Virus record (IMG/VR): IMGVR_UViG_3300001847_000619
Span: 1-61,376 of that record
Length of the DNA: 61,376 bases
From: a virus
Reading direction: 5' to 3' (one strand)
A program made the position numbers and the translations under genes. This document shows, piece by piece, positions 1 to 61,376 of the stretch (position 1 is its first letter; every line of letters starts with the position of its first letter). Below the pieces are notes generated by a model, which saw nothing but the letters and a program-made list of their open reading frames with translations, ran no database searches and was not told where the DNA came from.

Positions 1-83
1 TATCTGGTGGTCATTATTATTTTAAACTACATAATGACATGGACTTAGATTGGTGGGTGGTAAAATCAAAAGATAAATCATGA
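1..83 (+). CDS. C-terminal part of a small gene that starts at 61274 (spans the window junction)
   Basis: Read from base 3, the frame is open to a TGA at 81-83. It joins in frame with the open frame running off the right end (61274-61376). The joined product is 61 residues, with a Lys-rich N-terminus and a C-terminal half containing the pair WW. The stop overlaps the next start as ATGA, as at many junctions in this genome. No function is recognised. If the window is not a circular genome, this is simply a 5'-truncated ORF. Confidence 0.6.
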   Translation, partial: SGGHYYFKLHNDMDLDWWVVKSKDKS

Positions 84-325
84 TAATAGAAACCCAAATA
101 GAACTTGTAAATACCAAGATGGAAGAAATCTTAGGTAAATCAGAAGCTTTAAGAGTAAATATGGCATTTGACTTAAATGATGTATCTGCTATAAGAGAAG
201 TTGCTGAAGATGATTGTACAGATATACAACCTGATAAATGTCATATATATTTAAAGAGTGGAGAGTATTTTATGATATTCACTCCATATGAAACTATTTT
301 GTCACACTTTAAACATAAGTCATGA
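80..325 (+). CDS. hypothetical protein, 81 aa
   Basis: An 81-residue acidic protein with no motif I recognise. The start is supported by the ATGA overlap with the upstream stop (80-83), and its own stop overlaps the ATG at 322, so it sits in a small translationally coupled run. The composition (alternating acidic and hydrophobic residues, no membrane segment) suggests a small soluble cytoplasmic protein of the early region. Confidence 0.7.
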   Translation: MIIETQIELVNTKMEEILGKSEALRVNMAFDLNDVSAIREVAEDDCTDIQPDKCHIYLKSGEYFMIFTPYETILSHFKHKS

Positions 326-1188
326 AAGGAATATTATTAAAAAGAAATAATAGTTGGTTTATAGAATATACTAGTATTAATGGTGCTCCAAATCTAATTG
401 AAATACATCCTGAGTATGAAAAATGTTATTTCTTAGATGAAGATGCTGATGGTGGTGAAGTGGAGTTTGAAATAGTAAACAAATTATGGGGAGTTAATGA
501 TGCTATTATTTCTTATGCTAAATTAGTTAAACCTACTGTACCAAAACTAGGTAATGAAGACGTGCCAAAATTAGGTTATGATGTTAAAGGTGGTGAATTA
601 GCTACCTTTAAAAATGATGATGTTAGGGAAGATGATGTAGAGAAGTTAGAAAATAGAAAAGACAAACTTGAAACATTAGCGAAACTATTAGCCAAGTGTT
701 GGTTTTATTGTGATTGGAGATGGGAAAATCCAAACGAAAGAGTAATGCAAATGCTTATGCAGGATTTAGGTCTATATCCATTTAAAGATGAAGATGAAAT
801 GATACAACAAACAAAAATAGATGAAGGATTGGATAAACAGTTATACAAAGAAGCAAGTATGAGAATCCCTACATATGGAAAACTATCTGAAGATATAGTA
901 GAAAGTAAAATAGAAGATGATGTAGAAGTACATCCACTTGAAATTTTAAGAAATAAGATAAAGAATGAGATAGGTAAGCCAATGATGTCATCATCTTATT
1001 ATGGTGGGTATAAACAAGGGCTAATTGAAGTTGAAAATATGGTTATGGATATGTTAGCACAATTTCCCCAACAAAAAGAAAACACCTATACAGAAGAACA
1101 AGTTATGGAAGCAATAGAAATGGCTAAAAAACAACTATTTATTTATACATCTGAAGAAATCATCATATCACTTAAACAACCTAAATAG
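322..1188 (+). CDS. hypothetical phage protein, 288 aa
   Basis: An acidic protein with a short internal repeat near residues 74-87 (VPKLGNED then VPKLGYDV), a Trp/Cys-containing helix around residues 118-135 and a C-terminal segment with the pattern YTEEQVMEAI, seen at the ends of many uncharacterised phage proteins. The start overlaps the previous stop (ATGA at 322). Its last six residues (SLKQPK) are repeated at the end of the next small ORF through a DNA direct repeat. Function unknown; probably an early accessory protein. Confidence 0.75.
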   Translation: MKGILLKRNNSWFIEYTSINGAPNLIEIHPEYEKCYFLDEDADGGEVEFEIVNKLWGVNDAIISYAKLVKPTVPKLGNEDVPKLGYDVKGGELATFKNDDVREDDVEKLENRKDKLETLAKLLAKCWFYCDWRWENPNERVMQMLMQDLGLYPFKDEDEMIQQTKIDEGLDKQLYKEASMRIPTYGKLSEDIVESKIEDDVEVHPLEILRNKIKNEIGKPMMSSSYYGGYKQGLIEVENMVMDMLAQFPQQKENTYTEEQVMEAIEMAKKQLFIYTSEEIIISLKQPK

Positions 1189-1285
1189 TTATGAAAATAA
1201 TTAAAGACTTTAAAGGACAACTTTGGTTATTTGATAGATATTGGAAATTTACTATAAAACTTCAATCACTTAAACAACCTAAATA
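1167..1285. repeat. 21-nt direct repeat, two copies
   Basis: The identical 21 nt at 1167-1187 and 1265-1285 cover the last codons of the 288-aa gene and of the next 31-codon ORF, so both would end in SLKQPK. The copies are 98 nt apart. This looks like a small duplication or recombination scar that copied the 3' end of the upstream gene. Confidence 0.85.
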
Positions 1286-1286
1286 A
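1191..1286 (+). CDS. putative 31-aa peptide
   Basis: ATG at 1191 lies 2 nt after the upstream stop; 31 codons end in TAA at 1284-1286. The peptide is basic and aromatic, and its last six residues copy the end of the preceding protein. It may be a real small gene or the tail of a duplicated and deleted gene. Confidence 0.4.
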   Translation: MKIIKDFKGQLWLFDRYWKFTIKLQSLKQPK

Positions 1287-1694
1287 TGCCAAAAGTGCAA
1301 AATAAAATAGGTTTTGGCGAAGTATAAACTAAAATAGTGTAAAATATCTGTCGCAAATATTGTAAACTTTTGAGAAAAATGGGTGCGATGCGTTAAAAGT
1401 GGGTGCAAATATTTGACAATTATTAAAAAAATTGGCTAAAATTAGGTTATTAGGATGTGTAAAAATTAGGTTAAGATAACTAGCCCTTGGTGCACAGGGA
1501 ACGAAATACATGAACAGCTCTCAGAATGGACTTCATGTCCTGCACAGCTTAAGAAATCATCCTAATCGTTGGTGGGCACAGTTTTGGTAGTTCTGGGGGT
1601 TATAAAAACTACCATTTTTAAACTTATCAATGTGTCATAAAAAGGACAAACTAATACTTGGTCAATTCCCATATAAGGGATAAATTTAACAAAA
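1287..1694. other. intergenic region with short repeats and a GC-richer structured segment
   Basis: About 400 nt without a convincing gene. The first part carries short direct repeats: GCAAATATT twice, GGGTGC twice and AAAATTAGGTTA twice 25 nt apart. The second part (about 1480-1620) is clearly GC-richer than its surroundings, can form short stems (for example AACGA 1500-1504 with TCGTT 1566-1570, and GGAC/GTCC at 1528-1540) and ends in a terminator-like hairpin. It could be an origin or regulatory region, a small RNA gene with its terminator, or both. Confidence 0.5.
1585..1619 (+). terminator. rho-independent-type terminator
   Basis: An 8-bp stem, TGGTAGTT (1585-1592) with AACTACCA (1607-1614), encloses a 14-nt loop and is followed by TTTTT. 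It would end transcription from the early genes at 80-1286, or a small RNA made from the GC-rich segment before it. Confidence 0.65.
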
Positions 1695-1988
1695 ATGGAA
1701 TATAAAAAATTTAAAGAAATCATTACTTCCCTTCAAGAATCAGACAAAAGAATAAACCAAGCAAATAAGTTAAAAATAGACCTAATAGACTTTGTAGATG
1801 AATATCATAGTATAATAACTAAACTATTTGAAGAAGTATATGGTAAAGAGGGATATGATTGGATAAGTTGGTTTTGTTATGAAAATAATTATGGTCAAGG
1901 GGAACTTAAAGGATGGGATAATAAAAAACCAATATGCTATGATATAAAAAGCCTTTGGGAATATGTAGAATCTAAAATTAAAAAATAA
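1695..1988 (+). CDS. conserved phage-type hypothetical protein, 97 aa
   Basis: A 97-residue protein with a helical N-terminal half and a Trp/Tyr-rich C-terminal half (GYDWISWFCYENNYGQG). Similar aromatic motifs occur in small uncharacterised proteins of many tailed phages. The stop overlaps the next ATG (TAATG at 1986-1990), so the two genes are probably co-translated. The nine-base motif CAAGGGGAA lies in its coding sequence at 1896-1904. No enzymatic function can be assigned. Confidence 0.75.
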   Translation: MEYKKFKEIITSLQESDKRINQANKLKIDLIDFVDEYHSIITKLFEEVYGKEGYDWISWFCYENNYGQGELKGWDNKKPICYDIKSLWEYVESKIKK

Positions 1989-2248
1989 TGGCAAAAGCGA
2001 CACTTGAATTTGATTTAGACAATGAAGAAGACTCAATGTTATTTAGTAGAATGCATAAAGCTACAGATATGGCATCTGCATTATGGACTATACTTTATAA
2101 TACTAAAAAAGGTATTGTATGGGAAGTAGAAAAAAACGAAAAAGAATATAAAGAAAACCCATACGAATTAGTAGATAAAATATATGCTAAGCTATGGGAA
2201 ATAACTTCAGAAGAATATAATATTAATTTAGACAATTTAATAAACTAA
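1988..2248 (+). CDS. small acidic phage protein, 86 aa
   Basis: An 86-residue protein starting ATLEFDLDNEED, followed by an amphipathic helix with an LWTILYN-type segment. This resembles a widespread phage family that begins with a short strand of the form LxFxLPEDxEE and ends in a helix; its role is unknown. The start overlaps the upstream stop by one base and the next gene begins 2 nt after the stop, so it belongs to the same operon. Confidence 0.75.
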   Translation: MAKATLEFDLDNEEDSMLFSRMHKATDMASALWTILYNTKKGIVWEVEKNEKEYKENPYELVDKIYAKLWEITSEEYNINLDNLIN

Positions 2249-2249
2249 A

Positions 2250-2639
2250 ATGACACTAGCAGAAAACATCATTAGAGAATTTAACTATTCAGAAAAAAAA
2301 TCATTTAGCAAACAAGAGGTAGTTAGAATTATTAAGAATTGCACATCTTCCCATCACAGACCAGATTTAGAAAGCAATGGAGTATTAATAAGCCCAGAAA
2401 AAGATTTAATTTTTGTAAATGGAAAAGAAAAAAGAGTTCCTCAAAGAGTTTTTAATCTACTATATTATTTTATAGAAAACAAAAACAAAGTAGTAGAAAG
2501 GGGAAGTTTATTAAGAGATGTTTGGGGAACTGATATTGTTGTTTCTCATAGAACCATAGATGTTCATGTTTGTAAAATAAGAAACTTAGATATTCCCTTT
2601 ATAAAAACATTAAAACACGCATATATATGGCAGGAATAG
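2250..2639 (+). CDS. PhoB/OmpR-type winged-helix DNA-binding protein without receiver domain
   Basis: The C-terminal ~90 residues match the winged-helix effector domain of response regulators: a beta pair around LIFVNGKEKRV, a helix with RVFNLLYYFIENKN, the VVERGSLLRDVW helix, the recognition helix with HRTIDVHVCKIRNL, and a terminal wing hairpin. The N-terminal ~40 residues are a short helical extension; there is no phosphoacceptor receiver. It probably regulates phage or host promoters without a sensor kinase. Confidence 0.8.
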   Translation: MTLAENIIREFNYSEKKSFSKQEVVRIIKNCTSSHHRPDLESNGVLISPEKDLIFVNGKEKRVPQRVFNLLYYFIENKNKVVERGSLLRDVWGTDIVVSHRTIDVHVCKIRNLDIPFIKTLKHAYIWQE

Positions 2640-2692
2640 TTGTCTTTTGTATCTTTACTGCTAGAATAAACCTTACATATAAACTATAAACA

Positions 2693-2800
2693 ATGATAAA
2701 ATTTACATCTATACTTATAGTAGCTGTTTTATTAAGTACTACTGCATATATTGTACTTAAAATAATTAGCTCTGATTACGATAGCGATAAAGAAAATTAA
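2693..2800 (+). CDS. small single-span membrane peptide, 35 aa
   Basis: A 35-codon ORF with a hydrophobic segment over residues 5-26 and a charged C-terminal tail (DSDKEN). It has an A-rich leader and the next small membrane ORF starts 3 nt after its stop. Two consecutive membrane peptides with charged tails argue for real genes, but length alone keeps confidence moderate. Function unknown. Confidence 0.45.
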   Translation: MIKFTSILIVAVLLSTTAYIVLKIISSDYDSDKEN

Positions 2801-2803
2801 TAA

Positions 2804-2890
2804 ATGATAGCTAAGATTCTTATTTATTTTGCATTTTTATTTTGGTATGGTATTGGATATATATTTGGGAAGTACCGAGATAAAGATTAA
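2804..2890 (+). CDS. small single-span membrane peptide, 28 aa
   Basis: A 28-codon ORF with an aromatic hydrophobic stretch over residues 5-20 and a basic/acidic tail (KYRDKD), the usual layout of an inner-membrane micropeptide. It directly follows the similar ORF at 2693. Confidence 0.45.
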   Translation: MIAKILIYFAFLFWYGIGYIFGKYRDKD

Positions 2891-2914
2891 ATTGTATTAT
2901 TAAATAAGAACGAA

Positions 2915-3109
2915 ATGAAAGGGAGCTTTTGTGAATATAATTTTCATGACTGGTCTTTAATTAAAAACATATATGTAAAGGATGGGGCTTTTGATGTTGG
3001 ATGCTTTAGATTGTGTTCAAGATGTAAAACCCTAGTTCAAATAAATGAAGAGGAGTTTGATTTAAACTCTGATACTTTTATAGAGGATGAGTATTTCTTT
3101 TATAACTAA
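2915..3109 (+). CDS. small Cys-containing protein, possibly zinc-binding, 64 aa
   Basis: A 64-residue protein with Cys6 and a later cluster, CFRLCSRCKTLV, that could bind zinc together with the early Cys and His residues. The C-terminus is acidic and aromatic. Its stop overlaps the start of the nuclease gene (TAATG at 3107-3111), so the pair may be translated together. Function unknown. Confidence 0.65.
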   Translation: MKGSFCEYNFHDWSLIKNIYVKDGAFDVGCFRLCSRCKTLVQINEEEFDLNSDTFIEDEYFFYN

Positions 3110-3558
3110 TGGCAAATTATGATTTTAATAAGGATTTGATTATTGGAAACAAGGGGGAAGAAGTTGTATTAAATGACTTAATTTCCCTTGGAGCTATTGT
3201 ATTGATAAATAGAACAGATAATAGCGATTATGACTTTATGGTTTCCCAAAATGGGAATAATATAACTTATGAGTGTAAAACTGACTTCTTCCCAGACACA
3301 GGAAATATTTTCATAGAAACAAAATGCAGAGGTAAAGATTCAGGAATATATGTAACTAAAGCAGATTGGTTTGTTACCTATTTTACATCTACAAATGAAA
3401 TATGGTATATAAAAACTAAAGACCTAAAAGAACTTATAGAAAATGTTCCCCATAAAAAAACAAAAAACGCTGGAGATAAGGGAAGTGGAACTGAAGGATA
3501 TTTAGTAAGAAAGTCAAAGTTTAGAAATAATTTTATAATTAGAAAAGTATTACAATAA
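3109..3558 (+). CDS. PD-(D/E)XK nuclease-like protein, 149 aa
   Basis: The order of motifs fits a small single-domain PD-(D/E)XK nuclease: an early Glu in GNKGEEVV, the YDF turn near residue 41, then YECKTD (E55-x-K57) on the following strand, and a basic C-terminus. Related phage proteins act in DNA processing or recombination. It overlaps the convergent NinG gene by 9 nt at the 3' end. The fold is likely; substrate is unknown. Confidence 0.7.
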   Translation: MANYDFNKDLIIGNKGEEVVLNDLISLGAIVLINRTDNSDYDFMVSQNGNNITYECKTDFFPDTGNIFIETKCRGKDSGIYVTKADWFVTYFTSTNEIWYIKTKDLKELIENVPHKKTKNAGDKGSGTEGYLVRKSKFRNNFIIRKVLQ

Positions 3559-4128
3559 TTTAGATTCTACTATTTTAAGTTTTGCTCTATAATCTATAAG
3601 AAGTTGTTTTAGTTCTTCCCTGCTATATTTATATATTTCTCTGCTTTCTTCTCTTAATTGTTCGGGAAGTCCTGGGTGTTCTTCATTTAATCTTTTGGTA
3701 TACTCTTCCATATTGCCATGCATATTGCAATTACAATTAGGGCATTGTGGTTTCCCATTTCTAGAATCCCACCTAAGTAATGTATCTGAACGCTTAATAT
3801 AATGACCACATTGTAGGTACTTCCAATGGTCTTTCTTCCCACAAGTATAACATTCTGCAATCCCTTTATTATTAGATTCTCTTATTCTTATGTAACGGGA
3901 AAAAGTAAAATCTAAATCATTAATCAATGATTGCCTTTCAGATAATCCATCATCACAAATAAGCCTCCTTAGTTTTGTTTTTAAGTGTGCCTTTTCTGTA
4001 TATTGCTTTGCTTTTTGTTGATTTCTACATGGGATACAATATAAGTTTTTCCCGTTCTTAACAACATTAACATCTCTATCTCCACATTCACTACAATTTC
4101 CAAATTTACTTTTAGGTATCATATTCAT
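3550..4128 (-). CDS. ninG: NinG/Rap-like recombination protein, 192 aa
   Basis: The C-terminal half has the NinG signature: an LQCGHYIKRSDTLLRWD segment, then KPQCPNCN, with the typical HP helix after it. The N-terminal half contributes two CxxC pairs (CSECGD and CIPCRN), probably a zinc ribbon. Lambda NinG (Rap) is a structure-specific endonuclease acting on recombination intermediates. It is the only minus-strand gene in the first 52 kb and is convergent with the upstream nuclease gene and divergent from the HTH gene at 4229. Confidence 0.88.
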   Translation of the reverse strand: MNMIPKSKFGNCSECGDRDVNVVKNGKNLYCIPCRNQQKAKQYTEKAHLKTKLRRLICDDGLSERQSLINDLDFTFSRYIRIRESNNKGIAECYTCGKKDHWKYLQCGHYIKRSDTLLRWDSRNGKPQCPNCNCNMHGNMEEYTKRLNEEHPGLPEQLREESREIYKYSREELKQLLIDYRAKLKIVESKLL

Positions 4129-4180
4129 AAGTCAAAAATAAAAAAACAAGAAGTTATTTCCAAAAATATTTTAAATTTTT

Positions 4181-4211
4181 TTTGCAGAATGATAAATAGT
4201 TCTTTTATTTG
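4181..4211 (+). promoter_or_regulatory. probable Bacteroidota-type promoter for the 4229 operon
   Basis: A TTTG at 4181-4184 is followed after 19 nt by TTTATTTG (4204-4211), close to the TTTG-N19-TAnnTTTG consensus but with T instead of A at the second -7 base. It lies in the divergent gap between ninG and the HTH gene. Confidence 0.5.
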
Positions 4212-4228
4212 TAAAAAAATATACAAAC

Positions 4229-4450
4229 ATGAATCATTTAGAAAACTTAAAGGAACGAAGAAAAGAATTAGCAAAGCAATTAAAAAAGGTAAAACTTCCC
4301 AACACTAAAGAATCAATTACTTGCTGGGAAGTAGGCTCTGTATTAGGATGTAGTGGTGTTACAATAAAAAATTACTTGTCAGGGAATGTAGCTGATGGAT
4401 ATCTAGGGGAAGCTATAGTAGAAGTTTTTAAAGAAAAAAAATTAATGTAA
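4229..4450 (+). CDS. small helix-turn-helix-like protein, 73 aa
   Basis: A basic N-terminal helix is followed by a segment reading WEVGSVLGCSGVTIKNYL, which fits the two helices of an HTH. It is first in the rightward run leading to the replication genes and divergent from ninG, a position typical of a regulator. No specific family is recognised. Confidence 0.65.
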   Translation: MNHLENLKERRKELAKQLKKVKLPNTKESITCWEVGSVLGCSGVTIKNYLSGNVADGYLGEAIVEVFKEKKLM

Positions 4451-4451
4451 A

Positions 4452-4538
4452 ATGATAAACTGGAATCCTTCAGATGGAATAGAAGACCCATCAGAAATGG
4501 CAGAATGCGATAGTAGTATTACTGAATCACAATTTTAA
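4452..4538 (+). CDS. putative 28-aa acidic peptide
   Basis: A 28-codon ORF starting 1 nt after the upstream stop and ending 3 nt before the next gene, so it fills the gap in a compact operon. The product is acidic (DGIEDPSEMAECD). The tight spacing is the main argument for it being real. Confidence 0.45.
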   Translation: MINWNPSDGIEDPSEMAECDSSITESQF

Positions 4539-4541
4539 TTT

Positions 4542-4787
4542 ATGGTAGATGAATTTTATTTAATTGAAGATGTTTTAAATTCTAAAACAAAAGAGCCTTA
4601 TGCAGTCAAGGGGGAAAAAGTAAAATTCATAGCAGACCATGATAATTGTTATATAGTCGAATCTGAAAAAAATATTCGATTTGGTGTCGCTTTATCTTTA
4701 CTTTCAGAAGAAAAAATTGAAAAAGAAATAATTTTAAAAACACAAAACACTAAAAAAAATGACAAAAAAAGAACTACTAAAAGATAA
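4542..4787 (+). CDS. hypothetical protein, 81 aa
   Basis: The middle part alternates strands (VKGEKVKFIADHDNCYIVE) in the manner of a small beta-barrel, and the C-terminus is a Lys/Thr-rich basic tail. Small proteins of this layout are common in phage early operons without known function. Its last 29 nt overlap the following HTH gene in another frame. Confidence 0.65.
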   Translation: MVDEFYLIEDVLNSKTKEPYAVKGEKVKFIADHDNCYIVESEKNIRFGVALSLLSEEKIEKEIILKTQNTKKNDKKRTTKR

Positions 4788-4971
4788 GGTATTAGAACTA
4801 CATTATCAAGGGTTATCAAATAAAGAAATATGCAATAGGTTAGAAATGAGCTCTACAACTGTTTGTGTTTTAATAAAATATTACACAAAAGGCAATGATG
4901 TTAAAGAAGGATGTTTTAATGTAGATGAGCATGAATGTTGGATTTTCCCTGCTACAAAAGAAAAATTTTGA
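4759..4971 (+). CDS. small helix-turn-helix protein, 70 aa
   Basis: Residues 5-40 form a clear HTH of the sigma-region-4/LuxR type (LELHYQGLSNKEICNRLEM then SSTTVCVLIKYY). The rest is a short tail with Cys and His residues. It overlaps the upstream gene by 29 nt; its stop overlaps the -33 element of the strong promoter ahead of the putative RNA at 5001. A regulator of that promoter is possible. Confidence 0.7.
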   Translation: MTKKELLKDKVLELHYQGLSNKEICNRLEMSSTTVCVLIKYYTKGNDVKEGCFNVDEHECWIFPATKEKF

Positions 4972-4996
4972 TAATTGAAAAACTTAATTATCTTTG
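4967..4996 (+). promoter_or_regulatory. strong Bacteroidota-type promoter
   Basis: TTTG at 4967-4970, an 18-nt spacer, then the exact -7 element TATCTTTG at 4989-4996. Start of transcription is expected around 5001-5004, which is the first base of the 17-bp stem of the putative RNA. This is one of the best promoter matches in the window. Confidence 0.75.
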
Positions 4997-5000
4997 TAGT

Positions 5001-5109
5001 GCTAAAGATTGTTAATTATGTATCAACTTAAAATTATTTTAAAAATATTGGGAAGTCCTTGTTGGGTTATCTTATCTGCTTTTCTATAAGCAAATTAATA
5101 ATCTTTAGC
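5001..5109 (+). ncRNA. putative structured small RNA closed by a 17-bp stem
   Basis: The first 17 nt (5001-5017, starting GCTAAAGATT) pair along their full length with 5093-5109 (ending AATCTTTAGC), with one G-U wobble. The 5' arm begins where transcription should start from the promoter at 4967-4996. Inside is a small hairpin (TGCTT 5078-5082 with AAGCA around 5088-5092) and no gene. There is no U-tract after the 3' arm, so the end may come from processing. Alternatively it is a long structured leader for the ORFs at 5139 and 5215. Confidence 0.6.
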
Positions 5110-5138
5110 AACAACAAAGGCTTCCCTTAAATTTTATT

Positions 5139-5213
5139 ATGGGAAAAGAAATTAGAATTGAAGAATGCGGAGAATTAAAAAGTTTTATTAATAACGAGTT
5201 AAAAAATATCTAA
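5139..5213 (+). CDS. putative 24-aa peptide ahead of the replication gene
   Basis: A 24-codon ORF of charged composition ending 1 nt before the start of the replication protein gene. It lies downstream of the stem-closed RNA and may act as a leader peptide coupling translation of the replication gene, or be fortuitous. Confidence 0.4.
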   Translation: MGKEIRIEECGELKSFINNELKNI

Positions 5214-5214
5214 A

Positions 5215-5997
5215 ATGGCATTTATAAAAATAGATAAAGAAATACTCAATAGTTATTGTTTTTCAAATCCTAATCATTTAAAAATATGGATATGGATGTT
5301 AGTAAAAGCGAACTATAAAAAATGTTTTATTCCAGTAAATTCTGGTAGAGGAACTACAACAATAGAGGTTGATAGGGGTCAATTTATTTTTGGAAGATTT
5401 AAGGCTGAAGAAGAGTTAAATTTGAATGGTTCTCTAATTTATAGAACTTTACAAAAATTTGAAGAATTAGGTCAAATAAATCTGCATTCGAACAACCAAT
5501 ATACCGTCATAACTATTTGTAAATATGACGATTATCAAAATAAAAATGATAGAAACGAACAGCAAACGAACAATGAAAGAACAATGAATGAACAATCATT
5601 GAACAATGAACGAACAATGAATGAACAATCATTGAACACATCTAAAGAAATTCTAGAAGATAAAGAATATAAAGAAAATAAAGAAGAGTATATAGGCAAA
5701 AACGCAAACTTTAATTCTAATTTAAACAGAAAACCAAATATTCCAACTAAAGAAGAAGTTTGGGAAGTTTTTCAAAGAAGTGGAGGAACAAAAGAAATGG
5801 CTAAATCATTTTTTGAAAAATACGAATCTGTAGGATGGGTTACGAATACGGGAGCAGTTACAAACTTTATTCCATTAGCCAATAGATTTATTTCTACTTG
5901 GAATACAATCGAAGAAAAATCAAAACAGAAAAACAATCCACAACAACAACCAGTAAAAATAAAACTCAAGTCCATAACTTCCCCTAATCATGATTAA
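5215..5997 (+). CDS. phage replication initiation protein, 260 aa
   Basis: The N-terminal ~110 residues read as the winged-helix domain of phage replisome organisers (FIKIDKEILNSYCFSNPNHLKIWIWML, the GQFIFGR segment, then a YRTLQKFEELGQI helix). A low-complexity Asn/Gln/Glu linker with two identical 11-residue repeats follows, then a C-terminal DnaD-like helical segment. The linker repeats are caused by a 33-bp DNA repeat resembling origin iterons. It overlaps the helicase start, consistent with joint helicase loading. Confidence 0.75.
   Translation: MAFIKIDKEILNSYCFSNPNHLKIWIWMLVKANYKKCFIPVNSGRGTTTIEVDRGQFIFGRFKAEEELNLNGSLIYRTLQKFEELGQINLHSNNQYTVITICKYDDYQNKNDRNEQQTNNERTMNEQSLNNERTMNEQSLNTSKEILEDKEYKENKEEYIGKNANFNSNLNRKPNIPTKEEVWEVFQRSGGTKEMAKSFFEKYESVGWVTNTGAVTNFIPLANRFISTWNTIEEKSKQKNNPQQQPVKIKLKSITSPNHD
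5570..5635. repeat. two tandem 33-bp repeats within the replication gene (candidate origin)
   Basis: Copies at 5570-5602 and 5603-5635 differ at one base. Each contains ACAATGAATGAACAATCATT with CAATGA/TCATTG half-sites in inverted orientation. Iterons inside the initiator gene are how lambda O and many related phages mark their origin. Confidence 0.65.
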
Positions 5998-7396
5998 AGA
6001 CAAAATACCACCTCAATCAGCAGAAATTGAAGAAGCAATCATTGGAGCTCTTTTGTTAAATTCTGACTCTTTAAACCTCGCAATGTCAAAATTATTCGAG
6101 GATATGTTTTACAGAATCGATTATAAGGCTATTTTTAAGGCAATAGAGACACTTTATGACACCAACCAAGGGATTGACCTTATAACAGTAATTGAGGAGC
6201 TTAAAAGGCAAAATAAACTTGAAGAGGCAGGGGGAAGTTATGGGGTAGTAAAAACCACAAATTCTGTAGTTAGTTCTGCAAACATCGAAAGTCACATTTT
6301 AATTTTATCAGAATTGTACTTAAAAAGACAGATGATAAAAATTTGCCATGAAGGTTTTTCTAAGTCTTTTGATGACGAAACTGATGTTTTTGATTTGATA
6401 AGCAATACTGATGATAAAATTCAGAAAGCTCAAGAAAGAGTTATTGCTGGATTGTCAAAAAATATTGAGTATTTTGGGATGAAGGTTTTAGAACAGCATG
6501 CAACTGTTAAAGAAACTGGAGTGTTAGGTATTAAGACGGGAATTGATGAGTTAGATAAGGCTACTAATGGTTTAGTATCTCCAGATTTGATGATTATTGC
6601 TGCTAGACCAGGTGCTGGAAAAACCAGTTGTGCGTTATCATTAACTTATAATACTTCTGTTCTTGGAGATATTCCTTGTGCTTGGTTTAGTTTAGAGATG
6701 GATGGTGTTCAGCTTGTAAGAAGATTAGTTTCTATGGATACAGGTATTCCTCATGAAAGAATAAGGAACGGGAAGACCTCAAATGAAGAGGATAAAATGA
6801 TAGGTCAATCTATTGATAAAATTAGTTCTTCAAAGATATTTATCGAGGATAAAACTAGTATGAATATTAGAGATATAAGGACTAGGGCTTCCCTCTTGAA
6901 AAAGAAAAATAACATAGGATATATCATAGTAGATTATATTCAGTTAATGAGTGGTGTTGATGCCAAGGGGAAAAACAGAGAACAAATAGTTTCAGATATA
7001 AGCAGAGGATTAAAATGTATAGCAAAAGAACTTGAAATACCAGTTATAGCATTAAGTCAATTAAGTAGAGCAGTAGAATCAAGACCTGATAAAATGCCAC
7101 AACTAAGCGACCTAAGAGAATCTGGAGCTATAGAACAAGATGCAGATAGTGTTTTATTTTTAATGCGACCAGAATATTACAACATGACAGACCCTATTGA
7201 AATAGGAGATGTACAATTTCCTGTTCAGAAATTAGCAATTTGCTCTATAGCAAAGAATAGACATGGCTCAACAAGAAATATAGCTATGGAATTTACAGGG
7301 AATACAATGCATTTTAAAAACCATCATCTTTTAGAAAAAACATCACTTATAAATCAACCTTCTAGCAATTGGAAACCATTAAATTCTGAAATATAA
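5990..7396 (+). CDS. dnaB: DnaB-family replicative helicase, 468 aa
   Basis: The N-terminal domain starts PPQSAEIEEAIIGALLL as in DnaB. The RecA-like domain has Walker A ARPGAGKTS near residues 205-213, Walker B in IIVDYIQLMSG, the QLSRAVESRPDKMPQLSDLRESG segment with the arginine-finger region, and IAKNRHGSTRN at the end. Length is normal. The start overlaps the end of the initiator gene. No separate primase or polymerase is seen, so host enzymes are presumably recruited. Confidence 0.95.
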   Translation: MIKDKIPPQSAEIEEAIIGALLLNSDSLNLAMSKLFEDMFYRIDYKAIFKAIETLYDTNQGIDLITVIEELKRQNKLEEAGGSYGVVKTTNSVVSSANIESHILILSELYLKRQMIKICHEGFSKSFDDETDVFDLISNTDDKIQKAQERVIAGLSKNIEYFGMKVLEQHATVKETGVLGIKTGIDELDKATNGLVSPDLMIIAARPGAGKTSCALSLTYNTSVLGDIPCAWFSLEMDGVQLVRRLVSMDTGIPHERIRNGKTSNEEDKMIGQSIDKISSSKIFIEDKTSMNIRDIRTRASLLKKKNNIGYIIVDYIQLMSGVDAKGKNREQIVSDISRGLKCIAKELEIPVIALSQLSRAVESRPDKMPQLSDLRESGAIEQDADSVLFLMRPEYYNMTDPIEIGDVQFPVQKLAICSIAKNRHGSTRNIAMEFTGNTMHFKNHHLLEKTSLINQPSSNWKPLNSEI

Positions 7397-7399
7397 ACA

Positions 7400-7768
7400 A
7401 TGAAAAACAAAACACAAAAAACAGAAAAGTTTACAGACAACACATTTAGCTTAGCTAAGGCATTACATCACGTATCAATAGCTCAACAATATTTTGAAGA
7501 TGTAAGACTTGGGTCTTCCCTTGATGTAAAAATGATTTTCAATCAATACATTCAAAAATGCCAATGGATTATATCTAATCTTAAAGATAGACTTAGTAAA
7601 GAAAATAGAGAAATACTTGCAAAAGAATTAGAAGATTCTTTATCTATAGATGCAATATCTGACAAAGTTGTTTTATTAGATAACAAAAAAAGAGCTTTTA
7701 TAGAAGATTTACTTGATTCTATGATACGAGGGGAGGAGGTAATAATGATTAAAGATGAAAAAAAATAA
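7400..7768 (+). CDS. hypothetical protein, 122 aa
   Basis: An alpha-helical charged protein with no recognisable motif, placed 3 nt after the helicase and 2 nt before the DNA methyltransferase. Its position suggests a replication or DNA-modification accessory, but nothing in the sequence proves this. Confidence 0.7.
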   Translation: MKNKTQKTEKFTDNTFSLAKALHHVSIAQQYFEDVRLGSSLDVKMIFNQYIQKCQWIISNLKDRLSKENREILAKELEDSLSIDAISDKVVLLDNKKRAFIEDLLDSMIRGEEVIMIKDEKK

Positions 7769-7770
7769 TT

Positions 7771-8832
7771 ATGAAATTTAATTATAAATGGAATTTAAAA
7801 GACATTGTATTTACTAAAGATAAAGGTAAAGTGTTTAGTTGTTTTGCTTGTGGCGGAGGTAGTTCTATGGGATATAAGCTTGCAGGATTTGATGTAATAG
7901 GTTGCAATGAAATTGACCCAAAAATGATGGAATGTTATATTACTAATCATAATCCTAAATACTCTTATTTAGAGCCAATACAGTCATTTAAGTTAAGGGA
8001 AGATTTGCCAAAAGAATTATATGAATTAGATATACTTGATGGAAGTCCACCTTGTAGTAGTTTTTCAATGGCAGGAAATAGAGAAAAAGATTGGGGAAAA
8101 GAAAAAAAGTTTAGAGAAGGACAAGCAGAACAAGTTTTAGATACATTGTTTTTTGATTTTATAGATTTAGCAAAAAAACTTCAACCAAAAGTAGTAGTTG
8201 CTGAAAACGTAAAAGGAATATTATTAGGAGATGCTAAAAACTATGTTATTGAGATTTACAAACAATTAGATGAAGCTGGTTATTATGTTCAGCATTTTTT
8301 ACTTGATGCTTCTAAAATGGGAGTGCCACAACGTAGAGAAAGAGTTTTTTTTATTGGGTTAAGAAAAGATTTAGCAAATCCATTTTTATTTCAAAAAGAT
8401 ATGTTTACTCAATCAGTTAAACTTGAATTGAATTTTAATGAAAAAGAAATATTTTTTGGAGAGTTTAAAGATGAAAATGGTCGTGAACTTTCTAATAATA
8501 TGAAAAAGATATGGAATGGTAAAAAAGATGGAGATACATCAATGGAACAATCTTGTTTTAGATTAGAAGGTAGACGTAGTTTTTTTTCTCAAAGCTATTT
8601 ATATAAAAATAAAGTTTGCCCTACAATAACAAGTCATGAAGATAGTCTCGTTTTATTTGATGCTCCAAAATATACAAGCAAAGATGAAGTTTGTAAAATT
8701 GGCTCATTCCCCTTGGATTATAACTTTGTAAAATCAAAACCACATTATTTAATAGGAATGAGTGTGCCACCATTAATGGTTGCTCAAATAGCATCTAATA
8801 TTTATCAACAATGGTTATCTAAAATAAAGTAA
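7771..8832 (+). CDS. dcm: DNA (cytosine-5) methyltransferase, 353 aa
   Basis: All core C5 motifs are visible: motif I FACGGGSSMGYKLAGF (residues 25-40), motif IV with the catalytic Cys in SPPCSSFSM (near 92-100), motif VI AENVKG (144-149), motif VIII QRRERVFFIGLR (187-198), and motif X near the C-terminus (GMSVPP). The variable region after motif VIII should set specificity, which cannot be read off. No partner endonuclease is adjacent, so it is likely an orphan enzyme protecting phage DNA. Confidence 0.95.
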   Translation: MKFNYKWNLKDIVFTKDKGKVFSCFACGGGSSMGYKLAGFDVIGCNEIDPKMMECYITNHNPKYSYLEPIQSFKLREDLPKELYELDILDGSPPCSSFSMAGNREKDWGKEKKFREGQAEQVLDTLFFDFIDLAKKLQPKVVVAENVKGILLGDAKNYVIEIYKQLDEAGYYVQHFLLDASKMGVPQRRERVFFIGLRKDLANPFLFQKDMFTQSVKLELNFNEKEIFFGEFKDENGRELSNNMKKIWNGKKDGDTSMEQSCFRLEGRRSFFSQSYLYKNKVCPTITSHEDSLVLFDAPKYTSKDEVCKIGSFPLDYNFVKSKPHYLIGMSVPPLMVAQIASNIYQQWLSKIK

Positions 8833-8834
8833 AA

Positions 8835-9113
8835 ATGCAAAAAGGAATAAAAGAAACAGAAAAGAAATTAATCTATGACATTGATTTTAATTATATAAAG
8901 CTAATGGCTGAAAGAATGCAGCTAAATAGAGATAAATATCCTGTAGGGAATTGGCAAAAACCTATTGATGTAGAAAGTTTAAAACAAGCATTGTTTAGGC
9001 ATTGTATTGAAATAATGAAGGGAAATTATTCTGATGAACAAGAGTATGGTCATTTAGTAGCTATGGGTTGCAATGCATTTATGATTGTAGAGCAATTAAA
9101 AAAAACAAAATGA
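8835..9113 (+). CDS. hypothetical protein, 92 aa, possibly related to phage nucleotide-pyrophosphohydrolase-like proteins
   Basis: A helical protein with NWQKPIDVESLKQALFRHCIEIM in the middle and GHLVAMGCNAFMIVEQLKK at the end. This layout (W-x-K-P followed by a helix with RH and a terminal HLxAMxxNAFMI helix) recalls the small phage DUF5664-like family linked to dNTP hydrolysis; the resemblance is from memory and weak. It lies directly behind the methyltransferase. Confidence 0.65.
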   Translation: MQKGIKETEKKLIYDIDFNYIKLMAERMQLNRDKYPVGNWQKPIDVESLKQALFRHCIEIMKGNYSDEQEYGHLVAMGCNAFMIVEQLKKTK

Positions 9114-9241
9114 TTGAAATTAATTGGGTTGATGGTTTAATTATATTACAAGGAATTATTAATTTGTGCAAAGAAACTTCTAATGACCAAGAATTAGGAG
9201 AAAAAATAAGACAATTAATAATTAATTATAATGAAAAATAA
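9110..9241 (+). CDS. putative 43-aa protein
   Basis: A 43-codon ORF starting in a four-base ATGA overlap with the upstream stop and overlapping the next start by 11 nt, so it fits the operon exactly. The product is a mixed helix without membrane segment or motif. Confidence 0.5.
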   Translation: MIEINWVDGLIILQGIINLCKETSNDQELGEKIRQLIINYNEK

Positions 9242-9560
9242 ATTTGGAGATAAGTTAGCAGATAAAATAACTGGATTTGTTGGGTCTTGGATTTTTATAA
9301 TAATTCAATCAATAATACTAACAATTTGGGTTATTTTAAACTTTAAGCATATTGTTTGTTTTGACCCGTATCCTTTTATTCTTTTAAATTTATTCCTTTC
9401 ATTTCAGGCAGCTTATGCTACCCCTATGATTTTAATGTCAGGAAATAGGCAAGCTGAAAAAGATAGAAAACAATTAAAAGATGATTTAGTTTTAGATACA
9501 GAAACAAATAAATTACTAAAAGAATTAATAAAACACATGAAAGAAAAAGAAAAAAAATAA
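9231..9560 (+). CDS. DUF1003-like membrane protein, 109 aa
   Basis: Two hydrophobic segments (residues about 17-38 and 46-70) are joined by a short loop with DPYPFILLNLFLSFQAAYATPMILMS and followed by NRQAEKDR and a charged coiled C-terminus. That order is the DUF1003 pattern. The family's function is unknown. It is an integral inner-membrane protein, here in an early/middle operon. Confidence 0.8.
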   Translation: MKNKFGDKLADKITGFVGSWIFIIIQSIILTIWVILNFKHIVCFDPYPFILLNLFLSFQAAYATPMILMSGNRQAEKDRKQLKDDLVLDTETNKLLKELIKHMKEKEKK

Positions 9561-9562
9561 TT

Positions 9563-9808
9563 ATGTTAAGAGATTTAAGCCATGAAGAATATTTAATAAA
9601 ATACAACAAATTCCCTAAAACAAAATATTTATTACAGGTAAATGGGAAGCCTTTTTATGAATTTACTACAACAAGTAGAGGAGAAGATGAAAGTGTTTCT
9701 ATATTAAAACAAAAAATAAAAGAAATGAATTACATATCCGTAAAATACTATAAAATAATTTCTGAAAAAAACGGAGAAAAAAAACTTTTATATTCGGGTA
9801 AAATATAA
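9563..9808 (+). CDS. hypothetical protein, 81 aa
   Basis: A basic alpha/beta protein with no family recognised. It starts 2 nt after the DUF1003-like gene and is followed by a promoter-like element before the GroES-like gene, so it is probably the last gene of its transcription unit. Confidence 0.65.
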   Translation: MLRDLSHEEYLIKYNKFPKTKYLLQVNGKPFYEFTTTSRGEDESVSILKQKIKEMNYISVKYYKIISEKNGEKKLLYSGKI

Positions 9809-9809
9809 T

Positions 9810-9817
9810 TATATTTG
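9810..9817 (+). promoter_or_regulatory. -7 element TATATTTG ahead of the co-chaperonin gene
   Basis: An exact TAnnTTTG match 22 nt upstream of the ATG at 9840, in an otherwise empty gap. A clear -33 TTTG is not seen at the expected distance, so strength is uncertain. Confidence 0.5.
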
Positions 9818-9839
9818 TGAAAATTCAAATCAATAAAAA

Positions 9840-10118
9840 ATGAAACTAAAGCCAGTAGGAAGTAAATTACTTGTTCTTCCCCTTGAAACAAAAAACTACG
9901 TAACTAATACTAACATTGAATTAGTTGAAACAGAATTAGCAAGAGCTAAAGTTGTAGAAGTGTCAGATGAGCTTTCAAATATTTATAAGATTGGAGATAT
10001 TGTAATGTATCCAGATAAAGCAGGGATTCTTCAAATTTACAATGGAGATAAATGCCTTTGGTTAAATGGAATGGGATTTCCAAATGGAGATGTTTGGGCT
10101 ATAACTGATGAAAATTAA
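9840..10118 (+). CDS. GroES-like co-chaperonin (Cpn10), 92 aa
   Basis: The length and strand order fit the 10-kDa co-chaperonin: N-terminal KPVGSKLLVLPLE, a mobile-loop-like segment (TKNYVTNTNIELVETE), AKVVEVSDE, then YKIGDIVMYPDKAG and a terminal strand ending VWAI. Phage versions such as T4 gp31 cap host GroEL to fold the major capsid protein. It heads the unit leading into the sugar cluster and virion genes. Identity is inferred from pattern only. Confidence 0.75.
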   Translation: MKLKPVGSKLLVLPLETKNYVTNTNIELVETELARAKVVEVSDELSNIYKIGDIVMYPDKAGILQIYNGDKCLWLNGMGFPNGDVWAITDEN

Positions 10119-10121
10119 TTT

Positions 10122-10844
10122 ATGTCAAAAATACTTGTAAAGTATGCATCAAGGGGAAGACCAAAAAAATTTTTAGCTGGGCTTGAAAACATATATGCTA
10201 CTTGTTCTAATGTAGAGCAAATAAGAGTATTAGTAACAGCAGACATAGACGATAAGTCAATGTGTAATGAAGAAATGAGAGATAAGATACAATCATTTCC
10301 GAATTGCAAAGTAATATATGGCACATCTAAAAATAAAATAGATGCTATAAATAGGGATTTATATATTTTACCAAATGGATTTGAAGATTGGACTATATTA
10401 GCTAATTTTTCAGACGATATGAGATGGACGGTTCCATATTGGGATGAATATATAATATCTGACTTTAAGCAAAATTGTGATGACTATTCTGGATATATGG
10501 CATATTTAGACCCAGATACGCATGGAGTTTTAAGTACATTATTTATTGCAGGAAGAAAGTGGGTTGATACATTTGGATTTATTTACGACCCAAAGTTTGT
10601 TTCTTTATTTTGTGATAATCTTGTTGAAGATTGTGCTAAAAAATTAGGTAAGTATTTTTATAATTCTTTATCAATATATAGACATTTTAATCCAGCATAT
10701 AACTATCCTGATTTTCAAAGAGATGAAATGTTTAATGAACAACAAAGAATAGGGTGGGATGTTGACCAAAAGTTATACCATAAAATACATGAAGAGGGAC
10801 TTGATAAATATTTAGAACAATTTAATATTGAAAAATTAAAATAA
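10122..10844 (+). CDS. putative glycosyltransferase, GT-A-like, 240 aa
   Basis: Starts with a short strand and KYASRGRPKKF, as in GT-A enzymes that bind a nucleotide sugar, with a FSDDM acidic motif near residue 100 that could be the DXD-type metal site. A Trp/Tyr-rich acceptor region and a charged helical C-terminus follow. It lies 3 nt after the co-chaperonin gene and is first in a run of sugar-related genes. Donor and acceptor cannot be read from the sequence. Confidence 0.65.
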   Translation: MSKILVKYASRGRPKKFLAGLENIYATCSNVEQIRVLVTADIDDKSMCNEEMRDKIQSFPNCKVIYGTSKNKIDAINRDLYILPNGFEDWTILANFSDDMRWTVPYWDEYIISDFKQNCDDYSGYMAYLDPDTHGVLSTLFIAGRKWVDTFGFIYDPKFVSLFCDNLVEDCAKKLGKYFYNSLSIYRHFNPAYNYPDFQRDEMFNEQQRIGWDVDQKLYHKIHEEGLDKYLEQFNIEKLK

Positions 10845-10847
10845 TTC

Positions 10848-11444
10848 ATGACTTCCCCACTATTAACAATAATGCTTCCTACAACAATAGATAGAAGAAA
10901 TATATTTTATCCATTGTTAGAAGAAATACAAAGACAAATAAAAGAAAACAAATACGAAAATACGGTTGAAGTAATAATAGATGAAGATAATAAAGAAAAG
11001 TCAATAGGGAAAAAAAGGCAAGATTTATTAGAAAAAGCAAGGGGAAAATATGTTGTTGGAATAGATTCGGACGATTGGATTGCAGAAGATTATTTGGACT
11101 GTATCGTAACTTCCCTTCAAGAAAATCCTGCAATAGAACATATAGGTTTTTTAGAAGATTGCAATATTAATGGAGAAAAGTCAATTTCAATATTTAGTAT
11201 AAGAAATAAACTTTGGGCTGAAAACCAAGACGGATACGACCACATAAGATGTGCTAATCCCAAATCTGTAATATTAAGAGAAAAAGCATTAAAAATAGGG
11301 TTTGAAGATAGTAGATATGGGGAAGACAGGGTGTTTAGCGAAGCTGTTACAGCTATTTTAACATCAGAAGTTTTTATTAATAAGCCATTATACAAATATA
11401 GATATATCAGTAGTTCACATAATGAAAGATATGGAATAATATAA
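10848..11444 (+). CDS. family-2 glycosyltransferase, 198 aa
   Basis: A GT2 fold is well supported: N-terminal LLTIMLPTTIDRR strand, VEVIIDEDN, GKKRQDLLEKARGKYVVGIDSDDWIAEDYL with the DSDD metal-binding motif near residue 75, and a later Glu-Asp pair (YGEDRVF) in the acceptor region. At 198 residues it is a compact, single-domain version. It is cytoplasmic, with no membrane segment. Confidence 0.85.
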   Translation: MTSPLLTIMLPTTIDRRNIFYPLLEEIQRQIKENKYENTVEVIIDEDNKEKSIGKKRQDLLEKARGKYVVGIDSDDWIAEDYLDCIVTSLQENPAIEHIGFLEDCNINGEKSISIFSIRNKLWAENQDGYDHIRCANPKSVILREKALKIGFEDSRYGEDRVFSEAVTAILTSEVFINKPLYKYRYISSSHNERYGII

Positions 11445-11447
11445 ATT

Positions 11448-12131
11448 ATGGAAAACATAGGTAAAAAAGCAGTTATTATTAGTGCAGGAATAGGAGGATG
11501 GTATGCTCAAGGAGTATCAAGGCTTGAGAGGTCTTTGTTATTTGAAGGATGGGCGGGAGGTATATTGACATGGAAAGATGAATATCCTATAAATAGTCAT
11601 AAGCATGAGGACTTCCCTTACTACATGAAAATAGCTGCATTTGAAGAGGCTTTAAGAAGAGGATATACGCATATATTATGGCTTGATGCATCATTTTGGG
11701 CAGTAAAAAACCCAATGAAAATGTTTGACTTAATAAATGACCAGGGGTATTATTTTTTTAGTAGTGGATATAATTTAGCTCAATCTGTAAATGATAATGC
11801 ATTAGATTATGTAGGATTAAATAGGGATGATGCAGAAAAAATAATAGAATGGGCTTCTGGATGCGTTGGAATTAATTTTGAAAATGAAGATGGGAAAAAC
11901 TTGTACAATAAATGGAGAGAGTTTATGGATGCTGGTTTAAGTAAGGGAAGTAGACTACACGACAATCAAAGTGCAGACCCAAGATTTTTATTTCATAGGC
12001 AAGACCAAAGCTGCCTATCGCTTGCTTGTTGGAGTCTTGGATTAAGCAATAAAAAAGGACTTGATATGGTTTCTTATAAGGGAACGGGGTATAATGAAAA
12101 TGAATTAATATTTTTTATAGGAGGTATTTAA
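11448..12131 (+). CDS. putative glycosyltransferase-like protein, 227 aa
   Basis: Reads as a GT-A-like domain: VIISAGIGGWYAQG at the N-terminus, then GYTHILWLDASFWAVKNP near residue 80, where LWLDAS occupies the position of the DXD metal motif, and a later HDNQSADPR and RQDQSCLSLA segment typical of enzymes acting on sugar chains. It is 3 nt after the GT2 gene. The activity is inferred from fold and cluster. Confidence 0.7.
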   Translation: MENIGKKAVIISAGIGGWYAQGVSRLERSLLFEGWAGGILTWKDEYPINSHKHEDFPYYMKIAAFEEALRRGYTHILWLDASFWAVKNPMKMFDLINDQGYYFFSSGYNLAQSVNDNALDYVGLNRDDAEKIIEWASGCVGINFENEDGKNLYNKWREFMDAGLSKGSRLHDNQSADPRFLFHRQDQSCLSLACWSLGLSNKKGLDMVSYKGTGYNENELIFFIGGI

Positions 12132-12132
12132 T

Positions 12133-12906
12133 ATGAAAGCAGTACTATCGGCAACAGAACATGATTTTTATGCAATGCCATTGCCTTTTGTTGTTTATTC
12201 TTGGAATAAAATAGGAATAGATTGTATTGTTTTTGTACCAAATGGGAATAACCCAAAAATAGAATTATCTAAAAAGTATTGCAATTCTGCTAAATTTTAT
12301 GAATTTGATTGTGAAGAAAAAAGAATACCTACATATAGCCAAGTATCAAGACTATTTGGGTCTTGTGTATTAGAAGATAAAAACGAAACAATTATAACTG
12401 GGGATTCTGACTTAGCTGTTTTTGGTAATATGTTTAGTTCGCTAAATGATGGCAATATTCATGTAGTTGGAGCAGACCTTACAAATAATAATGAATATCC
12501 AATGTGTTTTATAGCTATGCCAGGACATAAATGGGATAGTGTTATGAATATAAATAAATCATATCAAGAACACCTTTCTGAATTAATAGACCCAATAGAA
12601 GGAGATAATATTAGAGGGAATAATTGGTTTCTTGACCAGTTTTTAATAAAAAAATATCTTGATGAAAATGGGGAAAATGTAATATTACATAATAGGTCTA
12701 ATGGTCAAAATCAATTTGCTATGCATAGAGCAGATAGAGATGGTTGGCATTATGACATAAATACAATAATAGATTCTCATTTTCCCAGACCATTAACAAA
12801 TGAAGATAATTTTAACAAGGTTTATAATTTATTTAAAGAAAAATATACTCAAGATGATTTGCAGTGGATGATAGATTATAAAAATGAATATCTAAAACTA
12901 ATATAA
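12133..12906 (+). CDS. putative glycosyltransferase-like protein, 257 aa
   Basis: Contains IITGDSDLAVF near residue 100, a DXD-like site at the end of a strand, with GADLTNNNEYPMCFIAMPGHKW and a RGNNWFLDQFLI segment after it. These features fit a GT-A enzyme acting late in a glycan pathway. It starts 1 nt after the upstream gene and its stop overlaps the methyltransferase start. The family is not certain. Confidence 0.65.
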   Translation: MKAVLSATEHDFYAMPLPFVVYSWNKIGIDCIVFVPNGNNPKIELSKKYCNSAKFYEFDCEEKRIPTYSQVSRLFGSCVLEDKNETIITGDSDLAVFGNMFSSLNDGNIHVVGADLTNNNEYPMCFIAMPGHKWDSVMNINKSYQEHLSELIDPIEGDNIRGNNWFLDQFLIKKYLDENGENVILHNRSNGQNQFAMHRADRDGWHYDINTIIDSHFPRPLTNEDNFNKVYNLFKEKYTQDDLQWMIDYKNEYLKLI

Positions 12907-13478
12907 TGAATACAAGCGAATTAGTAGAGTGGCAAATAAGAGATTATGATGGATTAGTGATGCCTTGGTGGACTCATCCTTTTCTTGAAGAATTAAAAAA
13001 ATGGGATACAAAAGATAAAAATTGGTTAGAATTTGGAGGGGGAAGAAGTACAGCTTGGTTAAGAAAAAATGCAAAATGGGTTGATACTATTGAAGCTAGT
13101 ATAGAATGGACTACACAATCAGAATTAGATTGCGAATCTAATGCATTGATTAATGGTAAAATATATTCTAAAGAGCTTCCAGATGGCATTCAAGAAAGAA
13201 AGCAAGAGTTTTTTGATTTAATACCAAATGATAAACAATATGATATTATTTCGGTAGATGGAATTTGGAGGTATGAATGCTTAGAATGGGCTTTAAATCA
13301 TTTTAAGGGAAGAAGTGGAATTATAATAGCAGATAATTGGCATCAAGATTATGTGTGGATTTCCCCTCCATCAGAAGAATTAATGAGCAAATATGACATT
13401 AATGTATATATTCAACCTAATCATACTAATCACGAGGGGAATCCTTGGAAAACAGTTTATTGGAAAATAAATGGATAA
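12906..13478 (+). CDS. class I SAM-dependent methyltransferase, 190 aa
   Basis: The SAM-binding loop is WLEFGGGRSTAWL (near residue 40) with an acidic residue after the next strand (TIEAS), then a YDIISVDG strand near residue 115 and GIIIADNWH, as in FkbM-like and sugar methyltransferases. In a sugar cluster the likely substrate is a sugar hydroxyl, which is inference. Its 3' end overlaps the GDP-fucose synthase gene by 8 nt. Confidence 0.8.
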   Translation: MNTSELVEWQIRDYDGLVMPWWTHPFLEELKKWDTKDKNWLEFGGGRSTAWLRKNAKWVDTIEASIEWTTQSELDCESNALINGKIYSKELPDGIQERKQEFFDLIPNDKQYDIISVDGIWRYECLEWALNHFKGRSGIIIADNWHQDYVWISPPSEELMSKYDINVYIQPNHTNHEGNPWKTVYWKING

Positions 13479-14400
13479 AAATTCAAAAATATACATTGCT
13501 GGTCATAATGGGCTTATGGGCAGTGCTTTAGTTAGGCAATTAACAAAGCAAGGATATAATAATGTACATACAGCAAGTTCTTCTAATTTAGATTTAAGAA
13601 ATCAGAAATTAGTAAATGATTATATTAACTATTTGAAGCCAGAATATGTATTTATCTGTGCAGGGAAAGTGGGTGGAATAGGAGCAAATGTTGCAGAACC
13701 AGCAAGTTTTATTTATGACAATTTAATGATTCAGGCTAACATAATAGAAGCCTCTTATAAAAATAATGTAAAAAAATTATTAGCACTAGGAAGCTCTTGT
13801 ATATATCCAAGATTTTCCCAACAGCCAATAAAAGAAGAATATTTATTACAAGGGGAACTTGAGCCAACAAACGAGTATTATGCAGTAGCAAAAATAGCAG
13901 CACTAAAAATGTGTGATGCATATAGAAAGCAATATAAATGTGATTTCATTTCAGCTATGCCAACAAATTTATATGGTATTAATGATAATTATGATTTACA
14001 AAACTCTCATGTTCTCCCTGCATTATTAAGAAAAGTAATAACTGCTAAAAGTAAAAATGAAGAAATAGAAATATGGGGAACGGGAACAGTTAAAAGAGAG
14101 TTTTTATATTCAGAAGATTGTGCAGATGCGTGTATATTTTTAATGAATAATTATAGCGATTATGGTCATATGAATATTGGGACTGGGGAAGATATAGAAT
14201 TAAATGAGCTTTTAAGTATAATATGTAATGAGGTTGGGTATAAATGGAAGATAAATCATAATCTATCTAAGCCAGATGGAATGAAACAAAAAAAATTAGA
14301 TGTTTCAAAAATAAATAGTCTTGGATGGAGTGCTTCAACTTCCCTTAAAGATGGAATTAAAAAAACAATAGAAAGCCTAGATATTTCTAAATGGATATAA
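13471..14400 (+). CDS. fcl: GDP-L-fucose synthase, 309 aa
   Basis: A full-length short-chain epimerase/reductase: the Rossmann motif GHNGLMG (residues 11-17), SSCIYPRFSQQPIKEEYL containing the active-site region, Y137-x3-K141, and the LPALLRK and WGTGTVKREFLYSEDCADA segments specific to Fcl/WcaG. The enzyme converts GDP-4-keto-6-deoxymannose to GDP-L-fucose with NADPH. No GDP-mannose dehydratase is present, so the substrate must come from the host. Confidence 0.92.
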   Translation: MDKNSKIYIAGHNGLMGSALVRQLTKQGYNNVHTASSSNLDLRNQKLVNDYINYLKPEYVFICAGKVGGIGANVAEPASFIYDNLMIQANIIEASYKNNVKKLLALGSSCIYPRFSQQPIKEEYLLQGELEPTNEYYAVAKIAALKMCDAYRKQYKCDFISAMPTNLYGINDNYDLQNSHVLPALLRKVITAKSKNEEIEIWGTGTVKREFLYSEDCADACIFLMNNYSDYGHMNIGTGEDIELNELLSIICNEVGYKWKINHNLSKPDGMKQKKLDVSKINSLGWSASTSLKDGIKKTIESLDISKWI

Positions 14401-14954
14401 TACCACAAATACTTTATGATGATAGGAGAAGCGAGCTTTTCCCCTTGATAATACAAGAAATGCAAACTCAAGGAATATCTAAGTATAATTTTGTATCTCC
14501 TATACTAACAAGTGATGTAGTTAACTCAATAAATATATCTCAAAAAGAAATAATAAAAAAAGCTAAGGAGCAAGGGGAAAAAGAGGTATGCATAATGGAA
14601 CATGATATTTGGTTTCCACGTGAAACAGGATGGAAATATTTTATAGAAAATAAACCTTCTGATTATGATATTTACTTGGGAGGAAGTTATCTTATTGATT
14701 GCACAATAAACTATATAGCACCTATAACTAAAATAAATTCATACGTAGGACATCATTGTATAATTGTACATGAGAAATATTACGATAGGTTTTTAGAAAC
14801 GCCAGAAAACCTGCATATAGATACAGCTCAAGCAAATAAAGGAGATTTTTATTTATGCTATCCTATGCCAGCATTACAAAGACCTGGATTTAGTATGAAT
14901 AATAAGTCATTAGTTGATTACAATAAAATACTAGAAGAAAAGCATATTTTATGA
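14391..14954 (+). CDS. putative glycosyltransferase (family-25-like), 187 aa
   Basis: Resembles short GT25-like enzymes: ISQKEIIKKAKEQGEKEVCI followed by MEHDIWF, where family members have an acidic metal site on a strand after a long helix, then YDIYLGGSYL. It overlaps the fucose synthase by 10 nt and precedes the 14951 gene in the same coupled run. Assignment is tentative. Confidence 0.6.
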   Translation: MDIIPQILYDDRRSELFPLIIQEMQTQGISKYNFVSPILTSDVVNSINISQKEIIKKAKEQGEKEVCIMEHDIWFPRETGWKYFIENKPSDYDIYLGGSYLIDCTINYIAPITKINSYVGHHCIIVHEKYYDRFLETPENLHIDTAQANKGDFYLCYPMPALQRPGFSMNNKSLVDYNKILEEKHIL

Positions 14955-15241
14955 GTAAGCCATATATTATATACACTGAAGGGGATGGTTTTTTTATATT
15001 GCAGAAGGACTTCCCTCACTTTATAGGAAAAATAACCCATAAAATAGAATCTAATGTAGCCCAATATCCAATATCTGGATATAATTTATATGTTTCATTT
15101 GCTGGTACATTAAAGGGAAGATATATGCCAGCAGATAAATTTATACTTGAAGAAGCTCAACATATATATGCAGATATGGCTAATTATCTATTAGACACAA
15201 AAATAAAAAATAGCGAAGAATACGAAAAATATAAAATATGA
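14951..15241 (+). CDS. hypothetical protein, 96 aa
   Basis: A mixed alpha/beta protein with aromatic residues (YIIYTEGDGFFIL), linked to both neighbours by four-base ATGA-type overlaps. No family recognised. It lies between the sugar cluster and the tandem GroES-like protein. Confidence 0.65.
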   Translation: MSKPYIIYTEGDGFFILQKDFPHFIGKITHKIESNVAQYPISGYNLYVSFAGTLKGRYMPADKFILEEAQHIYADMANYLLDTKIKNSEEYEKYKI

Positions 15242-15873
15242 TACAATCTCCAGAAAACAATGTAATTGTAAAAGTAAAAACAAAATACATAGGTAATATT
15301 TCTAAAATCCTTCAGTTGTCATCTATTCAAAATGGGGCTTCTGTAGATAGCGTTGACCTTGTTAATATTATAGGCGAAGTGGTAAGTCTTCCTCGAACTA
15401 TAAGTAATAAAATAGGATATAAGGGATTTTCAACAAAAGATATAAATATTGGAGATACAGCCATATTTAGCTACAGTATAATACACGATTTTGTAATACC
15501 ATCAGAAGATGCCGACCCTATCTATAGAAACAGAATGTTTTATAAGGGAGAGGAATATTTTTTAGCAGACATAACAAAGATTTTTGGAGTTATAAGAGAT
15601 GGAGAAATAAAAATGATTAATGGATATGTTATGGCTTCCACATTTTCGGAAAGTGTATTAGTTCTTCCCTCCGCATTAAAAAAACTCAAAAAAGCAGCAG
15701 AAACAGAAGTAATGCACATTGGAAATCCAAAAACAACAGAAGCCTCAATTGATATAAATCAAGGGGATAAAATATACTTCAATTCAATGACAGCTCAAAA
15801 ATACCAAATCAATAATAAACATTTTTCCGTAATTTCACAAAATAAAATATTCGGTAAACTTATTTCAGATTAA
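15238..15873 (+). CDS. two-domain GroES-like protein, 211 aa
   Basis: Two segments repeat the C-terminal strand pattern of Cpn10: INIGDTAIFSYSIIHDF...YKGEEYFLADITKIFGV in the first half and INQGDKIYFNSMTAQ...NNKHFSVISQNKIFGKL in the second. The sections before each could supply the N-terminal strands (VIVKVKTKYIGN and ESVLVLPSALKKL). This looks like a tandem fusion of two co-chaperonin folds, twice the usual length. It directly precedes the virion operon. The fold assignment is by eye. Confidence 0.65.
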   Translation: MIQSPENNVIVKVKTKYIGNISKILQLSSIQNGASVDSVDLVNIIGEVVSLPRTISNKIGYKGFSTKDINIGDTAIFSYSIIHDFVIPSEDADPIYRNRMFYKGEEYFLADITKIFGVIRDGEIKMINGYVMASTFSESVLVLPSALKKLKKAAETEVMHIGNPKTTEASIDINQGDKIYFNSMTAQKYQINNKHFSVISQNKIFGKLISD

Positions 15874-15882
15874 AAAAAATAT

Positions 15883-15890
15883 TACTTTTG
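15883..15890 (+). promoter_or_regulatory. -7 element TACTTTTG ahead of the virion genes
   Basis: An exact TAnnTTTG match 16 nt upstream of the ATG at 15907, in the first gap after the overlapping sugar operon. It probably starts the late structural transcription unit. No perfect -33 TTTG is found. Confidence 0.55.
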
Positions 15891-15906
15891 ATTAAAGTAT
15901 ATAAAA

Positions 15907-16587
15907 ATGACCCTACAAGAAGCATTTGATTTTTTAAATTTTTGGATAAATAAATATACTGGTTCTTGGTATACCATTCCAGAACTTGAACAAATATGCG
16001 ATAGAGGGCAGCTTAGTTTATATCAAGATTTAAGTGCTCAATATGCTACATCTCAAAGAATAAAAGATGCTTTAGCTCCATTTAGAGCAACTTATGATTT
16101 TGTACCATCAAATACAATATCTGGAGTAGTAGTTGTTCCCACTAGCTCCAATTTAATGAATTTATTAGATTTACAAATAAGATATACGGATTCTATTAGA
16201 ACTAATTATATTTCTGTTAAGATGTATAATGAGGATGAAATATCTATGAGGCTAATGTCACAAATAGACCCAATAAGTTCTACATTTCCAATAGGAGAAG
16301 TTCTTGCTCCAAGATACTATAGACTATATCCAGCTCAAGGGTATACGGGAACTGTTACTTATTTTAGAAGACCTAAAAAACCAGTATTTAATTATACAAT
16401 TATAAGTGGTAGGATTATAGTTTACAATCCAGTTGGTTCTATTGAATTAGAGTTTCCAGAAAATTGGCAAAATGCAGTTTTAGTTAAAGCCTTATCAAGT
16501 ATAGGAATAAATATTGGAGAGCAAGATATAATGCAATATGCTGAACTTAAAACACAGGCAAATTATACGGGTCAAAATATGTTATAA
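15907..16587 (+). CDS. putative head-tail adaptor/ring structural protein, 226 aa
   Basis: An N-terminal helical region (NFWINKYTGSWYTIPELEQI) is followed by beta-rich sequence with LAPRYYRLYPAQGYTGTVTYFRRPKKP, a pattern common in structural proteins of Bacteroidota phages, and a final helix. It is first in the virion operon and precedes other adaptor-like proteins. Inferred to be a ring or adaptor component at the portal. Confidence 0.6.
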   Translation: MTLQEAFDFLNFWINKYTGSWYTIPELEQICDRGQLSLYQDLSAQYATSQRIKDALAPFRATYDFVPSNTISGVVVVPTSSNLMNLLDLQIRYTDSIRTNYISVKMYNEDEISMRLMSQIDPISSTFPIGEVLAPRYYRLYPAQGYTGTVTYFRRPKKPVFNYTIISGRIIVYNPVGSIELEFPENWQNAVLVKALSSIGINIGEQDIMQYAELKTQANYTGQNML

Positions 16588-16604
16588 TATATAAAAAATA
16601 AAAA

Positions 16605-16841
16605 ATGACAAACATCACAAAAGTATCTAATATTGTTTCTATTAAACAAGATACAAATCTTGCTAAATCTTATTTTGGTTCAGTTGGTAAATTTGATGCA
16701 AATACTGTATCAAATGTTTTTGTAATAAATATAGCAAGAGATTATTTTGAAATACCATTAGGTAGTTTGCAGGTTAATGGAGTAACTATAACGACAATGA
16801 GTCAGGGCATATCTATGCTATCTGCTGTTTTTAGTTCATAA
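16605..16841 (+). CDS. small structural-type protein, 78 aa
   Basis: A beta-rich 78-residue protein with no charged clusters or membrane segment, embedded in the virion operon. No family recognised; probably a minor head or tail component. Confidence 0.6.
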   Translation: MTNITKVSNIVSIKQDTNLAKSYFGSVGKFDANTVSNVFVINIARDYFEIPLGSLQVNGVTITTMSQGISMLSAVFSS

Positions 16842-16856
16842 TATAAAATATAATTA

Positions 16857-17549
16857 ATGGCACAAACCATATATAGATTGGCAGAACAGGCATATTCTCT
16901 TATAGAGGGAGGCGACCCTGGTGTGGCTTCATCTATAAGCATGAATGAATTAAAAATATCTGTAGGTCAAGTTATCAATCAAAAGCTTAGAATTGACTAT
17001 TTTAATACGGGATTAAAATTAGGAGAAGCTATACCAAATAGTACTGTAATAGCAAAATATGATAATATAATTGTTACGCAAAATGGCATAGGAAAAAGTA
17101 AAGCTGTTCTGCCTATTAAACCATTAAGCTTACCACGAAACATGGGAGTTTGGTCTATTTATTTACCAAATAGTCCAGAAAAAGAGTTTATTCCATTACA
17201 AATGGGGCAGTCTAATTTATTGAGGTCACAATTAATGATTAATGACCTATTAGGTCAAATTGGATATGAAGTAAGAGGTCTGGATATTTATTTTACAAAA
17301 GATTTAACTACTTTAGATTATGTAGAAGTTTCAAATGTTAGGGTTACGTATATAAATGTAGAATTAGCAATTTTAGATGTTTCTAAATATGGAGATTACG
17401 ATATACTTCCCGTTCCTCCAGAAATGGAATGGGAAATAGTTCAAGAAGTTTATAAATTATATATTACACAACCTACAGCAGATAAAATTGTTTCTGCTAC
17501 AGCTAAAGAGGATAAGGGTACACCACTTAGACAACAAGAAGAATCATAA
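16857..17549 (+). CDS. putative virion ring/adaptor protein, 230 aa
   Basis: Contains MGVWSIYLPNSPEKEFIPLQMGQ and GQIGYEVRGLDIYFTKDL segments, a pattern recurring in ring-type structural proteins of crAss-like and related Bacteroidota phages, and a PPEMEWEIVQEV helix near the end. It overlaps the next gene by one base. The role is inferred from pattern and position. Confidence 0.6.
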   Translation: MAQTIYRLAEQAYSLIEGGDPGVASSISMNELKISVGQVINQKLRIDYFNTGLKLGEAIPNSTVIAKYDNIIVTQNGIGKSKAVLPIKPLSLPRNMGVWSIYLPNSPEKEFIPLQMGQSNLLRSQLMINDLLGQIGYEVRGLDIYFTKDLTTLDYVEVSNVRVTYINVELAILDVSKYGDYDILPVPPEMEWEIVQEVYKLYITQPTADKIVSATAKEDKGTPLRQQEES

Positions 17550-18301
17550 TGACATACGCAAATTTAGATATGATTGTAAGGAGAAGCCTTTTAGAAAAGG
17601 GCTATCCTATTCATTATTATGCAGAGTATTTGCTTCATGCATCTTCATGTATTAGGCAATTAACAACAGATACTCTTAAAGTAATAAATACGGTAAATCT
17701 TCCCGTAAACAGTTATTATGCAGTCGATTTGCCATCTGATTTTGTTGACGATATATCTGTATGTGTTTCATCTGGTAATTTTTTAAGACCAGTTCCTAAA
17801 AATGACAGCATAAATCCATTGAGAACAATGGATTCTTCAGGAAATTTCATTCCATACAAAGACAGAACAAAAAACCAACAAGAAACAGTATTTGGAATAA
17901 ATCCAAGCTGGTTATGGTATTGGAATGTTAATGATTATGGAGAACCTACTGGAAGATTTTATGGGGCAAGTGGAGGAGAAAGAGCAAATGGATATAAAGT
18001 AATTAAAGAAAGAAGGCAAATACAATTAACTGAAACATTTGCTGCCGATAGCATTGTTTTGTTGTATATATCTGACGGTCAAAGTATTGATAATGCTACT
18101 CAAATAGATATGCTAGCTTTTAGCTGTATTCAAGCTTATATAGATTGGAAAACATCTAGAAATGCATCCATAAAAAGTAGCCCAGAAGCAGCTACTTATT
18201 TAAGCGAAAAAAGATTATTAAGAGCTAAATTAAACGACCTAACATCTGTTGATATTAAAAATATTGTTAGGAAAAACTATATGGCTTCAGTTAAAAATTA
18301 A
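17549..18301 (+). CDS. putative head-tail adaptor (gp11-like), 250 aa
   Basis: An N-terminal helical bundle (GYPIHYYAEYLLHASSCIRQL) leads to a beta domain with YYAVDLPSDFVDDI, then a C-terminal helical pair around DWKTSRNASIKSSPEAA. This is the layout of tail tubular protein A/adaptor proteins that dock on the portal of podoviruses. It is followed by two beta-rich appendage proteins and the large tail protein. Confidence 0.6.
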   Translation: MTYANLDMIVRRSLLEKGYPIHYYAEYLLHASSCIRQLTTDTLKVINTVNLPVNSYYAVDLPSDFVDDISVCVSSGNFLRPVPKNDSINPLRTMDSSGNFIPYKDRTKNQQETVFGINPSWLWYWNVNDYGEPTGRFYGASGGERANGYKVIKERRQIQLTETFAADSIVLLYISDGQSIDNATQIDMLAFSCIQAYIDWKTSRNASIKSSPEAATYLSEKRLLRAKLNDLTSVDIKNIVRKNYMASVKN

Positions 18302-18303
18302 TT

Positions 18304-18591
18304 ATGCCTGTATTAAAGGGAAATACTAGTGGTTCTATATATTTAGCTGGATATAATATTCCATCTACAATAAGGTCATATATAATATCAAACAAAGCAA
18401 ACACATCTGTATCTGTAACAGTTTATATAACAGACACATTAGGAGCTAGTGGAACTGCTGTATCTGCTGTTTCATATAGTTTAGCTGCTGGGCAAGCATA
18501 TATACGAGATATTCCCATAAAAGTAAAACCAAATAATTATATTTACATAATAGCTAGTGGTTCTGTAGATTATTATTTTTCAATAGATTAA
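18304..18591 (+). CDS. small beta-rich structural protein, 95 aa
   Basis: Ser/Thr/Ala/Tyr-rich alternating sequence without charged helices, typical of a small beta-sandwich decoration or appendage protein. It lies 2 nt before the 425-aa appendage gene and probably works with it. Confidence 0.6.
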   Translation: MPVLKGNTSGSIYLAGYNIPSTIRSYIISNKANTSVSVTVYITDTLGASGTAVSAVSYSLAAGQAYIRDIPIKVKPNNYIYIIASGSVDYYFSID

Positions 18592-18593
18592 TT

Positions 18594-19871
18594 ATGATTT
18601 CATCATTAGAGTATGGAAATGGCAGATATATAAATGACCAAATGAATTATTTAGGCAATAATATAATTTTTGGGGATTCTGCAAGCATAGATGCTTTTAG
18701 TAGATTAAGGATAAGTAATCCCCTTACTTTATTTTCATCTCAATTTACTTATAATCTAAACCCTTTATTATTAGAACAAATAACAAATGGAACGGGAGCA
18801 AGTATAACACACGATACTACAAATAGATGTGCATTAATGACATTTGCTAATACTCCAACAGGAGGAAAGTCTTACATGCAATCTTATGAATATCTTCCCT
18901 ACCAACCATCAAAATCACAATGTGCATTAATTAGTTTTAATTTTAAAGAAGGGGTATCAAATGTTTTAAAATTTGCAGGATTATCAGACGGTACAAATGG
19001 TATTGAATTTCAACTTAATGGGACTACAAAGCAATTTGTAGTATATTCAGCAAGCTCATCTGGCAATGAAACCGTTACTCAATCTTCTTGGAATGTAGAT
19101 AAATTAGATGGAACGGGAGTAAGTGGTATAACTCTTGATATAACAAAAACGCAAATATTAGTATTAGATTTTCAAGCATTATATGTTGGCAGAATTAGGA
19201 TTGGATTTGATATAAATGGAATGATAGTATATGCACATGAATTTAATCATGCTAATTTAATAGCATATCCATATATACAAACAGCAAACCTGCCAATAAG
19301 ATGCGGAATGACTTGCACTGGAACGGTTAGTACTACAATGAACTTTATATGCTGTGCGGTTGTTTCAGAGGGAGGCGTTGAAGATGTTAATGCTTTTGGT
19401 TATTCTTTTCAACAAGGAACTGCTGCGATTTCGGTTACTACTACTCCAACGCACATTCTTAGTCTTAGACCAAAAACAACATTTAATGGAATAACAAATA
19501 GAATTAGAGTAGCCTATATAGATGCTGAAATATTTAACAATGGCAATCAGCCAGTATATTGGCAACTTGTAGTTGGTCAAGCTATAACAGGAACTACATC
19601 ATTTACAGATGTAAATACAACATATTCAAGTGTTGAATATAATGTATTAGGTACTGCAAATGGCAACCCATCTATAATTATAGATGGAGGTTGGGTTTCA
19701 GCAACAGGCGGTTCTAAAACGGTTACAAATGCAACTATTGCATCAAGGTATCCGATAACTCTTGATGCTGCTGGCAATCAAAGATTATTGGGAACAATAA
19801 GCTTAATTGCATATTCTATAAGTGGGACTCAATCTTGTTATGGAGCAATAAAATTTAGAGAAATAAGATAA
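18594..19871 (+). CDS. virion appendage protein with DAFSRLRISNP motif, 425 aa
   Basis: Near residue 32 it has DAFSRLRISNPLTLFSSQF, a recognisable motif at the start of beta-sandwich (concanavalin-like) structural proteins in many phages and large DNA viruses. The rest is beta-rich with many Gly, Thr and Asn, and a C-terminal domain starting near residue 290. No catalytic motif is seen. Likely a head fibre or tail appendage binding surface glycans. Confidence 0.65.
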   Translation: MISSLEYGNGRYINDQMNYLGNNIIFGDSASIDAFSRLRISNPLTLFSSQFTYNLNPLLLEQITNGTGASITHDTTNRCALMTFANTPTGGKSYMQSYEYLPYQPSKSQCALISFNFKEGVSNVLKFAGLSDGTNGIEFQLNGTTKQFVVYSASSSGNETVTQSSWNVDKLDGTGVSGITLDITKTQILVLDFQALYVGRIRIGFDINGMIVYAHEFNHANLIAYPYIQTANLPIRCGMTCTGTVSTTMNFICCAVVSEGGVEDVNAFGYSFQQGTAAISVTTTPTHILSLRPKTTFNGITNRIRVAYIDAEIFNNGNQPVYWQLVVGQAITGTTSFTDVNTTYSSVEYNVLGTANGNPSIIIDGGWVSATGGSKTVTNATIASRYPITLDAAGNQRLLGTISLIAYSISGTQSCYGAIKFREIR

Positions 19872-19873
19872 TT

Positions 19874-20122
19874 ATGGCAGCACCATTACTAGTATTAAAT
19901 AAAGGTCAGATTTTGTTAATACAAAATCCTCCAAAACAAGCACTTGTTTTGACTAATACTGACTATATTTCAACTCTTGTTGTAGCTGTAAATAATCTTT
20001 CCGAATTATATACTGTTGGGGATTATGTCACATTTAATCCATCAGGAGCAACATTAATAAATTATGATTCAATTACTTATTATTTAACAACAGAAGATAA
20101 AATAATATTTAAAGAGCAATAA
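19874..20122 (+). CDS. small GroES-fold-like protein, 82 aa
   Basis: The C-terminal half reads LYTVGDYVTFNPSGATLI, then YDSITYYLTTEDKIIF, which parallels the GroES strands (GDxVxF...A...I...G..Y.L...D). The N-terminus (LNKGQILLIQNPPK) could be the first strand, with a very short mobile-loop region. It lies among tail genes, so it may be a structural protein using the same small barrel rather than a chaperonin cap. The stop overlaps the next start. Confidence 0.5.
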   Translation: MAAPLLVLNKGQILLIQNPPKQALVLTNTDYISTLVVAVNNLSELYTVGDYVTFNPSGATLINYDSITYYLTTEDKIIFKEQ

Positions 20123-23100
20123 TGGAAAACGAAAAAAAATATTTCTTATCTCCTGATAGTACATTAGATGCTGATTCGGCAGATTTTGTAGTTTCCCAAA
20201 ATTCATGGGTTAATATGCAAAATGCGAGAACGGGAAGTACTGACAAAGGAGTTATTGGTACTGTAGAAAGTATTGGGAGTACAAAACTTATATCTTCCCC
20301 ACAACCATCAGTAGTATTCAATGCAATAGGGACAGCAGACGATGTAGAAAATAAAAGATTCGTTACTTTTTATTATAATAAATATGATTCCACAAATCAT
20401 AAAATAGATTGCTGTTATACAAATTCAAATACTATTTATACAGTATTATTATCAAGTCAAGTAACAGGAGGATTAAATTTTACTTCAGAACCAATACATA
20501 GTGCTAAAATTACAAATGGTATATTATCTTGGGTAGATGGGAAAAATAACGAGCCTAGAAAAATAAATATAGAATCAGGAATAGTTGCAAATAATCCATC
20601 ATTCCCAACAACAGCACAACCATATTCATTTCCGTTAAATTTTTCGGAAATAACAATGATTAAGCCACCTCCATCATTTGCTCCAAATATCGCAAAAGCA
20701 TACGATTCTATTTTTTTAAATAATTTAATTCAGTATAACTCTTTCGAATTTGCATTTCAATATCAATATTATGATTCAGAAACTACTGTTGTTGGAGCAT
20801 ATAGCCCTTCATCTAAATTAAATTTTCAATCTCAAAACTATAATTACATAAATGTAACTATGGATGGAGCTGAAATAATACCAAAAACAGTCAAAATAGT
20901 AAAACTTATATGTAGAATAAGTGATGGTACTAATCAAGGGGGAACAGATGCAGTAGTTATAAAAACATGGGATAAATCTATAACATCTGAAGCAGCACAA
21001 ATAACAGCACAAAACAACGGCACTCCATTATCTTATAATTTCTATAATAATATAACAGGGGAAAATATTGCACAAGATGATGTATTAAGACCTTTTGACA
21101 ATGTCCCAATATACTCTCAAACACATGAAGTAGCAAAAAATAGATATTTTTTAGCAAATAATACTGAAGGTTATGCAACTCCAGGAGTTACGTCTTTGCA
21201 GGTATCAATGTCAAATCTTCAAACAATAAGCCAATCTTCTCAACAATATCAAATTTATAGATTTTATTGGGCAACAGGAAATGGTATCCTTTTTAATTCT
21301 TTAAACAGATGGGGATTTAATGGATATTTAATAAATGGAACTATAAATGGGAATACTGGGTGGTTTTTGTTGGGGTCTTATTATAATATATCATTTGATG
21401 GTAATTTGCCATCTACACCAGGAGCTGCCCCATCTTCTTTTGCAGCAAGTGCATTAGTTTATCTTGGGGTCACTATTAGTAATATAGTTTCTAAAATTAG
21501 GGAACTATATGCTCCAGGAAGAAGTACTTTGTGGAATTTTTTTGATACACTTAAAAATCCAGCTACAGATTATTTTACAATACTTACTGGACTTTCAAAT
21601 AATACATATCAAGTCTTCCCTCAAAAATCAACATATAAATTTGGGGTGGTTTTTTATGATTATGCAATGAGAAAGTGTGGCGTTGTTCCAAGAGTAATAA
21701 CAAATAATCAAAAAATATATAGTTTAAGTTCAAATGTTAGCACATTGCTTTCGTTACCAAATAGAATTGTATTTTCTGCTGCAATAACGCAATATATGAA
21801 TGTTTCTGACCAATTAATAATATCTGGTGGAACTGCTATGGATGGCACATATACAATAACAGGTATAATTAATAGCAATTCTGTTTTTGTTGCAGAAAGT
21901 GTGCCATTAACACCAGTTCCAACAGCAGCAATAGTTGATATTTACAAATATTCTACGCAAGACCTAACAACGCCACAAAGAAATTATGTATATACAAATG
22001 CTATTGGGGGAATAAAATGGCAATTAGATAGTACAAATAGGTTATCAGAAATACCAACATGGGCGAGATATTATTCTATAGTTAGAACATTAAACTTGAG
22101 AACCAGATTTTTTATTCAAGGAATAGATAATGCTACAAGGTATGTAACAAAAAATAGCACAGGAGAATATAATTATGATAATTTTACATACAATACATTT
22201 AATACATACGGTATTGGGATAAATACAGCATCTCTTGTAAAATCTGGACTTGGTTATCAATATCAAGATGGAGATTCTTGCATTTTAATAAAAGATGATA
22301 ATACATCTTGGGATATCCCAGTTATTGGTCAAGATGGTAATTATATTATTTTAAAAGCTCAAGATATAGGTGCATTAAATAGCCCAACGCATAATTTTAT
22401 ATTTGAAATATATTCTCCTTATAAAACAAGCGAACAAGAACCATATTATGAAATGGGAGAAATTTATTCAATTCAAAATCCAGGAACAACAAATAGGGAT
22501 TATTCTATAATATCAAATTATTTTAATGGAGATACTTATGTGTTTTCTAGAGATTTTTCAAACATAACATATAATGCAAATGCAATGTGCCCTAATGATT
22601 TGTATTATAAAAGATGGGATACGGATGCAGGAAAAACTAATTTTATAACAAAAATAGGGCAGCAACAAAAAACAACAAGCATATCTTGGAGTGATACATA
22701 TGTTGCAGGAGCTCAAATTAACGGTACAAGTACATTTAGAGCATTTAATGAAACAACAGTACCTCAAGATTGTGGGGCTATAAGCAAGCTTCAGCTTACT
22801 TCTAAAATACAAGCAGAAGGTACGATAATGCTTTCTATTTGCACCAATGAAACCAATTCTATGTATTTGGGAGAAACTCAAATTACAGATAGTACTGGAG
22901 CTGTTCAATTTTTTAGTGCAGATTCTTCTAAAATAATAAGTACTATTAATACATTAAAGGGAAGTTTTGGCACAATAAATCCAGAAGCGGTTACAGAGTT
23001 TAGGGGTAGCGTTTACTTCTGTGATGCGAATAGGGGCGTTTGGGTGCAATATTCTTCTAATGGACTTTTTCCCATTTCTAATTATAAAATGACAAGATTT

Positions 23101-23850
23101 TGGAAACTATTCTTCCAAAGATATTTAAGTCCAGAGGGAAAACAAGAAATGGCTGCAAATGGTATTAGACCATACATATTTACAACAGTTGATGCTAGCC
23201 ACATGGAATTGCTTATATCAATACCAAAGATATATCAAACTCCACCTAGCGGATATCTTCCCGACTATCCATCTATAATAAACCCATTTGATATATATGA
23301 TGGAGTAGGGAAAACGATAGTTTTTTGTTTAGAAAATACAGGCATTCAAGCACATTGGCAAGGGTCATACTCGTTTAACCCTGAAGCATTTATGTGCATT
23401 CAAAACAAATTGTATTCTATTTACAATGGAGGAATGTATATCCATAATCAAACGGATACGTACAATAACTTTTATGGAATACAATATCCATCAAGAATAA
23501 TGATAATTTCAAATCAATTGCCACAAAGACCAAAGGTATATAACAATATATCTGTGGAGGCAAATATGAAGCCATCATTTACATATTTATACAATAACTA
23601 TCCTTATGTTCAAACATCTGATTTAGCAGATATAGATTATAGGGATTTTGAAGGCGTTTTTTATTCTACTCTTTATAGAAACAAAATAGTTCCAACGGCA
23701 ACAGGGTATAATACAAACGGGTTGTTAACAGGGGAAAAGCTTAGAAATGTAGCAATGAAGATAATGCTTGAATTTAGCGTGTCAAATGTTCCCCTTGAGT
23801 TAAAATTTGTAAATATTGGTTATCAAATATCAAGAGGTCATACAACATGA
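20122..23850 (+). CDS. large tail tube/nozzle-type protein, 1242 aa
   Basis: Size, position after the adaptor genes, and beta-rich composition match the gp12-like tail nozzle (stabilisation) proteins of short-tailed and crAss-like phages. The N-terminus (DSADFVVSQNSWVNMQNARTG) and C-terminal region (DYRDFEGVFYSTLYRNK ... TGEKLRNVAMKIML) follow the usual begin-and-end patterns of that family. No enzymatic motif was found. It probably forms the tail channel below the adaptor. Confidence 0.6.
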   Translation: MENEKKYFLSPDSTLDADSADFVVSQNSWVNMQNARTGSTDKGVIGTVESIGSTKLISSPQPSVVFNAIGTADDVENKRFVTFYYNKYDSTNHKIDCCYTNSNTIYTVLLSSQVTGGLNFTSEPIHSAKITNGILSWVDGKNNEPRKINIESGIVANNPSFPTTAQPYSFPLNFSEITMIKPPPSFAPNIAKAYDSIFLNNLIQYNSFEFAFQYQYYDSETTVVGAYSPSSKLNFQSQNYNYINVTMDGAEIIPKTVKIVKLICRISDGTNQGGTDAVVIKTWDKSITSEAAQITAQNNGTPLSYNFYNNITGENIAQDDVLRPFDNVPIYSQTHEVAKNRYFLANNTEGYATPGVTSLQVSMSNLQTISQSSQQYQIYRFYWATGNGILFNSLNRWGFNGYLINGTINGNTGWFLLGSYYNISFDGNLPSTPGAAPSSFAASALVYLGVTISNIVSKIRELYAPGRSTLWNFFDTLKNPATDYFTILTGLSNNTYQVFPQKSTYKFGVVFYDYAMRKCGVVPRVITNNQKIYSLSSNVSTLLSLPNRIVFSAAITQYMNVSDQLIISGGTAMDGTYTITGIINSNSVFVAESVPLTPVPTAAIVDIYKYSTQDLTTPQRNYVYTNAIGGIKWQLDSTNRLSEIPTWARYYSIVRTLNLRTRFFIQGIDNATRYVTKNSTGEYNYDNFTYNTFNTYGIGINTASLVKSGLGYQYQDGDSCILIKDDNTSWDIPVIGQDGNYIILKAQDIGALNSPTHNFIFEIYSPYKTSEQEPYYEMGEIYSIQNPGTTNRDYSIISNYFNGDTYVFSRDFSNITYNANAMCPNDLYYKRWDTDAGKTNFITKIGQQQKTTSISWSDTYVAGAQINGTSTFRAFNETTVPQDCGAISKLQLTSKIQAEGTIMLSICTNETNSMYLGETQITDSTGAVQFFSADSSKIISTINTLKGSFGTINPEAVTEFRGSVYFCDANRGVWVQYSSNGLFPISNYKMTRFWKLFFQRYLSPEGKQEMAANGIRPYIFTTVDASHMELLISIPKIYQTPPSGYLPDYPSIINPFDIYDGVGKTIVFCLENTGIQAHWQGSYSFNPEAFMCIQNKLYSIYNGGMYIHNQTDTYNNFYGIQYPSRIMIISNQLPQRPKVYNNISVEANMKPSFTYLYNNYPYVQTSDLADIDYRDFEGVFYSTLYRNKIVPTATGYNTNGLLTGEKLRNVAMKIMLEFSVSNVPLELKFVNIGYQISRGHTT

Positions 23851-24299
23851 TAAAATTTGAAGAAATATCACTAGATGAATTGAAAAATTTAATATATTTA
23901 TCTTGTGAAAATGATAATGAGCTTGTAGAGAAATATCATAGCTTAAATTTAGATAGCGAAGAAAAATATACTTTAGAAGATTGTGTTAATGAAACATTTC
24001 AAAGAATAGTAGATGCAGAAGAAGAAATAGGAGTAGATAAGTATAGAGTTGTTTATCAAGGGGAAGATATAGGATATGTTGTTTTATTTGAAGATATTTT
24101 ATATAGCTACGCAATAGCTATAAAATATAGAACAAAAGAAATATTATCTTTGTGGTGGAAGGGAATATGTGATTTATTTGAAAATGAGTTCGTTACAATG
24201 ATTTATAGTAATAATACAAGATGTTTGAATTTCTTATTAAAAAATAATATGGAAATCGTGGAAACTGAAGATAACATTTTAATGCTTAAAAATATATAA
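23847..24299 (+). CDS. GNAT-like acetyltransferase, 150 aa
   Basis: The pattern of a GNAT fold is visible: VVYQGEDIGYVVLFEDILYSYAIAIKYR for the central strands, WWKGICDLFENEFV for the CoA-binding helix, and IYSNNTRCLNFLLKNNMEIVE, where N-x-R-x-x-x-FLxKNxM marks the end of the domain. Such genes are common inside phage structural operons. The substrate is unknown. It overlaps the upstream gene by four bases. Confidence 0.65.
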   Translation: MIKFEEISLDELKNLIYLSCENDNELVEKYHSLNLDSEEKYTLEDCVNETFQRIVDAEEEIGVDKYRVVYQGEDIGYVVLFEDILYSYAIAIKYRTKEILSLWWKGICDLFENEFVTMIYSNNTRCLNFLLKNNMEIVETEDNILMLKNI

Positions 24300-24301
24300 T
24301 T

Positions 24302-25048
24302 ATGCCAATAATAATCGGTGCTGGCTTAGGTTTAGCTGGCGGTATAGGAAAAGCTATAGGAAGAGCAAGGTCTAATAGAGAATTAAGAGGAATAATGAGC
24401 AGGATGCCTCAATATAAAGAAAACCCTTTGTATGCTCAAAGATTAGGTTTAGCTCAAACTTTACTTAATGCTAGAACTCCTGGAGCAGCAGCAGCAGAAA
24501 GAAATATCTATCAAGCACAAGCAAATCAAATGGCTGGAGCTGAAAGAGCAGCCACAGACCCTAATCAATTATTATTGACTGGAGCAGCAGCAGCAGGTCA
24601 AGCTAATCAGGCATTTAATCAGCTTGGTCAAATGGAAGCTCAAGATTATCAACGCAGATATGCAAATTTAGCATCAGCTCAAGAAGCATCAGCTCAAGAA
24701 GCTCAAAGAAAATATGAAGATGAATTAAGGAGATATCAAATGCAAACTCAAATACAAGGAGCTATTAATGAGAATAGACAAAATATGTTTGGAGATATTT
24801 CAAATGCAGGATTTGGAGTAGCTATGCTAGGAGCTCAAGGGGCATTTAAAGGGACGGGAACTCCTCAACAAAGAGTACAAGCAACAGGTAGTGGATTTTC
24901 CCAAACACCACAAAATATACCAGGAACAGTTATACCAAGCGATGTATTGAGTCAAGGATATGGATATCAAAACCCATACTCTTGGATGCCTAATAATTGG
25001 GCAAGTCAAGGATATGGTACTACTCCAAAGTACCCTTGGATAAGATAA
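24302..25048 (+). CDS. Ala/Gln-rich internal virion (DNA ejection) protein, 248 aa
   Basis: Starts with a Gly-rich hydrophobic segment (GAGLGLAGGIGKAIGRA) and continues as a long Ala/Gln-rich helix (residues ~55-160), then a Gly/Gln/Pro-rich tail. This fits ejection proteins stored in the head of podoviruses that cross the envelope during infection. Together with the next two genes it probably forms the ejection set. Confidence 0.6.
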   Translation: MPIIIGAGLGLAGGIGKAIGRARSNRELRGIMSRMPQYKENPLYAQRLGLAQTLLNARTPGAAAAERNIYQAQANQMAGAERAATDPNQLLLTGAAAAGQANQAFNQLGQMEAQDYQRRYANLASAQEASAQEAQRKYEDELRRYQMQTQIQGAINENRQNMFGDISNAGFGVAMLGAQGAFKGTGTPQQRVQATGSGFSQTPQNIPGTVIPSDVLSQGYGYQNPYSWMPNNWASQGYGTTPKYPWIR

Positions 25049-25073
25049 TAAAATAAATTAAACTAAATAAATA

Positions 25074-26597
25074 ATGGCATTAGATTTATCAGGATTTGTA
25101 ACCCCAGAACAAAAGTTTGAAGGTTTGTATAAGCTAGGGGAAGAATTTGCAGCTAAAAGAAAAGCAGAAGCAAAAGCAGCAGAAGAAGCAAAAGCTGAAA
25201 AAGCCACTATGTCAACTATGCTTCAAAAGATGGTTGACCCAAAAGATTATTTATCTGGAGCTCCAACAGACCCTCAAGTTGTAAAAGGATTTAATGATGT
25301 TTATCAAGAGGGAATAAATCTTATAAATCAAAATAAAGGGATGAATAATGCTATGCTATCAGCAGCACTTTTTCCCCAAATAAATAAATTAGCACAATAC
25401 GGAACAGCAGCAAAAGTCATTAAAAAGAATCTAGACGAATCATTAAAAAACTACGATAAAAATTATTACAATATTCCAACATTAAAAGAAAAAGCACTTA
25501 ATAAAATATACTTTAATGATGATGGAACTCAAAAAGACATATCTGAAGTTTCTTTTGACCCAAGTTATCTTGATGATGTTGTAAGGGAAAATGCTCCAAC
25601 TATAGTTAATTCAAGAGTAGTATCTGATATGCTTTCAAAATACCCAAATATACAAAATGTTGCAACTGATGTTACAAGGGGGAAAGACGATAGGCTAATA
25701 TCCACCACAAAAAATGTTACCTATAAACCATACGAGCAGTTAAATCCAGAAACAGGAGAATTTGAACCAATGCATGAATTAGCTACAGATGCAGGAACTC
25801 CAATAAAACATAATGGAGAATTTATTAAAGTTATTCCAGAGAATATTTATAATGATATGAGGATGCGAGGGGGAAAACCTTTCGAAGATTGGATAAATGG
25901 TCAAGCTCAATTACATTTAAAAGAATACCAAAAACAACAAGTACCTACGGCAGGAGCTCCCCTTGAATCAACTGAAATAGACATAAATAGTCCACAAGCG
26001 GAACTTGTAAAAAGAAACATATTACACGACTTGCTTTATCAAAACAGAACAGCAAAACAAATAAACGTAAAAAAAGACATACAAAGACTTTCTCAAAGAA
26101 AAGGAGGAGGCAATAATTATTATTATGGCGGAGCAGGCAGAGGTCAAGGGGAACAAGCACAAGGATTAGTATTAGACGAAATAGGTAAAACAGCCCCATT
26201 AAAACTTCAAAATGGGCAATATACAGTAGAAAATGGGAATGTTTCTGATAGTCAAGGGAATCCATATAATGGAGAAATATATGTATCTAGAGAAAATCTT
26301 CCCACTAGCTTAAAAACAATAATGAAAGCAGGAGGCATAGACATAGGTAAAGGAGTAAACTTTGTAGTAGAAGATGGAGTGATACAAGCGGCAAAAACAA
26401 AACAAGGAATTACTGATAGAAATGCCATTTGGAATTATCAACAAAAATGGAATACAGAAAGCCAAAAAGCACCACAACCTGGATGGGGAGCAAGAATAGC
26501 AAATGCCGCAAAAGGAGCTATGAATACAGTTAAAAAAGCTGTAACTCCAAAACAAGGGGGAGTTAAAGGAACAAGCAAGAATATTTTTAAACAATAA
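25074..26597 (+). CDS. putative internal virion protein, 507 aa
   Basis: An N-terminal charged helix rich in Ala/Glu/Lys (residues ~18-45) is followed by a helical region, a central mixed domain with TPIKHNGEFIKVIPENIY, a Gly-rich hinge (GGGNNYYYGGAGRGQG, near 342-357) and a basic C-terminus. Location between two ejection-type genes suggests an internal core protein. No catalytic motif recognised. Confidence 0.55.
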   Translation: MALDLSGFVTPEQKFEGLYKLGEEFAAKRKAEAKAAEEAKAEKATMSTMLQKMVDPKDYLSGAPTDPQVVKGFNDVYQEGINLINQNKGMNNAMLSAALFPQINKLAQYGTAAKVIKKNLDESLKNYDKNYYNIPTLKEKALNKIYFNDDGTQKDISEVSFDPSYLDDVVRENAPTIVNSRVVSDMLSKYPNIQNVATDVTRGKDDRLISTTKNVTYKPYEQLNPETGEFEPMHELATDAGTPIKHNGEFIKVIPENIYNDMRMRGGKPFEDWINGQAQLHLKEYQKQQVPTAGAPLESTEIDINSPQAELVKRNILHDLLYQNRTAKQINVKKDIQRLSQRKGGGNNYYYGGAGRGQGEQAQGLVLDEIGKTAPLKLQNGQYTVENGNVSDSQGNPYNGEIYVSRENLPTSLKTIMKAGGIDIGKGVNFVVEDGVIQAAKTKQGITDRNAIWNYQQKWNTESQKAPQPGWGARIANAAKGAMNTVKKAVTPKQGGVKGTSKNIFKQ

Positions 26598-26631
26598 TAA
26601 ATGCTATCTTTAGCAAAAATAATTCTATATA

Positions 26632-29600
26632 ATGGCAGAAGAATTAGAGCAAATACAAGAAGAAAATATTGAGCCAACTCAAGAACAAGATATTCAAGGG
26701 GAACAAGTAGAGCAAACGCAACAAGAAACACAACAACAACCTCCATCAAAGGCAAGTGTATTATACAATAATTTATTAAAAGACGGATATACCAAGCAAA
26801 ATCTTGGAGATGAACAATCTTTTATAAAAAACGTATCAACAAAAGAAGGGGCAGCTAAAATACATTCTGTATTGTTATCGGATGGGTATACAGAAGCAAA
26901 TCTTGGGAATGTAAATGATTTTACAAATAACCTTGTGGCACAACCTCCCGTTCCAAAACAAGCTCCTTTATATACAGCAAAAGGATTTATAGAACAAGAA
27001 AAGAAAAAAGCAGAAGAACAATTACTTCCCGTTATACCACAAAAAAAGGCAGAAGTTAAACCATCAGCTCCCCAAAGACCATCAATAACTCAATATGATA
27101 GAAAAGAAGATGAAAATGGATTTATGAGTGCATTGGGAACAGCTACAGATTATGCTAAACATCTTTATAATAAAATATTAGATGGCGTTGGATATGTTGC
27201 TTCTGGAGCTTTAGAAACGCAAGCAGCTACAACATCTGCATTAATAAATGCTGCACAACAAATAACTGGGGATAAAGGATTTGATTCGCAAGAATTTCAA
27301 AATCACATAAATAATGAGATAGTTCCAAAAATAAAAGAAAAGATAAAATTAGCAGAAGCTACAGTACCAAAAGAATCACAAAAAAAATTTGATGATAGTT
27401 TTTTATTATCATCAATATCAGGATTGGCAGAATTTGCACCAGCAATGCCATTAGGAGTAGCAGGAATGTTGGCTGCTGGAACTGATATGGGCATTCAAGC
27501 TATAAACAATAGTGAAGTTGGTAAAAAATTACCAGAAAGCATTAAATCTATATTTGGAATAACTACAGGTACAGCTACAGCCCTTCTTACTGAATTAAAA
27601 TTAGATAAGATATTTGGAAAGCAAACCGAAAAAGTAGCATCCAAATTAGCAGTAGAAACTCTAGATGGATTATTGAAAAAATCCACAGAGCCAATAACTG
27701 CCGATGCTTATAATGCTGCTCTTCAAAACGCTGCAAAATCATTAAAGGAAAAAGTTGTATCTTCTGGAGGAAAAATGTTAAAAGGCGGTGCTATAGGTTC
27801 TTTATTTGGTGGGTTAAACGAATCAACAAATTTATTAGCTGAAGATATTACAAATAGATTAACGAATCAACAAGTATTTGAACCAACTAGTTTTGGTAAA
27901 GCATGGTCAAGAATATCAAAAGGAACTGCATCAATGGGTGTAGGTGGTATTATATTAGGAGGAGCTCATATTCCCTTCTCTAAAACAGAAAATTATATAA
28001 AAAACAAAGTATCAGAAGCTAAAACCATAGATGATATAAATAATCTCAAGAGGGAAGTAACGCAACAAGTACAAGGAGGAGATGTTTCAATAAACGATGC
28101 AAATAGAGTACTTGATTTAATTGACCATTATACAAAAATAAATAGCTCAATTCCAGTAGATGTTCCCAACAAATCACAAGTAATAGACAAAATAAAACAA
28201 AGAGATGATTTACATCAACAAGCCAATGATATATTAACAGAAGCTCAAAATTTAGACCCTGCATTTCAAGAACAAAAAATAAAAGAAGCTCAAACATTAA
28301 CAAATGCAGCAGACGATATACATAATCAAATAGCAGGTAAACCTGTTTATAGAATAGGAGAACAAGAAGTAGATAGAGATACATTTAACAATTATTTAGA
28401 TAGCGAAGCAGCAAAAGGCAATAAAGATGAATTATATGTAGAGAATGATGACGAAATGAGTTCTAAGTTAGAGAAACAAGGGGGAAAAACTACTATAGAT
28501 GAAGAATTAGGGACTCCTGTTACTACAAATAAAGTAGAAGAAGTTCCCGTTCCTACGACAAAAGAAAAACCACAAGAACTAATAAATACTACCATATTTG
28601 ATGAAAATATGATTCCAATATCAGATGAAAACGAATCATTAGCTAATAAGGTAATAGACAATGCTATTTCTAAATCAAAATCCTTAGAAAATTTTCATTC
28701 AAAACTAAGCCAATTAGGATATAATTTTAGAAGTCAAACAATTGAAAGTTTAAACAAATTTGTTCAAGATAGGATTGATGGCAAAACAAATCAATCATTT
28801 GAAGATTGGAGAAATCAAAATAAAGAAACAACAAAAACAAAAGAAAATGATACACAAAACATCACAGGGATACCAAGTGTTATCGGAGAAGGGGAAACCA
28901 CTATCAAAGCCAAACCTATCGAAGGCGGAGGCACACAAGAGATTAGCGGTGGTGGAGTACTTCAAGAAAATGTCCCCAGCAGACAAGGCGAAATGGCAGA
29001 AAAGCCACAAGAAGTAAAGCAAGGGGAAGAAACAAAAAATGAATATATAAAAAGAAAACAATCTGAAATATTATCTGAATTAAAAAACAAATATCCAACG
29101 CTAATAACTGGAAATGATATAAACCCAATGGTGGCACAACCAAGGTATATGTCAAATACAGATATAGAATTAGCTAAAAAGTTTTTAGACCCTACAATAT
29201 TAGAAACTCAATACAATCTAGAAAAATCAGAACTTCCCAAAACAAAAGAAAAAATACCTGCAAAAGAAAAAGTATTTTCTAAAGCATCAGTAAATAGAAC
29301 AGAAGCTAAAAAAGTATATAATCATGTTTATTCATTAGATGACCCAACAGATGCAAGGGGAATAGCCAAAAAATGGCTTTCATTAGGGGGTAAGGTATCT
29401 ATAGATTCTTTTGCAGATGAGGTTACTGGATTAATAAAAAGTAGGGGTCAAGCTAAAATAATAATACCTAAAGAGGCAAGAGAAAGCGAGTTTACGGATT
29501 CTAAATCTTCCCTTACAGTAAGCAAAGCAGCTCATGACCTATGGGATAATCTACCAGATGAACTAAAAGATTCAATATCAGATTCAGATATAAAAGATGC

Positions 29601-32600
29601 ATTAATAGAAGAAATGCGTTCTTACAATAAAAGAGTAGATATAGCTAAAGATTTTATATTAGAATATGACCCAGAAGAAGCAGTAAAAAGATTTTACGAA
29701 AAAGATATCGAAGAAAACAAAGCAGCTTATGAAGCAGAAAGAAAAGCAGTAGAAGATTGGTATAATGAGCAAGCTGATGAGAATTTCGATTTAATGCAAG
29801 ACGATGAATTTATCAACCAATTAATTAAAGAATATGAACAAGAATATCCAGAACAAGTTAAGGGAAGTACTGAAGAAATTACCACAGGAGAAAAGGGAAG
29901 AGGCGTTAAAGAGGCTATCGGTGGAGAGGCTATTCAAGAAGAAGGAGCAAAGCCAACAAAAGAAGTAGAAGTTCCCCTTGCTGAAAATCCATTCGAAAAA
30001 ACCCCTAAAACACAAGTAGCAAGAGATAAATACTTCAAGCAAACATTTGGAGAAAACGCAGATAAAGCAGAAGAAATTTATAATAAATATAAAGATACTA
30101 ATGACTTTGAAGCAATGCAAAAGGAAATGCAAGGGGAAGTGCCAAAAGCCGAAAAACCTGTGGCAGAACCTCCCGTTCCTCCAAAAGAAGAAAAACCAAT
30201 AGAAACACCTTCTGAAGAAGAAAAGTGGACTGCAATAAGAAAAGCTAAATTAGAAGAAATAAAAGGAGTTAAAGAGATGTTTGAAAAAGAAACATCCAAA
30301 CCTTGGACTAAAATACAACAAGAAGCATTAGAAGATGTAGCTAAAGAGTTTCCAAAGAAAACATTAAACGATGCTATAAGAACTAAAGTAGAAAGGCTTG
30401 CTGCTAAATACGATGCAAAAGAAGATTATAACCCTACTGCAAAAGATTTAGCTGTAATACAAGAGTTTAAAAGGCAAACAGAAAGCAAAATAAATGCTGC
30501 AAAAGAAGAACTACAATCAGATAATGATATAGAAAGATTTGCTGCTATAGCTGAAATGACAAGCTATGAAAATGATTTATTAAATGCAAGCAAAGCTTTA
30601 TTTACACAAGAAGCAGGTAGGGCATTTGGATTTAGGCAATCGGAAAGCATCAAGGATGAAAATGCAGGGCTTCAAATAAGGAGAATGCAATTAATGAGAG
30701 CTAATGGAATGGAGAAGCTTTCAGATGCTGATAATAAATTTTTAGAATCTCAATGGGAAAAAGAAAAAGAGTTGATGAAAAAAGAACAAGAGATTCGTGA
30801 GCAATCACTAAAAGAAGCATTTGATAATGAAGTCGCTAAACTACAAGAGGAGTATGAAAATAAACTAAAAGAAAAAAAGATATCAGCTACAGATAAAAAA
30901 GCATCAGATAAGCTAAGGAAATTTGCTGAAAAAATAAGGAATAGCAAAACCCTGGATATGCTTGGACTTGGAACTCCTATTGAAGGAGAAGCAAAAGGTA
31001 TATCTTTTAATACAAAAGAAGCTTTAGCAAAAGTTATAGAAAAAATGGCTGATGGAATGGATAAAGTTGAAGCCATAGCAAAAGTGCTAAAAGAATATGG
31101 AGTAGACAAATCAAAAGAGTTTTCTGATTTAGTAGATAAAGCTTTAATAAAAATAGCAAAACCTGATACAGATGAAGTTTTATCTAAAATAAAAGATTTA
31201 GCAAGCAAAACAGACGAAAAAAATGTAACTAATGAAATGGTTGCTAAAGGTCTTATTAGAGATTATGTAAATTCTTTTATTGGGGAAGTTGATAAAAGTA
31301 AAGTATTAAACGAAGCAGCTACAAAACTTAAGGAAGTTCTTCCCGATTTGGATAGAAAAACATTAAGAAATGCATTTTTAAAAGAAGGCGAATTTAAACA
31401 ACCTACAAAAAAATCATTAAACGAAGCTCTTAATCAAGCAAAAAGAGATTTATTAAAAATAGAAAAAGAACAAAGCAAAAAAGAAGCAACAGAAGATGAG
31501 CTTCAAAAGAAAAAATTAGAGCAAGAAAAAGAAAAAGCACAAAAAAGCATAAGGGATTATCAAAGAAGATTAGATAATGAAAAATATGAAAAAGAAGAAC
31601 CAATAGTGCTTAAAAAACAAGATGCAGAGCTAATAAAAATAAATAAAGAGAAAAATCAAATTAAATCCGAATTTGATAAAAAAAGAAAAGAATTAGAAGA
31701 AAAGAATAAGCATTGGTTACAAAGAGCAGCAGATTTTGTTAGGTCATCATATATAGCATCATTAATAGGAAATCCTGTTACATTAGCAAAAGTTGCTTAT
31801 ATGTCTATTATAAGACCAACTTCCGAAATAACAAGAAAAGTTATATTAGGTAATTTGTTTAAAACCATTGCTCCTAATTATTATGAAGCTGCATTAAAAG
31901 GAGGAGAAAGTAAAAGTTTAAAAAGTATTGAAGCTGGACTTAATGCATATTTCAGACAGATGGGAGAAAAAAAGATGCAAGAAAAGTTTCAAAAAGCAAG
32001 CAATGAATTTGACCAAGCAGCTAAAAAATATTACGATGCAGTAAATGCTAAAGCTGATGAAAAAACATTATCCAAGTTGAAAAAAGATATGGATAATAAG
32101 AGGTTGGCTGCTATGGGGAATATTGTTTATCAATTTATTGGGGGGAGCTCTATAAAAGATGCGTTACAATCATTAGTAAATAGAGCAAATGAAATAGAAA
32201 GGCAATTTGGTAAAACTGAAACAGAAAGCATAAAAGATGGCAACGCATTAGATAAATTAAATTATATTTTAGGGTTTATAGGTCGTTCTCATAGTGCTGC
32301 TAAAACATTTTCAGGAAGATTTAGCTATGCAGCAAGCTTTATGGCTAGATTAGAAGGTGCTGCAAGAGATGGAAGCATATCAGACCCAAACAGAATATTA
32401 GAAATAGCACATGAAAGTTACATAGATTGGGAAAGAGGTAAATATCAACAAGATAATTGGGTAACTAAGAAATGGAACGATGTAATAAAATCAATAAAAG
32501 AAAAAACAGCAGGAAAAGGAGAATGGAGTAAATACGATAAGGCACTAGAAGCATTGCTTAAGACAGATGTAGCTATAACAAGAGTTCCCGTAAATATAAT

Positions 32601-33702
32601 TCATGAAGCTGTAACAGAATATACATTAGGAGCATTTAGAGCACCAATATTAGCCTATAGGGAATATGCAAAAGCTAAAGGCAAGGCAATAGAAGAAGGA
32701 TATAGCAAAACATTAGATAGTAAAGAATTTAAAGCAAGAGTTGGCGAATTGATATCTAAAATGGATGCAGAACAAGCGGCAAAAATATATAGATTATTTA
32801 CAAAAGGAGGATTAGGTGCTGGTCTTTATGGTCTTGCATTAACTACTGGATTAGTTCAATTTGGAGTCTTCCCTCACAAAGGACAAAAGAAAAAGAAAGA
32901 AGAAATATATCTAAAAGAAGGAGAATTAAATCCAGGTCAAATAATGTTTGGTAATGATAGGCTTGGCGAAACAGCATCTAAATTAATAGAACATACACCT
33001 GCCTTGTGGACTACATTTATGGGATTAGGGATAGCCAAAATATATGCAGATGATGTTAAAGAAGGGAAGATGTCATCTCAAGCAGCATGGGATGCAGCAT
33101 ATACGCATATGCAAATAATAGAATCATCTATACCTCAAACAAAAGTAGTTAGCCCATTAGAAGTGTTAAAAGGTGCAGGAAAATCTTTTGCAGGTAAGCT
33201 AAGTGATTATGGTATTCTTGATAATTATATTGACAGTAAAGGAGCATTTATAAATCAAGAAAAGAAAAAACTTGAAATGACGACATCTGAAGTATCTCGC
33301 TTAAAAGATTATAAAGTAGAACCACCAAGATTAGGAGTAAGAAGTCAAAATAAAATAGAAGTAGATGCAAAACATCCAAAAGTTGGATTATCAAAAGATG
33401 GCAAGCCTTATGCTTATATGAATGATTTTGAATGGGATAAATTCAATGAATATAGAAAAAAATATATAAACGATGCTTTGAAAGAAATATATGATGCTGC
33501 TGATGCAGGAGATATTAAATTAAATCAAGAAAATTTAACAGATGCGTTAACTAGAATAACTAAACAAGCAACATCTATAGCTAAAAGTAAATTAATTGAT
33601 GAGGGATTTTTATCTGAAAAGAATAAGGAAGATGAGGAAGATGAAAATATAGAATCTATAAACACAATTATAAAAGATATATACAAAGAAGCTAAAGAGT
33701 AA
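26632..33702 (+). CDS. giant internal virion/ejection protein, 2356 aa
   Basis: The largest gene. Residues ~1-40 are Glu/Gln-rich, then two copies of a ~40-residue motif (LLKDGYTKQNLGDEQSF and LLSDGYTEANLGNVNDF). Hydrophobic Gly/Ala stretches lie around 255-290, long charged coiled coils between ~1200 and 1700, and a mostly helical C-terminus. Such multi-domain giants are stored in podovirus heads and ejected with DNA. The linker near 740-800 is overprinted by another reading frame (see 28847). No peptidoglycan hydrolase motif was identified. Confidence 0.6.
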   Translation: MAEELEQIQEENIEPTQEQDIQGEQVEQTQQETQQQPPSKASVLYNNLLKDGYTKQNLGDEQSFIKNVSTKEGAAKIHSVLLSDGYTEANLGNVNDFTNNLVAQPPVPKQAPLYTAKGFIEQEKKKAEEQLLPVIPQKKAEVKPSAPQRPSITQYDRKEDENGFMSALGTATDYAKHLYNKILDGVGYVASGALETQAATTSALINAAQQITGDKGFDSQEFQNHINNEIVPKIKEKIKLAEATVPKESQKKFDDSFLLSSISGLAEFAPAMPLGVAGMLAAGTDMGIQAINNSEVGKKLPESIKSIFGITTGTATALLTELKLDKIFGKQTEKVASKLAVETLDGLLKKSTEPITADAYNAALQNAAKSLKEKVVSSGGKMLKGGAIGSLFGGLNESTNLLAEDITNRLTNQQVFEPTSFGKAWSRISKGTASMGVGGIILGGAHIPFSKTENYIKNKVSEAKTIDDINNLKREVTQQVQGGDVSINDANRVLDLIDHYTKINSSIPVDVPNKSQVIDKIKQRDDLHQQANDILTEAQNLDPAFQEQKIKEAQTLTNAADDIHNQIAGKPVYRIGEQEVDRDTFNNYLDSEAAKGNKDELYVENDDEMSSKLEKQGGKTTIDEELGTPVTTNKVEEVPVPTTKEKPQELINTTIFDENMIPISDENESLANKVIDNAISKSKSLENFHSKLSQLGYNFRSQTIESLNKFVQDRIDGKTNQSFEDWRNQNKETTKTKENDTQNITGIPSVIGEGETTIKAKPIEGGGTQEISGGGVLQENVPSRQGEMAEKPQEVKQGEETKNEYIKRKQSEILSELKNKYPTLITGNDINPMVAQPRYMSNTDIELAKKFLDPTILETQYNLEKSELPKTKEKIPAKEKVFSKASVNRTEAKKVYNHVYSLDDPTDARGIAKKWLSLGGKVSIDSFADEVTGLIKSRGQAKIIIPKEARESEFTDSKSSLTVSKAAHDLWDNLPDELKDSISDSDIKDALIEEMRSYNKRVDIAKDFILEYDPEEAVKRFYEKDIEENKAAYEAERKAVEDWYNEQADENFDLMQDDEFINQLIKEYEQEYPEQVKGSTEEITTGEKGRGVKEAIGGEAIQEEGAKPTKEVEVPLAENPFEKTPKTQVARDKYFKQTFGENADKAEEIYNKYKDTNDFEAMQKEMQGEVPKAEKPVAEPPVPPKEEKPIETPSEEEKWTAIRKAKLEEIKGVKEMFEKETSKPWTKIQQEALEDVAKEFPKKTLNDAIRTKVERLAAKYDAKEDYNPTAKDLAVIQEFKRQTESKINAAKEELQSDNDIERFAAIAEMTSYENDLLNASKALFTQEAGRAFGFRQSESIKDENAGLQIRRMQLMRANGMEKLSDADNKFLESQWEKEKELMKKEQEIREQSLKEAFDNEVAKLQEEYENKLKEKKISATDKKASDKLRKFAEKIRNSKTLDMLGLGTPIEGEAKGISFNTKEALAKVIEKMADGMDKVEAIAKVLKEYGVDKSKEFSDLVDKALIKIAKPDTDEVLSKIKDLASKTDEKNVTNEMVAKGLIRDYVNSFIGEVDKSKVLNEAATKLKEVLPDLDRKTLRNAFLKEGEFKQPTKKSLNEALNQAKRDLLKIEKEQSKKEATEDELQKKKLEQEKEKAQKSIRDYQRRLDNEKYEKEEPIVLKKQDAELIKINKEKNQIKSEFDKKRKELEEKNKHWLQRAADFVRSSYIASLIGNPVTLAKVAYMSIIRPTSEITRKVILGNLFKTIAPNYYEAALKGGESKSLKSIEAGLNAYFRQMGEKKMQEKFQKASNEFDQAAKKYYDAVNAKADEKTLSKLKKDMDNKRLAAMGNIVYQFIGGSSIKDALQSLVNRANEIERQFGKTETESIKDGNALDKLNYILGFIGRSHSAAKTFSGRFSYAASFMARLEGAARDGSISDPNRILEIAHESYIDWERGKYQQDNWVTKKWNDVIKSIKEKTAGKGEWSKYDKALEALLKTDVAITRVPVNIIHEAVTEYTLGAFRAPILAYREYAKAKGKAIEEGYSKTLDSKEFKARVGELISKMDAEQAAKIYRLFTKGGLGAGLYGLALTTGLVQFGVFPHKGQKKKKEEIYLKEGELNPGQIMFGNDRLGETASKLIEHTPALWTTFMGLGIAKIYADDVKEGKMSSQAAWDAAYTHMQIIESSIPQTKVVSPLEVLKGAGKSFAGKLSDYGILDNYIDSKGAFINQEKKKLEMTTSEVSRLKDYKVEPPRLGVRSQNKIEVDAKHPKVGLSKDGKPYAYMNDFEWDKFNEYRKKYINDALKEIYDAADAGDIKLNQENLTDALTRITKQATSIAKSKLIDEGFLSEKNKEDEEDENIESINTIIKDIYKEAKE
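28847..29017 (+). CDS. nested out-of-frame gene or relic inside the giant gene, 56 aa
   Basis: In the frame one base ahead of the giant gene, 56 codons read GYQVLSEKGKPLSKPNLSKA followed by EAHKRLAVVEYFKK and a basic tail. This is the pattern of a small phage protein family (strand, K-x-LS turn, helix with a RLxxVEYF motif). The giant protein is here a low-complexity Gly/Glu/Lys linker. The upstream frame is open from 28760, but the ATG at 28847 gives the normal family length. It may be expressed, or be a relic of a gene captured out of frame. Confidence 0.55.
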   Translation: MIHKTSQGYQVLSEKGKPLSKPNLSKAEAHKRLAVVEYFKKMSPADKAKWQKSHKK

Positions 33703-33746
33703 TATATCTTCCCCTTGCAAATAATAACCAAATCAAACATATAAAT

Positions 33747-34067
33747 ATGACCGAATCAAGAAAAATAGAACAACTAGAAGCACAACTAAGAAAGTACGAA
33801 GAAAACGGAGTAGCTAAACTGTATTATAGTCTAAACAGAAAAGCAAACGAAATGGCTGAAGTTTTAAATGCTAACGACCTAAAAACATTAGATATAGATG
33901 ACCCTAAATCAAAGGCATTTGAAAGACTAAAGGTTATTTGGACTGGAGCATCAGAAATAGCAGCAGCAGTAAAAGCATTAGGAGAGAATGCAGGTATAAC
34001 AGGAGATGAGAAAAAAGATGTAGAAAAGAAGCCTTTTGTAGAAACAATAGCTGAATCAAGAAGATAA
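33747..34067 (+). CDS. hypothetical protein, 106 aa
   Basis: An entirely helical charged protein: an N-terminal coiled segment, LYYSLNRKANEMAEVLNAN, and a WTGASEIAAAVKALG helix. It opens the packaging region upstream of the ferritin-like gene and the large terminase. A small-terminase role is possible by position, but no HTH is evident. Confidence 0.55.
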   Translation: MTESRKIEQLEAQLRKYEENGVAKLYYSLNRKANEMAEVLNANDLKTLDIDDPKSKAFERLKVIWTGASEIAAAVKALGENAGITGDEKKDVEKKPFVETIAESRR

Positions 34068-34097
34068 TTTCTTAACTTTATAAAAAAATAATATAAA

Positions 34098-34595
34098 ATG
34101 AAACAAGCATTATTAAATGCAGGCTGTATTAAAAAGTTTGAATCTGCATTAAAATTTGAATTAGGGCATTTCTATCTATATAGCATGCTAGCAAATAAAA
34201 TGCAAATGCTAGGGTATTTTGGTGCTTATGATTATTTTATTGTTGAACGGGAAGAAGAGATAGGGCATTATCAAAAGCATATTAGCTTCTTGAATGATGA
34301 AGGTATACTTCCTAAATTGCCTACGCTTGTGCCTGAAACGGATTCAGCGACTTCCCTTAAAGAAGCAATACAAATGGCTTACGACAACGAACTAGACCTA
34401 TTAAAATACTATCGTGAAATGTATAACGAAGAAGAAGAAGAATATGCAGAAGTAGGTCAGCATCTTTTATTTTTCCTTGAAACCCAAAGAACAGCAGTAG
34501 GCTTCTACGGCGACTTATTGGCAACAATGGAGTCAGAAAAAAATAATCCCAATATCAATATGATTATTGATAAAAAACTTAAAGAATTGGCTTAA
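34098..34595 (+). CDS. ferritin-like protein, 165 aa
   Basis: A four-helix-bundle ferritin by motif: E21 in KFELGHFYLYSML, E54-x-x-H57 in EREEEIGHYQKHISFLNDEG, E98 in the third helix (NELDLLKYY) and Q130 in FFLETQ. These match, in order and spacing, the ferroxidase ligands of bacterial ferritin. It could store or oxidise iron in the infected cell or be part of the particle. It lies between a small helical protein and the large terminase. The family is likely; the role in a phage is open. Confidence 0.8.
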   Translation: MKQALLNAGCIKKFESALKFELGHFYLYSMLANKMQMLGYFGAYDYFIVEREEEIGHYQKHISFLNDEGILPKLPTLVPETDSATSLKEAIQMAYDNELDLLKYYREMYNEEEEEYAEVGQHLLFFLETQRTAVGFYGDLLATMESEKNNPNINMIIDKKLKELA

Positions 34596-34603
34596 TATCC
34601 ATA

Positions 34604-36682
34604 ATGGGGGATAAAATAGAAATATATCATACAATAATAGAACTTCCCGAACAGCCATCAATAGAAAATATTGAAAACTGGGGAACAGAAAATCCATTAG
34701 AGCAATATTGGAGAAGAAGGGAATTGCCATCTTATTTAGAGCAAGTTGAATATGATAAAGATGGAAATGCTTTATTAGATAGCAAACAAAGAGAATATGC
34801 TTTAGAAGAAGTTAGAAGATGCAAAGATGGATTTTGGTTTATGAATAGAGGCATTCCTACTTATATAACAGGGAAAAATTACTTTTATTTACAATGGTGG
34901 AAACTTGAAGATGATATATATCCCGATTATAGAGATTTAGATAGAAGATATTTTCTTTATTTGAATTACTGGGAAAATACTCCTTGGTGTTTAGGAATAA
35001 TGATAGGTAAAAAAAGAAGGCAAGGGCAAACATCTATAGGCACATCTAATTTAGTATATGAATGCGTTTTCTTTAAAAATAGTTTTTGTGGATTAACAAG
35101 CAAAACACAAATAGATGCCAAAAATACATTTACAAATCTTGTTGCTTTTGGATATAGACAATTGCCAGTATTTTTAAAACCAAAGCAACTTAACAATAAA
35201 GATTCTGTAAGCGAATTGGTATTTGCCCATAAATCAGTAGAAGTAAAAGGGTCAAAAGGGAGTGCTATAGATTCAGATACAGGACACAGGTCTAAAGTCG
35301 ATTATCGTGCTCCTGGTAAAAACGCCTATGATTCGGGTAGACTTAGTCGGGGACTCTTTGATGAGGGTGGAAAATTCCCCCCAGAAGTTCCCTTCTCTGA
35401 ATTTATATCTATTGTAAGCAAAACGATGGTAAAAGGGGTTAAAAGAGTTGGTTTTATGGAACTGCCATCAACTATGAACGATATGACTAAGGGAGGTGGA
35501 GAGCAATATAAATTATTGTGGGATAAAGCAGACCATAGTAATGGTAGAACTCCTAGTAGACTTGTAAGATATTTTAGCCCAGCTTATGATGGATTTATGG
35601 GTTTTATAGATAAGTACGGGATTAGTGTTATAAATGAACCTACAGAAGAACAATACAAATATTTAGTAGAAAATTTTCTTGGTCTTGGGGATTTGACAGA
35701 GGAAGACGTGAAGTTAGGAGCAAAGCAATATTTGATTAATAAAAGAGTTGGATTAGAAGGAACATTGCTTGAGGAAGAGATTCGTATGAATCCTTTTGAT
35801 GAGAAAGAAATGTTTCAATCTGCTATTGCATCTTCCCTTTACAACTCATTTAAACTAAATCAACAATTAGATTTTTTAAGTTATAATGAACTAACAGAAA
35901 GAGGTAATTTAGTATGGGAAGATGGACATGAAATTTATAAAGAAGAACTTAATAGTCAAGGGGAACTCATAGGAATAAAACCAAGTAAAGTAATATGGAT
36001 TCCAAATGAAAATGGAAAGTACGAAAAAGTAAAAGGATGGAAACCAAAAGAATCTAATAATGTATATGAAAGCAATGGCTCATTTTCCCCTGGCGGCAAA
36101 TATGCAATAAGAATAGGATGCGACCCTTTTAAATACGATAAGACAAAAGACAATAGAAAGTCAAATTGTGCAGCTTATGCATATCAATTAGAAGATTTAT
36201 CTGATGAAAATTCAGAATTTAATGATATGTTTGTGATGAAATATGTAGATAGACCATTAACTACTGATTTACAATATGAATCAGTATTAAAAATGGCTTG
36301 GTATTGTGGCACACAAGTTCTTTTTGAAAGAAACGTAGAAGGATGGAAAAAGTACTTTAATTATAATAAATGTGGAGGATTCTTAATGTGGTTGCCAAAA
36401 GAAGTAGAACCTGGCATATATACTGATGGGGCAGGTAAGACCACACAAATGATATGCGACTTTACGGAAGCGTACATTGAAAAGAACATACACAAAGTAT
36501 ATTTTAAATCCCTTATAGAAGAAACAGCAGGATGGCTTGGATTCGAGGTGGGAAATACTCAAAAGTATGATGAGGCGATGGCAAGTGGATTTGCTTTAAT
36601 AGCAGCAAAACAAAAAAGATACATAAAAGAAGAACAAAGAAAGAAAAACGTTGAATTTATAATACCTTATACAATAGCTTAA
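34604..36682 (+). CDS. terL: terminase large subunit, 692 aa
   Basis: The ATPase domain has a Walker A-like motif GKKRRQGQTS (residues 135-144) and Walker B GLFDEGG (near 250-256); the nuclease domain starts around residue 500 with AIRIGCDPFKYD, a first acidic metal ligand, and has a YDEA motif near the end. The order fits the enzyme that cuts and pumps DNA through the portal. At 692 residues it is on the long side, as in crAss-like phages. It is followed directly by the portal gene. Confidence 0.88.
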   Translation: MGDKIEIYHTIIELPEQPSIENIENWGTENPLEQYWRRRELPSYLEQVEYDKDGNALLDSKQREYALEEVRRCKDGFWFMNRGIPTYITGKNYFYLQWWKLEDDIYPDYRDLDRRYFLYLNYWENTPWCLGIMIGKKRRQGQTSIGTSNLVYECVFFKNSFCGLTSKTQIDAKNTFTNLVAFGYRQLPVFLKPKQLNNKDSVSELVFAHKSVEVKGSKGSAIDSDTGHRSKVDYRAPGKNAYDSGRLSRGLFDEGGKFPPEVPFSEFISIVSKTMVKGVKRVGFMELPSTMNDMTKGGGEQYKLLWDKADHSNGRTPSRLVRYFSPAYDGFMGFIDKYGISVINEPTEEQYKYLVENFLGLGDLTEEDVKLGAKQYLINKRVGLEGTLLEEEIRMNPFDEKEMFQSAIASSLYNSFKLNQQLDFLSYNELTERGNLVWEDGHEIYKEELNSQGELIGIKPSKVIWIPNENGKYEKVKGWKPKESNNVYESNGSFSPGGKYAIRIGCDPFKYDKTKDNRKSNCAAYAYQLEDLSDENSEFNDMFVMKYVDRPLTTDLQYESVLKMAWYCGTQVLFERNVEGWKKYFNYNKCGGFLMWLPKEVEPGIYTDGAGKTTQMICDFTEAYIEKNIHKVYFKSLIEETAGWLGFEVGNTQKYDEAMASGFALIAAKQKRYIKEEQRKKNVEFIIPYTIA

Positions 36683-36684
36683 AT

Positions 36685-39030
36685 ATGAGATATACTCAAA
36701 TGGGAATTGGAAGTTCCTACCCTTATCCAGACCACAATATAGCACCTGAAAAGAAAGATGCTGAATGGTGTATGCAATATGCAAAAGCGGTATATTACGA
36801 TTTTACATATGCGTATCCAAAGGGAATATTTGCTAACAATAATGGCGACTATGAAAAGTTCAGAATGTATGCTTTGGGCAAACAGCCAATATCCCCATAT
36901 AAAAAATTATTAGGCGTTGATGCACAAACAAATCATACTTGGTTATCTGTAGATTGGACTGCTAGAGCAGTTGTTAGTTCTTATAGAGATAAGGCTATAA
37001 GTAGATTAATGAAAGATGACTTTGGATTGATTTGTACTCCAATAGATATGTTGGCTAAAGATGAAAGAGAAGATTATTATAATCAATTAAGAATTAAATT
37101 GATTATGAGGGAACAATTACAAAAGCAAAATCCAGAGCTTGCAAATCATCCTGCATTAGCATTAAATCCAAATGAACCTTCTGATTTAGAAGAGTTAGAA
37201 ATGAGATTGGATATGGATGAGCAATTCATAAGAAGTAAAGATGCAGAACAAGCAATAGAATTAGCATTTTATCAAAATAACTACAAAGCACAAAGAAGGC
37301 AAATATTTGAAGATTTGTTTGATTATGGAGTAGCAGGATATAAGGATTGGTTAGGAGATGACAATAAGGTTTATTATAGAAGAGTTAATCCAGAATGTGT
37401 AGTTACAAGCTATTGTAAAAATGGAACATTTAGTGATATTGTTCATGCTGGGGAAGTCATAGATGTTTCTCTTGTTGAATTGGGAACAATAAAAGATAAA
37501 GATGGTAATGCAATGTTTACCGATGAAGAATTGCAAGAATTTGCAGGTTCTATTGCAGGTAAATTTGGAAATCCTGCTCAATTAGGAAAAGGAACTGGAT
37601 GGTTTAAAAGCTACGATAGATTTAAGTGTAAGGTTTTAGATTTAGAGTTTTATACTTATAATGAAAACGTATATAGAGAAGCAGTAGATGAAAATGGGAA
37701 TGTTGATTTTAGAAAAGCTGATTTTAATAGAGGGAAGAAGTCAGAAAAGTATAAAAGAAAAAGAATCCAATATGTATATAAATGCAAGTGGATTATAGGA
37801 ACAGATAAGTGTTACGACTGGGGGATGGCTTATGACCAAAAAAGAAGTAATGACCCAAAGAAAAAAACAAAAGCGAGATTATCATATAATTTCTGTGCTT
37901 ATAACTTCTATGAAATGAAGGGGCAATCATATATGGAACGACTTATTCCCTACATTGATGATTATCAATTAACCATTCTTAAAATACAAAACTTTAAAAA
38001 TAGAGCTGTACCTTCTGGATGGTGGATAGACCTTGACTCATTAGAGAAAGTAGCACTTAATAAAGGGGGTGCTAATATGCAACCAAAAGAGTTATTACAA
38101 ATGTTCTTTGAAACAGGTATACTAGTGGGAAGAAGTGTAACAGAAGCAGGAGAGCCGCAATCTCCCAACTGGAAACCCGTAATACCCATTGAAAATACAG
38201 CAGCAAGCGAATTAGCTATGTTTTATCAGGACTTAGTTAACAGCATTTCTATGATAGAAAGAATAACAGGATACAATGATGTTACTTCTGGAAATCCAAA
38301 TCCAAAAACTCTTGTTCCTGGATATCAAATGGCAGAACAAAGTACAAGTGATGCTCTTTATCCAATGGCATTTGCAGAGGAAGATATAACACTTAGACTT
38401 GCAGAAGATTGCCTTTGCAGAATGCAACAAGGAATCAAAAAAGGAGGAATGGTATCAGGCTATGCTCCTGCATTAAATTCTAACACTCTTAAATTTATGG
38501 AGATAGCTCCAGATATTGCACTTAGAGATTATGGCATTGAATTGGAAAGAAGAACAAGTAATGATGAAAAAGCATGGCTATTACAACAAATGCAAGTTGA
38601 TATTCAAAATGGGTTATTAGACACATCTGATGCCGTATTGCTTGTGAACACAAAGAATGTTAAACAAGCTCAAATGATATGGGCACACAGAGTGAAAAAA
38701 GCTAAAGAAAAAATACAACAACAAGAATTAGAAAAGATTCAAGCCAATAATGAAGGGCAGCAACAAACTGCAATGGCAGCACAGCAAATGCAACAGCAAC
38801 AAATGCAAATGCAGTATCAGTTTGAATTGCAAAAAGAACAAATGCGTATTCAAGCAGAATTAGAAAAAGAAAGGATGAAAATAGAATCTATGGAAAGAAT
38901 AGCAATGCAAAATAGTCAAACTAAAATTGCTGTGGCTCAAGAAACAGGAGATTCTAAATTAAATTCTCACATGATAATGGGTAATTCATCTATAGAAAAA
39001 CAAAAAATCGCAAATCAAAAAACAAAATAA
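36685..39030 (+). CDS. portal protein, 781 aa
   Basis: Identified by position directly after the large terminase, size, and features of crAss-like portals: YGVAGYKDWLGDDNKVYYRRVNPECV (the wing), a long central helical stem, and a C-terminal Gln/Met-rich coiled coil (QQQMQMQYQFELQKEQMRIQ) from ~680. The C-terminal helical crown is long. It forms the dodecameric channel at the head vertex. Confidence 0.75.
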   Translation: MRYTQMGIGSSYPYPDHNIAPEKKDAEWCMQYAKAVYYDFTYAYPKGIFANNNGDYEKFRMYALGKQPISPYKKLLGVDAQTNHTWLSVDWTARAVVSSYRDKAISRLMKDDFGLICTPIDMLAKDEREDYYNQLRIKLIMREQLQKQNPELANHPALALNPNEPSDLEELEMRLDMDEQFIRSKDAEQAIELAFYQNNYKAQRRQIFEDLFDYGVAGYKDWLGDDNKVYYRRVNPECVVTSYCKNGTFSDIVHAGEVIDVSLVELGTIKDKDGNAMFTDEELQEFAGSIAGKFGNPAQLGKGTGWFKSYDRFKCKVLDLEFYTYNENVYREAVDENGNVDFRKADFNRGKKSEKYKRKRIQYVYKCKWIIGTDKCYDWGMAYDQKRSNDPKKKTKARLSYNFCAYNFYEMKGQSYMERLIPYIDDYQLTILKIQNFKNRAVPSGWWIDLDSLEKVALNKGGANMQPKELLQMFFETGILVGRSVTEAGEPQSPNWKPVIPIENTAASELAMFYQDLVNSISMIERITGYNDVTSGNPNPKTLVPGYQMAEQSTSDALYPMAFAEEDITLRLAEDCLCRMQQGIKKGGMVSGYAPALNSNTLKFMEIAPDIALRDYGIELERRTSNDEKAWLLQQMQVDIQNGLLDTSDAVLLVNTKNVKQAQMIWAHRVKKAKEKIQQQELEKIQANNEGQQQTAMAAQQMQQQQMQMQYQFELQKEQMRIQAELEKERMKIESMERIAMQNSQTKIAVAQETGDSKLNSHMIMGNSSIEKQKIANQKTK

Positions 39031-39031
39031 A

Positions 39032-39454
39032 ATGGCAAAAGCAAAAAAAACAAAAGTAACTGAAGAACCAATATTAGAATCTCCCCTTGTTTCTGAATTA
39101 GAAAATAGCACATCTGAAGAAACTATATTAGAAAATGAAGCAATTGTAGAAGAGAAAAAAGAAGATATTGTTTTAGAATCTAAAGAACAAACATTAGAAG
39201 AAAAAATATTATCTTTAGCTAGTAACGATTATAAAAAAATCAACGATTTACTTATTTCTATTTATACTTTAAAAATGTCAGATGATATATCTGTTAATAA
39301 GAATATAAAGGAAATATTGAGCAATATGGTAAACAAGGGGGAAATCGAGGTTTCTGCTAATAGACACATGGATTTAGCAATGACCTATTATGATGATGAT
39401 GCAAAAGCTAAAAAGCATAATATTTTAAACACAGATATTTTTATAAAAAAATAA
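39032..39454 (+). CDS. hypothetical protein in the head module, 140 aa
   Basis: The N-terminal half is a Glu/Lys-rich disordered region; the C-terminal half is a compact helical domain (DYKKINDLLISIYTLKMSDD). It starts 1 nt after the portal gene and precedes the scaffold-like gene. It may be a head-assembly accessory protein; no family recognised. Confidence 0.6.
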   Translation: MAKAKKTKVTEEPILESPLVSELENSTSEETILENEAIVEEKKEDIVLESKEQTLEEKILSLASNDYKKINDLLISIYTLKMSDDISVNKNIKEILSNMVNKGEIEVSANRHMDLAMTYYDDDAKAKKHNILNTDIFIKK

Positions 39455-39512
39455 TTGTTTGTGATAATAAAAAAATATAATTTTACTTAACCAATCTTAA
39501 AACCAAATCAAA

Positions 39513-40667
39513 ATGAATATTAAAAAGTTCTATGAAGCAGAGCCAGAAGGAGCTAATCAAGGAGGCGGAGAACCTGAAAGTATAGCATCATTAATGGCAA
39601 AGCAAGGGAAAATGAGCCACGAAAATAGCCCAGTAGTACCTAGTGTGACAAAAAAGTCAGAACCAAAAAGCGAAACTAAAGTTCAAGAGCCGACTCCTGT
39701 TGAGCCAACAAAAGAAAGCATTGAATCAAAAGTTGAGCCAGAAGTTCCCAAAATAGCTAAAGAGGAAGTGCAAACTACTCAATGGCAAGAAGTTCTTAGA
39801 CAACAACAACCTGAAGCAATCTTAAAGGAACTTGGTTTCAATGAAGATGCTGTAAGTTTACTAAGTGACCTTAAAGAAATTGACCCTAAAATGGCTAAAT
39901 TTCTTAACACTTGGAAAACTAATGGGGATGGGATTAAAGAATATCTAAAAGAAATGACAACGGATTATAGCAAGATGCCAGCCGAAGATGTGATGCGACA
40001 TCAACTTCGTGAAGAGTATCCAAAAGCTACCGAAAAACAATTAGATGTTCTGTTTAGAAAAGAAGTTATCGAAAAGTACAACCTTGATTCTATGGATGAA
40101 GATTTACAAGAAGAAGGAAAGTTATTGCTTGATGCAAAAGCTGAAATGTACAGAGATAAACTTGTTCAAAAACAACAAGAATATCTTCTTCCCCAATATA
40201 CTCAAAAAACTGATGATTCAGAAGAAAGAGCACAGCAAGAATTTGAAAACTACAAGAACAATGTCTTGGGTAGCCAATTAACGCAAGATATGATGCAAAA
40301 CAAAAGATTATCTATAGGCGAAGGGGATGAAAAATTCAATTACTCATTGACAGACCCCAATAGCGTTGTAAATAATCTATTTGATAGTAATGCTTGGTCA
40401 AATAAACTCTTTGAAGTACAAAAAGATGCCAACGGGAATGAGCAATTTGTTCCCAACATAGAAAAGCAATTACTAATATCTGCAATACTTGAAGACCATA
40501 AAGGCTTCCTAAGAGAAATGGCAAAACATTACAAATCTCTTGGAGGTAAAGCGACAATTGATTCTTTAGATAACCCAAGTCCAATAGGAGGTTCAGCTCC
40601 ATCTAAGCCAGCTACAGAGCCTAAAAGCCCTGCTGAATGGATGGCTAAAAACGGAAGGTTGGTATAG
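39513..40667 (+). CDS. putative scaffolding protein, 384 aa
   Basis: Located directly upstream of the major capsid gene, Glu/Lys/Pro-rich in the first ~85 residues, then predominantly helical with many acidic residues and a short Pro-rich C-terminal end. This is the typical composition and location of a capsid scaffolding protein. Its leader (CCAATC, then A-rich sequence) resembles those of the genes at 42152 and 51461. Confidence 0.65.
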   Translation: MNIKKFYEAEPEGANQGGGEPESIASLMAKQGKMSHENSPVVPSVTKKSEPKSETKVQEPTPVEPTKESIESKVEPEVPKIAKEEVQTTQWQEVLRQQQPEAILKELGFNEDAVSLLSDLKEIDPKMAKFLNTWKTNGDGIKEYLKEMTTDYSKMPAEDVMRHQLREEYPKATEKQLDVLFRKEVIEKYNLDSMDEDLQEEGKLLLDAKAEMYRDKLVQKQQEYLLPQYTQKTDDSEERAQQEFENYKNNVLGSQLTQDMMQNKRLSIGEGDEKFNYSLTDPNSVVNNLFDSNAWSNKLFEVQKDANGNEQFVPNIEKQLLISAILEDHKGFLREMAKHYKSLGGKATIDSLDNPSPIGGSAPSKPATEPKSPAEWMAKNGRLV

Positions 40668-40711
40668 TTTAAAAAATAACAATTTTATTAACTCAATTTA
40701 ATTTTAAAACA

Positions 40712-42079
40712 ATGCCAGTTACACAAGGAACAATGATTAAGTCGTATGTATCTGCAATCGACTTTCTTGACCAAAGGGATATTGACCCTAACATTTACGA
40801 CCAAAGTCGTGATAAAGCGTTTACCGACATCATGAAAATGGTAAATCGCTACAAACCTGCAACAATGTTTAACTACCATAACTTCGTTAATAACGATGTT
40901 TATGAAGTTGGAACAATTAGCTCTGTAAGCTCTACAGGTTTGGCTCAAATTCAATTCACAATCAACACAGCATCTACATTCCCTCGTGTTGGAGATTTGA
41001 TTATGACATCAAATGCTAACAACAATACAGCTACAGGTGCTAAACAAGCTCGTATCCAAACCGTATCTTTTGGTTCTGGTACTGCTACTTTAACTGTTCG
41101 TTCAGTAGGTGGTAACTCTGCTGCTTTCTATGCTACAGTTGGAGATAAAGTTGCTTTCTCTTCTAATGCATTTGCTGAAAAATCAGATGCTCCTACAAAT
41201 CGTAGATATGGTTTAACTAAGTACTATAACTTAATTCAAATCTTCAGAGAAGTAGATGAGATTTCTGATATTCAGAAAGTGGCTAAAATTGAAGTTAACG
41301 TAGGTGGCGACTATCACATTCTCCCTTACCAAACAGTACAAAAGTACATCAAGCTTCAAGGAGATATCTCTGTTCAAATGTTGGCTGGTGCTCAATCAAG
41401 CACTTTGTTCAATGATTCTAACCCATTCTTAGCTGACCCAAGTTCAGGATTGCCTATCCAAACTACAGGTGGTCTTGACTGGTATGTAACTACTTATGGT
41501 ATTACTGACCAAGCTGCTGTATTGGGTACTTTTGGATTCACTGAATTAGATGCTATTATCGATAACTTTATCGCTAATAAAGCACCTACAGACCAAATGG
41601 TATTCATGGGTTCTAAAGCTTATCGTATCATCAGCAAGTTCTTGAAGAATCTTGGTTCATCTGGTGTAACATCAGTTCGTTTGAATATCGATGGTAAGAC
41701 TTTGGATTTTGAAGTTGAGCACCTTTCTTATGGTGGATACGAATTTGATTTCGTTCATGTTCCTATCTTCGACCATCCACAATTATTCTCTACAACTTTA
41801 AGAGCAGATGTTAATGGTTCATTATACTTTGTTCCTAAAGACCAAGTAGATACAGTTGATAATGGTCGTCAGCCTCGTATGCAAATCCGTCACACTCCTA
41901 CTCCATTTATGGGTAACGCAGCTAATAAATCAGCTAACGGTATCGTAACAGAGTGGAGAACAGGAGCTTTGGCTGAAATTCCTACAAATAGCACTATGCA
42001 ATTGCATACTGACTGGGAAACAGGTCAAGGTCTTGAGTGTCTTGCTGTGAAGCACTTCCAAAAATACCGTATCGTTTAA
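40712..42079 (+). CDS. major capsid protein, 455 aa
   Basis: Identified by position after the scaffold and by composition: N-terminal helical arm (SYVSAIDFLDQRDIDPNIYDQ), a beta-rich inserted region near 75-155, and a large domain with FVHVPIFDHP and TDWETGQGLE near the end. Codon choice differs from neighbouring genes (more C-ending codons and CGT), as expected for the most abundant protein. An HK97-type fold is assumed but cannot be proven from sequence alone. Confidence 0.7.
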   Translation: MPVTQGTMIKSYVSAIDFLDQRDIDPNIYDQSRDKAFTDIMKMVNRYKPATMFNYHNFVNNDVYEVGTISSVSSTGLAQIQFTINTASTFPRVGDLIMTSNANNNTATGAKQARIQTVSFGSGTATLTVRSVGGNSAAFYATVGDKVAFSSNAFAEKSDAPTNRRYGLTKYYNLIQIFREVDEISDIQKVAKIEVNVGGDYHILPYQTVQKYIKLQGDISVQMLAGAQSSTLFNDSNPFLADPSSGLPIQTTGGLDWYVTTYGITDQAAVLGTFGFTELDAIIDNFIANKAPTDQMVFMGSKAYRIISKFLKNLGSSGVTSVRLNIDGKTLDFEVEHLSYGGYEFDFVHVPIFDHPQLFSTTLRADVNGSLYFVPKDQVDTVDNGRQPRMQIRHTPTPFMGNAANKSANGIVTEWRTGALAEIPTNSTMQLHTDWETGQGLECLAVKHFQKYRIV

Positions 42080-42094
42080 TTACGATAAATCAAG

Positions 42095-42126
42095 GGGAAG
42101 TAGTGAAATCACTACTTCCCTATTTT
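42095..42126 (+). terminator. strong terminator after the capsid gene
   Basis: GGGAAGTAGTG (42095-42105), a four-base AAAT loop and CACTACTTCCC (42110-42120) form a perfect 11-bp stem followed by TATTTT. It ends the capsid transcript. The 5' arm is embedded in a copy of the CAAGGGGAA motif (42091-42099). Confidence 0.85.
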
Positions 42127-42151
42127 AATAACCAATCAAAAATCAATCAAA

Positions 42152-43036
42152 ATGTCATTAGAACAAATTGCTCATTACAATAACCTATCTCCTAAATTAA
42201 GAGATGAGTTATACGAAAAATTACAAAGCTTTGGCAAAAGAGTTAGGTATAAATTTGATGTAAGTAAACCTAATCCTGACCCAGAAAAATATAATGGAAC
42301 TATAATATATCCAAATTCATACACTTTAGACCCTTGTGTTTTTGATATATTAGACCAATATGAAGAAAAAGGAAAAACAAAATCTAAAAAGATTGCGTTA
42401 GTTGAAGATGTAGATGAAAAAGGAATACCAAATAGATTTGGGAAAATAAGAATAACAGCATCAGAAAGAGGAATATTGGATTTAGATTTAACAGAAGGAG
42501 GAGAAGGATGGTATAAAGCAATGTATCTTGAATTGCATCCTAAGTTATTAAATGGTATGTTCGCTGACCCAAGTAAGCATCCAATTGTTTCAAGGATAGA
42601 TGAAGTTAAAGCTGCTCAAGATTCTAAATCTGAAAGAAGTGCAAGGCTTAAAGCATTAAATGCCACAATGGATATGAAGGATAAGGATATAGTGAATTTT
42701 GCAGATGCGATGCTTTGGGATAGTACAGAAAATATATTAGTTCTTAGAAATAAAGTAGAAGAATTAGCAGATACAAACCCAGAGTTCTTTAATGATTTAG
42801 TTGCTGGCAAAACAATAGAATATAGAGCTACTGTTAAACAAGCTATGACTAAAAGAGTTATTGAATTTGACCAAGCGGAATATAAATTTGTTTGGGCTGG
42901 AAATAAACAGACAATTACGGTACTTTCTCCCTCTGGCGACAAAAATGAAGTTGAAAAACTTGCAGAATACTTGCAGACAGGAGGAGAAAAAGCTGACACA
43001 GTATATAAAAAGATAAAAGAATTAAATAAACAATAA
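42152..43036 (+). CDS. hypothetical structural-module protein, 294 aa
   Basis: Starts with LEQIAHYNNLSPKLRDELYEKL and contains a beta region with NRFGKIRITASERGILDLDL and helical segments. It is the first gene behind the capsid terminator and is followed by its own terminator-like hairpin. The leader matches that of the scaffold gene. Function unknown. Confidence 0.65.
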   Translation: MSLEQIAHYNNLSPKLRDELYEKLQSFGKRVRYKFDVSKPNPDPEKYNGTIIYPNSYTLDPCVFDILDQYEEKGKTKSKKIALVEDVDEKGIPNRFGKIRITASERGILDLDLTEGGEGWYKAMYLELHPKLLNGMFADPSKHPIVSRIDEVKAAQDSKSERSARLKALNATMDMKDKDIVNFADAMLWDSTENILVLRNKVEELADTNPEFFNDLVAGKTIEYRATVKQAMTKRVIEFDQAEYKFVWAGNKQTITVLSPSGDKNEVEKLAEYLQTGGEKADTVYKKIKELNKQ

Positions 43037-43061
43037 CTTTTTTGATTTGGATTGGTTATAC

Positions 43062-43096
43062 GGCAGATTGGATACCTTCGTATTATCGCCCTTTTT
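43062..43096 (+). terminator. terminator-like hairpin with flanking inverted repeat
   Basis: An imperfect hairpin (GGC 43062-43064 through GATAC-CTTC-GTAT to GCC 43088-43090) is followed by CTTTTT. It is itself enclosed in an ATTTGGATT/AATCCAAAT inverted repeat (about 43045-43053 and 43099-43107), so the whole gap could fold as one structure. Confidence 0.55.
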
Positions 43097-43127
43097 AAAA
43101 TCCAAATAAAAATTAAAATAATATAGC

Positions 43128-43661
43128 ATGCCATTTACTCAAAACTTTGCAACATCTCAAACAGTAGGACTTCCCAGTTATATAAATATAACAGATACCT
43201 CAACAGGAACTCCTTCTCAAACAATAGCTAGTCGTAGAGTATATTTCATCACATCACAAAATACTTATTTAGTACAAGAGGGAACTACTACTAGTTACGA
43301 AGTTTGGGAAGCAGGAGCAATGTCAGTATCTTTTGATGTCCTAGATAAAGATTATGCTTTATATGTAAGAGTTGAATGGTTAAATTCATCAAATGTAGTG
43401 CTATATGTAAAAACATCTCTTATAGGATATACATTATATAATGAGTCATTCGATTATCAAATGACTCAAATGCTTACAGGAAATCCATTACTTATAAATG
43501 ATAATGGATTTTTTGAGCATAAAAATGAATTAAGAATTTTGATAGATTCTGGAAATCAAGCAATAGCATTAGCTAGCGACAGTTATAATGCACAAAAATG
43601 TTATGATAAAGCAACAGAACTTAGATTAAATTCGCAATATTATTTTAATACAAATAGCTAA
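43128..43661 (+). CDS. putative minor structural protein, 177 aa
   Basis: An N-terminal beta domain (SRRVYFITSQNTYLVQEGT ... WEAGAMSVSFDVLDKDYAL) resembles small jelly-roll virion proteins; the C-terminal part is helical, with the segment NELRILIDSGNQAIALASDSYNAQ. It overlaps the next gene by one base and belongs to the tail-fibre unit. Confidence 0.6.
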   Translation: MPFTQNFATSQTVGLPSYINITDTSTGTPSQTIASRRVYFITSQNTYLVQEGTTTSYEVWEAGAMSVSFDVLDKDYALYVRVEWLNSSNVVLYVKTSLIGYTLYNESFDYQMTQMLTGNPLLINDNGFFEHKNELRILIDSGNQAIALASDSYNAQKCYDKATELRLNSQYYFNTNS

Positions 43662-44548
43662 TGAATACACCAGAAGATATAATTAAAGTAGCTAAAATAA
43701 GTCAATACTTAATCCAAGATGATATCCAAAAAAAAGGTCTTTATGGAGGTGGTATTGATTTACTTCTTCCCCAAAAAATATATAATATAAGAAAAAGCGT
43801 AGAATGGGCTAATAATAATGAAACCCTTCCAGCAAACGCTACTTCTACTATAACAATTACATCTGGGAATGGTAATGTATTTATTAACTATATAAATGTC
43901 TATGTAGATGACCCAATATTAGGGGTTATTCTTTTAGGAAATGCTAATTCTATTGGGCAGAATGCTAGCGTTAATGATATAGCTTATGCCTTATGGACAG
44001 GTATAAATAATAGCGATAATAATTATGGATATAATCCAGGGGTTGAGCCAATAAATACTAATACTTTTACTATAACTGCTCCATCAGGAAGAGGTCAATC
44101 AATGAATGGGATATCTATATATCTTGGAATATCTAATGCAAGTTTTGGCTATACAATAACCCCATTTGCAGGGGGAAAAAATGAAGTTAATTTGAATGCA
44201 ACTTCTACCTCAAATTATTTGAATGCTTTATGTGGAAAATATGGATTAGAGGCTGCTAATTTAATAAATCAATATGGAGGATTGATTTCTTCTATAACGT
44301 ATCCTATGTCTGTTCCTACTCCTATTGAATTTATAGTATCTTCTACATCATTAATTCCCACTAATAGTAGTTCTGCTGTAGTAAATTCTTTCATAGGGTT
44401 TAACTTGTTATTTATAAGAAATGGAATATCTCAATCAATTTTAAATAATGGAGGTTCTTATTTTTCTTGGAATAAAGATACAGGAGTTTTCATTTGTTAT
44501 CCAATAGCTAGTGAAGGAGAATTATTTCAATTATATCCATTTATATAA
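43661..44548 (+). CDS. putative structural protein, 295 aa
   Basis: A beta-rich, Ser/Asn/Thr-rich protein with a helical N-terminus (PEDIIKVAKISQYLIQ) containing KSVEWANNNETLPANATSTI. It lies between the minor structural protein and the tail fibre and probably helps attach the fibre. No family recognised. Confidence 0.6.
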   Translation: MNTPEDIIKVAKISQYLIQDDIQKKGLYGGGIDLLLPQKIYNIRKSVEWANNNETLPANATSTITITSGNGNVFINYINVYVDDPILGVILLGNANSIGQNASVNDIAYALWTGINNSDNNYGYNPGVEPINTNTFTITAPSGRGQSMNGISIYLGISNASFGYTITPFAGGKNEVNLNATSTSNYLNALCGKYGLEAANLINQYGGLISSITYPMSVPTPIEFIVSSTSLIPTNSSSAVVNSFIGFNLLFIRNGISQSILNNGGSYFSWNKDTGVFICYPIASEGELFQLYPFI

Positions 44549-44553
44549 AAAAT

Positions 44554-47500
44554 ATGAAAAAAATAATATTATTAATTTTATTAGCTTTTAGTTTTGCTAT
44601 CACATTTTCCCAAACATACCCAGTAACTCAAATACTTGGTTCTCCTCAAACATTAGTATTATCTAAGGGAGGTCTTAAAGCAGATAGCTCTTTAATAATA
44701 CCATCTTTTACAGATACAAATGCTGCTAATAAATCTACCTATATAAAAAACTATCCTGGTAATATTATAAGAGCTGGAGACCAAGTTTATGTTAGAAATG
44801 CAAATGCTACAAAATGGTTAATATTTGCACAATCTGGAGGAATATCAGGTACTGTAACAAGCATAAGTCAAGGATATGGAATTTCAAATTCTCCAAATCC
44901 AATAACAACCACAGGAACAATAAAAGTTGATACATCAGTTTCTGGATTGAGTGGTAAATATGTTAGGATATTAGATACATCAGTCATGCTATCAAAATAT
45001 CTAAGAAAAATAGATACTGCTACTCTTTCTAATAGGATTAACTTAAAGGTTAATATTTCTGATACCTCATCTATGTTATCTTCATATTTAAGAAAGGTGG
45101 ATACTGTTTCTTTGTCTAACAGGATTAATTTGAAAGTGAATGTTTCAGATACATCATCAATGTTGTCTCCTTATTTAAGAAAAGTTGATACTACAAATAA
45201 ATTTGTAAATAGCATCACAAGAATACCAGGAAAGGATTCTATAATATTTTATGTAAATAGCAATAGATATGCAATTAAAGATAGTTCAGGTGGAGCAGGA
45301 ACAGTTACAAGGGCTGTTGATACGATTTACAGAACGCCTGGTAAAGATTCAATAATATTTACTATTAATGGGATTAGAAGAGCAATAAAAGATAGTTTAG
45401 GAGTAGGTGGAAGCGGCACTCCAGGAGGACCAACTAATTCATTGCAATATAATAATAATGGAAATTTTGGAGGAGATGCAAATTTAATATATAATGGAAA
45501 TTCATTAGGTATTGGAAATCCACCATCTTTGTATTCAAAATTAGTTATAAATGATACATTTCATAGCGTTTTTAATAATAATGATAATATTCCAAATGCA
45601 AATATTTGGTTAAATAATGTTAATTATGGACAAAATACTATTTTTTCATCAATAAATAATCTTAATTCAGCGAAATGGCGTTCAGATTATTTTGGTAATA
45701 GTTATTTGGTAGCTTATGCTGGTAATCATTATTTTTTGACTCAGTCAGATTATGGAGAATCAGAGATTGCACCTAAATTAGGATTAGAGATAATTAATAA
45801 TGGAGATGTTGCAATAGGAGATAGCCTTTTTTGGAAATCAAGTAATAATAGATTAAGTATTAATGCAGGAACAAATCCAAATTCTGCATTAACAGTTAAT
45901 GGTGCTGATGGAATTAATTTTAAAGGATTGCCTAAAACTAATTATAATTATGTATTAGCTTATGATAGTGCAAGTGGACAATTAGGATATAAAACTAGTA
46001 CTGGGGGAAGTGGAACGGTTACAAAAGCGGTTGATACGATTTACAGAATACCTGGTAAGGATTCAATAATATATACAATTAATGGAACAAGAAGAGCAAT
46101 GAAAGATAGTGTTGGTAAACCAGCAGGTCAAAATTATTCATTACAATATAATAATAGTGGAACTTTTGGAGGTGATGCCAAATTTTTATATAATGGCTCA
46201 AATCTTTTTCTTGGAGACGTAAGTAGTTCTTATTCTAAATTATGTGTTGGTGATACATTTACTACTATTCAAAATAGTTATGGAAGTTCAAATGCACAAA
46301 TACAATTGCAAAATAATGATTTTAATGGTGCAACTGCTATTTATTCAGAAATAGGTGGTGGTCCAGTAGGGAAGTGGCGTTCAGATTATAATGGTAGTAA
46401 TTATTGGGTAGCTTATGGGGGGAATCATTATTTTTATACGAATGGAGATATTCCAGATGGAGGAACTAGTAAATTAACAATATTTAATAATGGAAATGTT
46501 GCAGTAGGAGATAGCCTTTTTTGGAAATCAAGTAATAATAGATTAAGTATTAATGCAGGAACAAATCCAAATTCTGCATTAACAGTTAATGGTGCTGATG
46601 GAATTAATTTTAAAGGATTGCCTAAAACTAATTATAATTATGTATTAGCTTATGATAGTGCAAGTGGACAATTAGGATATAAAACTAGTACTGGGGGAAG
46701 TGGAACAGTTACAAGGGCTGTTGATACGATTTACAGAACGCCTGGTAAAGATTCAATAATATTTACTATTAATGGGATTAGAAGAGCAATAAAAGATAGT
46801 ATAGGAAGTGGTGGAGGTGGAGGCATTTCAAGTTATGGTTATTTTTTTGATAAATCAGAGCAATGTACTGATAGTAGTACCACAGGACAATCTATTCTAT
46901 TAGAAATAAAAGACACAGCTATTGCTAATGGATTTCATATAAGAAGTGGCTCAAAAGGAGAAATAATTGCAGATAGTACTGGATTATTTAATTTTCAAAT
47001 TTCAGTTCAATTTTGGGGAAGTGAAGATAGAGGACCTTATGATGCAAGTGTTTGGATGAAAAAAAATGGACATGTTATTCGAGATGCAATAAAAGCAATA
47101 AAATGGATAGATGGTTTTGCAGTACTTACTTATAATAATATTTTAAGCATAAATATTGGAGATACTATTGAATATAATTGGACACATGCAGAATTAAGAG
47201 ATAATTTAGCATTAATATGTATTAAACCAGGAGAAAACAAGGTATTATTAGAAGAAGAAAAAGGAGCTTCTGTTACATTATCTATAACTCCAGTATTAGG
47301 AGGTGGGGGAAGTCAAGATTTACAAAGTGTATTGAATATTGGACATTCTTTAATTAATGAAAGAAATTATCAAGGAACAGATGCAGGAAGTGGTAATACT
47401 GGAAATTATGTAAATGCATTTGGATTAGAAGCAGCAAAAAATAATTCTGGAAATGATGTAAATGCAATAGGAACAGGCTCAGCTTATGGTAATAATGGAA

Positions 47501-48561
47501 ACCATGTAAATGCAATGGGAGGAGCAAATAATAATATTGGAAATGATGTAAATGCATTTGGAGGAGGAGCTGCACAAAGTAATTCTGGAAGTGCTGTAAA
47601 TGCATTTGGAGGTTCTACTGCACAAGGAAATTCTGGAAGTAGTGTAAATGCATTTGGACCTTATGCTGCACAAGGAAATTCTGGAAGTAGTGTAAATGCA
47701 TTTGGACCTTATGCTGGACAAGGAAATATATTTTCAAATGTAAATTTATTTGGTCAAGAAGCATCGGCATCTGATAATAATCAAGTTGTTTTTTCAAAAT
47801 CAGCAGAAAATATTGTTAATGCAAGAATAGATTATAATTGTATAGATGCAAATCATAAATATAGTTTACCAAATAAAGATGGTTATTTTATGAATGCTAA
47901 TCTTCCAATAATAATAAATTCAGAAGATTCAAATGAAGTATACTTAACTAATCCAGATAATTATGAAGTAATAAATTTAAGAGATGATACATATTCAATG
48001 TTGCTTCACTTCCCTGACGCATCAAATGGATGTTTAAGTAATGGACAAAGAATGGTTATTACAAATAAAGTTATAGATAATAACAAAACAGGAGCAATAC
48101 AATTAGCAGGTAATAACATATTTTATAGAGGAACAAATATACCAGTTACAAATATAGGACCAGGAGAAACAGTTGAATTTTTAGCAGAAGTAGATGAAAA
48201 TAATAATGGTAATTGGAGAACCATTACTTCCCTTCCAGAACCAGCAGTTACTTTAGATATGGCTACATTGGGAAGTTATTATATTCATTCAAATGGAACA
48301 TATTTAATAACATCGCAAAGTGAGGGTACAATATATTTTCCTGCTCCATGTAACATGCAAGGTTCTAAAATAACATTGATAAACATTGCTGAAACTGATG
48401 TATATAACCAAGCAATAGAATCATTAGCTCCAAGTAATTGTGATAAATCTAAAATTGTAAATGCAAATTTAACTGAAATAACAGTTCAACAATTAGGAAC
48501 AAGCTCAACATATGTAGCAGTAGGAGATGCATGGTATAAAATTAGTTTTCAATCACCTTAA
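44554..48561 (+). CDS. repetitive tail-fibre protein with signal peptide, 1335 aa
   Basis: Residues 1-20 form a Sec signal peptide (KK, a Leu/Ile core, then FSQ). A beta-rich N-terminal section has three ~30-residue repeats around SDTSSMLSxYLRKVDT, then several copies of AVDTIYRxPGKDSIIxTING, and a large exactly repeated domain. Near residue 940 a YadA-like run of ~14-residue repeats (VNAFGxxAxQxNSGS) begins, followed by a C-terminal domain. Function: receptor binding or adhesion. The signal peptide is unusual for a virion protein. Confidence 0.8.
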   Translation: MKKIILLILLAFSFAITFSQTYPVTQILGSPQTLVLSKGGLKADSSLIIPSFTDTNAANKSTYIKNYPGNIIRAGDQVYVRNANATKWLIFAQSGGISGTVTSISQGYGISNSPNPITTTGTIKVDTSVSGLSGKYVRILDTSVMLSKYLRKIDTATLSNRINLKVNISDTSSMLSSYLRKVDTVSLSNRINLKVNVSDTSSMLSPYLRKVDTTNKFVNSITRIPGKDSIIFYVNSNRYAIKDSSGGAGTVTRAVDTIYRTPGKDSIIFTINGIRRAIKDSLGVGGSGTPGGPTNSLQYNNNGNFGGDANLIYNGNSLGIGNPPSLYSKLVINDTFHSVFNNNDNIPNANIWLNNVNYGQNTIFSSINNLNSAKWRSDYFGNSYLVAYAGNHYFLTQSDYGESEIAPKLGLEIINNGDVAIGDSLFWKSSNNRLSINAGTNPNSALTVNGADGINFKGLPKTNYNYVLAYDSASGQLGYKTSTGGSGTVTKAVDTIYRIPGKDSIIYTINGTRRAMKDSVGKPAGQNYSLQYNNSGTFGGDAKFLYNGSNLFLGDVSSSYSKLCVGDTFTTIQNSYGSSNAQIQLQNNDFNGATAIYSEIGGGPVGKWRSDYNGSNYWVAYGGNHYFYTNGDIPDGGTSKLTIFNNGNVAVGDSLFWKSSNNRLSINAGTNPNSALTVNGADGINFKGLPKTNYNYVLAYDSASGQLGYKTSTGGSGTVTRAVDTIYRTPGKDSIIFTINGIRRAIKDSIGSGGGGGISSYGYFFDKSEQCTDSSTTGQSILLEIKDTAIANGFHIRSGSKGEIIADSTGLFNFQISVQFWGSEDRGPYDASVWMKKNGHVIRDAIKAIKWIDGFAVLTYNNILSINIGDTIEYNWTHAELRDNLALICIKPGENKVLLEEEKGASVTLSITPVLGGGGSQDLQSVLNIGHSLINERNYQGTDAGSGNTGNYVNAFGLEAAKNNSGNDVNAIGTGSAYGNNGNHVNAMGGANNNIGNDVNAFGGGAAQSNSGSAVNAFGGSTAQGNSGSSVNAFGPYAAQGNSGSSVNAFGPYAGQGNIFSNVNLFGQEASASDNNQVVFSKSAENIVNARIDYNCIDANHKYSLPNKDGYFMNANLPIIINSEDSNEVYLTNPDNYEVINLRDDTYSMLLHFPDASNGCLSNGQRMVITNKVIDNNKTGAIQLAGNNIFYRGTNIPVTNIGPGETVEFLAEVDENNNGNWRTITSLPEPAVTLDMATLGSYYIHSNGTYLITSQSEGTIYFPAPCNMQGSKITLINIAETDVYNQAIESLAPSNCDKSKIVNANLTEITVQQLGTSSTYVAVGDAWYKISFQSP
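45298..46800. repeat. two exact repeats within the tail-fibre gene
   Basis: A 202-bp block is identical at 45815-46016 and 46505-46706 (offset 690 bp, 230 codons), and a 99-bp block is identical at 45298-45396 and 46702-46800. Both keep the reading frame. The lack of synonymous differences indicates recent duplication or gene conversion. Confidence 0.9.
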
Positions 48562-48591
48562 AAAATCTTTTTCTCATTTTAATTTAATATA

Positions 48592-48599
48592 TATATTTG
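48592..48599 (+). promoter_or_regulatory. -7 element TATATTTG ahead of the lysis genes
   Basis: An exact TAnnTTTG match in the 125-nt gap after the tail fibre, about 87 nt before the ATG at 48687; a T-run lies at the -33 position but not TTTG. Probably drives the lysis cassette. Confidence 0.5.
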
Positions 48600-48686
48600 C
48601 TAAGGATAAACAATTATTAAAAACAACAAAAAATACTTAAAATAATTAAAACAAAATAAGTATATTTATATATAAATAGAAATAAA

Positions 48687-48875
48687 ATGAACCACACACC
48701 TGATTTTGGAAATTTTTACTTATCAGTAATAAGTGCCTTTTTTGCGGCAATTTCATTTACTACTGTTCAACCTGTATTACAATTGTTAGCCACTTTAGTA
48801 GCTATATTTTCGGGAATATATTCCATACATATTAATTATAAAAAATCAAAACGTAAAAAAAATGAAAAGTTATAA
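48687..48875 (+). CDS. small membrane protein, holin candidate, 62 aa
   Basis: Two closely spaced hydrophobic segments (about residues 9-27 and 29-48) and a strongly basic C-terminus (YKKSKRKKNEK) fit a class II holin-like protein. It is the first gene of the lysis region and overlaps the next gene by 14 nt. Confidence 0.6.
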   Translation: MNHTPDFGNFYLSVISAFFAAISFTTVQPVLQLLATLVAIFSGIYSIHINYKKSKRKKNEKL

Positions 48876-49044
48876 AACAACTTTAGTAGGAGCTGGTCTT
48901 GCTGTATTAATGGCATTGCAGCCAATTATGGAAGGTACTGGATACCATTTAAACAAAGAAACAATTGGTAAATTGCTATTCGCTGGAATGTTAGCTGCAT
49001 TCGGGTATTTAGTTAAAGACCATGATGTTTCTGGTAAACCATAA
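48862..49044 (+). CDS. small membrane protein of holin-like phage family, 60 aa
   Basis: Starts KTTLVGAGLAVLMALQPIM, a hydrophobic segment with a basic N-terminus, then AGMLAAFGYLVKDHDVSG. The pattern KTTLxG ... GYxxKDHDVSGK is typical of small membrane proteins next to lysis genes in many phages; they are often annotated as holin-like, without proof. Confidence 0.65.
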   Translation: MKSYKTTLVGAGLAVLMALQPIMEGTGYHLNKETIGKLLFAGMLAAFGYLVKDHDVSGKP

Positions 49045-49053
49045 TAATAAAAA

Positions 49054-49075
49054 GGAGCTTGTAGAAACAAGCTCC
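49054..49075. terminator. perfect hairpin after the small membrane genes
   Basis: GGAGCTTGT (49054-49062), AGAA loop, ACAAGCTCC (49067-49075). There is no T-run on the plus side; on the minus strand the stem is followed by TTTTT, so it could stop leftward transcription as well. It resembles the hairpin at 51388 in loop and flanks. Confidence 0.65.
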
Positions 49076-49134
49076 GCCTATTAACCTATGTTTATGAAAA
49101 AAAAGTTAATACAAATATACAAAACATTTAGGTT

Positions 49135-49638
49135 ATGCCAAAATTATTTTCAATTTTATTTCTATTTTTTTTAGTAGGTTGCTATTCCCCCAAAAAAGCT
49201 GAAAAACAAATAAATAAAGCACAGCTCAATTTCCCTGAAGTTTTAGCCAAAAAATCAAAAGAATTATATCCTTGTAAACCTCAAAAAGGCGGTTCTGATT
49301 CTAGCAGATACAAGACAATTATTAAGAAAATAAAGCAGATAGATACTGCATATTTTTATACTACAGATACAGTATGTAGATTGGATACAGTTCTTATAGA
49401 AAAGAATTGTACAAAAGTATTATATAAGTATAGGGAAATTCTAAAAGAACTCCCTGCTGTTCATGATACTATTAATATTACTGATGAATCTGCTGTGACT
49501 TCCCTTACATATCAATTACAAAATAGCGTTGCAATAGCTGATAAGTACAAGCAAAAATATACCAAATCTTTATGGTTTTCTATATGGTTGTTAATAGCTA
49601 TTGCAGGATTAATATTGGTTATTAAATTTAAAAAGTAA
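49135..49638 (+). CDS. putative unimolecular spanin (lipoprotein), 167 aa
   Basis: The N-terminal signal ends in a lipobox LVGC (Cys16), anchoring it in the outer membrane; residues ~145-163 (WFSIWLLIAIAGLILVI) form a C-terminal transmembrane segment for the inner membrane. The middle is a charged periplasmic region. That topology defines u-spanins such as T1 gp11, which fuse or disrupt the outer membrane at lysis. The adjacent holin and lysozyme genes support it. It overlaps the next gene by one base. Confidence 0.75.
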   Translation: MPKLFSILFLFFLVGCYSPKKAEKQINKAQLNFPEVLAKKSKELYPCKPQKGGSDSSRYKTIIKKIKQIDTAYFYTTDTVCRLDTVLIEKNCTKVLYKYREILKELPAVHDTINITDESAVTSLTYQLQNSVAIADKYKQKYTKSLWFSIWLLIAIAGLILVIKFKK

Positions 49639-49949
49639 TGTTTAGCTATCCTAATGTATGGGTAATGATATTAGCAGTCCTAATAGGAATGTGTTTTATT
49701 TCATATTGTGTTTATTATGTAAATAAACTATTTATTAATCAAACTAAAGATGTATTAGTTAGGTTTATACTTTTAGTTTTTGCATCACTTGTTGGGGTTT
49801 TTATTGTAGATAAGGTAATAGCATTTAGAATAAACTTATTAAGTGATGAGCAGAATAATCAATTGTTTGATTTAATTAAAACATTAACGCTAATGATTTT
49901 CTCATATTATTTTGGCTCACAAAAATCTAATAAAAATGAAGACAGGTGA
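49638..49949 (+). CDS. membrane protein, holin candidate, 103 aa
   Basis: Three hydrophobic segments (about residues 7-29, 41-63 and 82-97) and a short charged tail ending KNEDR. It sits between spanin and lysozyme, the usual holin place, and overlaps the lysozyme start. Class I holin topology is likely. Confidence 0.6.
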   Translation: MFSYPNVWVMILAVLIGMCFISYCVYYVNKLFINQTKDVLVRFILLVFASLVGVFIVDKVIAFRINLLSDEQNNQLFDLIKTLTLMIFSYYFGSQKSNKNEDR

Positions 49950-50373
49950 TAAAGGAATAGCATTAATAAAAAAATGGGAAGGATGCAAACTTGATGCCTA
50001 TGTGTGCGAAGCAGGAAAAAACACAATTGGGTTTGGTAACACTTTTTATGAAGATGGTACAAAAGTAAAGCCAGGAGATAAAATAACTAAAATAAGGGCT
50101 GAAAAACTGCTTATGAATCTTCTTCCAAAGTTTGAGAATGTAGTAAATTCTAAAGTAAAAGTTCCCCTAACACAAAATCAATTTGATGCACTTGTATCTC
50201 ATACATGGAATAGTGGGGGAAGTAGTACCTTGTTTGAATTGATAAATAACAAAGCACCAAAAGAAAAGATAGTAGAGTGGTTTACTACAAAGTATATTAC
50301 AGCTAATGGGGAGTTCAAGCAAGGGCTTTTGAATAGGAGAAAAGAAGAAGCTGATTTGTTTTTTACACCTTAA
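49936..50373 (+). CDS. T4-type lysozyme (GH24 endolysin), 145 aa
   Basis: The active-site region is KKWEGCKLDAYVCEAGKNTI followed by GFGNT: catalytic Glu, then Cys where T4 has Asp, then Thr, the E-C-T variant seen in P22- and SAR-like endolysins. LTQNQFDALVSHTWNSG follows as in the family. ATG 49936 is chosen rather than 49912 because it gives the usual N-terminus (KTGDKGIALIKKWEG). It has no signal peptide, so a holin must release it. Confidence 0.92.
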   Translation: MKTGDKGIALIKKWEGCKLDAYVCEAGKNTIGFGNTFYEDGTKVKPGDKITKIRAEKLLMNLLPKFENVVNSKVKVPLTQNQFDALVSHTWNSGGSSTLFELINNKAPKEKIVEWFTTKYITANGEFKQGLLNRRKEEADLFFTP

Positions 50374-50382
50374 TAATACCCA

Positions 50383-51381
50383 ATGACAAAGTCAGACGTA
50401 GCTAAAAAGTATAGGGCTAAATATCCCGACTTCCCTACATTAAAATTAGCTAGAATCATGTACAAAGAAAACAATCTTTTATTTACTACAATAGAAGATG
50501 CTAGAAGTACATTAAGATATATAGAAGGTAAGATTGGAGAAAAAAATAGAGTAAGTAAAGTAAAAGAAAGCGAGTTTTTTAAAGAAGAAGAAAGACCTAA
50601 GAATCCATATAATTTACCACAAAGTTATAAGCAAGATAGAACTCCATTCGTATTGCCAATTGGATGCAATAATATTCTTTTAATATCAGACCTACATATT
50701 CCCTACCATGATATAGATGCAATAACAATAGCCTTAGATTATGGCAAAGAACATAATGTAAATACTATATTTATTAATGGAGATTTGATAGATAATGCTC
50801 AAGTTAGTAGATTTGAAAAAGACCTTAAAAAACGTAGTGTAAGGGAAGAATTTGATGCGACAAAGAAATTCTTAGTAGAGTTAAGGAAAGCATTTCCTAA
50901 TGCAGAAATATATTGGTTAAAAGGGAATCATTGTGCCCGCTGGGAGAAATTCTTAGCACAAAAAGTTACAGAAATTTGGGATGACCCTTATTTCCATTTA
51001 GAAGAAAGATTGAGATTGCATGAAGAAAGAATAAAAATACTTGATGATTCAACTCTTGTTAAGGCAGGGAAGTTATCTATTACGCATGGGCATCACATAT
51101 TTAAGGGTATATTTTCCCCTGTATCTCCAGCAAGGGGAGCTTACATGAAAGCAAAGCAAAGTGTTATAGTTGGGCATTTGCATAGAACTTCTCAAAATTC
51201 AGAAATGGATTTAGATGGTAATGTAGTTAGTTGTTGGTCTCAAGGTTGTTTGTGTGAGCTTAGAACAAACTATTCTCCTATAGCAAGTAATTCGCAACAT
51301 GGATTTGCTCATATTCTTGTTCAACCTAATGGAGATTACAATGTACATAATTATCAGATAATCAAGGGGAAGATACATTAA
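50383..51381 (+). CDS. calcineurin-like metallophosphoesterase, 332 aa
   Basis: All metal-binding motifs are present in order: ISDLHIPYHD, NGDLID, KGNHCARW, THGHH and VGHLHR. The first ~60 residues form a separate helical domain (TKSDVAKKYRAKYPDFPTLKLARIMYKENN) resembling an HTH. The family hydrolyses phosphoesters of nucleotides or nucleic acids; substrate unknown. It lies directly behind the lysozyme gene and ends before a hairpin. Confidence 0.9.
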   Translation: MTKSDVAKKYRAKYPDFPTLKLARIMYKENNLLFTTIEDARSTLRYIEGKIGEKNRVSKVKESEFFKEEERPKNPYNLPQSYKQDRTPFVLPIGCNNILLISDLHIPYHDIDAITIALDYGKEHNVNTIFINGDLIDNAQVSRFEKDLKKRSVREEFDATKKFLVELRKAFPNAEIYWLKGNHCARWEKFLAQKVTEIWDDPYFHLEERLRLHEERIKILDDSTLVKAGKLSITHGHHIFKGIFSPVSPARGAYMKAKQSVIVGHLHRTSQNSEMDLDGNVVSCWSQGCLCELRTNYSPIASNSQHGFAHILVQPNGDYNVHNYQIIKGKIH

Positions 51382-51387
51382 TAATAA

Positions 51388-51407
51388 AGCCCTATAGAAA
51401 TAGGGCT
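51388..51407. terminator. perfect hairpin after the phosphoesterase gene
   Basis: AGCCCTAT (51388-51395), AGAA loop, ATAGGGCT (51400-51407). Outside the stem, ATAATAA (51381-51387) can pair with TTATTAT (51411-51417) across a three-base CGC bulge, giving an extended structure like that at 49054. Confidence 0.65.
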
Positions 51408-51460
51408 CGCTTATTATCAAAATTAACTAACTATGTCAATGCAAATATAACCAATCAATT

Positions 51461-51637
51461 ATGAAAAACAAAATAGAATTATTATTACAAGGACTTCCCA
51501 TTTCAGAAAAAATAAGTATATTAGAATCGCTTTGTAAAAAGTATAGAAGAGAAAATAGCGTTAGAATAAATGCTAAACAAATGGGAAGAAGAGTAGATGA
51601 AGAACGACCAGATTTACAAACCTTAAAATCACGATGA
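51461..51637 (+). CDS. small helical protein, 58 aa
   Basis: A 58-codon ORF with a leader of the AACCAATC type seen before other virion genes, overlapping the HEXXH gene start (ATGA at 51634). Basic, helical, no family recognised. The coupled overlap supports it as a real gene. Confidence 0.6.
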   Translation: MKNKIELLLQGLPISEKISILESLCKKYRRENSVRINAKQMGRRVDEERPDLQTLKSR

Positions 51638-51996
51638 AAAAAAGTAAAAAGATTAAGCTATCTACTTATAACTGTAATTTAATTGTAATAATAACAGATA
51701 GATTAACAGAAGAAGTAAATAGTATTTATAAGAGGCTTAATCATAACGAATCTTTTCAAGGGGAAGCAGAAGGGGTATTGCTTACAATAGATATAGATAA
51801 TTACTATCTTATATATGACATAAATTACCTTAGCCATAATACCATAGCTCACGAAATATATCATGCAGTAGTAAAGGTAACAGAGGATAGAGATATTGTA
51901 GAGGAAGAGCCACAAGCTTGGTTATGTGGTTATTTAGCTGAAGAAGTATACAAGTATATTCAGAAGAATAATTTTAAAATAATCAAGGGAAAGTAA
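51634..51996 (+). CDS. HEXXH zinc-metallopeptidase-like protein, 120 aa
   Basis: HEIYH at residues 73-77 preceded by SHNTIA forms a zinc-binding helix; EEEPQAWLCGYLAEEVYKYI lies ~13 residues later and can supply the third ligand. It is a minimal gluzincin-like domain as found in small phage proteins. It may cleave a host or virion protein, or act in head maturation; it is last in the rightward late unit. Confidence 0.75.
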   Translation: MKKSKKIKLSTYNCNLIVIITDRLTEEVNSIYKRLNHNESFQGEAEGVLLTIDIDNYYLIYDINYLSHNTIAHEIYHAVVKVTEDRDIVEEEPQAWLCGYLAEEVYKYIQKNNFKIIKGK

Positions 51997-51997
51997 A

Positions 51998-52023
51998 AAG
52001 GCTCTCATTTATTAGAGAGCCTT
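51998..52023. terminator. bidirectional terminator between convergent operons
   Basis: AAGGCTCTC (51998-52006) pairs with GAGAGCCTT (52015-52023), with an 8-nt loop. It is followed by a T-rich stretch rightwards, and on the minus strand by a T-run. It separates the rightward late genes from the leftward small-gene island. Confidence 0.8.
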
Positions 52024-52090
52024 GTATTTATTCTCAATAAAATTTAATTGCAATATCATTTCCATTGCATTTTCTATCCCATTGACTTCC

Positions 52091-52369
52091 CTAAATTTCA
52101 GTATCTTTTTTATCAATTTTAACATCTGTTTTTTGAATTATTAGTGTTATGTCTTTCCCATTTTCCATTATTACTATTTCATCGGGCAAATGAGTAAATA
52201 CTGCATTTTTTAAACTACTTGGATACTCACTCATCTTCCCCTTGCAATAACTTGTTATATCCCCCAATGAATAGGATGCTTTACCTTCATTATGTATTGC
52301 GATTAAACCAAATAAATCGTTATTTAATAAACCTCTTCTTTTAATGATAGGTTGTAATTCTGTTGTCAT
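52091..52369 (-). CDS. hypothetical protein, 92 aa
   Basis: The last gene of the leftward island. It has a Gly-rich N-terminus (KRRGLLNNDLFGLIAIHN) and an alternating beta C-terminus (DEIVIMENGKDITLII). No known family. It overlaps no neighbour and ends 67 nt before the convergent terminator. Confidence 0.65.
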   Translation of the reverse strand: MTTELQPIIKRRGLLNNDLFGLIAIHNEGKASYSLGDITSYCKGKMSEYPSSLKNAVFTHLPDEIVIMENGKDITLIIQKTDVKIDKKDTEI

Positions 52370-52381
52370 GTTTTTGTTTTT

Positions 52382-52468
52382 TTAGATTATGAAATAAATT
52401 ATTGTTACGATAAATATAAAAGCCATAATTAATTCTGCTTTTTGTTCTTTTTTATTAAGTTTTTTCAT
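52382..52468 (-). CDS. putative membrane peptide, 28 aa
   Basis: A basic N-terminus (KKLNKKEQK) followed by one hydrophobic segment of ~17 residues to the end. It overlaps the end of the preceding gene by 14 nt, as at other junctions in this operon. A single-pass micropeptide; function unknown. Confidence 0.5.
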   Translation of the reverse strand: MKKLNKKEQKAELIMAFIFIVTIIYFII

Positions 52469-52778
52469 GTTTGATAGTTTTTAGTATTTCTTTTTTATAT
52501 TCTCGATGCTCTCTTATTGCTTTAGTATGCTGTTCTTTTTTGTAATATATTTTACTCCCTCCTCGTTCTTTTCTTCTTTCTAAATTGCTTTTATGTGAAT
52601 CTGGATTTATAATAAATTGAATAAGTCGTTTACTTACATTAAACATCTTTGCTATTTTGTTTTTACCTAAGCCACGACTTCCCCAATATATAACCATTTC
52701 TTTTTGACAAGGAAGTAATTTGCTACTACGTTTTAAGAATGGGCAATCTATTGCTATATTATCAGTTATTCTCGGCAT
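52455..52778 (-). CDS. HTH-type phage protein, 107 aa
   Basis: Contains CPFLKRSSKLLPCQKEMVIY and a compact HTH, GLGKNKIAKMFNVSKRLIQ, followed by a PDSHKSNLERRKERGG segment that recurs in Bacteroidota phage proteins with this domain. The C-terminus is strongly basic. Probably DNA-binding. It overlaps the upstream gene by 17 nt. Confidence 0.75.
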   Translation of the reverse strand: MPRITDNIAIDCPFLKRSSKLLPCQKEMVIYWGSRGLGKNKIAKMFNVSKRLIQFIINPDSHKSNLERRKERGGSKIYYKKEQHTKAIREHREYKKEILKTIKHEKT

Positions 52779-52971
52779 CTTGTTGCTCTTTTAATTTATC
52801 TACTTCGGGAAGTATTACCACTCCTTCAAATATTCCCATTCTTTTTGCGGATTCTATTATAGATTTTCCCATATTAAAATAACTATCATCAGATTGACAA
52901 GCATGGATAAGTTCTCCAATGAATACAATTTTCTCAAAGTGTCCTAATTTTTCGTAGTTTTTGCAGAGCAT
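52762..52971 (-). CDS. conserved small phage protein, 69 aa
   Basis: A helical protein with FIGELIHACQSDDSYFNMGKSI and the segment IIESAKRMGIF, a pattern recurring in small phage proteins of unknown role. The leader before its start has the CACTAAAAA motif. Part of the leftward operon. Confidence 0.7.
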   Translation of the reverse strand: MLCKNYEKLGHFEKIVFIGELIHACQSDDSYFNMGKSIIESAKRMGIFEGVVILPEVDKLKEQQDAENN

Positions 52972-52990
52972 AGTTTTTAATTTTTAGTGT

Positions 52991-53188
52991 TTATAAATTA
53001 TTTAATTCTTTTAATACTTCATTATAATAGTCATTTAGATGTTCCCTATCCTCAATAACTATATAGTTACTTATTTCTTCCAACATTTCTTCTACACATA
53101 CTATTGCACACAATCTTGCTTGTGGTCTTGTTTGAGTGTATTGAAAAAATGTGTTTACCAATTCTTTTGCTTTTTCTTTTCCAGTCAT
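52991..53188 (-). CDS. small phage protein, paralogue of the 53201 gene, 65 aa
   Basis: GKEKAKELVNTFFQY at the start, a helix with LCAIVCVEEMLEEI in the middle and YYNEVLKELNNL at the end. The adjacent 53201 gene has the same order of motifs, so the pair arose by duplication. The family is common in Bacteroidota phages; role unknown. Confidence 0.7.
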   Translation of the reverse strand: MTGKEKAKELVNTFFQYTQTRPQARLCAIVCVEEMLEEISNYIVIEDREHLNDYYNEVLKELNNL

Positions 53189-53200
53189 AATGTTTAGTTT

Positions 53201-53425
53201 TTATATGTTTTTTACTTCGTTTTTTACATCTTCCCAATATTGAATAGTAATAAATTTATTACCTTCCAATGAATCCCCAAATGTGTTTATTTCTTCTATG
53301 TTATTATCGCATACCATTAAGCAACACTCTTTGGATTTTCCCCTTGCTTCTATATAATCACATAATCTTGAATATCCTTTTAAGAATCTTTCATATAATT
53401 CGTAGGCTTTTTCTTGTGCATTCAT
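53201..53425 (-). CDS. small phage protein, paralogue of the 52991 gene, 74 aa
   Basis: NAQEKAYELYERFLKGY, a CCLMVCDNNIEEI helix and YWEDVKNEVKNI match the layout of the neighbouring gene. The ATG at 53425 is preferred to the one at 53443, because it aligns with the paralogue's start and avoids overlapping the upstream gene. Role unknown. Confidence 0.7.
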   Translation of the reverse strand: MNAQEKAYELYERFLKGYSRLCDYIEARGKSKECCLMVCDNNIEEINTFGDSLEGNKFITIQYWEDVKNEVKNI

Positions 53426-53429
53426 AGTA

Positions 53430-53660
53430 TTATATAATTTCAATGTTAGTGTATATTGTTTTTAATTCATTTAGCAAGGGGAAATAATACTCTGGCTCTA
53501 CTTCCCTTGACTCCTTAATATAATCCTCTGAACATAATGAATGTTGACCTATTGTAGAATAACAGCTCATAAATTTGCCAAAAATGTTTTTAACTATTTC
53601 AGTAGGGAAAACAGCAAATAGGTCAGCGTTTTCTTCGTTGTATAAAAATTTAACTTTCAT
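53430..53660 (-). CDS. conserved phage protein with CYSTIGQHS motif, 76 aa
   Basis: Starts with a strand, then ADLFAVFPTE, CYSTIGQHSLCSEDYIKESR and a C-terminal helix with LLNELKTIY. The CYxxIGQHSxCSxxY motif marks a widespread small phage family of unknown function; the Cys and His residues could bind a metal. Leader contains the CTAAAAA motif. Confidence 0.75.
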   Translation of the reverse strand: MKVKFLYNEENADLFAVFPTEIVKNIFGKFMSCYSTIGQHSLCSEDYIKESREVEPEYYFPLLNELKTIYTNIEII

Positions 53661-53677
53661 GATATAGTTTTTAGTTT

Positions 53678-53881
53678 TTAATAAATTGATAATGAATTTA
53701 AAATAACATTGTATTGCCTTTCATTCAGCATGGGTAATATATCTACTCCACTTCCTGCAATTATTATTTCTACGTTATTAATATCTACTATTGAATTGCC
53801 TTTAAAATCTTCCCCAACATGATAAGTTACTGTTAATTCAATGCCGTCTTGGTCAATAATTGTTTCGTATTTACGTTCCAT
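53678..53881 (-). CDS. small beta-rich phage protein, 67 aa
   Basis: Residues ERKYETIIDQDGIELTVTYH and VDINNVEIIIAGSGVDI read as a short beta protein of a type common in phage early regions. An in-frame ATG at 53926 would add 15 residues but overlap the neighbour by 25 nt; 53881 has a typical A-rich leader, so it is preferred. Confidence 0.6.
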   Translation of the reverse strand: MERKYETIIDQDGIELTVTYHVGEDFKGNSIVDINNVEIIIAGSGVDILPMLNERQYNVILNSLSIY

Positions 53882-53901
53882 ATCTTTAAATTTTAAGGTT
53901 G

Positions 53902-54066
53902 TTATTGTGCTAAAAATTGTTGCCATGATTCTTTTTTGTGGCTTGTCTCAATTTGTTTTTTTAGCTTTTTAATTTTGTTTTTTAGTGCAAATTTATTTGA
54001 GGCGTTCCCCTTGTTTAATTTAATTGTAAGGGCTTTAATTTGTTGGATGTCTTTTAGTGTATTCAT
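53902..54066 (-). CDS. small basic helical protein, 54 aa
   Basis: A 54-codon ORF of Lys-rich helical composition, starting 4 nt after the preceding gene. A CAAGGGGAA copy lies within it. No family recognised. Confidence 0.55.
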   Translation of the reverse strand: MNTLKDIQQIKALTIKLNKGNASNKFALKNKIKKLKKQIETSHKKESWQQFLAQ

Positions 54067-54070
54067 ATTG

Positions 54071-54250
54071 TTATTGTTTTATTTTTATAAAATGTACGTT
54101 ATCTATTTTAATTAGTTCCCAATTAGTGTTTTTGCCTTGTTGCAATAACTTATAAATATAACCTACATTTACTCCTATTCCATTTCTTTTGCTTGGGTAT
54201 TGGTCGGCAAAGTTTTTTACTGTCATTAATTTTTCTTTTGTTTTGGTCAT
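54071..54250 (-). CDS. small excisionase/MerR-like HTH protein, 59 aa
   Basis: Reads MTVKNFADQYPS, then VNVGYIYKLLQQGKNTNWELIK and a terminal strand IDNVHFIKI: the order of a small winged HTH of the excisionase/AlpA type, which enters DNA through the helix with GYIYKLL. No integrase is present, so a regulatory role is more likely than excision. Confidence 0.65.
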   Translation of the reverse strand: MTKTKEKLMTVKNFADQYPSKRNGIGVNVGYIYKLLQQGKNTNWELIKIDNVHFIKIKQ

Positions 54251-54254
54251 GAGT

Positions 54255-54503
54255 TTAATTGTTTATATGGTTTATAATTTTTTTTATGGTTCGGGAAATT
54301 CTTACGTAGTTTTTACTTTCAATATCATCAATTAAACTGCTGTAAGCAAAATAATTGTCGCTTATAACTTCCCCTTGATTATTAAGCATAATTACACTCG
54401 CATTTTCATCACATTCTTTGTAATTAACGTAATAATGAAAGTCATTTGTTTGTAAGGCATGATAATAAGTGCCGAAGTAATGGCGAAATAAAGATTTTTT
54501 CAT
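54255..54503 (-). CDS. hypothetical protein, 82 aa
   Basis: An aromatic-rich protein (HYFGTYYHALQTNDFHYYVNY), then a Glu/Asn hinge and helical C-terminus. The ATG at 54503 follows the CACTAAAAA leader and promoter at 54527-54557; an upstream in-frame ATG at 54569 lies before the promoter and is rejected. First gene of the left block. Confidence 0.65.
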   Translation of the reverse strand: MKKSLFRHYFGTYYHALQTNDFHYYVNYKECDENASVIMLNNQGEVISDNYFAYSSLIDDIESKNYVRISRTIKKIINHINN

Positions 54504-54526
54504 GTTATTATTTTTTAGTGTGTGAA

Positions 54527-54557
54527 CAAAGGTAAATACTTTGACTTTAAATTCAAA
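54527..54557 (-). promoter_or_regulatory. promoter of the left minus-strand block
   Basis: On the minus strand: TTTG (54557-54554), 19-nt spacer, TACCTTTG (54534-54527), then a leader with CACACTAAAAAA before the ATG at 54503. It is an exact match to the Bacteroidota consensus. The spacer contains a 17-mer also found at 57296-57312. Confidence 0.75.
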
Positions 54558-54594
54558 AAAATTTTGCAACTTTATTTATATTATTTTCCCTTTA

Positions 54595-54801
54595 TTAATA
54601 ATCATTTTCGGCGTATATCTTTACAGCTTTAATGTCTTCGTAATATTCAAGTGTTTTGTCATATCCTTTTATATTTTCGTAGGCTTTATTTACTTGCCCT
54701 CTTAGATAGCTATCAAAACTGCAAAGATTATAATATGATTTATTGTATTGGTCGCAAAGTTTTTTATATATGTTATGCTGTTTTTTTGTTAATGTGTGCA
54801 T
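54595..54801 (-). CDS. hypothetical protein, 68 aa
   Basis: A helical protein rich in Lys/Tyr (KKLCDQYNKSYYNLCSFDSY), with two Cys residues. It is the last gene of the right block, separated from the left block's promoter by ~40 nt. Unrecognised. Confidence 0.6.
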   Translation of the reverse strand: MHTLTKKQHNIYKKLCDQYNKSYYNLCSFDSYLRGQVNKAYENIKGYDKTLEYYEDIKAVKIYAENDY

Positions 54802-54846
54802 GGTGTTTTATTTTTTGGTTTGTAATGTGTTTTATTTTGAATTTAA

Positions 54847-54881
54847 GCAAGGGGAAAATGTTTTCAAGGTCTTCCCCTTGC
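54847..54881. repeat. inverted pair of the CAAGGGGAA motif
   Basis: GCAAGGGGAA (54847-54856) and TTCCCCTTGC (54872-54881) form a perfect 10-bp stem with a 15-nt loop in a gap between genes. It could act as a terminator or as a double protein-binding site. Confidence 0.75.
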
Positions 54882-54919
54882 CGATAAATTAAAGGGCTTT
54901 AAATAGCTTTATATTAGCT

Positions 54920-55087
54920 TTAATTAAGTAGCTCTAATTCATCAATAAAAATATAAGTATTATTAATTTTAATTACTGACTTTTCCTCTAATATCCTCAC
55001 AACTTCATTAAATTGATTAACTTTTAGGCAAGTATTAATAATATACTCCGTTGCCTGTTCAATGTTTTTAAAGGTTTTAATGTTCAT
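54920..55087 (-). CDS. small helical protein, 55 aa
   Basis: A 55-codon ORF with the CACTAAAAA leader, which fills what would otherwise be a 300-nt gap. The protein starts NIKTFKNIEQATEYIINTCL and ends in an acidic segment (FIDELELLN). Small soluble protein, unknown function. Confidence 0.6.
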   Translation of the reverse strand: MNIKTFKNIEQATEYIINTCLKVNQFNEVVRILEEKSVIKINNTYIFIDELELLN

Positions 55088-55110
55088 GATAGTTTGTTTT
55101 TAGTGGTTAA

Positions 55111-55338
55111 TTAATTATTACATTTTATTAAAAATTTATATTTTTTATCTTGCATTATTATAAAATTTTCAATTTTCCCCTTGCTATTAAATAAGTCAAA
55201 TATTTTGCATTTATTACCTGTAAATATGTTTGTATTTTCTTTTATTTCTATATTGCTATAAAAATAATCGTTAACAACTTTATTAATTCCATGTATTGTT
55301 GGCGAAGTTGCAAGTAAATTAAAGTTTGTATTTTTCAT
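55111..55338 (-). CDS. hypothetical protein, 75 aa
   Basis: Mixed alpha/beta with an Asn-rich N-terminus and a CKIFDLFNSKGKIENFIIMQ segment that may be two strands and a turn. CACTAAAAA leader directly before the start. No family recognised. Confidence 0.6.
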   Translation of the reverse strand: MKNTNFNLLATSPTIHGINKVVNDYFYSNIEIKENTNIFTGNKCKIFDLFNSKGKIENFIIMQDKKYKFLIKCNN

Positions 55339-55364
55339 GATATTATTTTTTAGTGTTTAATTAA

Positions 55365-55556
55365 TTATCTTAATAATATATTTATGTATTCCAATTCAAT
55401 AGTGTATTTAAACATTATTTCGTTGGGTAGTTTTATTTCGCTGTTAAATTCCTGTATTAATTTGTTTTTACAGGTTTTTAGTTGCTCTGCGGTTAAATTT
55501 CCGTAAAATTTAACAAGGTTTTTACCTATGTAGTGTGTTATTTTATCAATAGTCAT
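55365..55556 (-). CDS. hypothetical protein, 63 aa
   Basis: A helical protein with KNLVKFYGNLTAEQLKTCKN, then an acidic end. Leader AACTAAAAAAA before the ATG. Unrecognised; one of the island's standard small genes. Confidence 0.6.
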   Translation of the reverse strand: MTIDKITHYIGKNLVKFYGNLTAEQLKTCKNKLIQEFNSEIKLPNEIMFKYTIELEYINILLR

Positions 55557-55580
55557 AATATTATTTTTTTTAGTTGTTAA

Positions 55581-55769
55581 TTAACTATTTCTTTTGTCTA
55601 ATATTCTACAAATAGTATTTATTTGTTTTTGCACTGTTTCAACTAATTCGGCTTTTTCGCTTATTACGTGCCTATAATCATATAATTTAGCTCTAATATT
55701 AGCCAAACAGTCTAAAATTTCCTCCAGCTCATAGGTGCTTTTTTTCTTTAATTCAATTATGCTGTTCAT
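55581..55769 (-). CDS. small coiled-coil protein, 62 aa
   Basis: Almost entirely charged helix (ELEEILDCLANIRAKLYDYR, then EKAELVETVQKQINTICRIL), which suggests a coiled-coil dimer. Perhaps an interaction partner or inhibitor of a host protein; no family recognised. Confidence 0.6.
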   Translation of the reverse strand: MNSIIELKKKSTYELEEILDCLANIRAKLYDYRHVISEKAELVETVQKQINTICRILDKRNS

Positions 55770-55788
55770 GGTATTAAAATTAAAAAGG

Positions 55789-55983
55789 TTAAATAATTAT
55801 TGTTATTTCTTCTTTTTCTTTCATGTAATTGAGGCAATTAGTAATACTATTACTGCCGAAAATTATTTGCTTATCTCCCGTAAGTAATACAATTACGTAC
55901 CTTTCCGAACCTTGATAAGTTGAATTATTCGCAATTATTGCCGTTTCCGTTTCTCCTAAATATTTAAATTTGTATGCTTTCAT
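55789..55983 (-). CDS. small beta-rich protein, 64 aa
   Basis: Reads as five short strands (YKFKYLGETETAIIANN, RYVIVLLTGDKQIIFG), then a short helix and strand. It looks like a small beta-barrel. No family recognised. Confidence 0.6.
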   Translation of the reverse strand: MKAYKFKYLGETETAIIANNSTYQGSERYVIVLLTGDKQIIFGSNSITNCLNYMKEKEEITIII

Positions 55984-55997
55984 TTTATATTATTTTT

Positions 55998-56138
55998 TTA
56001 TAAATTAAAATATTTTATTAATTCATTTTCTTGCTTGTCAGTAAGTGTTAATTCGCCTTGGGTGTATAAATTTAAAATTTCGTTATCGCTTGGAGTGTAT
56101 CCGTATTTTTTAAAATAATTTGCTTTTATTTTTTGCAT
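55998..56138 (-). CDS. small helical protein, 46 aa
   Basis: A 46-codon ORF between two accepted genes. Contains NEILNLYTQGELTLTDKQEN. No family or motif recognised; the tight packing of the island argues for a gene. Confidence 0.5.
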   Translation of the reverse strand: MQKIKANYFKKYGYTPSDNEILNLYTQGELTLTDKQENELIKYFNL

Positions 56139-56187
56139 GGTAATATTTTTAAAGTGTTTAAAATGTTTTATTTGTTCCCCTTGATTA

Positions 56188-56412
56188 TTAAAAATACGAC
56201 TTCATATATTCAATACTGTTTGTCTCTTCGTTTATTATTTCAACTTTCCAACCTTCGTATTTTATAGCGTGGTTTATACTGTTACTTTGTACCCTTAGCA
56301 TATAGCCAAAAATACAAAGGTCGTTTGGCTGGTGTTCAAATGTTTTCTTTAATTTGTTATCATGATAAATATTATAAGTAAATAAATATTGATTTTGTTT
56401 TTTTGTGTTCAT
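56188..56412 (-). CDS. hypothetical protein, 74 aa
   Basis: Aromatic and beta-rich (YLFTYNIYHDNKLKKTFEH, then INHAIKYEGWKVEIINE), reminiscent of a small double-strand pair. Leader is A-rich without the full CACTAAAAA motif. Function unknown. Confidence 0.6.
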   Translation of the reverse strand: MNTKKQNQYLFTYNIYHDNKLKKTFEHQPNDLCIFGYMLRVQSNSINHAIKYEGWKVEIINEETNSIEYMKSYF

Positions 56413-56431
56413 GGTGTTAATTTTTAATATT

Positions 56432-56578
56432 TTATAATGTTTTCAATATTGTTCTTATGTTTTTTAAAATAGCCCTATATTTTTTTTCTTTTTTTTCGCT
56501 GGAAGTTGCATTATGTTTTTTCACTAAATAATTATATCTATTAATTAATTCTTTTTTTGTCAGCGTGTTTGTGTGCAT
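56432..56578 (-). CDS. small basic helical protein, 48 aa
   Basis: A 48-codon ORF, strongly basic helix with a Lys/Glu-rich middle (SSEKKEKKYR). Fills the gap between the 56188 and 56652 genes; unrecognised. Confidence 0.5.
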   Translation of the reverse strand: MHTNTLTKKELINRYNYLVKKHNATSSEKKEKKYRAILKNIRTILKTL

Positions 56579-56614
56579 GGTGTTAAATATTAAAGGTTAA
56601 AAAAAAATAATAAG

Positions 56615-56642
56615 CAAGGGGAACGGGTAAAATTTCCCCTTG
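56615..56642. repeat. inverted pair of the CAAGGGGAA motif
   Basis: CAAGGGGAA (56615-56623) and TTCCCCTTG (56634-56642), a perfect 9-bp stem with a 10-nt loop, lies in the gap immediately downstream of the 155-aa gene on the minus strand. Possibly a terminator or a protein-binding pair. Confidence 0.75.
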
Positions 56643-56651
56643 ATAAAAAGA

Positions 56652-57119
56652 TTAATTAAAATAAAGTCTCGACACTCTACGGCTAAGTAAATTACGTAAT
56701 GCCTTGCGTATGTCATGCCCTGTTTCATAATAAGGTGTACCGTCGGAATTTTTAGCGTTCATTAATTCCCTCCATAAAATTGACTTAATAACACGATTAG
56801 CGGCGGGGCGGTATTCAGTAGGGTAATATTGACCGGTAATATATTGTAATTTCCCGTTATTATATGTTAACCTATCATTTGAAGCGGTTAAATATTGCCC
56901 TATCTTATCATTTAATTTATCAACACGCCAACGGGCTACGTTTAATAGTTCATAAAAATCGGCTCTATCTTTTGTAATTTCTCGGCTTTCGGCTTTATAT
57001 ATTTTTATATCGCCGTAATCGTTAAAATCTAAACAAGGGCGGGAATTTACAAACTTGCAAAGTAGTTCAATGAAATCTACATTGTTTGCGGTTTTTGTGG
57101 TTGTGTGTGTTGTGTTCAT
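56652..57119 (-). CDS. conserved hypothetical phage protein, 155 aa
   Basis: The largest protein of the island. It contains NSRPCLDFNDYGDIKIYKAE and SREITKDRADFYELL, then a segment rich in Arg/Tyr (GQYYPTEYRPAANRVIKSIL) and a basic C-terminus. The SRP-G-x-YGDIK-x-Y-x-x-ESREITKDR pattern recurs in phage and plasmid proteins of unknown function. GC content is higher than in neighbouring genes. Confidence 0.75.
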   Translation of the reverse strand: MNTTHTTTKTANNVDFIELLCKFVNSRPCLDFNDYGDIKIYKAESREITKDRADFYELLNVARWRVDKLNDKIGQYLTASNDRLTYNNGKLQYITGQYYPTEYRPAANRVIKSILWRELMNAKNSDGTPYYETGHDIRKALRNLLSRRVSRLYFN

Positions 57120-57150
57120 GGTTTAAAATTTAAAGTGTTTAAAATATTAA

Positions 57151-57255
57151 TTAATTACAAAAAACAAAGTGAATAAAAAACATAATTTTAATAAGTAAGT
57201 AAATAAACAAGGATAAAACAGGAATGAGGCAAAAAAGGAATTTCAATTTTTTCAT
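57151..57255 (-). CDS. small hydrophobic membrane peptide, 34 aa
   Basis: KKLKF then a long hydrophobic stretch of ~28 residues to the end. Its leader has the best CACTAAAAAAA copy and follows the promoter at 57285-57315, so it is the first gene of the right block. Possibly an exported or membrane-inserted peptide. Confidence 0.55.
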   Translation of the reverse strand: MKKLKFLFCLIPVLSLFIYLLIKIMFFIHFVFCN

Positions 57256-57284
57256 GATAGTTTTTTTAGTGTGTTGATAAAAAA

Positions 57285-57315
57285 CAAAGATAAGAGTAAA
57301 TACTTTTACTTTCAA
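57285..57315 (-). promoter_or_regulatory. promoter of the right minus-strand block
   Basis: On the minus strand: TTG (57315-57313), 20-nt spacer, TATCTTTG (57292-57285), then a leader with CACACTAAAAAAA before the ATG at 57255. The spacer carries the 17-mer GTAAATACTTTTACTTT (plus strand, 57296-57312), repeated with one mismatch at 54532-54548. Confidence 0.7.
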
Positions 57316-57925
57316 TCAATGTAAACAACTTTTAACAAAATTTTAACAATTAGCTAAATAGTTTAGTAAAGCTAAAAAATTTAGCATTTCTCTTTTTCCC
57401 CTTGTTCCATACAATAACCCCCCACCCAATAAAACAAAATAAAACAAACCAAACAAACCAACGCCAAAAACCCCCATTTTCCCCTTGCTAAATACCTTAG
57501 TAATGCTTACTAATATCCTTAGCATACAACACAATACCCCCGTAACGAATTTATAGCCAATTTAACGCCCTTTATTCGCCTTTCCTTTGTCTTCCCCTTG
57601 CCCAACAAATTAAACCCCATAAAATCGCCTTAAATTAAGCCGTTAAAAATTCAATCCCATATTTAAAAACCAAAAACCGAAACCGAAACCCAAAAACAAA
57701 CTCCCGCCCCTTTGCCGTTTACAAATTCCCAAACCGAGAGCCGCCCCCCTATTCCTAGCGTACAATGTCCCCCCCTCTAAGAGTTGTATAGGTTTTTTAT
57801 TTAAAAATACGTTTTGAAAAATGAACGGGAAAAACTCGTAGCTTTACAATCTCATGGATAGTTTTTTTTAGTGTACCCCTGGTGTTTCTACATTGGGGGT
57901 TTTCTTGTTAAAAAAAATATTTGGA
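57316..57925. other. divergent intergenic region, C-rich on the plus strand
   Basis: No gene is supported. From about 57390 to 57780 the plus strand has many C-runs (up to six) and almost no G, so the minus strand is G-rich with potential quadruplex runs. Three TTCCCCTTG copies all lie in the same orientation. Near 57670-57700 is a CCGAAA/CCAAAA tandem. It separates leftward and rightward transcription and could hold an origin or packaging site. Confidence 0.5.
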
Positions 57926-57931
57926 TAATAC

Positions 57932-57949
57932 AATCTACTTTTGTAGATT
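57932..57949 (+). promoter_or_regulatory. -7 element inside a palindrome ahead of the annealing-protein gene
   Basis: TACTTTTG (57936-57943) matches TAnnTTTG and lies within AATCTAC-TTTT-GTAGATT (57932-57949), a perfect 7-bp inverted repeat. The overlap suggests a repressor operator on a promoter 24-41 nt upstream of the ATG at 57973. Confidence 0.6.
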
Positions 57950-57972
57950 TGTGGGAACTAAAAAAATCCATT

Positions 57973-58656
57973 ATGACACTAAAAGAACAAATGCAAGATG
58001 CAGAAGCTATCTTTCAAAAGATAGACGCCTTTGTAAAAGAAGGTAAAATCAGCCAAGCTTACGAAGTTATTCAATCAGAAAATCCTCCTAATTCATGGCT
58101 TATTGAATTAGACTCTCGCTTAAAAAAAGGAGAAAAATACAAGTCTATTAAATTAGAATTATTAGAGGCGGCAGTAAGAAGAATATTTGGTGTTTGCGAA
58201 CTACAAACAATAGAAAATCCAGTTATTCATAGTGACAAATCTGGTACTATTTCTGTCACAATTATTGCAAAAATCGAAACAAAATATCTTGATGGAAAAC
58301 CCTATCCACTTGTGCTTTCAGGCATAGCAACAGAGATTGTAGATAGTGCAAAACTTCTTCCCCTTGCAACACCAAAGGCATCAAGTATGGCAGTTAAAAA
58401 CGCTATTAAACAATTAGGTAGATTATTTGGAAAGTATCTTAACAACGAATCAGAAGAACTGGAACTTCCCATACAATCAGATGACAATATGCTAACTCCA
58501 GAAGAAGAACTAAAAGCAATAACAGATGGCATAATAACTGCAAAAGCTATTAAAGATTTAAAATCATGGAGGCATCTTGTGTATCAAAAAAAGAATACAG
58601 AACTACAAGATTTATACGAATCAAAACTAAGACAACTACAAGTTGTAGTCAACTAA
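57973..58656 (+). CDS. putative Rad52/Sak-like ssDNA-annealing protein, 227 aa
   Basis: The core ELLEAAVRRIFG ... SGTISVTIIAKIETKYLDGK ... ASSMAVKNAIKQLGRLFGKYLN follows the strand and helix order of Rad52-type annealing proteins (Sak group), with a charged C-terminal tail. The ATG at 57973 is used; the frame is open from 57871 but those codons lie over the promoter. It pairs with the exonuclease at 59048 as a two-part recombination system. Confidence 0.7.
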   Translation: MTLKEQMQDAEAIFQKIDAFVKEGKISQAYEVIQSENPPNSWLIELDSRLKKGEKYKSIKLELLEAAVRRIFGVCELQTIENPVIHSDKSGTISVTIIAKIETKYLDGKPYPLVLSGIATEIVDSAKLLPLATPKASSMAVKNAIKQLGRLFGKYLNNESEELELPIQSDDNMLTPEEELKAITDGIITAKAIKDLKSWRHLVYQKKNTELQDLYESKLRQLQVVVN

Positions 58657-58657
58657 T

Positions 58658-58852
58658 ATGGAAACAAATAAAGCTATACTAAAATTCAATAATGGCAACC
58701 TGGCTATCCTTTGTTCGGATTGCAGCAAAATATTAAAGACTGGGAAAGAATTTAATAAGGAAGAATTGTTATATGCTATAGGGGAGTTGCATTATTTATC
58801 GCCGCAATTTTGCGATGAATGTATGAAAAGTCGGTTATTATCAACAAAATAA
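58658..58852 (+). CDS. small Cys-rich protein, 64 aa
   Basis: CSDCSK near residue 19 and CDECMK near residue 52 make two CxxC pairs that could bind a zinc ion. Starts 1 nt after the annealing-protein gene. No family recognised; possibly a recombination accessory. Confidence 0.65.
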   Translation: METNKAILKFNNGNLAILCSDCSKILKTGKEFNKEELLYAIGELHYLSPQFCDECMKSRLLSTK

Positions 58853-59047
58853 GGGTTAGTGAATGAAATAAACCACATTTTGCACGATAAATCTGTCAAG
58901 TTTATCATGCAATTAACTTGACAAAACTTGCAAAAAATACAAGTTTTGATATTATAATGGAAAAAATTCTCCAAAATGCATGAAATAATGGAAAAAATTC
59001 ATGCAGATATCGGAAAAAATACGATTAACCACTAAAAAATTAACAAC
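58853..59047. promoter_or_regulatory. regulatory gap with several inverted and direct repeats
   Basis: Contains TGTCAAG/CTTGACA (about 58892-58922), a perfect CAAAACTTG/CAAGTTTTG repeat (about 58922-58948), two 16-nt direct copies of ATAATGGAAAAAATTC (58954-58969, 58985-59000) and a CCACTAAAAAATTAACAAC leader before the ATG at 59048. It probably holds operators and the promoter of the exonuclease unit. Confidence 0.6.
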
Positions 59048-59899
59048 ATGAGTAACGTAGACTGGTCAAAAGCATTATTTAGATGTTCTTGCATAGGCAA
59101 GATTATGACAGAAGGCAAAGGTTCTGTAGTAACAGAAAAACAATTACAAGAATTAGAACGACTGCAAGGACTTCCCAAACGCACAGAAAAACAAGAAGCA
59201 ACAATAGCAGAGATAATAGCAAAGATGAATGCTCCTGCTAAACTAAGCGATACTTGCATAAGCTATTTAAAAGAAGTTTATGTTTATTACAAGTATGGAA
59301 AAGAACCATTAGGAGGTGCAGAAAGAAGCATATACACAAAGAAAGGAAAGCTTGTAGAAGAAGAATCTATAATGATGCTTAGCCGAATAGACGGAATGGC
59401 TTATTCGAAAAATGAACAAAGATTTACAAATGATTATCTAACTGGAGAACCTGACATTATAGTAACGCAAGACGATATTATGTCAAAGATTATAGACATT
59501 AAGTCTAGCTACGATTTTGCCACCTTATTGTCAAATTATGGGTCTTCCCTTAATCCATTATATTATGCCCAAGTAAACGGTTATATGGCTCTTACAGGAG
59601 CTAAAGAAGCAGAAGTAGCATATTGCCTAGTATCTATGCCTCAAGAGATAGTAAACGGAGAAAGAAGAAGGATATTTTACGCCATGAATCCATTAACTGA
59701 AGAAGACCCTCTATACAAAAAGGCAATAGAAAGAATGGAGAACAATTACACCTTTGATGAAATTCCAATTACAGAAAGAGTGCTAAGATTTCCCGTTCCT
59801 AGAAACGAAGAATTTATCCAAAAGGTATACAAGAGAATAGAAGAATGCAGAGAATGGCTAAAGCAATTCGATGAAGTACATACCAATTTATACAAATAA
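59048..59899 (+). CDS. PD-(D/E)XK recombination exonuclease, 283 aa
   Basis: The catalytic order fits RecB/YqaJ-type phage exonucleases: a Glu-rich helix (KLVEEESIMML, ~101-111), GEPDIIV (D136) and IIDIKSS (D150, K152), then QVNGYMALTGA on the following helix. Such enzymes resect DNA ends to feed a partner annealing protein, here encoded at 57973. Length is normal for the family. Confidence 0.85.
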   Translation: MSNVDWSKALFRCSCIGKIMTEGKGSVVTEKQLQELERLQGLPKRTEKQEATIAEIIAKMNAPAKLSDTCISYLKEVYVYYKYGKEPLGGAERSIYTKKGKLVEEESIMMLSRIDGMAYSKNEQRFTNDYLTGEPDIIVTQDDIMSKIIDIKSSYDFATLLSNYGSSLNPLYYAQVNGYMALTGAKEAEVAYCLVSMPQEIVNGERRRIFYAMNPLTEEDPLYKKAIERMENNYTFDEIPITERVLRFPVPRNEEFIQKVYKRIEECREWLKQFDEVHTNLYK

Positions 59900-59917
59900 T
59901 CTATTAAAATCTACATT

Positions 59918-60103
59918 ATGCTACAAAACGACACAAATGTGACAAACACAGTAAGACTGAACAAGGAAATTATTGAAAGAGTTAAAATTGTATCCAGGCA
60001 AAAAGGTCAAACCATATCAGGATACATAACAACAACAATCATGAAACAGTTAGATAGGGATTGGCAAAAATTCAACTCCAATGATAAAAAAAGTAGTATT
60101 TGA
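59918..60103 (+). CDS. small ribbon-helix-helix-like protein, 61 aa
   Basis: VTNTVRLNKEIIERVKIVSRQKGQ reads as one strand and a helix with a second helix after (SGYITTTIMKQL). The layout is that of the ribbon-helix-helix DNA-binding fold (Arc/MetJ type). It overlaps the RusA gene by 23 nt and may regulate the recombination module. Confidence 0.65.
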   Translation: MLQNDTNVTNTVRLNKEIIERVKIVSRQKGQTISGYITTTIMKQLDRDWQKFNSNDKKSSI

Positions 60104-60536
60104 TATAACCCCCCAAACAAATGTTAGGGCAACTCAAGGAGATAGAGTTTTCTTTAGAATACCTAGAGAAAAACTTAGACCCGATGGATTAAAAAGATTG
60201 TTAAGGTTAGAAAAATATAATGACTATAAAGTTTCTATACTTGCATTAGCTAAACAAAAAAGATTCATCTTGCCAGAGCAAGGAGTACATATAATATTTT
60301 ATTTTCCCGTTCCTAAATCATGGGCTAAATACAAAAAAGAAGAAATGCACATGAAGTTACATCAATCAAAGCCTGATATTGACAACTGCATCAAGGCTGT
60401 ATTTGACAGCTTAATGTCAGAAGATAAATACATAGCAGACTTTAGGGCAACAAAAAGATGGGTTAATCAAGACAATGGATGGATAGAATTTATAATAGAT
60501 ATTCCAACAATTCCAAGTAAAGATGTTCTTGTATAA
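60081..60536 (+). CDS. rusA: RusA-like Holliday junction resolvase, 151 aa
   Basis: The signature HQSKPDIDNCIKAVFDSLMS, with KPDIDN at residues 97-102, then DKYIADFRATKRWV supplies the acidic metal ligands as in RusA. The N-terminal half has the strand-loop PVPKSW pattern. It cuts four-way junctions, and together with NinG this genome has two junction-acting enzymes. Confidence 0.9.
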   Translation: MIKKVVFDITPQTNVRATQGDRVFFRIPREKLRPDGLKRLLRLEKYNDYKVSILALAKQKRFILPEQGVHIIFYFPVPKSWAKYKKEEMHMKLHQSKPDIDNCIKAVFDSLMSEDKYIADFRATKRWVNQDNGWIEFIIDIPTIPSKDVLV

Positions 60537-60573
60537 AAAATATTTAGTAACTTTATAAAAAGATATTTTTTTT

Positions 60574-61251
60574 ATGTTATTGCCAATTAATATTCTTTCA
60601 TTAAAAAACCTATCTTATGCACCTGCAAAATATGGTGCTCTTAGTCCTTTTTTTATAAATAAACCAGAAAAAATTAGCAATTTAAATTTATTTTCAAATC
60701 CATTAATTAATGATAGTTTATCTATAGGTAGTGAATTTAATATACCTACATCATTAGGCAATATATCTGGTTCTTATGAAAGAGATATAAAAAATCCAAA
60801 TTTTTATCAAGCAGGAAGTTTAAAATATTTATCTCCAGCAGGTGCTATATTAAGTGGAAGATATAGCCCCCAAACTGGTGTTAATGCCAACTATACATCT
60901 CCATCTGGTATGGGAATTAACTTAGGGTATGGAAAAGATAATAATTACAATTTAGGATATACTTCTCCATCTGGAAGTAATTTAAACTTAAACTATAGTA
61001 ACGATAGTTATGGAATTGGATACAATTCACAATCTGGTAGAGGTATAAACATTCAATCAAATCCAGAAGAAACATCTTTAGAATATTACACACCAAAGAG
61101 TAAATCTATAAATTTAGGGTTATCAAAAGATAAAAAATCTTTTGATGTTGAATATGGAACAGAAAAAGGGAATAGATATGGACTTAGATATGACCCAGAA
61201 AGCGGCGTTAGATTAAGAGCAAATATCAAATTAAATAAAAACAAAAAATAG
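60574..61251 (+). CDS. beta-repeat protein of unknown function, 225 aa
   Basis: From residue ~60 it is built of alternating short strands with YTSPSGxxxNLxY-like units (YTSPSGMGINLGYGKDN, YTSPSGSNLNLNYSND and weaker copies), ending in a basic tail. This could be a beta-meander or solenoid, or a small outer-membrane-like barrel, but no signal peptide is visible. Its role among recombination genes is unclear. Confidence 0.55.
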   Translation: MLLPINILSLKNLSYAPAKYGALSPFFINKPEKISNLNLFSNPLINDSLSIGSEFNIPTSLGNISGSYERDIKNPNFYQAGSLKYLSPAGAILSGRYSPQTGVNANYTSPSGMGINLGYGKDNNYNLGYTSPSGSNLNLNYSNDSYGIGYNSQSGRGINIQSNPEETSLEYYTPKSKSINLGLSKDKKSFDVEYGTEKGNRYGLRYDPESGVRLRANIKLNKNKK

Positions 61252-61273
61252 TATTTTTATTTATAAAAAGGTC

Positions 61274-61376
61274 ATGATAAAAGAAATACTTAAATATTCG
61301 AAAAAGAAAGAAATGATTAAGAGAGCCGATGGCTCTTATTCAAAAAGAGGTTTATGGGATAATATTCGTGAGAATA
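61274..61376 (+). CDS. N-terminal part of a small gene, continued at base 1
   Basis: ATG at 61274, 34 codons and one extra base at the window end. The first bases of the window complete the codon and keep the frame open for another 27 residues. The start region is Lys-rich (KYSKKKEMIKRADGSYSKRG). No family recognised. Confidence 0.6.
   Translation, partial: MIKEILKYSKKKEMIKRADGSYSKRGLWDNIREN

Follow-up and report, generated by a model that had tools for sequence, protein, structure and literature searches.

A conserved small phage gene of 56 codons plus stop lies out of frame inside a giant gene of 2,356 codons, and homologues of the same gene stand alone in other phages, mainly beside terminase, portal and head genes. 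The window analysed here is the whole 61,376-nucleotide stretch of the IMG/VR virus record IMGVR_UViG_3300001847_000619. Within it, positions 28847-29017 (+) translate to MIHKTSQGYQVLSEKGKPLSKPNLSKAEAHKRLAVVEYFKKMSPADKAKWQKSHKK*, in the +1 frame relative to the ORF at 26632-33702 (+), which reads the same DNA as the linker NDTQNITGIPSVIGEGETTIKAKPIEGGGTQEISGGGVLQ... By all sequence tests available this is a functional nested gene, most likely a head/packaging gene that was relocated from a free-standing position and is still made by internal initiation, though translation and the direction of the move are inferred, as is, from gene context only, the head/packaging role. We put the probability of this reading at roughly 0.85.

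The initial annotation had proposed that the small frame encodes a recognisable phage protein, and had offered two origins, either an overprinted gene expressed by internal initiation or a small gene inserted out of frame that became a linker. The data support a combination of the two, in that the gene appears older than the nest and is thus mainly a relocated gene, yet it is still selected as a protein and has its own start signal. However, the label of ejection protein given there to the giant ORF is not supported, as this has no credible Pfam match and no PHROG match.

Homologues and the three states of the gene

The open frame is not a product of chance. Its stop-to-stop segment of 87 codons is the longest of 2,479 out-of-frame segments in the main genes of the window, and local GC is about 49% in a genome of 31% GC. 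Though PHROGs and Pfam gave no usable match for the 56-residue protein, and solved structures gave none by sequence, a tblastn search of cultured phages found an unannotated free copy in Aeromonas phage 1233. Scans of IMG/VR found first 7 loci, at 64-81% identity, then 170 and 328 relatives in two wider scans (the best 80 kept in each), and a scan of bacterial and archaeal contigs found 96. The consensus of 78 members is MIxKTxxGYQVxSEKGKNLSKPNLTKxEAxKRLxQVEYFKHxK, with a second clade carrying GGPYKT in place of SKPNLS. The predicted fold is strand-turn-strand then helix, close to the layout suggested in the initial annotation, and the beta-beta-alpha-alpha model is confident (AlphaFold2 mean pLDDT 91.8). 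Fold comparison gave only weak Foldseek matches (E 1.5 or worse), among which 3bid, 2k7i and 6q2z recur, small beta-rich folds with a helix, probably of the DUF1508/UPF0339 type; no sequence relation to these was shown, and there was no Pfam match at E below 0.01.

Copies of the gene are free-standing, fused in frame to longer proteins, or nested out of frame in giant ORFs. After removal of near-duplicates, and of six loci flagged as nested that are likely chance open frames (three of them GC-rich microbial loci and three in the second set), there are about 57 distinct nested copies, 47 in the clade of the window and 10 in the second. All come from uncultivated viral contigs or MAGs, and none was found in the cultured-phage collection. 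The giants are mostly of 900-3,400 residues, and the nested gene lies from 61 to over 2,200 residues from their start, always in the same relative frame. The other shifted frame contains at least one stop in every free copy tabulated, in part because ATG followed by A makes TGA, and the zero frame would fuse the two proteins, so the fixed frame needs no further cause. Each of 47 nested phage records, the window included, has exactly one copy. The same small domain also lies in frame inside or at the edge of large proteins (800-1,600 residues) in other viral contigs and in a Methanobrevibacter contig, and many free copies lie in contigs of Acidobacteria, Patescibacteria and uncultured archaea.

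Selection and start signals in the overlap

We compared the two frames among relatives to see which is constrained. In 44 pairs with alignable flanks (these pairs overlap), differences per codon at giant positions 1, 2 and 3 are 0.193, 0.072 and 0.037 inside the nest, compared to 0.263, 0.184 and 0.481 upstream. When considering 16 pairs using each sequence once, the small frame is under strong purifying selection, with a pN/pS of 0.15 (bootstrap 0.11-0.17), while the apparent pN/pS of the giant frame is 3.47 (2.8-4.5). For instance, the window and L011 (another phage that carries the gene nested) alone give a small-frame pS of 0.49 and pN of 0.12, and a giant-frame pS of 0.04 and pN of 0.26. 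In 15 of 16 aligned giant pairs no other window in the gene combines so few third-position with so many first-position changes. As a negative control we used a second long +1 ORF of 78 codons at 40045-40278, in the gene at 39513, which is open by chance: it is not open in relatives, and third-position change inside it equals that outside.

The giant frame also appears to be selected, though only as a generic linker. If the small proteins were recoded with each phage's own codon usage, about 1% would be open in the giant frame, and yet 47 of 47 are. Even given no stops, third positions are shifted (T 0.127 expected and 0.019 seen; G 0.271 expected and 0.502 seen), which lowers Lys+Arg in the giant reading from 0.239 to 0.063 and raises Gly+Pro from 0.104 to 0.231. 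Ribosomes translating the giant ORF would read these bases as a flexible, acidic, Gly/Pro-rich linker. Position-by-position identity in the giant frame is only slightly above the forced level (0.392 against 0.358, sd 0.008), and shared ancestry may explain that. The free copy in L004, an AT-rich close relative of the window, has a GC3 of 0.17 and no such bias.

The nested starts carry their own signals, as judged from sequence. In the window the 20 bases before the start (28827-28846, +) are 80% A with a predicted fold energy of 0. Nested starts of the first clade generally lie in such A-rich, unstructured leaders (fold energy -0.86 against -4.67 kcal/mol for other +1-frame ATGs, p about 1e-20; A fraction 0.547 against 0.346), with A peaks at -14 to -11 and at -6 and mostly no Shine-Dalgarno. 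This matches the A-rich -14 to -11 motif and the A-6 determinant reported for Flavobacterium johnsoniae (PMC6847099), though A at -3, the other determinant there, is not clearly enriched, and codon choice in the giant linker may contribute to the A-richness. A different picture emerges for the second clade, where all 10 nested copies have Shine-Dalgarno-like sequences at suitable spacing (mean -9.7 against -2.8 kcal/mol, p 1.5e-7).

Relocation and alternative origins

One indication of a move comes from L004, whose portal and two following genes are close to those of the window. Here the small gene is free, between an extra ORF after the portal gene and the homologue of the gene at 39513-40667 (+), at the place where the window has the intergenic gap 39455-39512; L011 likewise has only an intergenic gap there and carries the gene nested. 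On the tree L004 groups with the window and L011 (SH-aLRT 91), though support across the tree is poor. A related giant without the gene is found in L184, which matches the L011 giant at 78% identity up to residue 2208, where the nested gene of L011 starts at 2210. Homology resumes after this gene and a further module of about 190 residues (about residues 2270-2460 in L011) with an HEYTHH metalloprotease-like motif, which L184 also lacks. No small gene was found in the L184 contig, though this ends about 250 bases after the portal gene, before the place where a free copy would lie. More generally, homology between giants ends at the nested gene far more often than at random places (84 against 5.2 expected for upstream matches, and 22 against 4.8 for downstream matches). 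The tree, based on 40 columns, needs 19 changes of state by parsimony and at least 4 on well-supported branches, but it cannot fix the direction or number of moves.

The best of the alternatives, though unlikely, is true overprinting, in which the small gene was born inside a giant-gene linker and later escaped to free positions. Nested and free copies intermix on the tree, and the grouping of L004 with the nested window and L011 makes a nested-to-free move possible in that case. However, free and in-frame fused members are more widespread and diverse, the gene is not restricted to the lineage of the host gene, nested copies occur in both main clades, and a folded, widely shared domain is unlikely to arise repeatedly from a linker. 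Far less likely is a dead insert that survives only as a linker of the giant protein: though the giant frame is open in all copies and its composition is shifted to a linker, the selection on the small frame, the retained start codon and start signals, and its being the only copy in each phage all speak against this. A programmed frameshift, giving a truncated giant with this domain as its tail, would fit the shared strand, the +1 frame, and the fact that in some copies the small frame is open upstream of the ATG (31 codons in the window), but a stop lies 0-4 codons upstream of the start in about half of the copies and directly before it in four of them (L014, L032, L051 and L076), the start codon and an initiation signal are kept, and most free copies use the same start. 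A conserved DNA or RNA element that only looks like a gene, such as a packaging or recombination site, is equally improbable, since differences fall at small-frame third positions and are mostly synonymous, protein identity holds across genomes of 28-71% GC while the DNA differs, and the L004 copy is recoded, though the clustering of homology breaks means that the site may also act as a recombination joint.

Nested phage genes are well known, probably including phiX174 B/K/E and lambda Rz/Rz1 (reviewed in PMC8227390), where a complete small gene lies inside a larger one on the same strand, in a different frame and with its own start. These are usually read as overprinted genes at a fixed place, whereas here a pre-existing gene with free-standing and fused relatives occurs at many positions in differing stretches of giant genes, always in one frame. 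The family points to another route, in which the gene of an existing, folded protein relocates into another gene out of frame and both frames adapt in codon choice, linker composition and ribosome-binding signal, and with free, fused and nested states it offers a natural experiment on dual coding. We found no description of it in the literature, within the open-access papers searched. It also warns that gene callers which forbid long overlaps will miss a single-copy, conserved gene in many phages.

Gene context and the host giant

In the window the giant gene precedes the terminase large subunit (34604-36682, +; phrog_6681) and the portal protein (36685-39030, +; phrog_6547), which are followed by the gene at 39513-40667 and the probable major head protein (40712-42079, +; phrog_1328). 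Free copies have terminase large subunit, portal, head-tail adaptor, terminase small subunit and head protein genes among their commonest recognisable neighbours, and several overlap the terminase start, though not every free copy sits in a head/packaging module. In Klebsiella phage DP01 a related domain forms residues 1-41 of the prohead core protein, a head protease-like protein, beside the decoration and capsid genes; it is fused in frame, not nested, and is about 51-54% identical to the free copy of Aeromonas phage 1233. About 268 phage records have a related stretch, the architecture being read in DP01 only. The window protein is basic (14 K/R, 4 D/E, pI 10.2), and a role in prohead assembly or packaging is the most likely reading, somewhat more probable than not, by context only.

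The giants are mosaics in conserved late-gene context, and in this resemble the polyvalent proteins of phages (PMC5512222), a paper in which a term search found no use of the word overlapping. Those of one group (the L030 group) share their C-terminus with giants of cultured phages, some annotated LPD5 domain-containing, and two such cultured phages lack the nested gene. For the window giant itself this kinship is indirect; neither it nor four other giants had a Pfam match above cut-off. Searching cultured phages with the giants of the window and of L014 found nothing, and searches with conserved giant segments returned few new loci.

The 9-mer TTCCCCTTG occurs 37 times in the window, on both strands and both in genes and between them (e.g. 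9877-9885, 29020-29028, 33709-33717 and 58358-58366), against 0.57 expected, and one copy lies directly after the stop of the nested gene. The relatives L177 and L010 also have it at 0.3-0.4 per kb. Other repeats in the window include long internal direct repeats at 45276-47724 (690-714 base spacing and a 48-base unit) in the gene at 44554-48561, possibly a repetitive tail fibre or adhesin, and a head-to-tail 11-base repeat (GAACAATGAAT-like) at 5557-5638 within the gene at 5215-5997, where, since 11 is not a multiple of three, the reading frame shifts from copy to copy.
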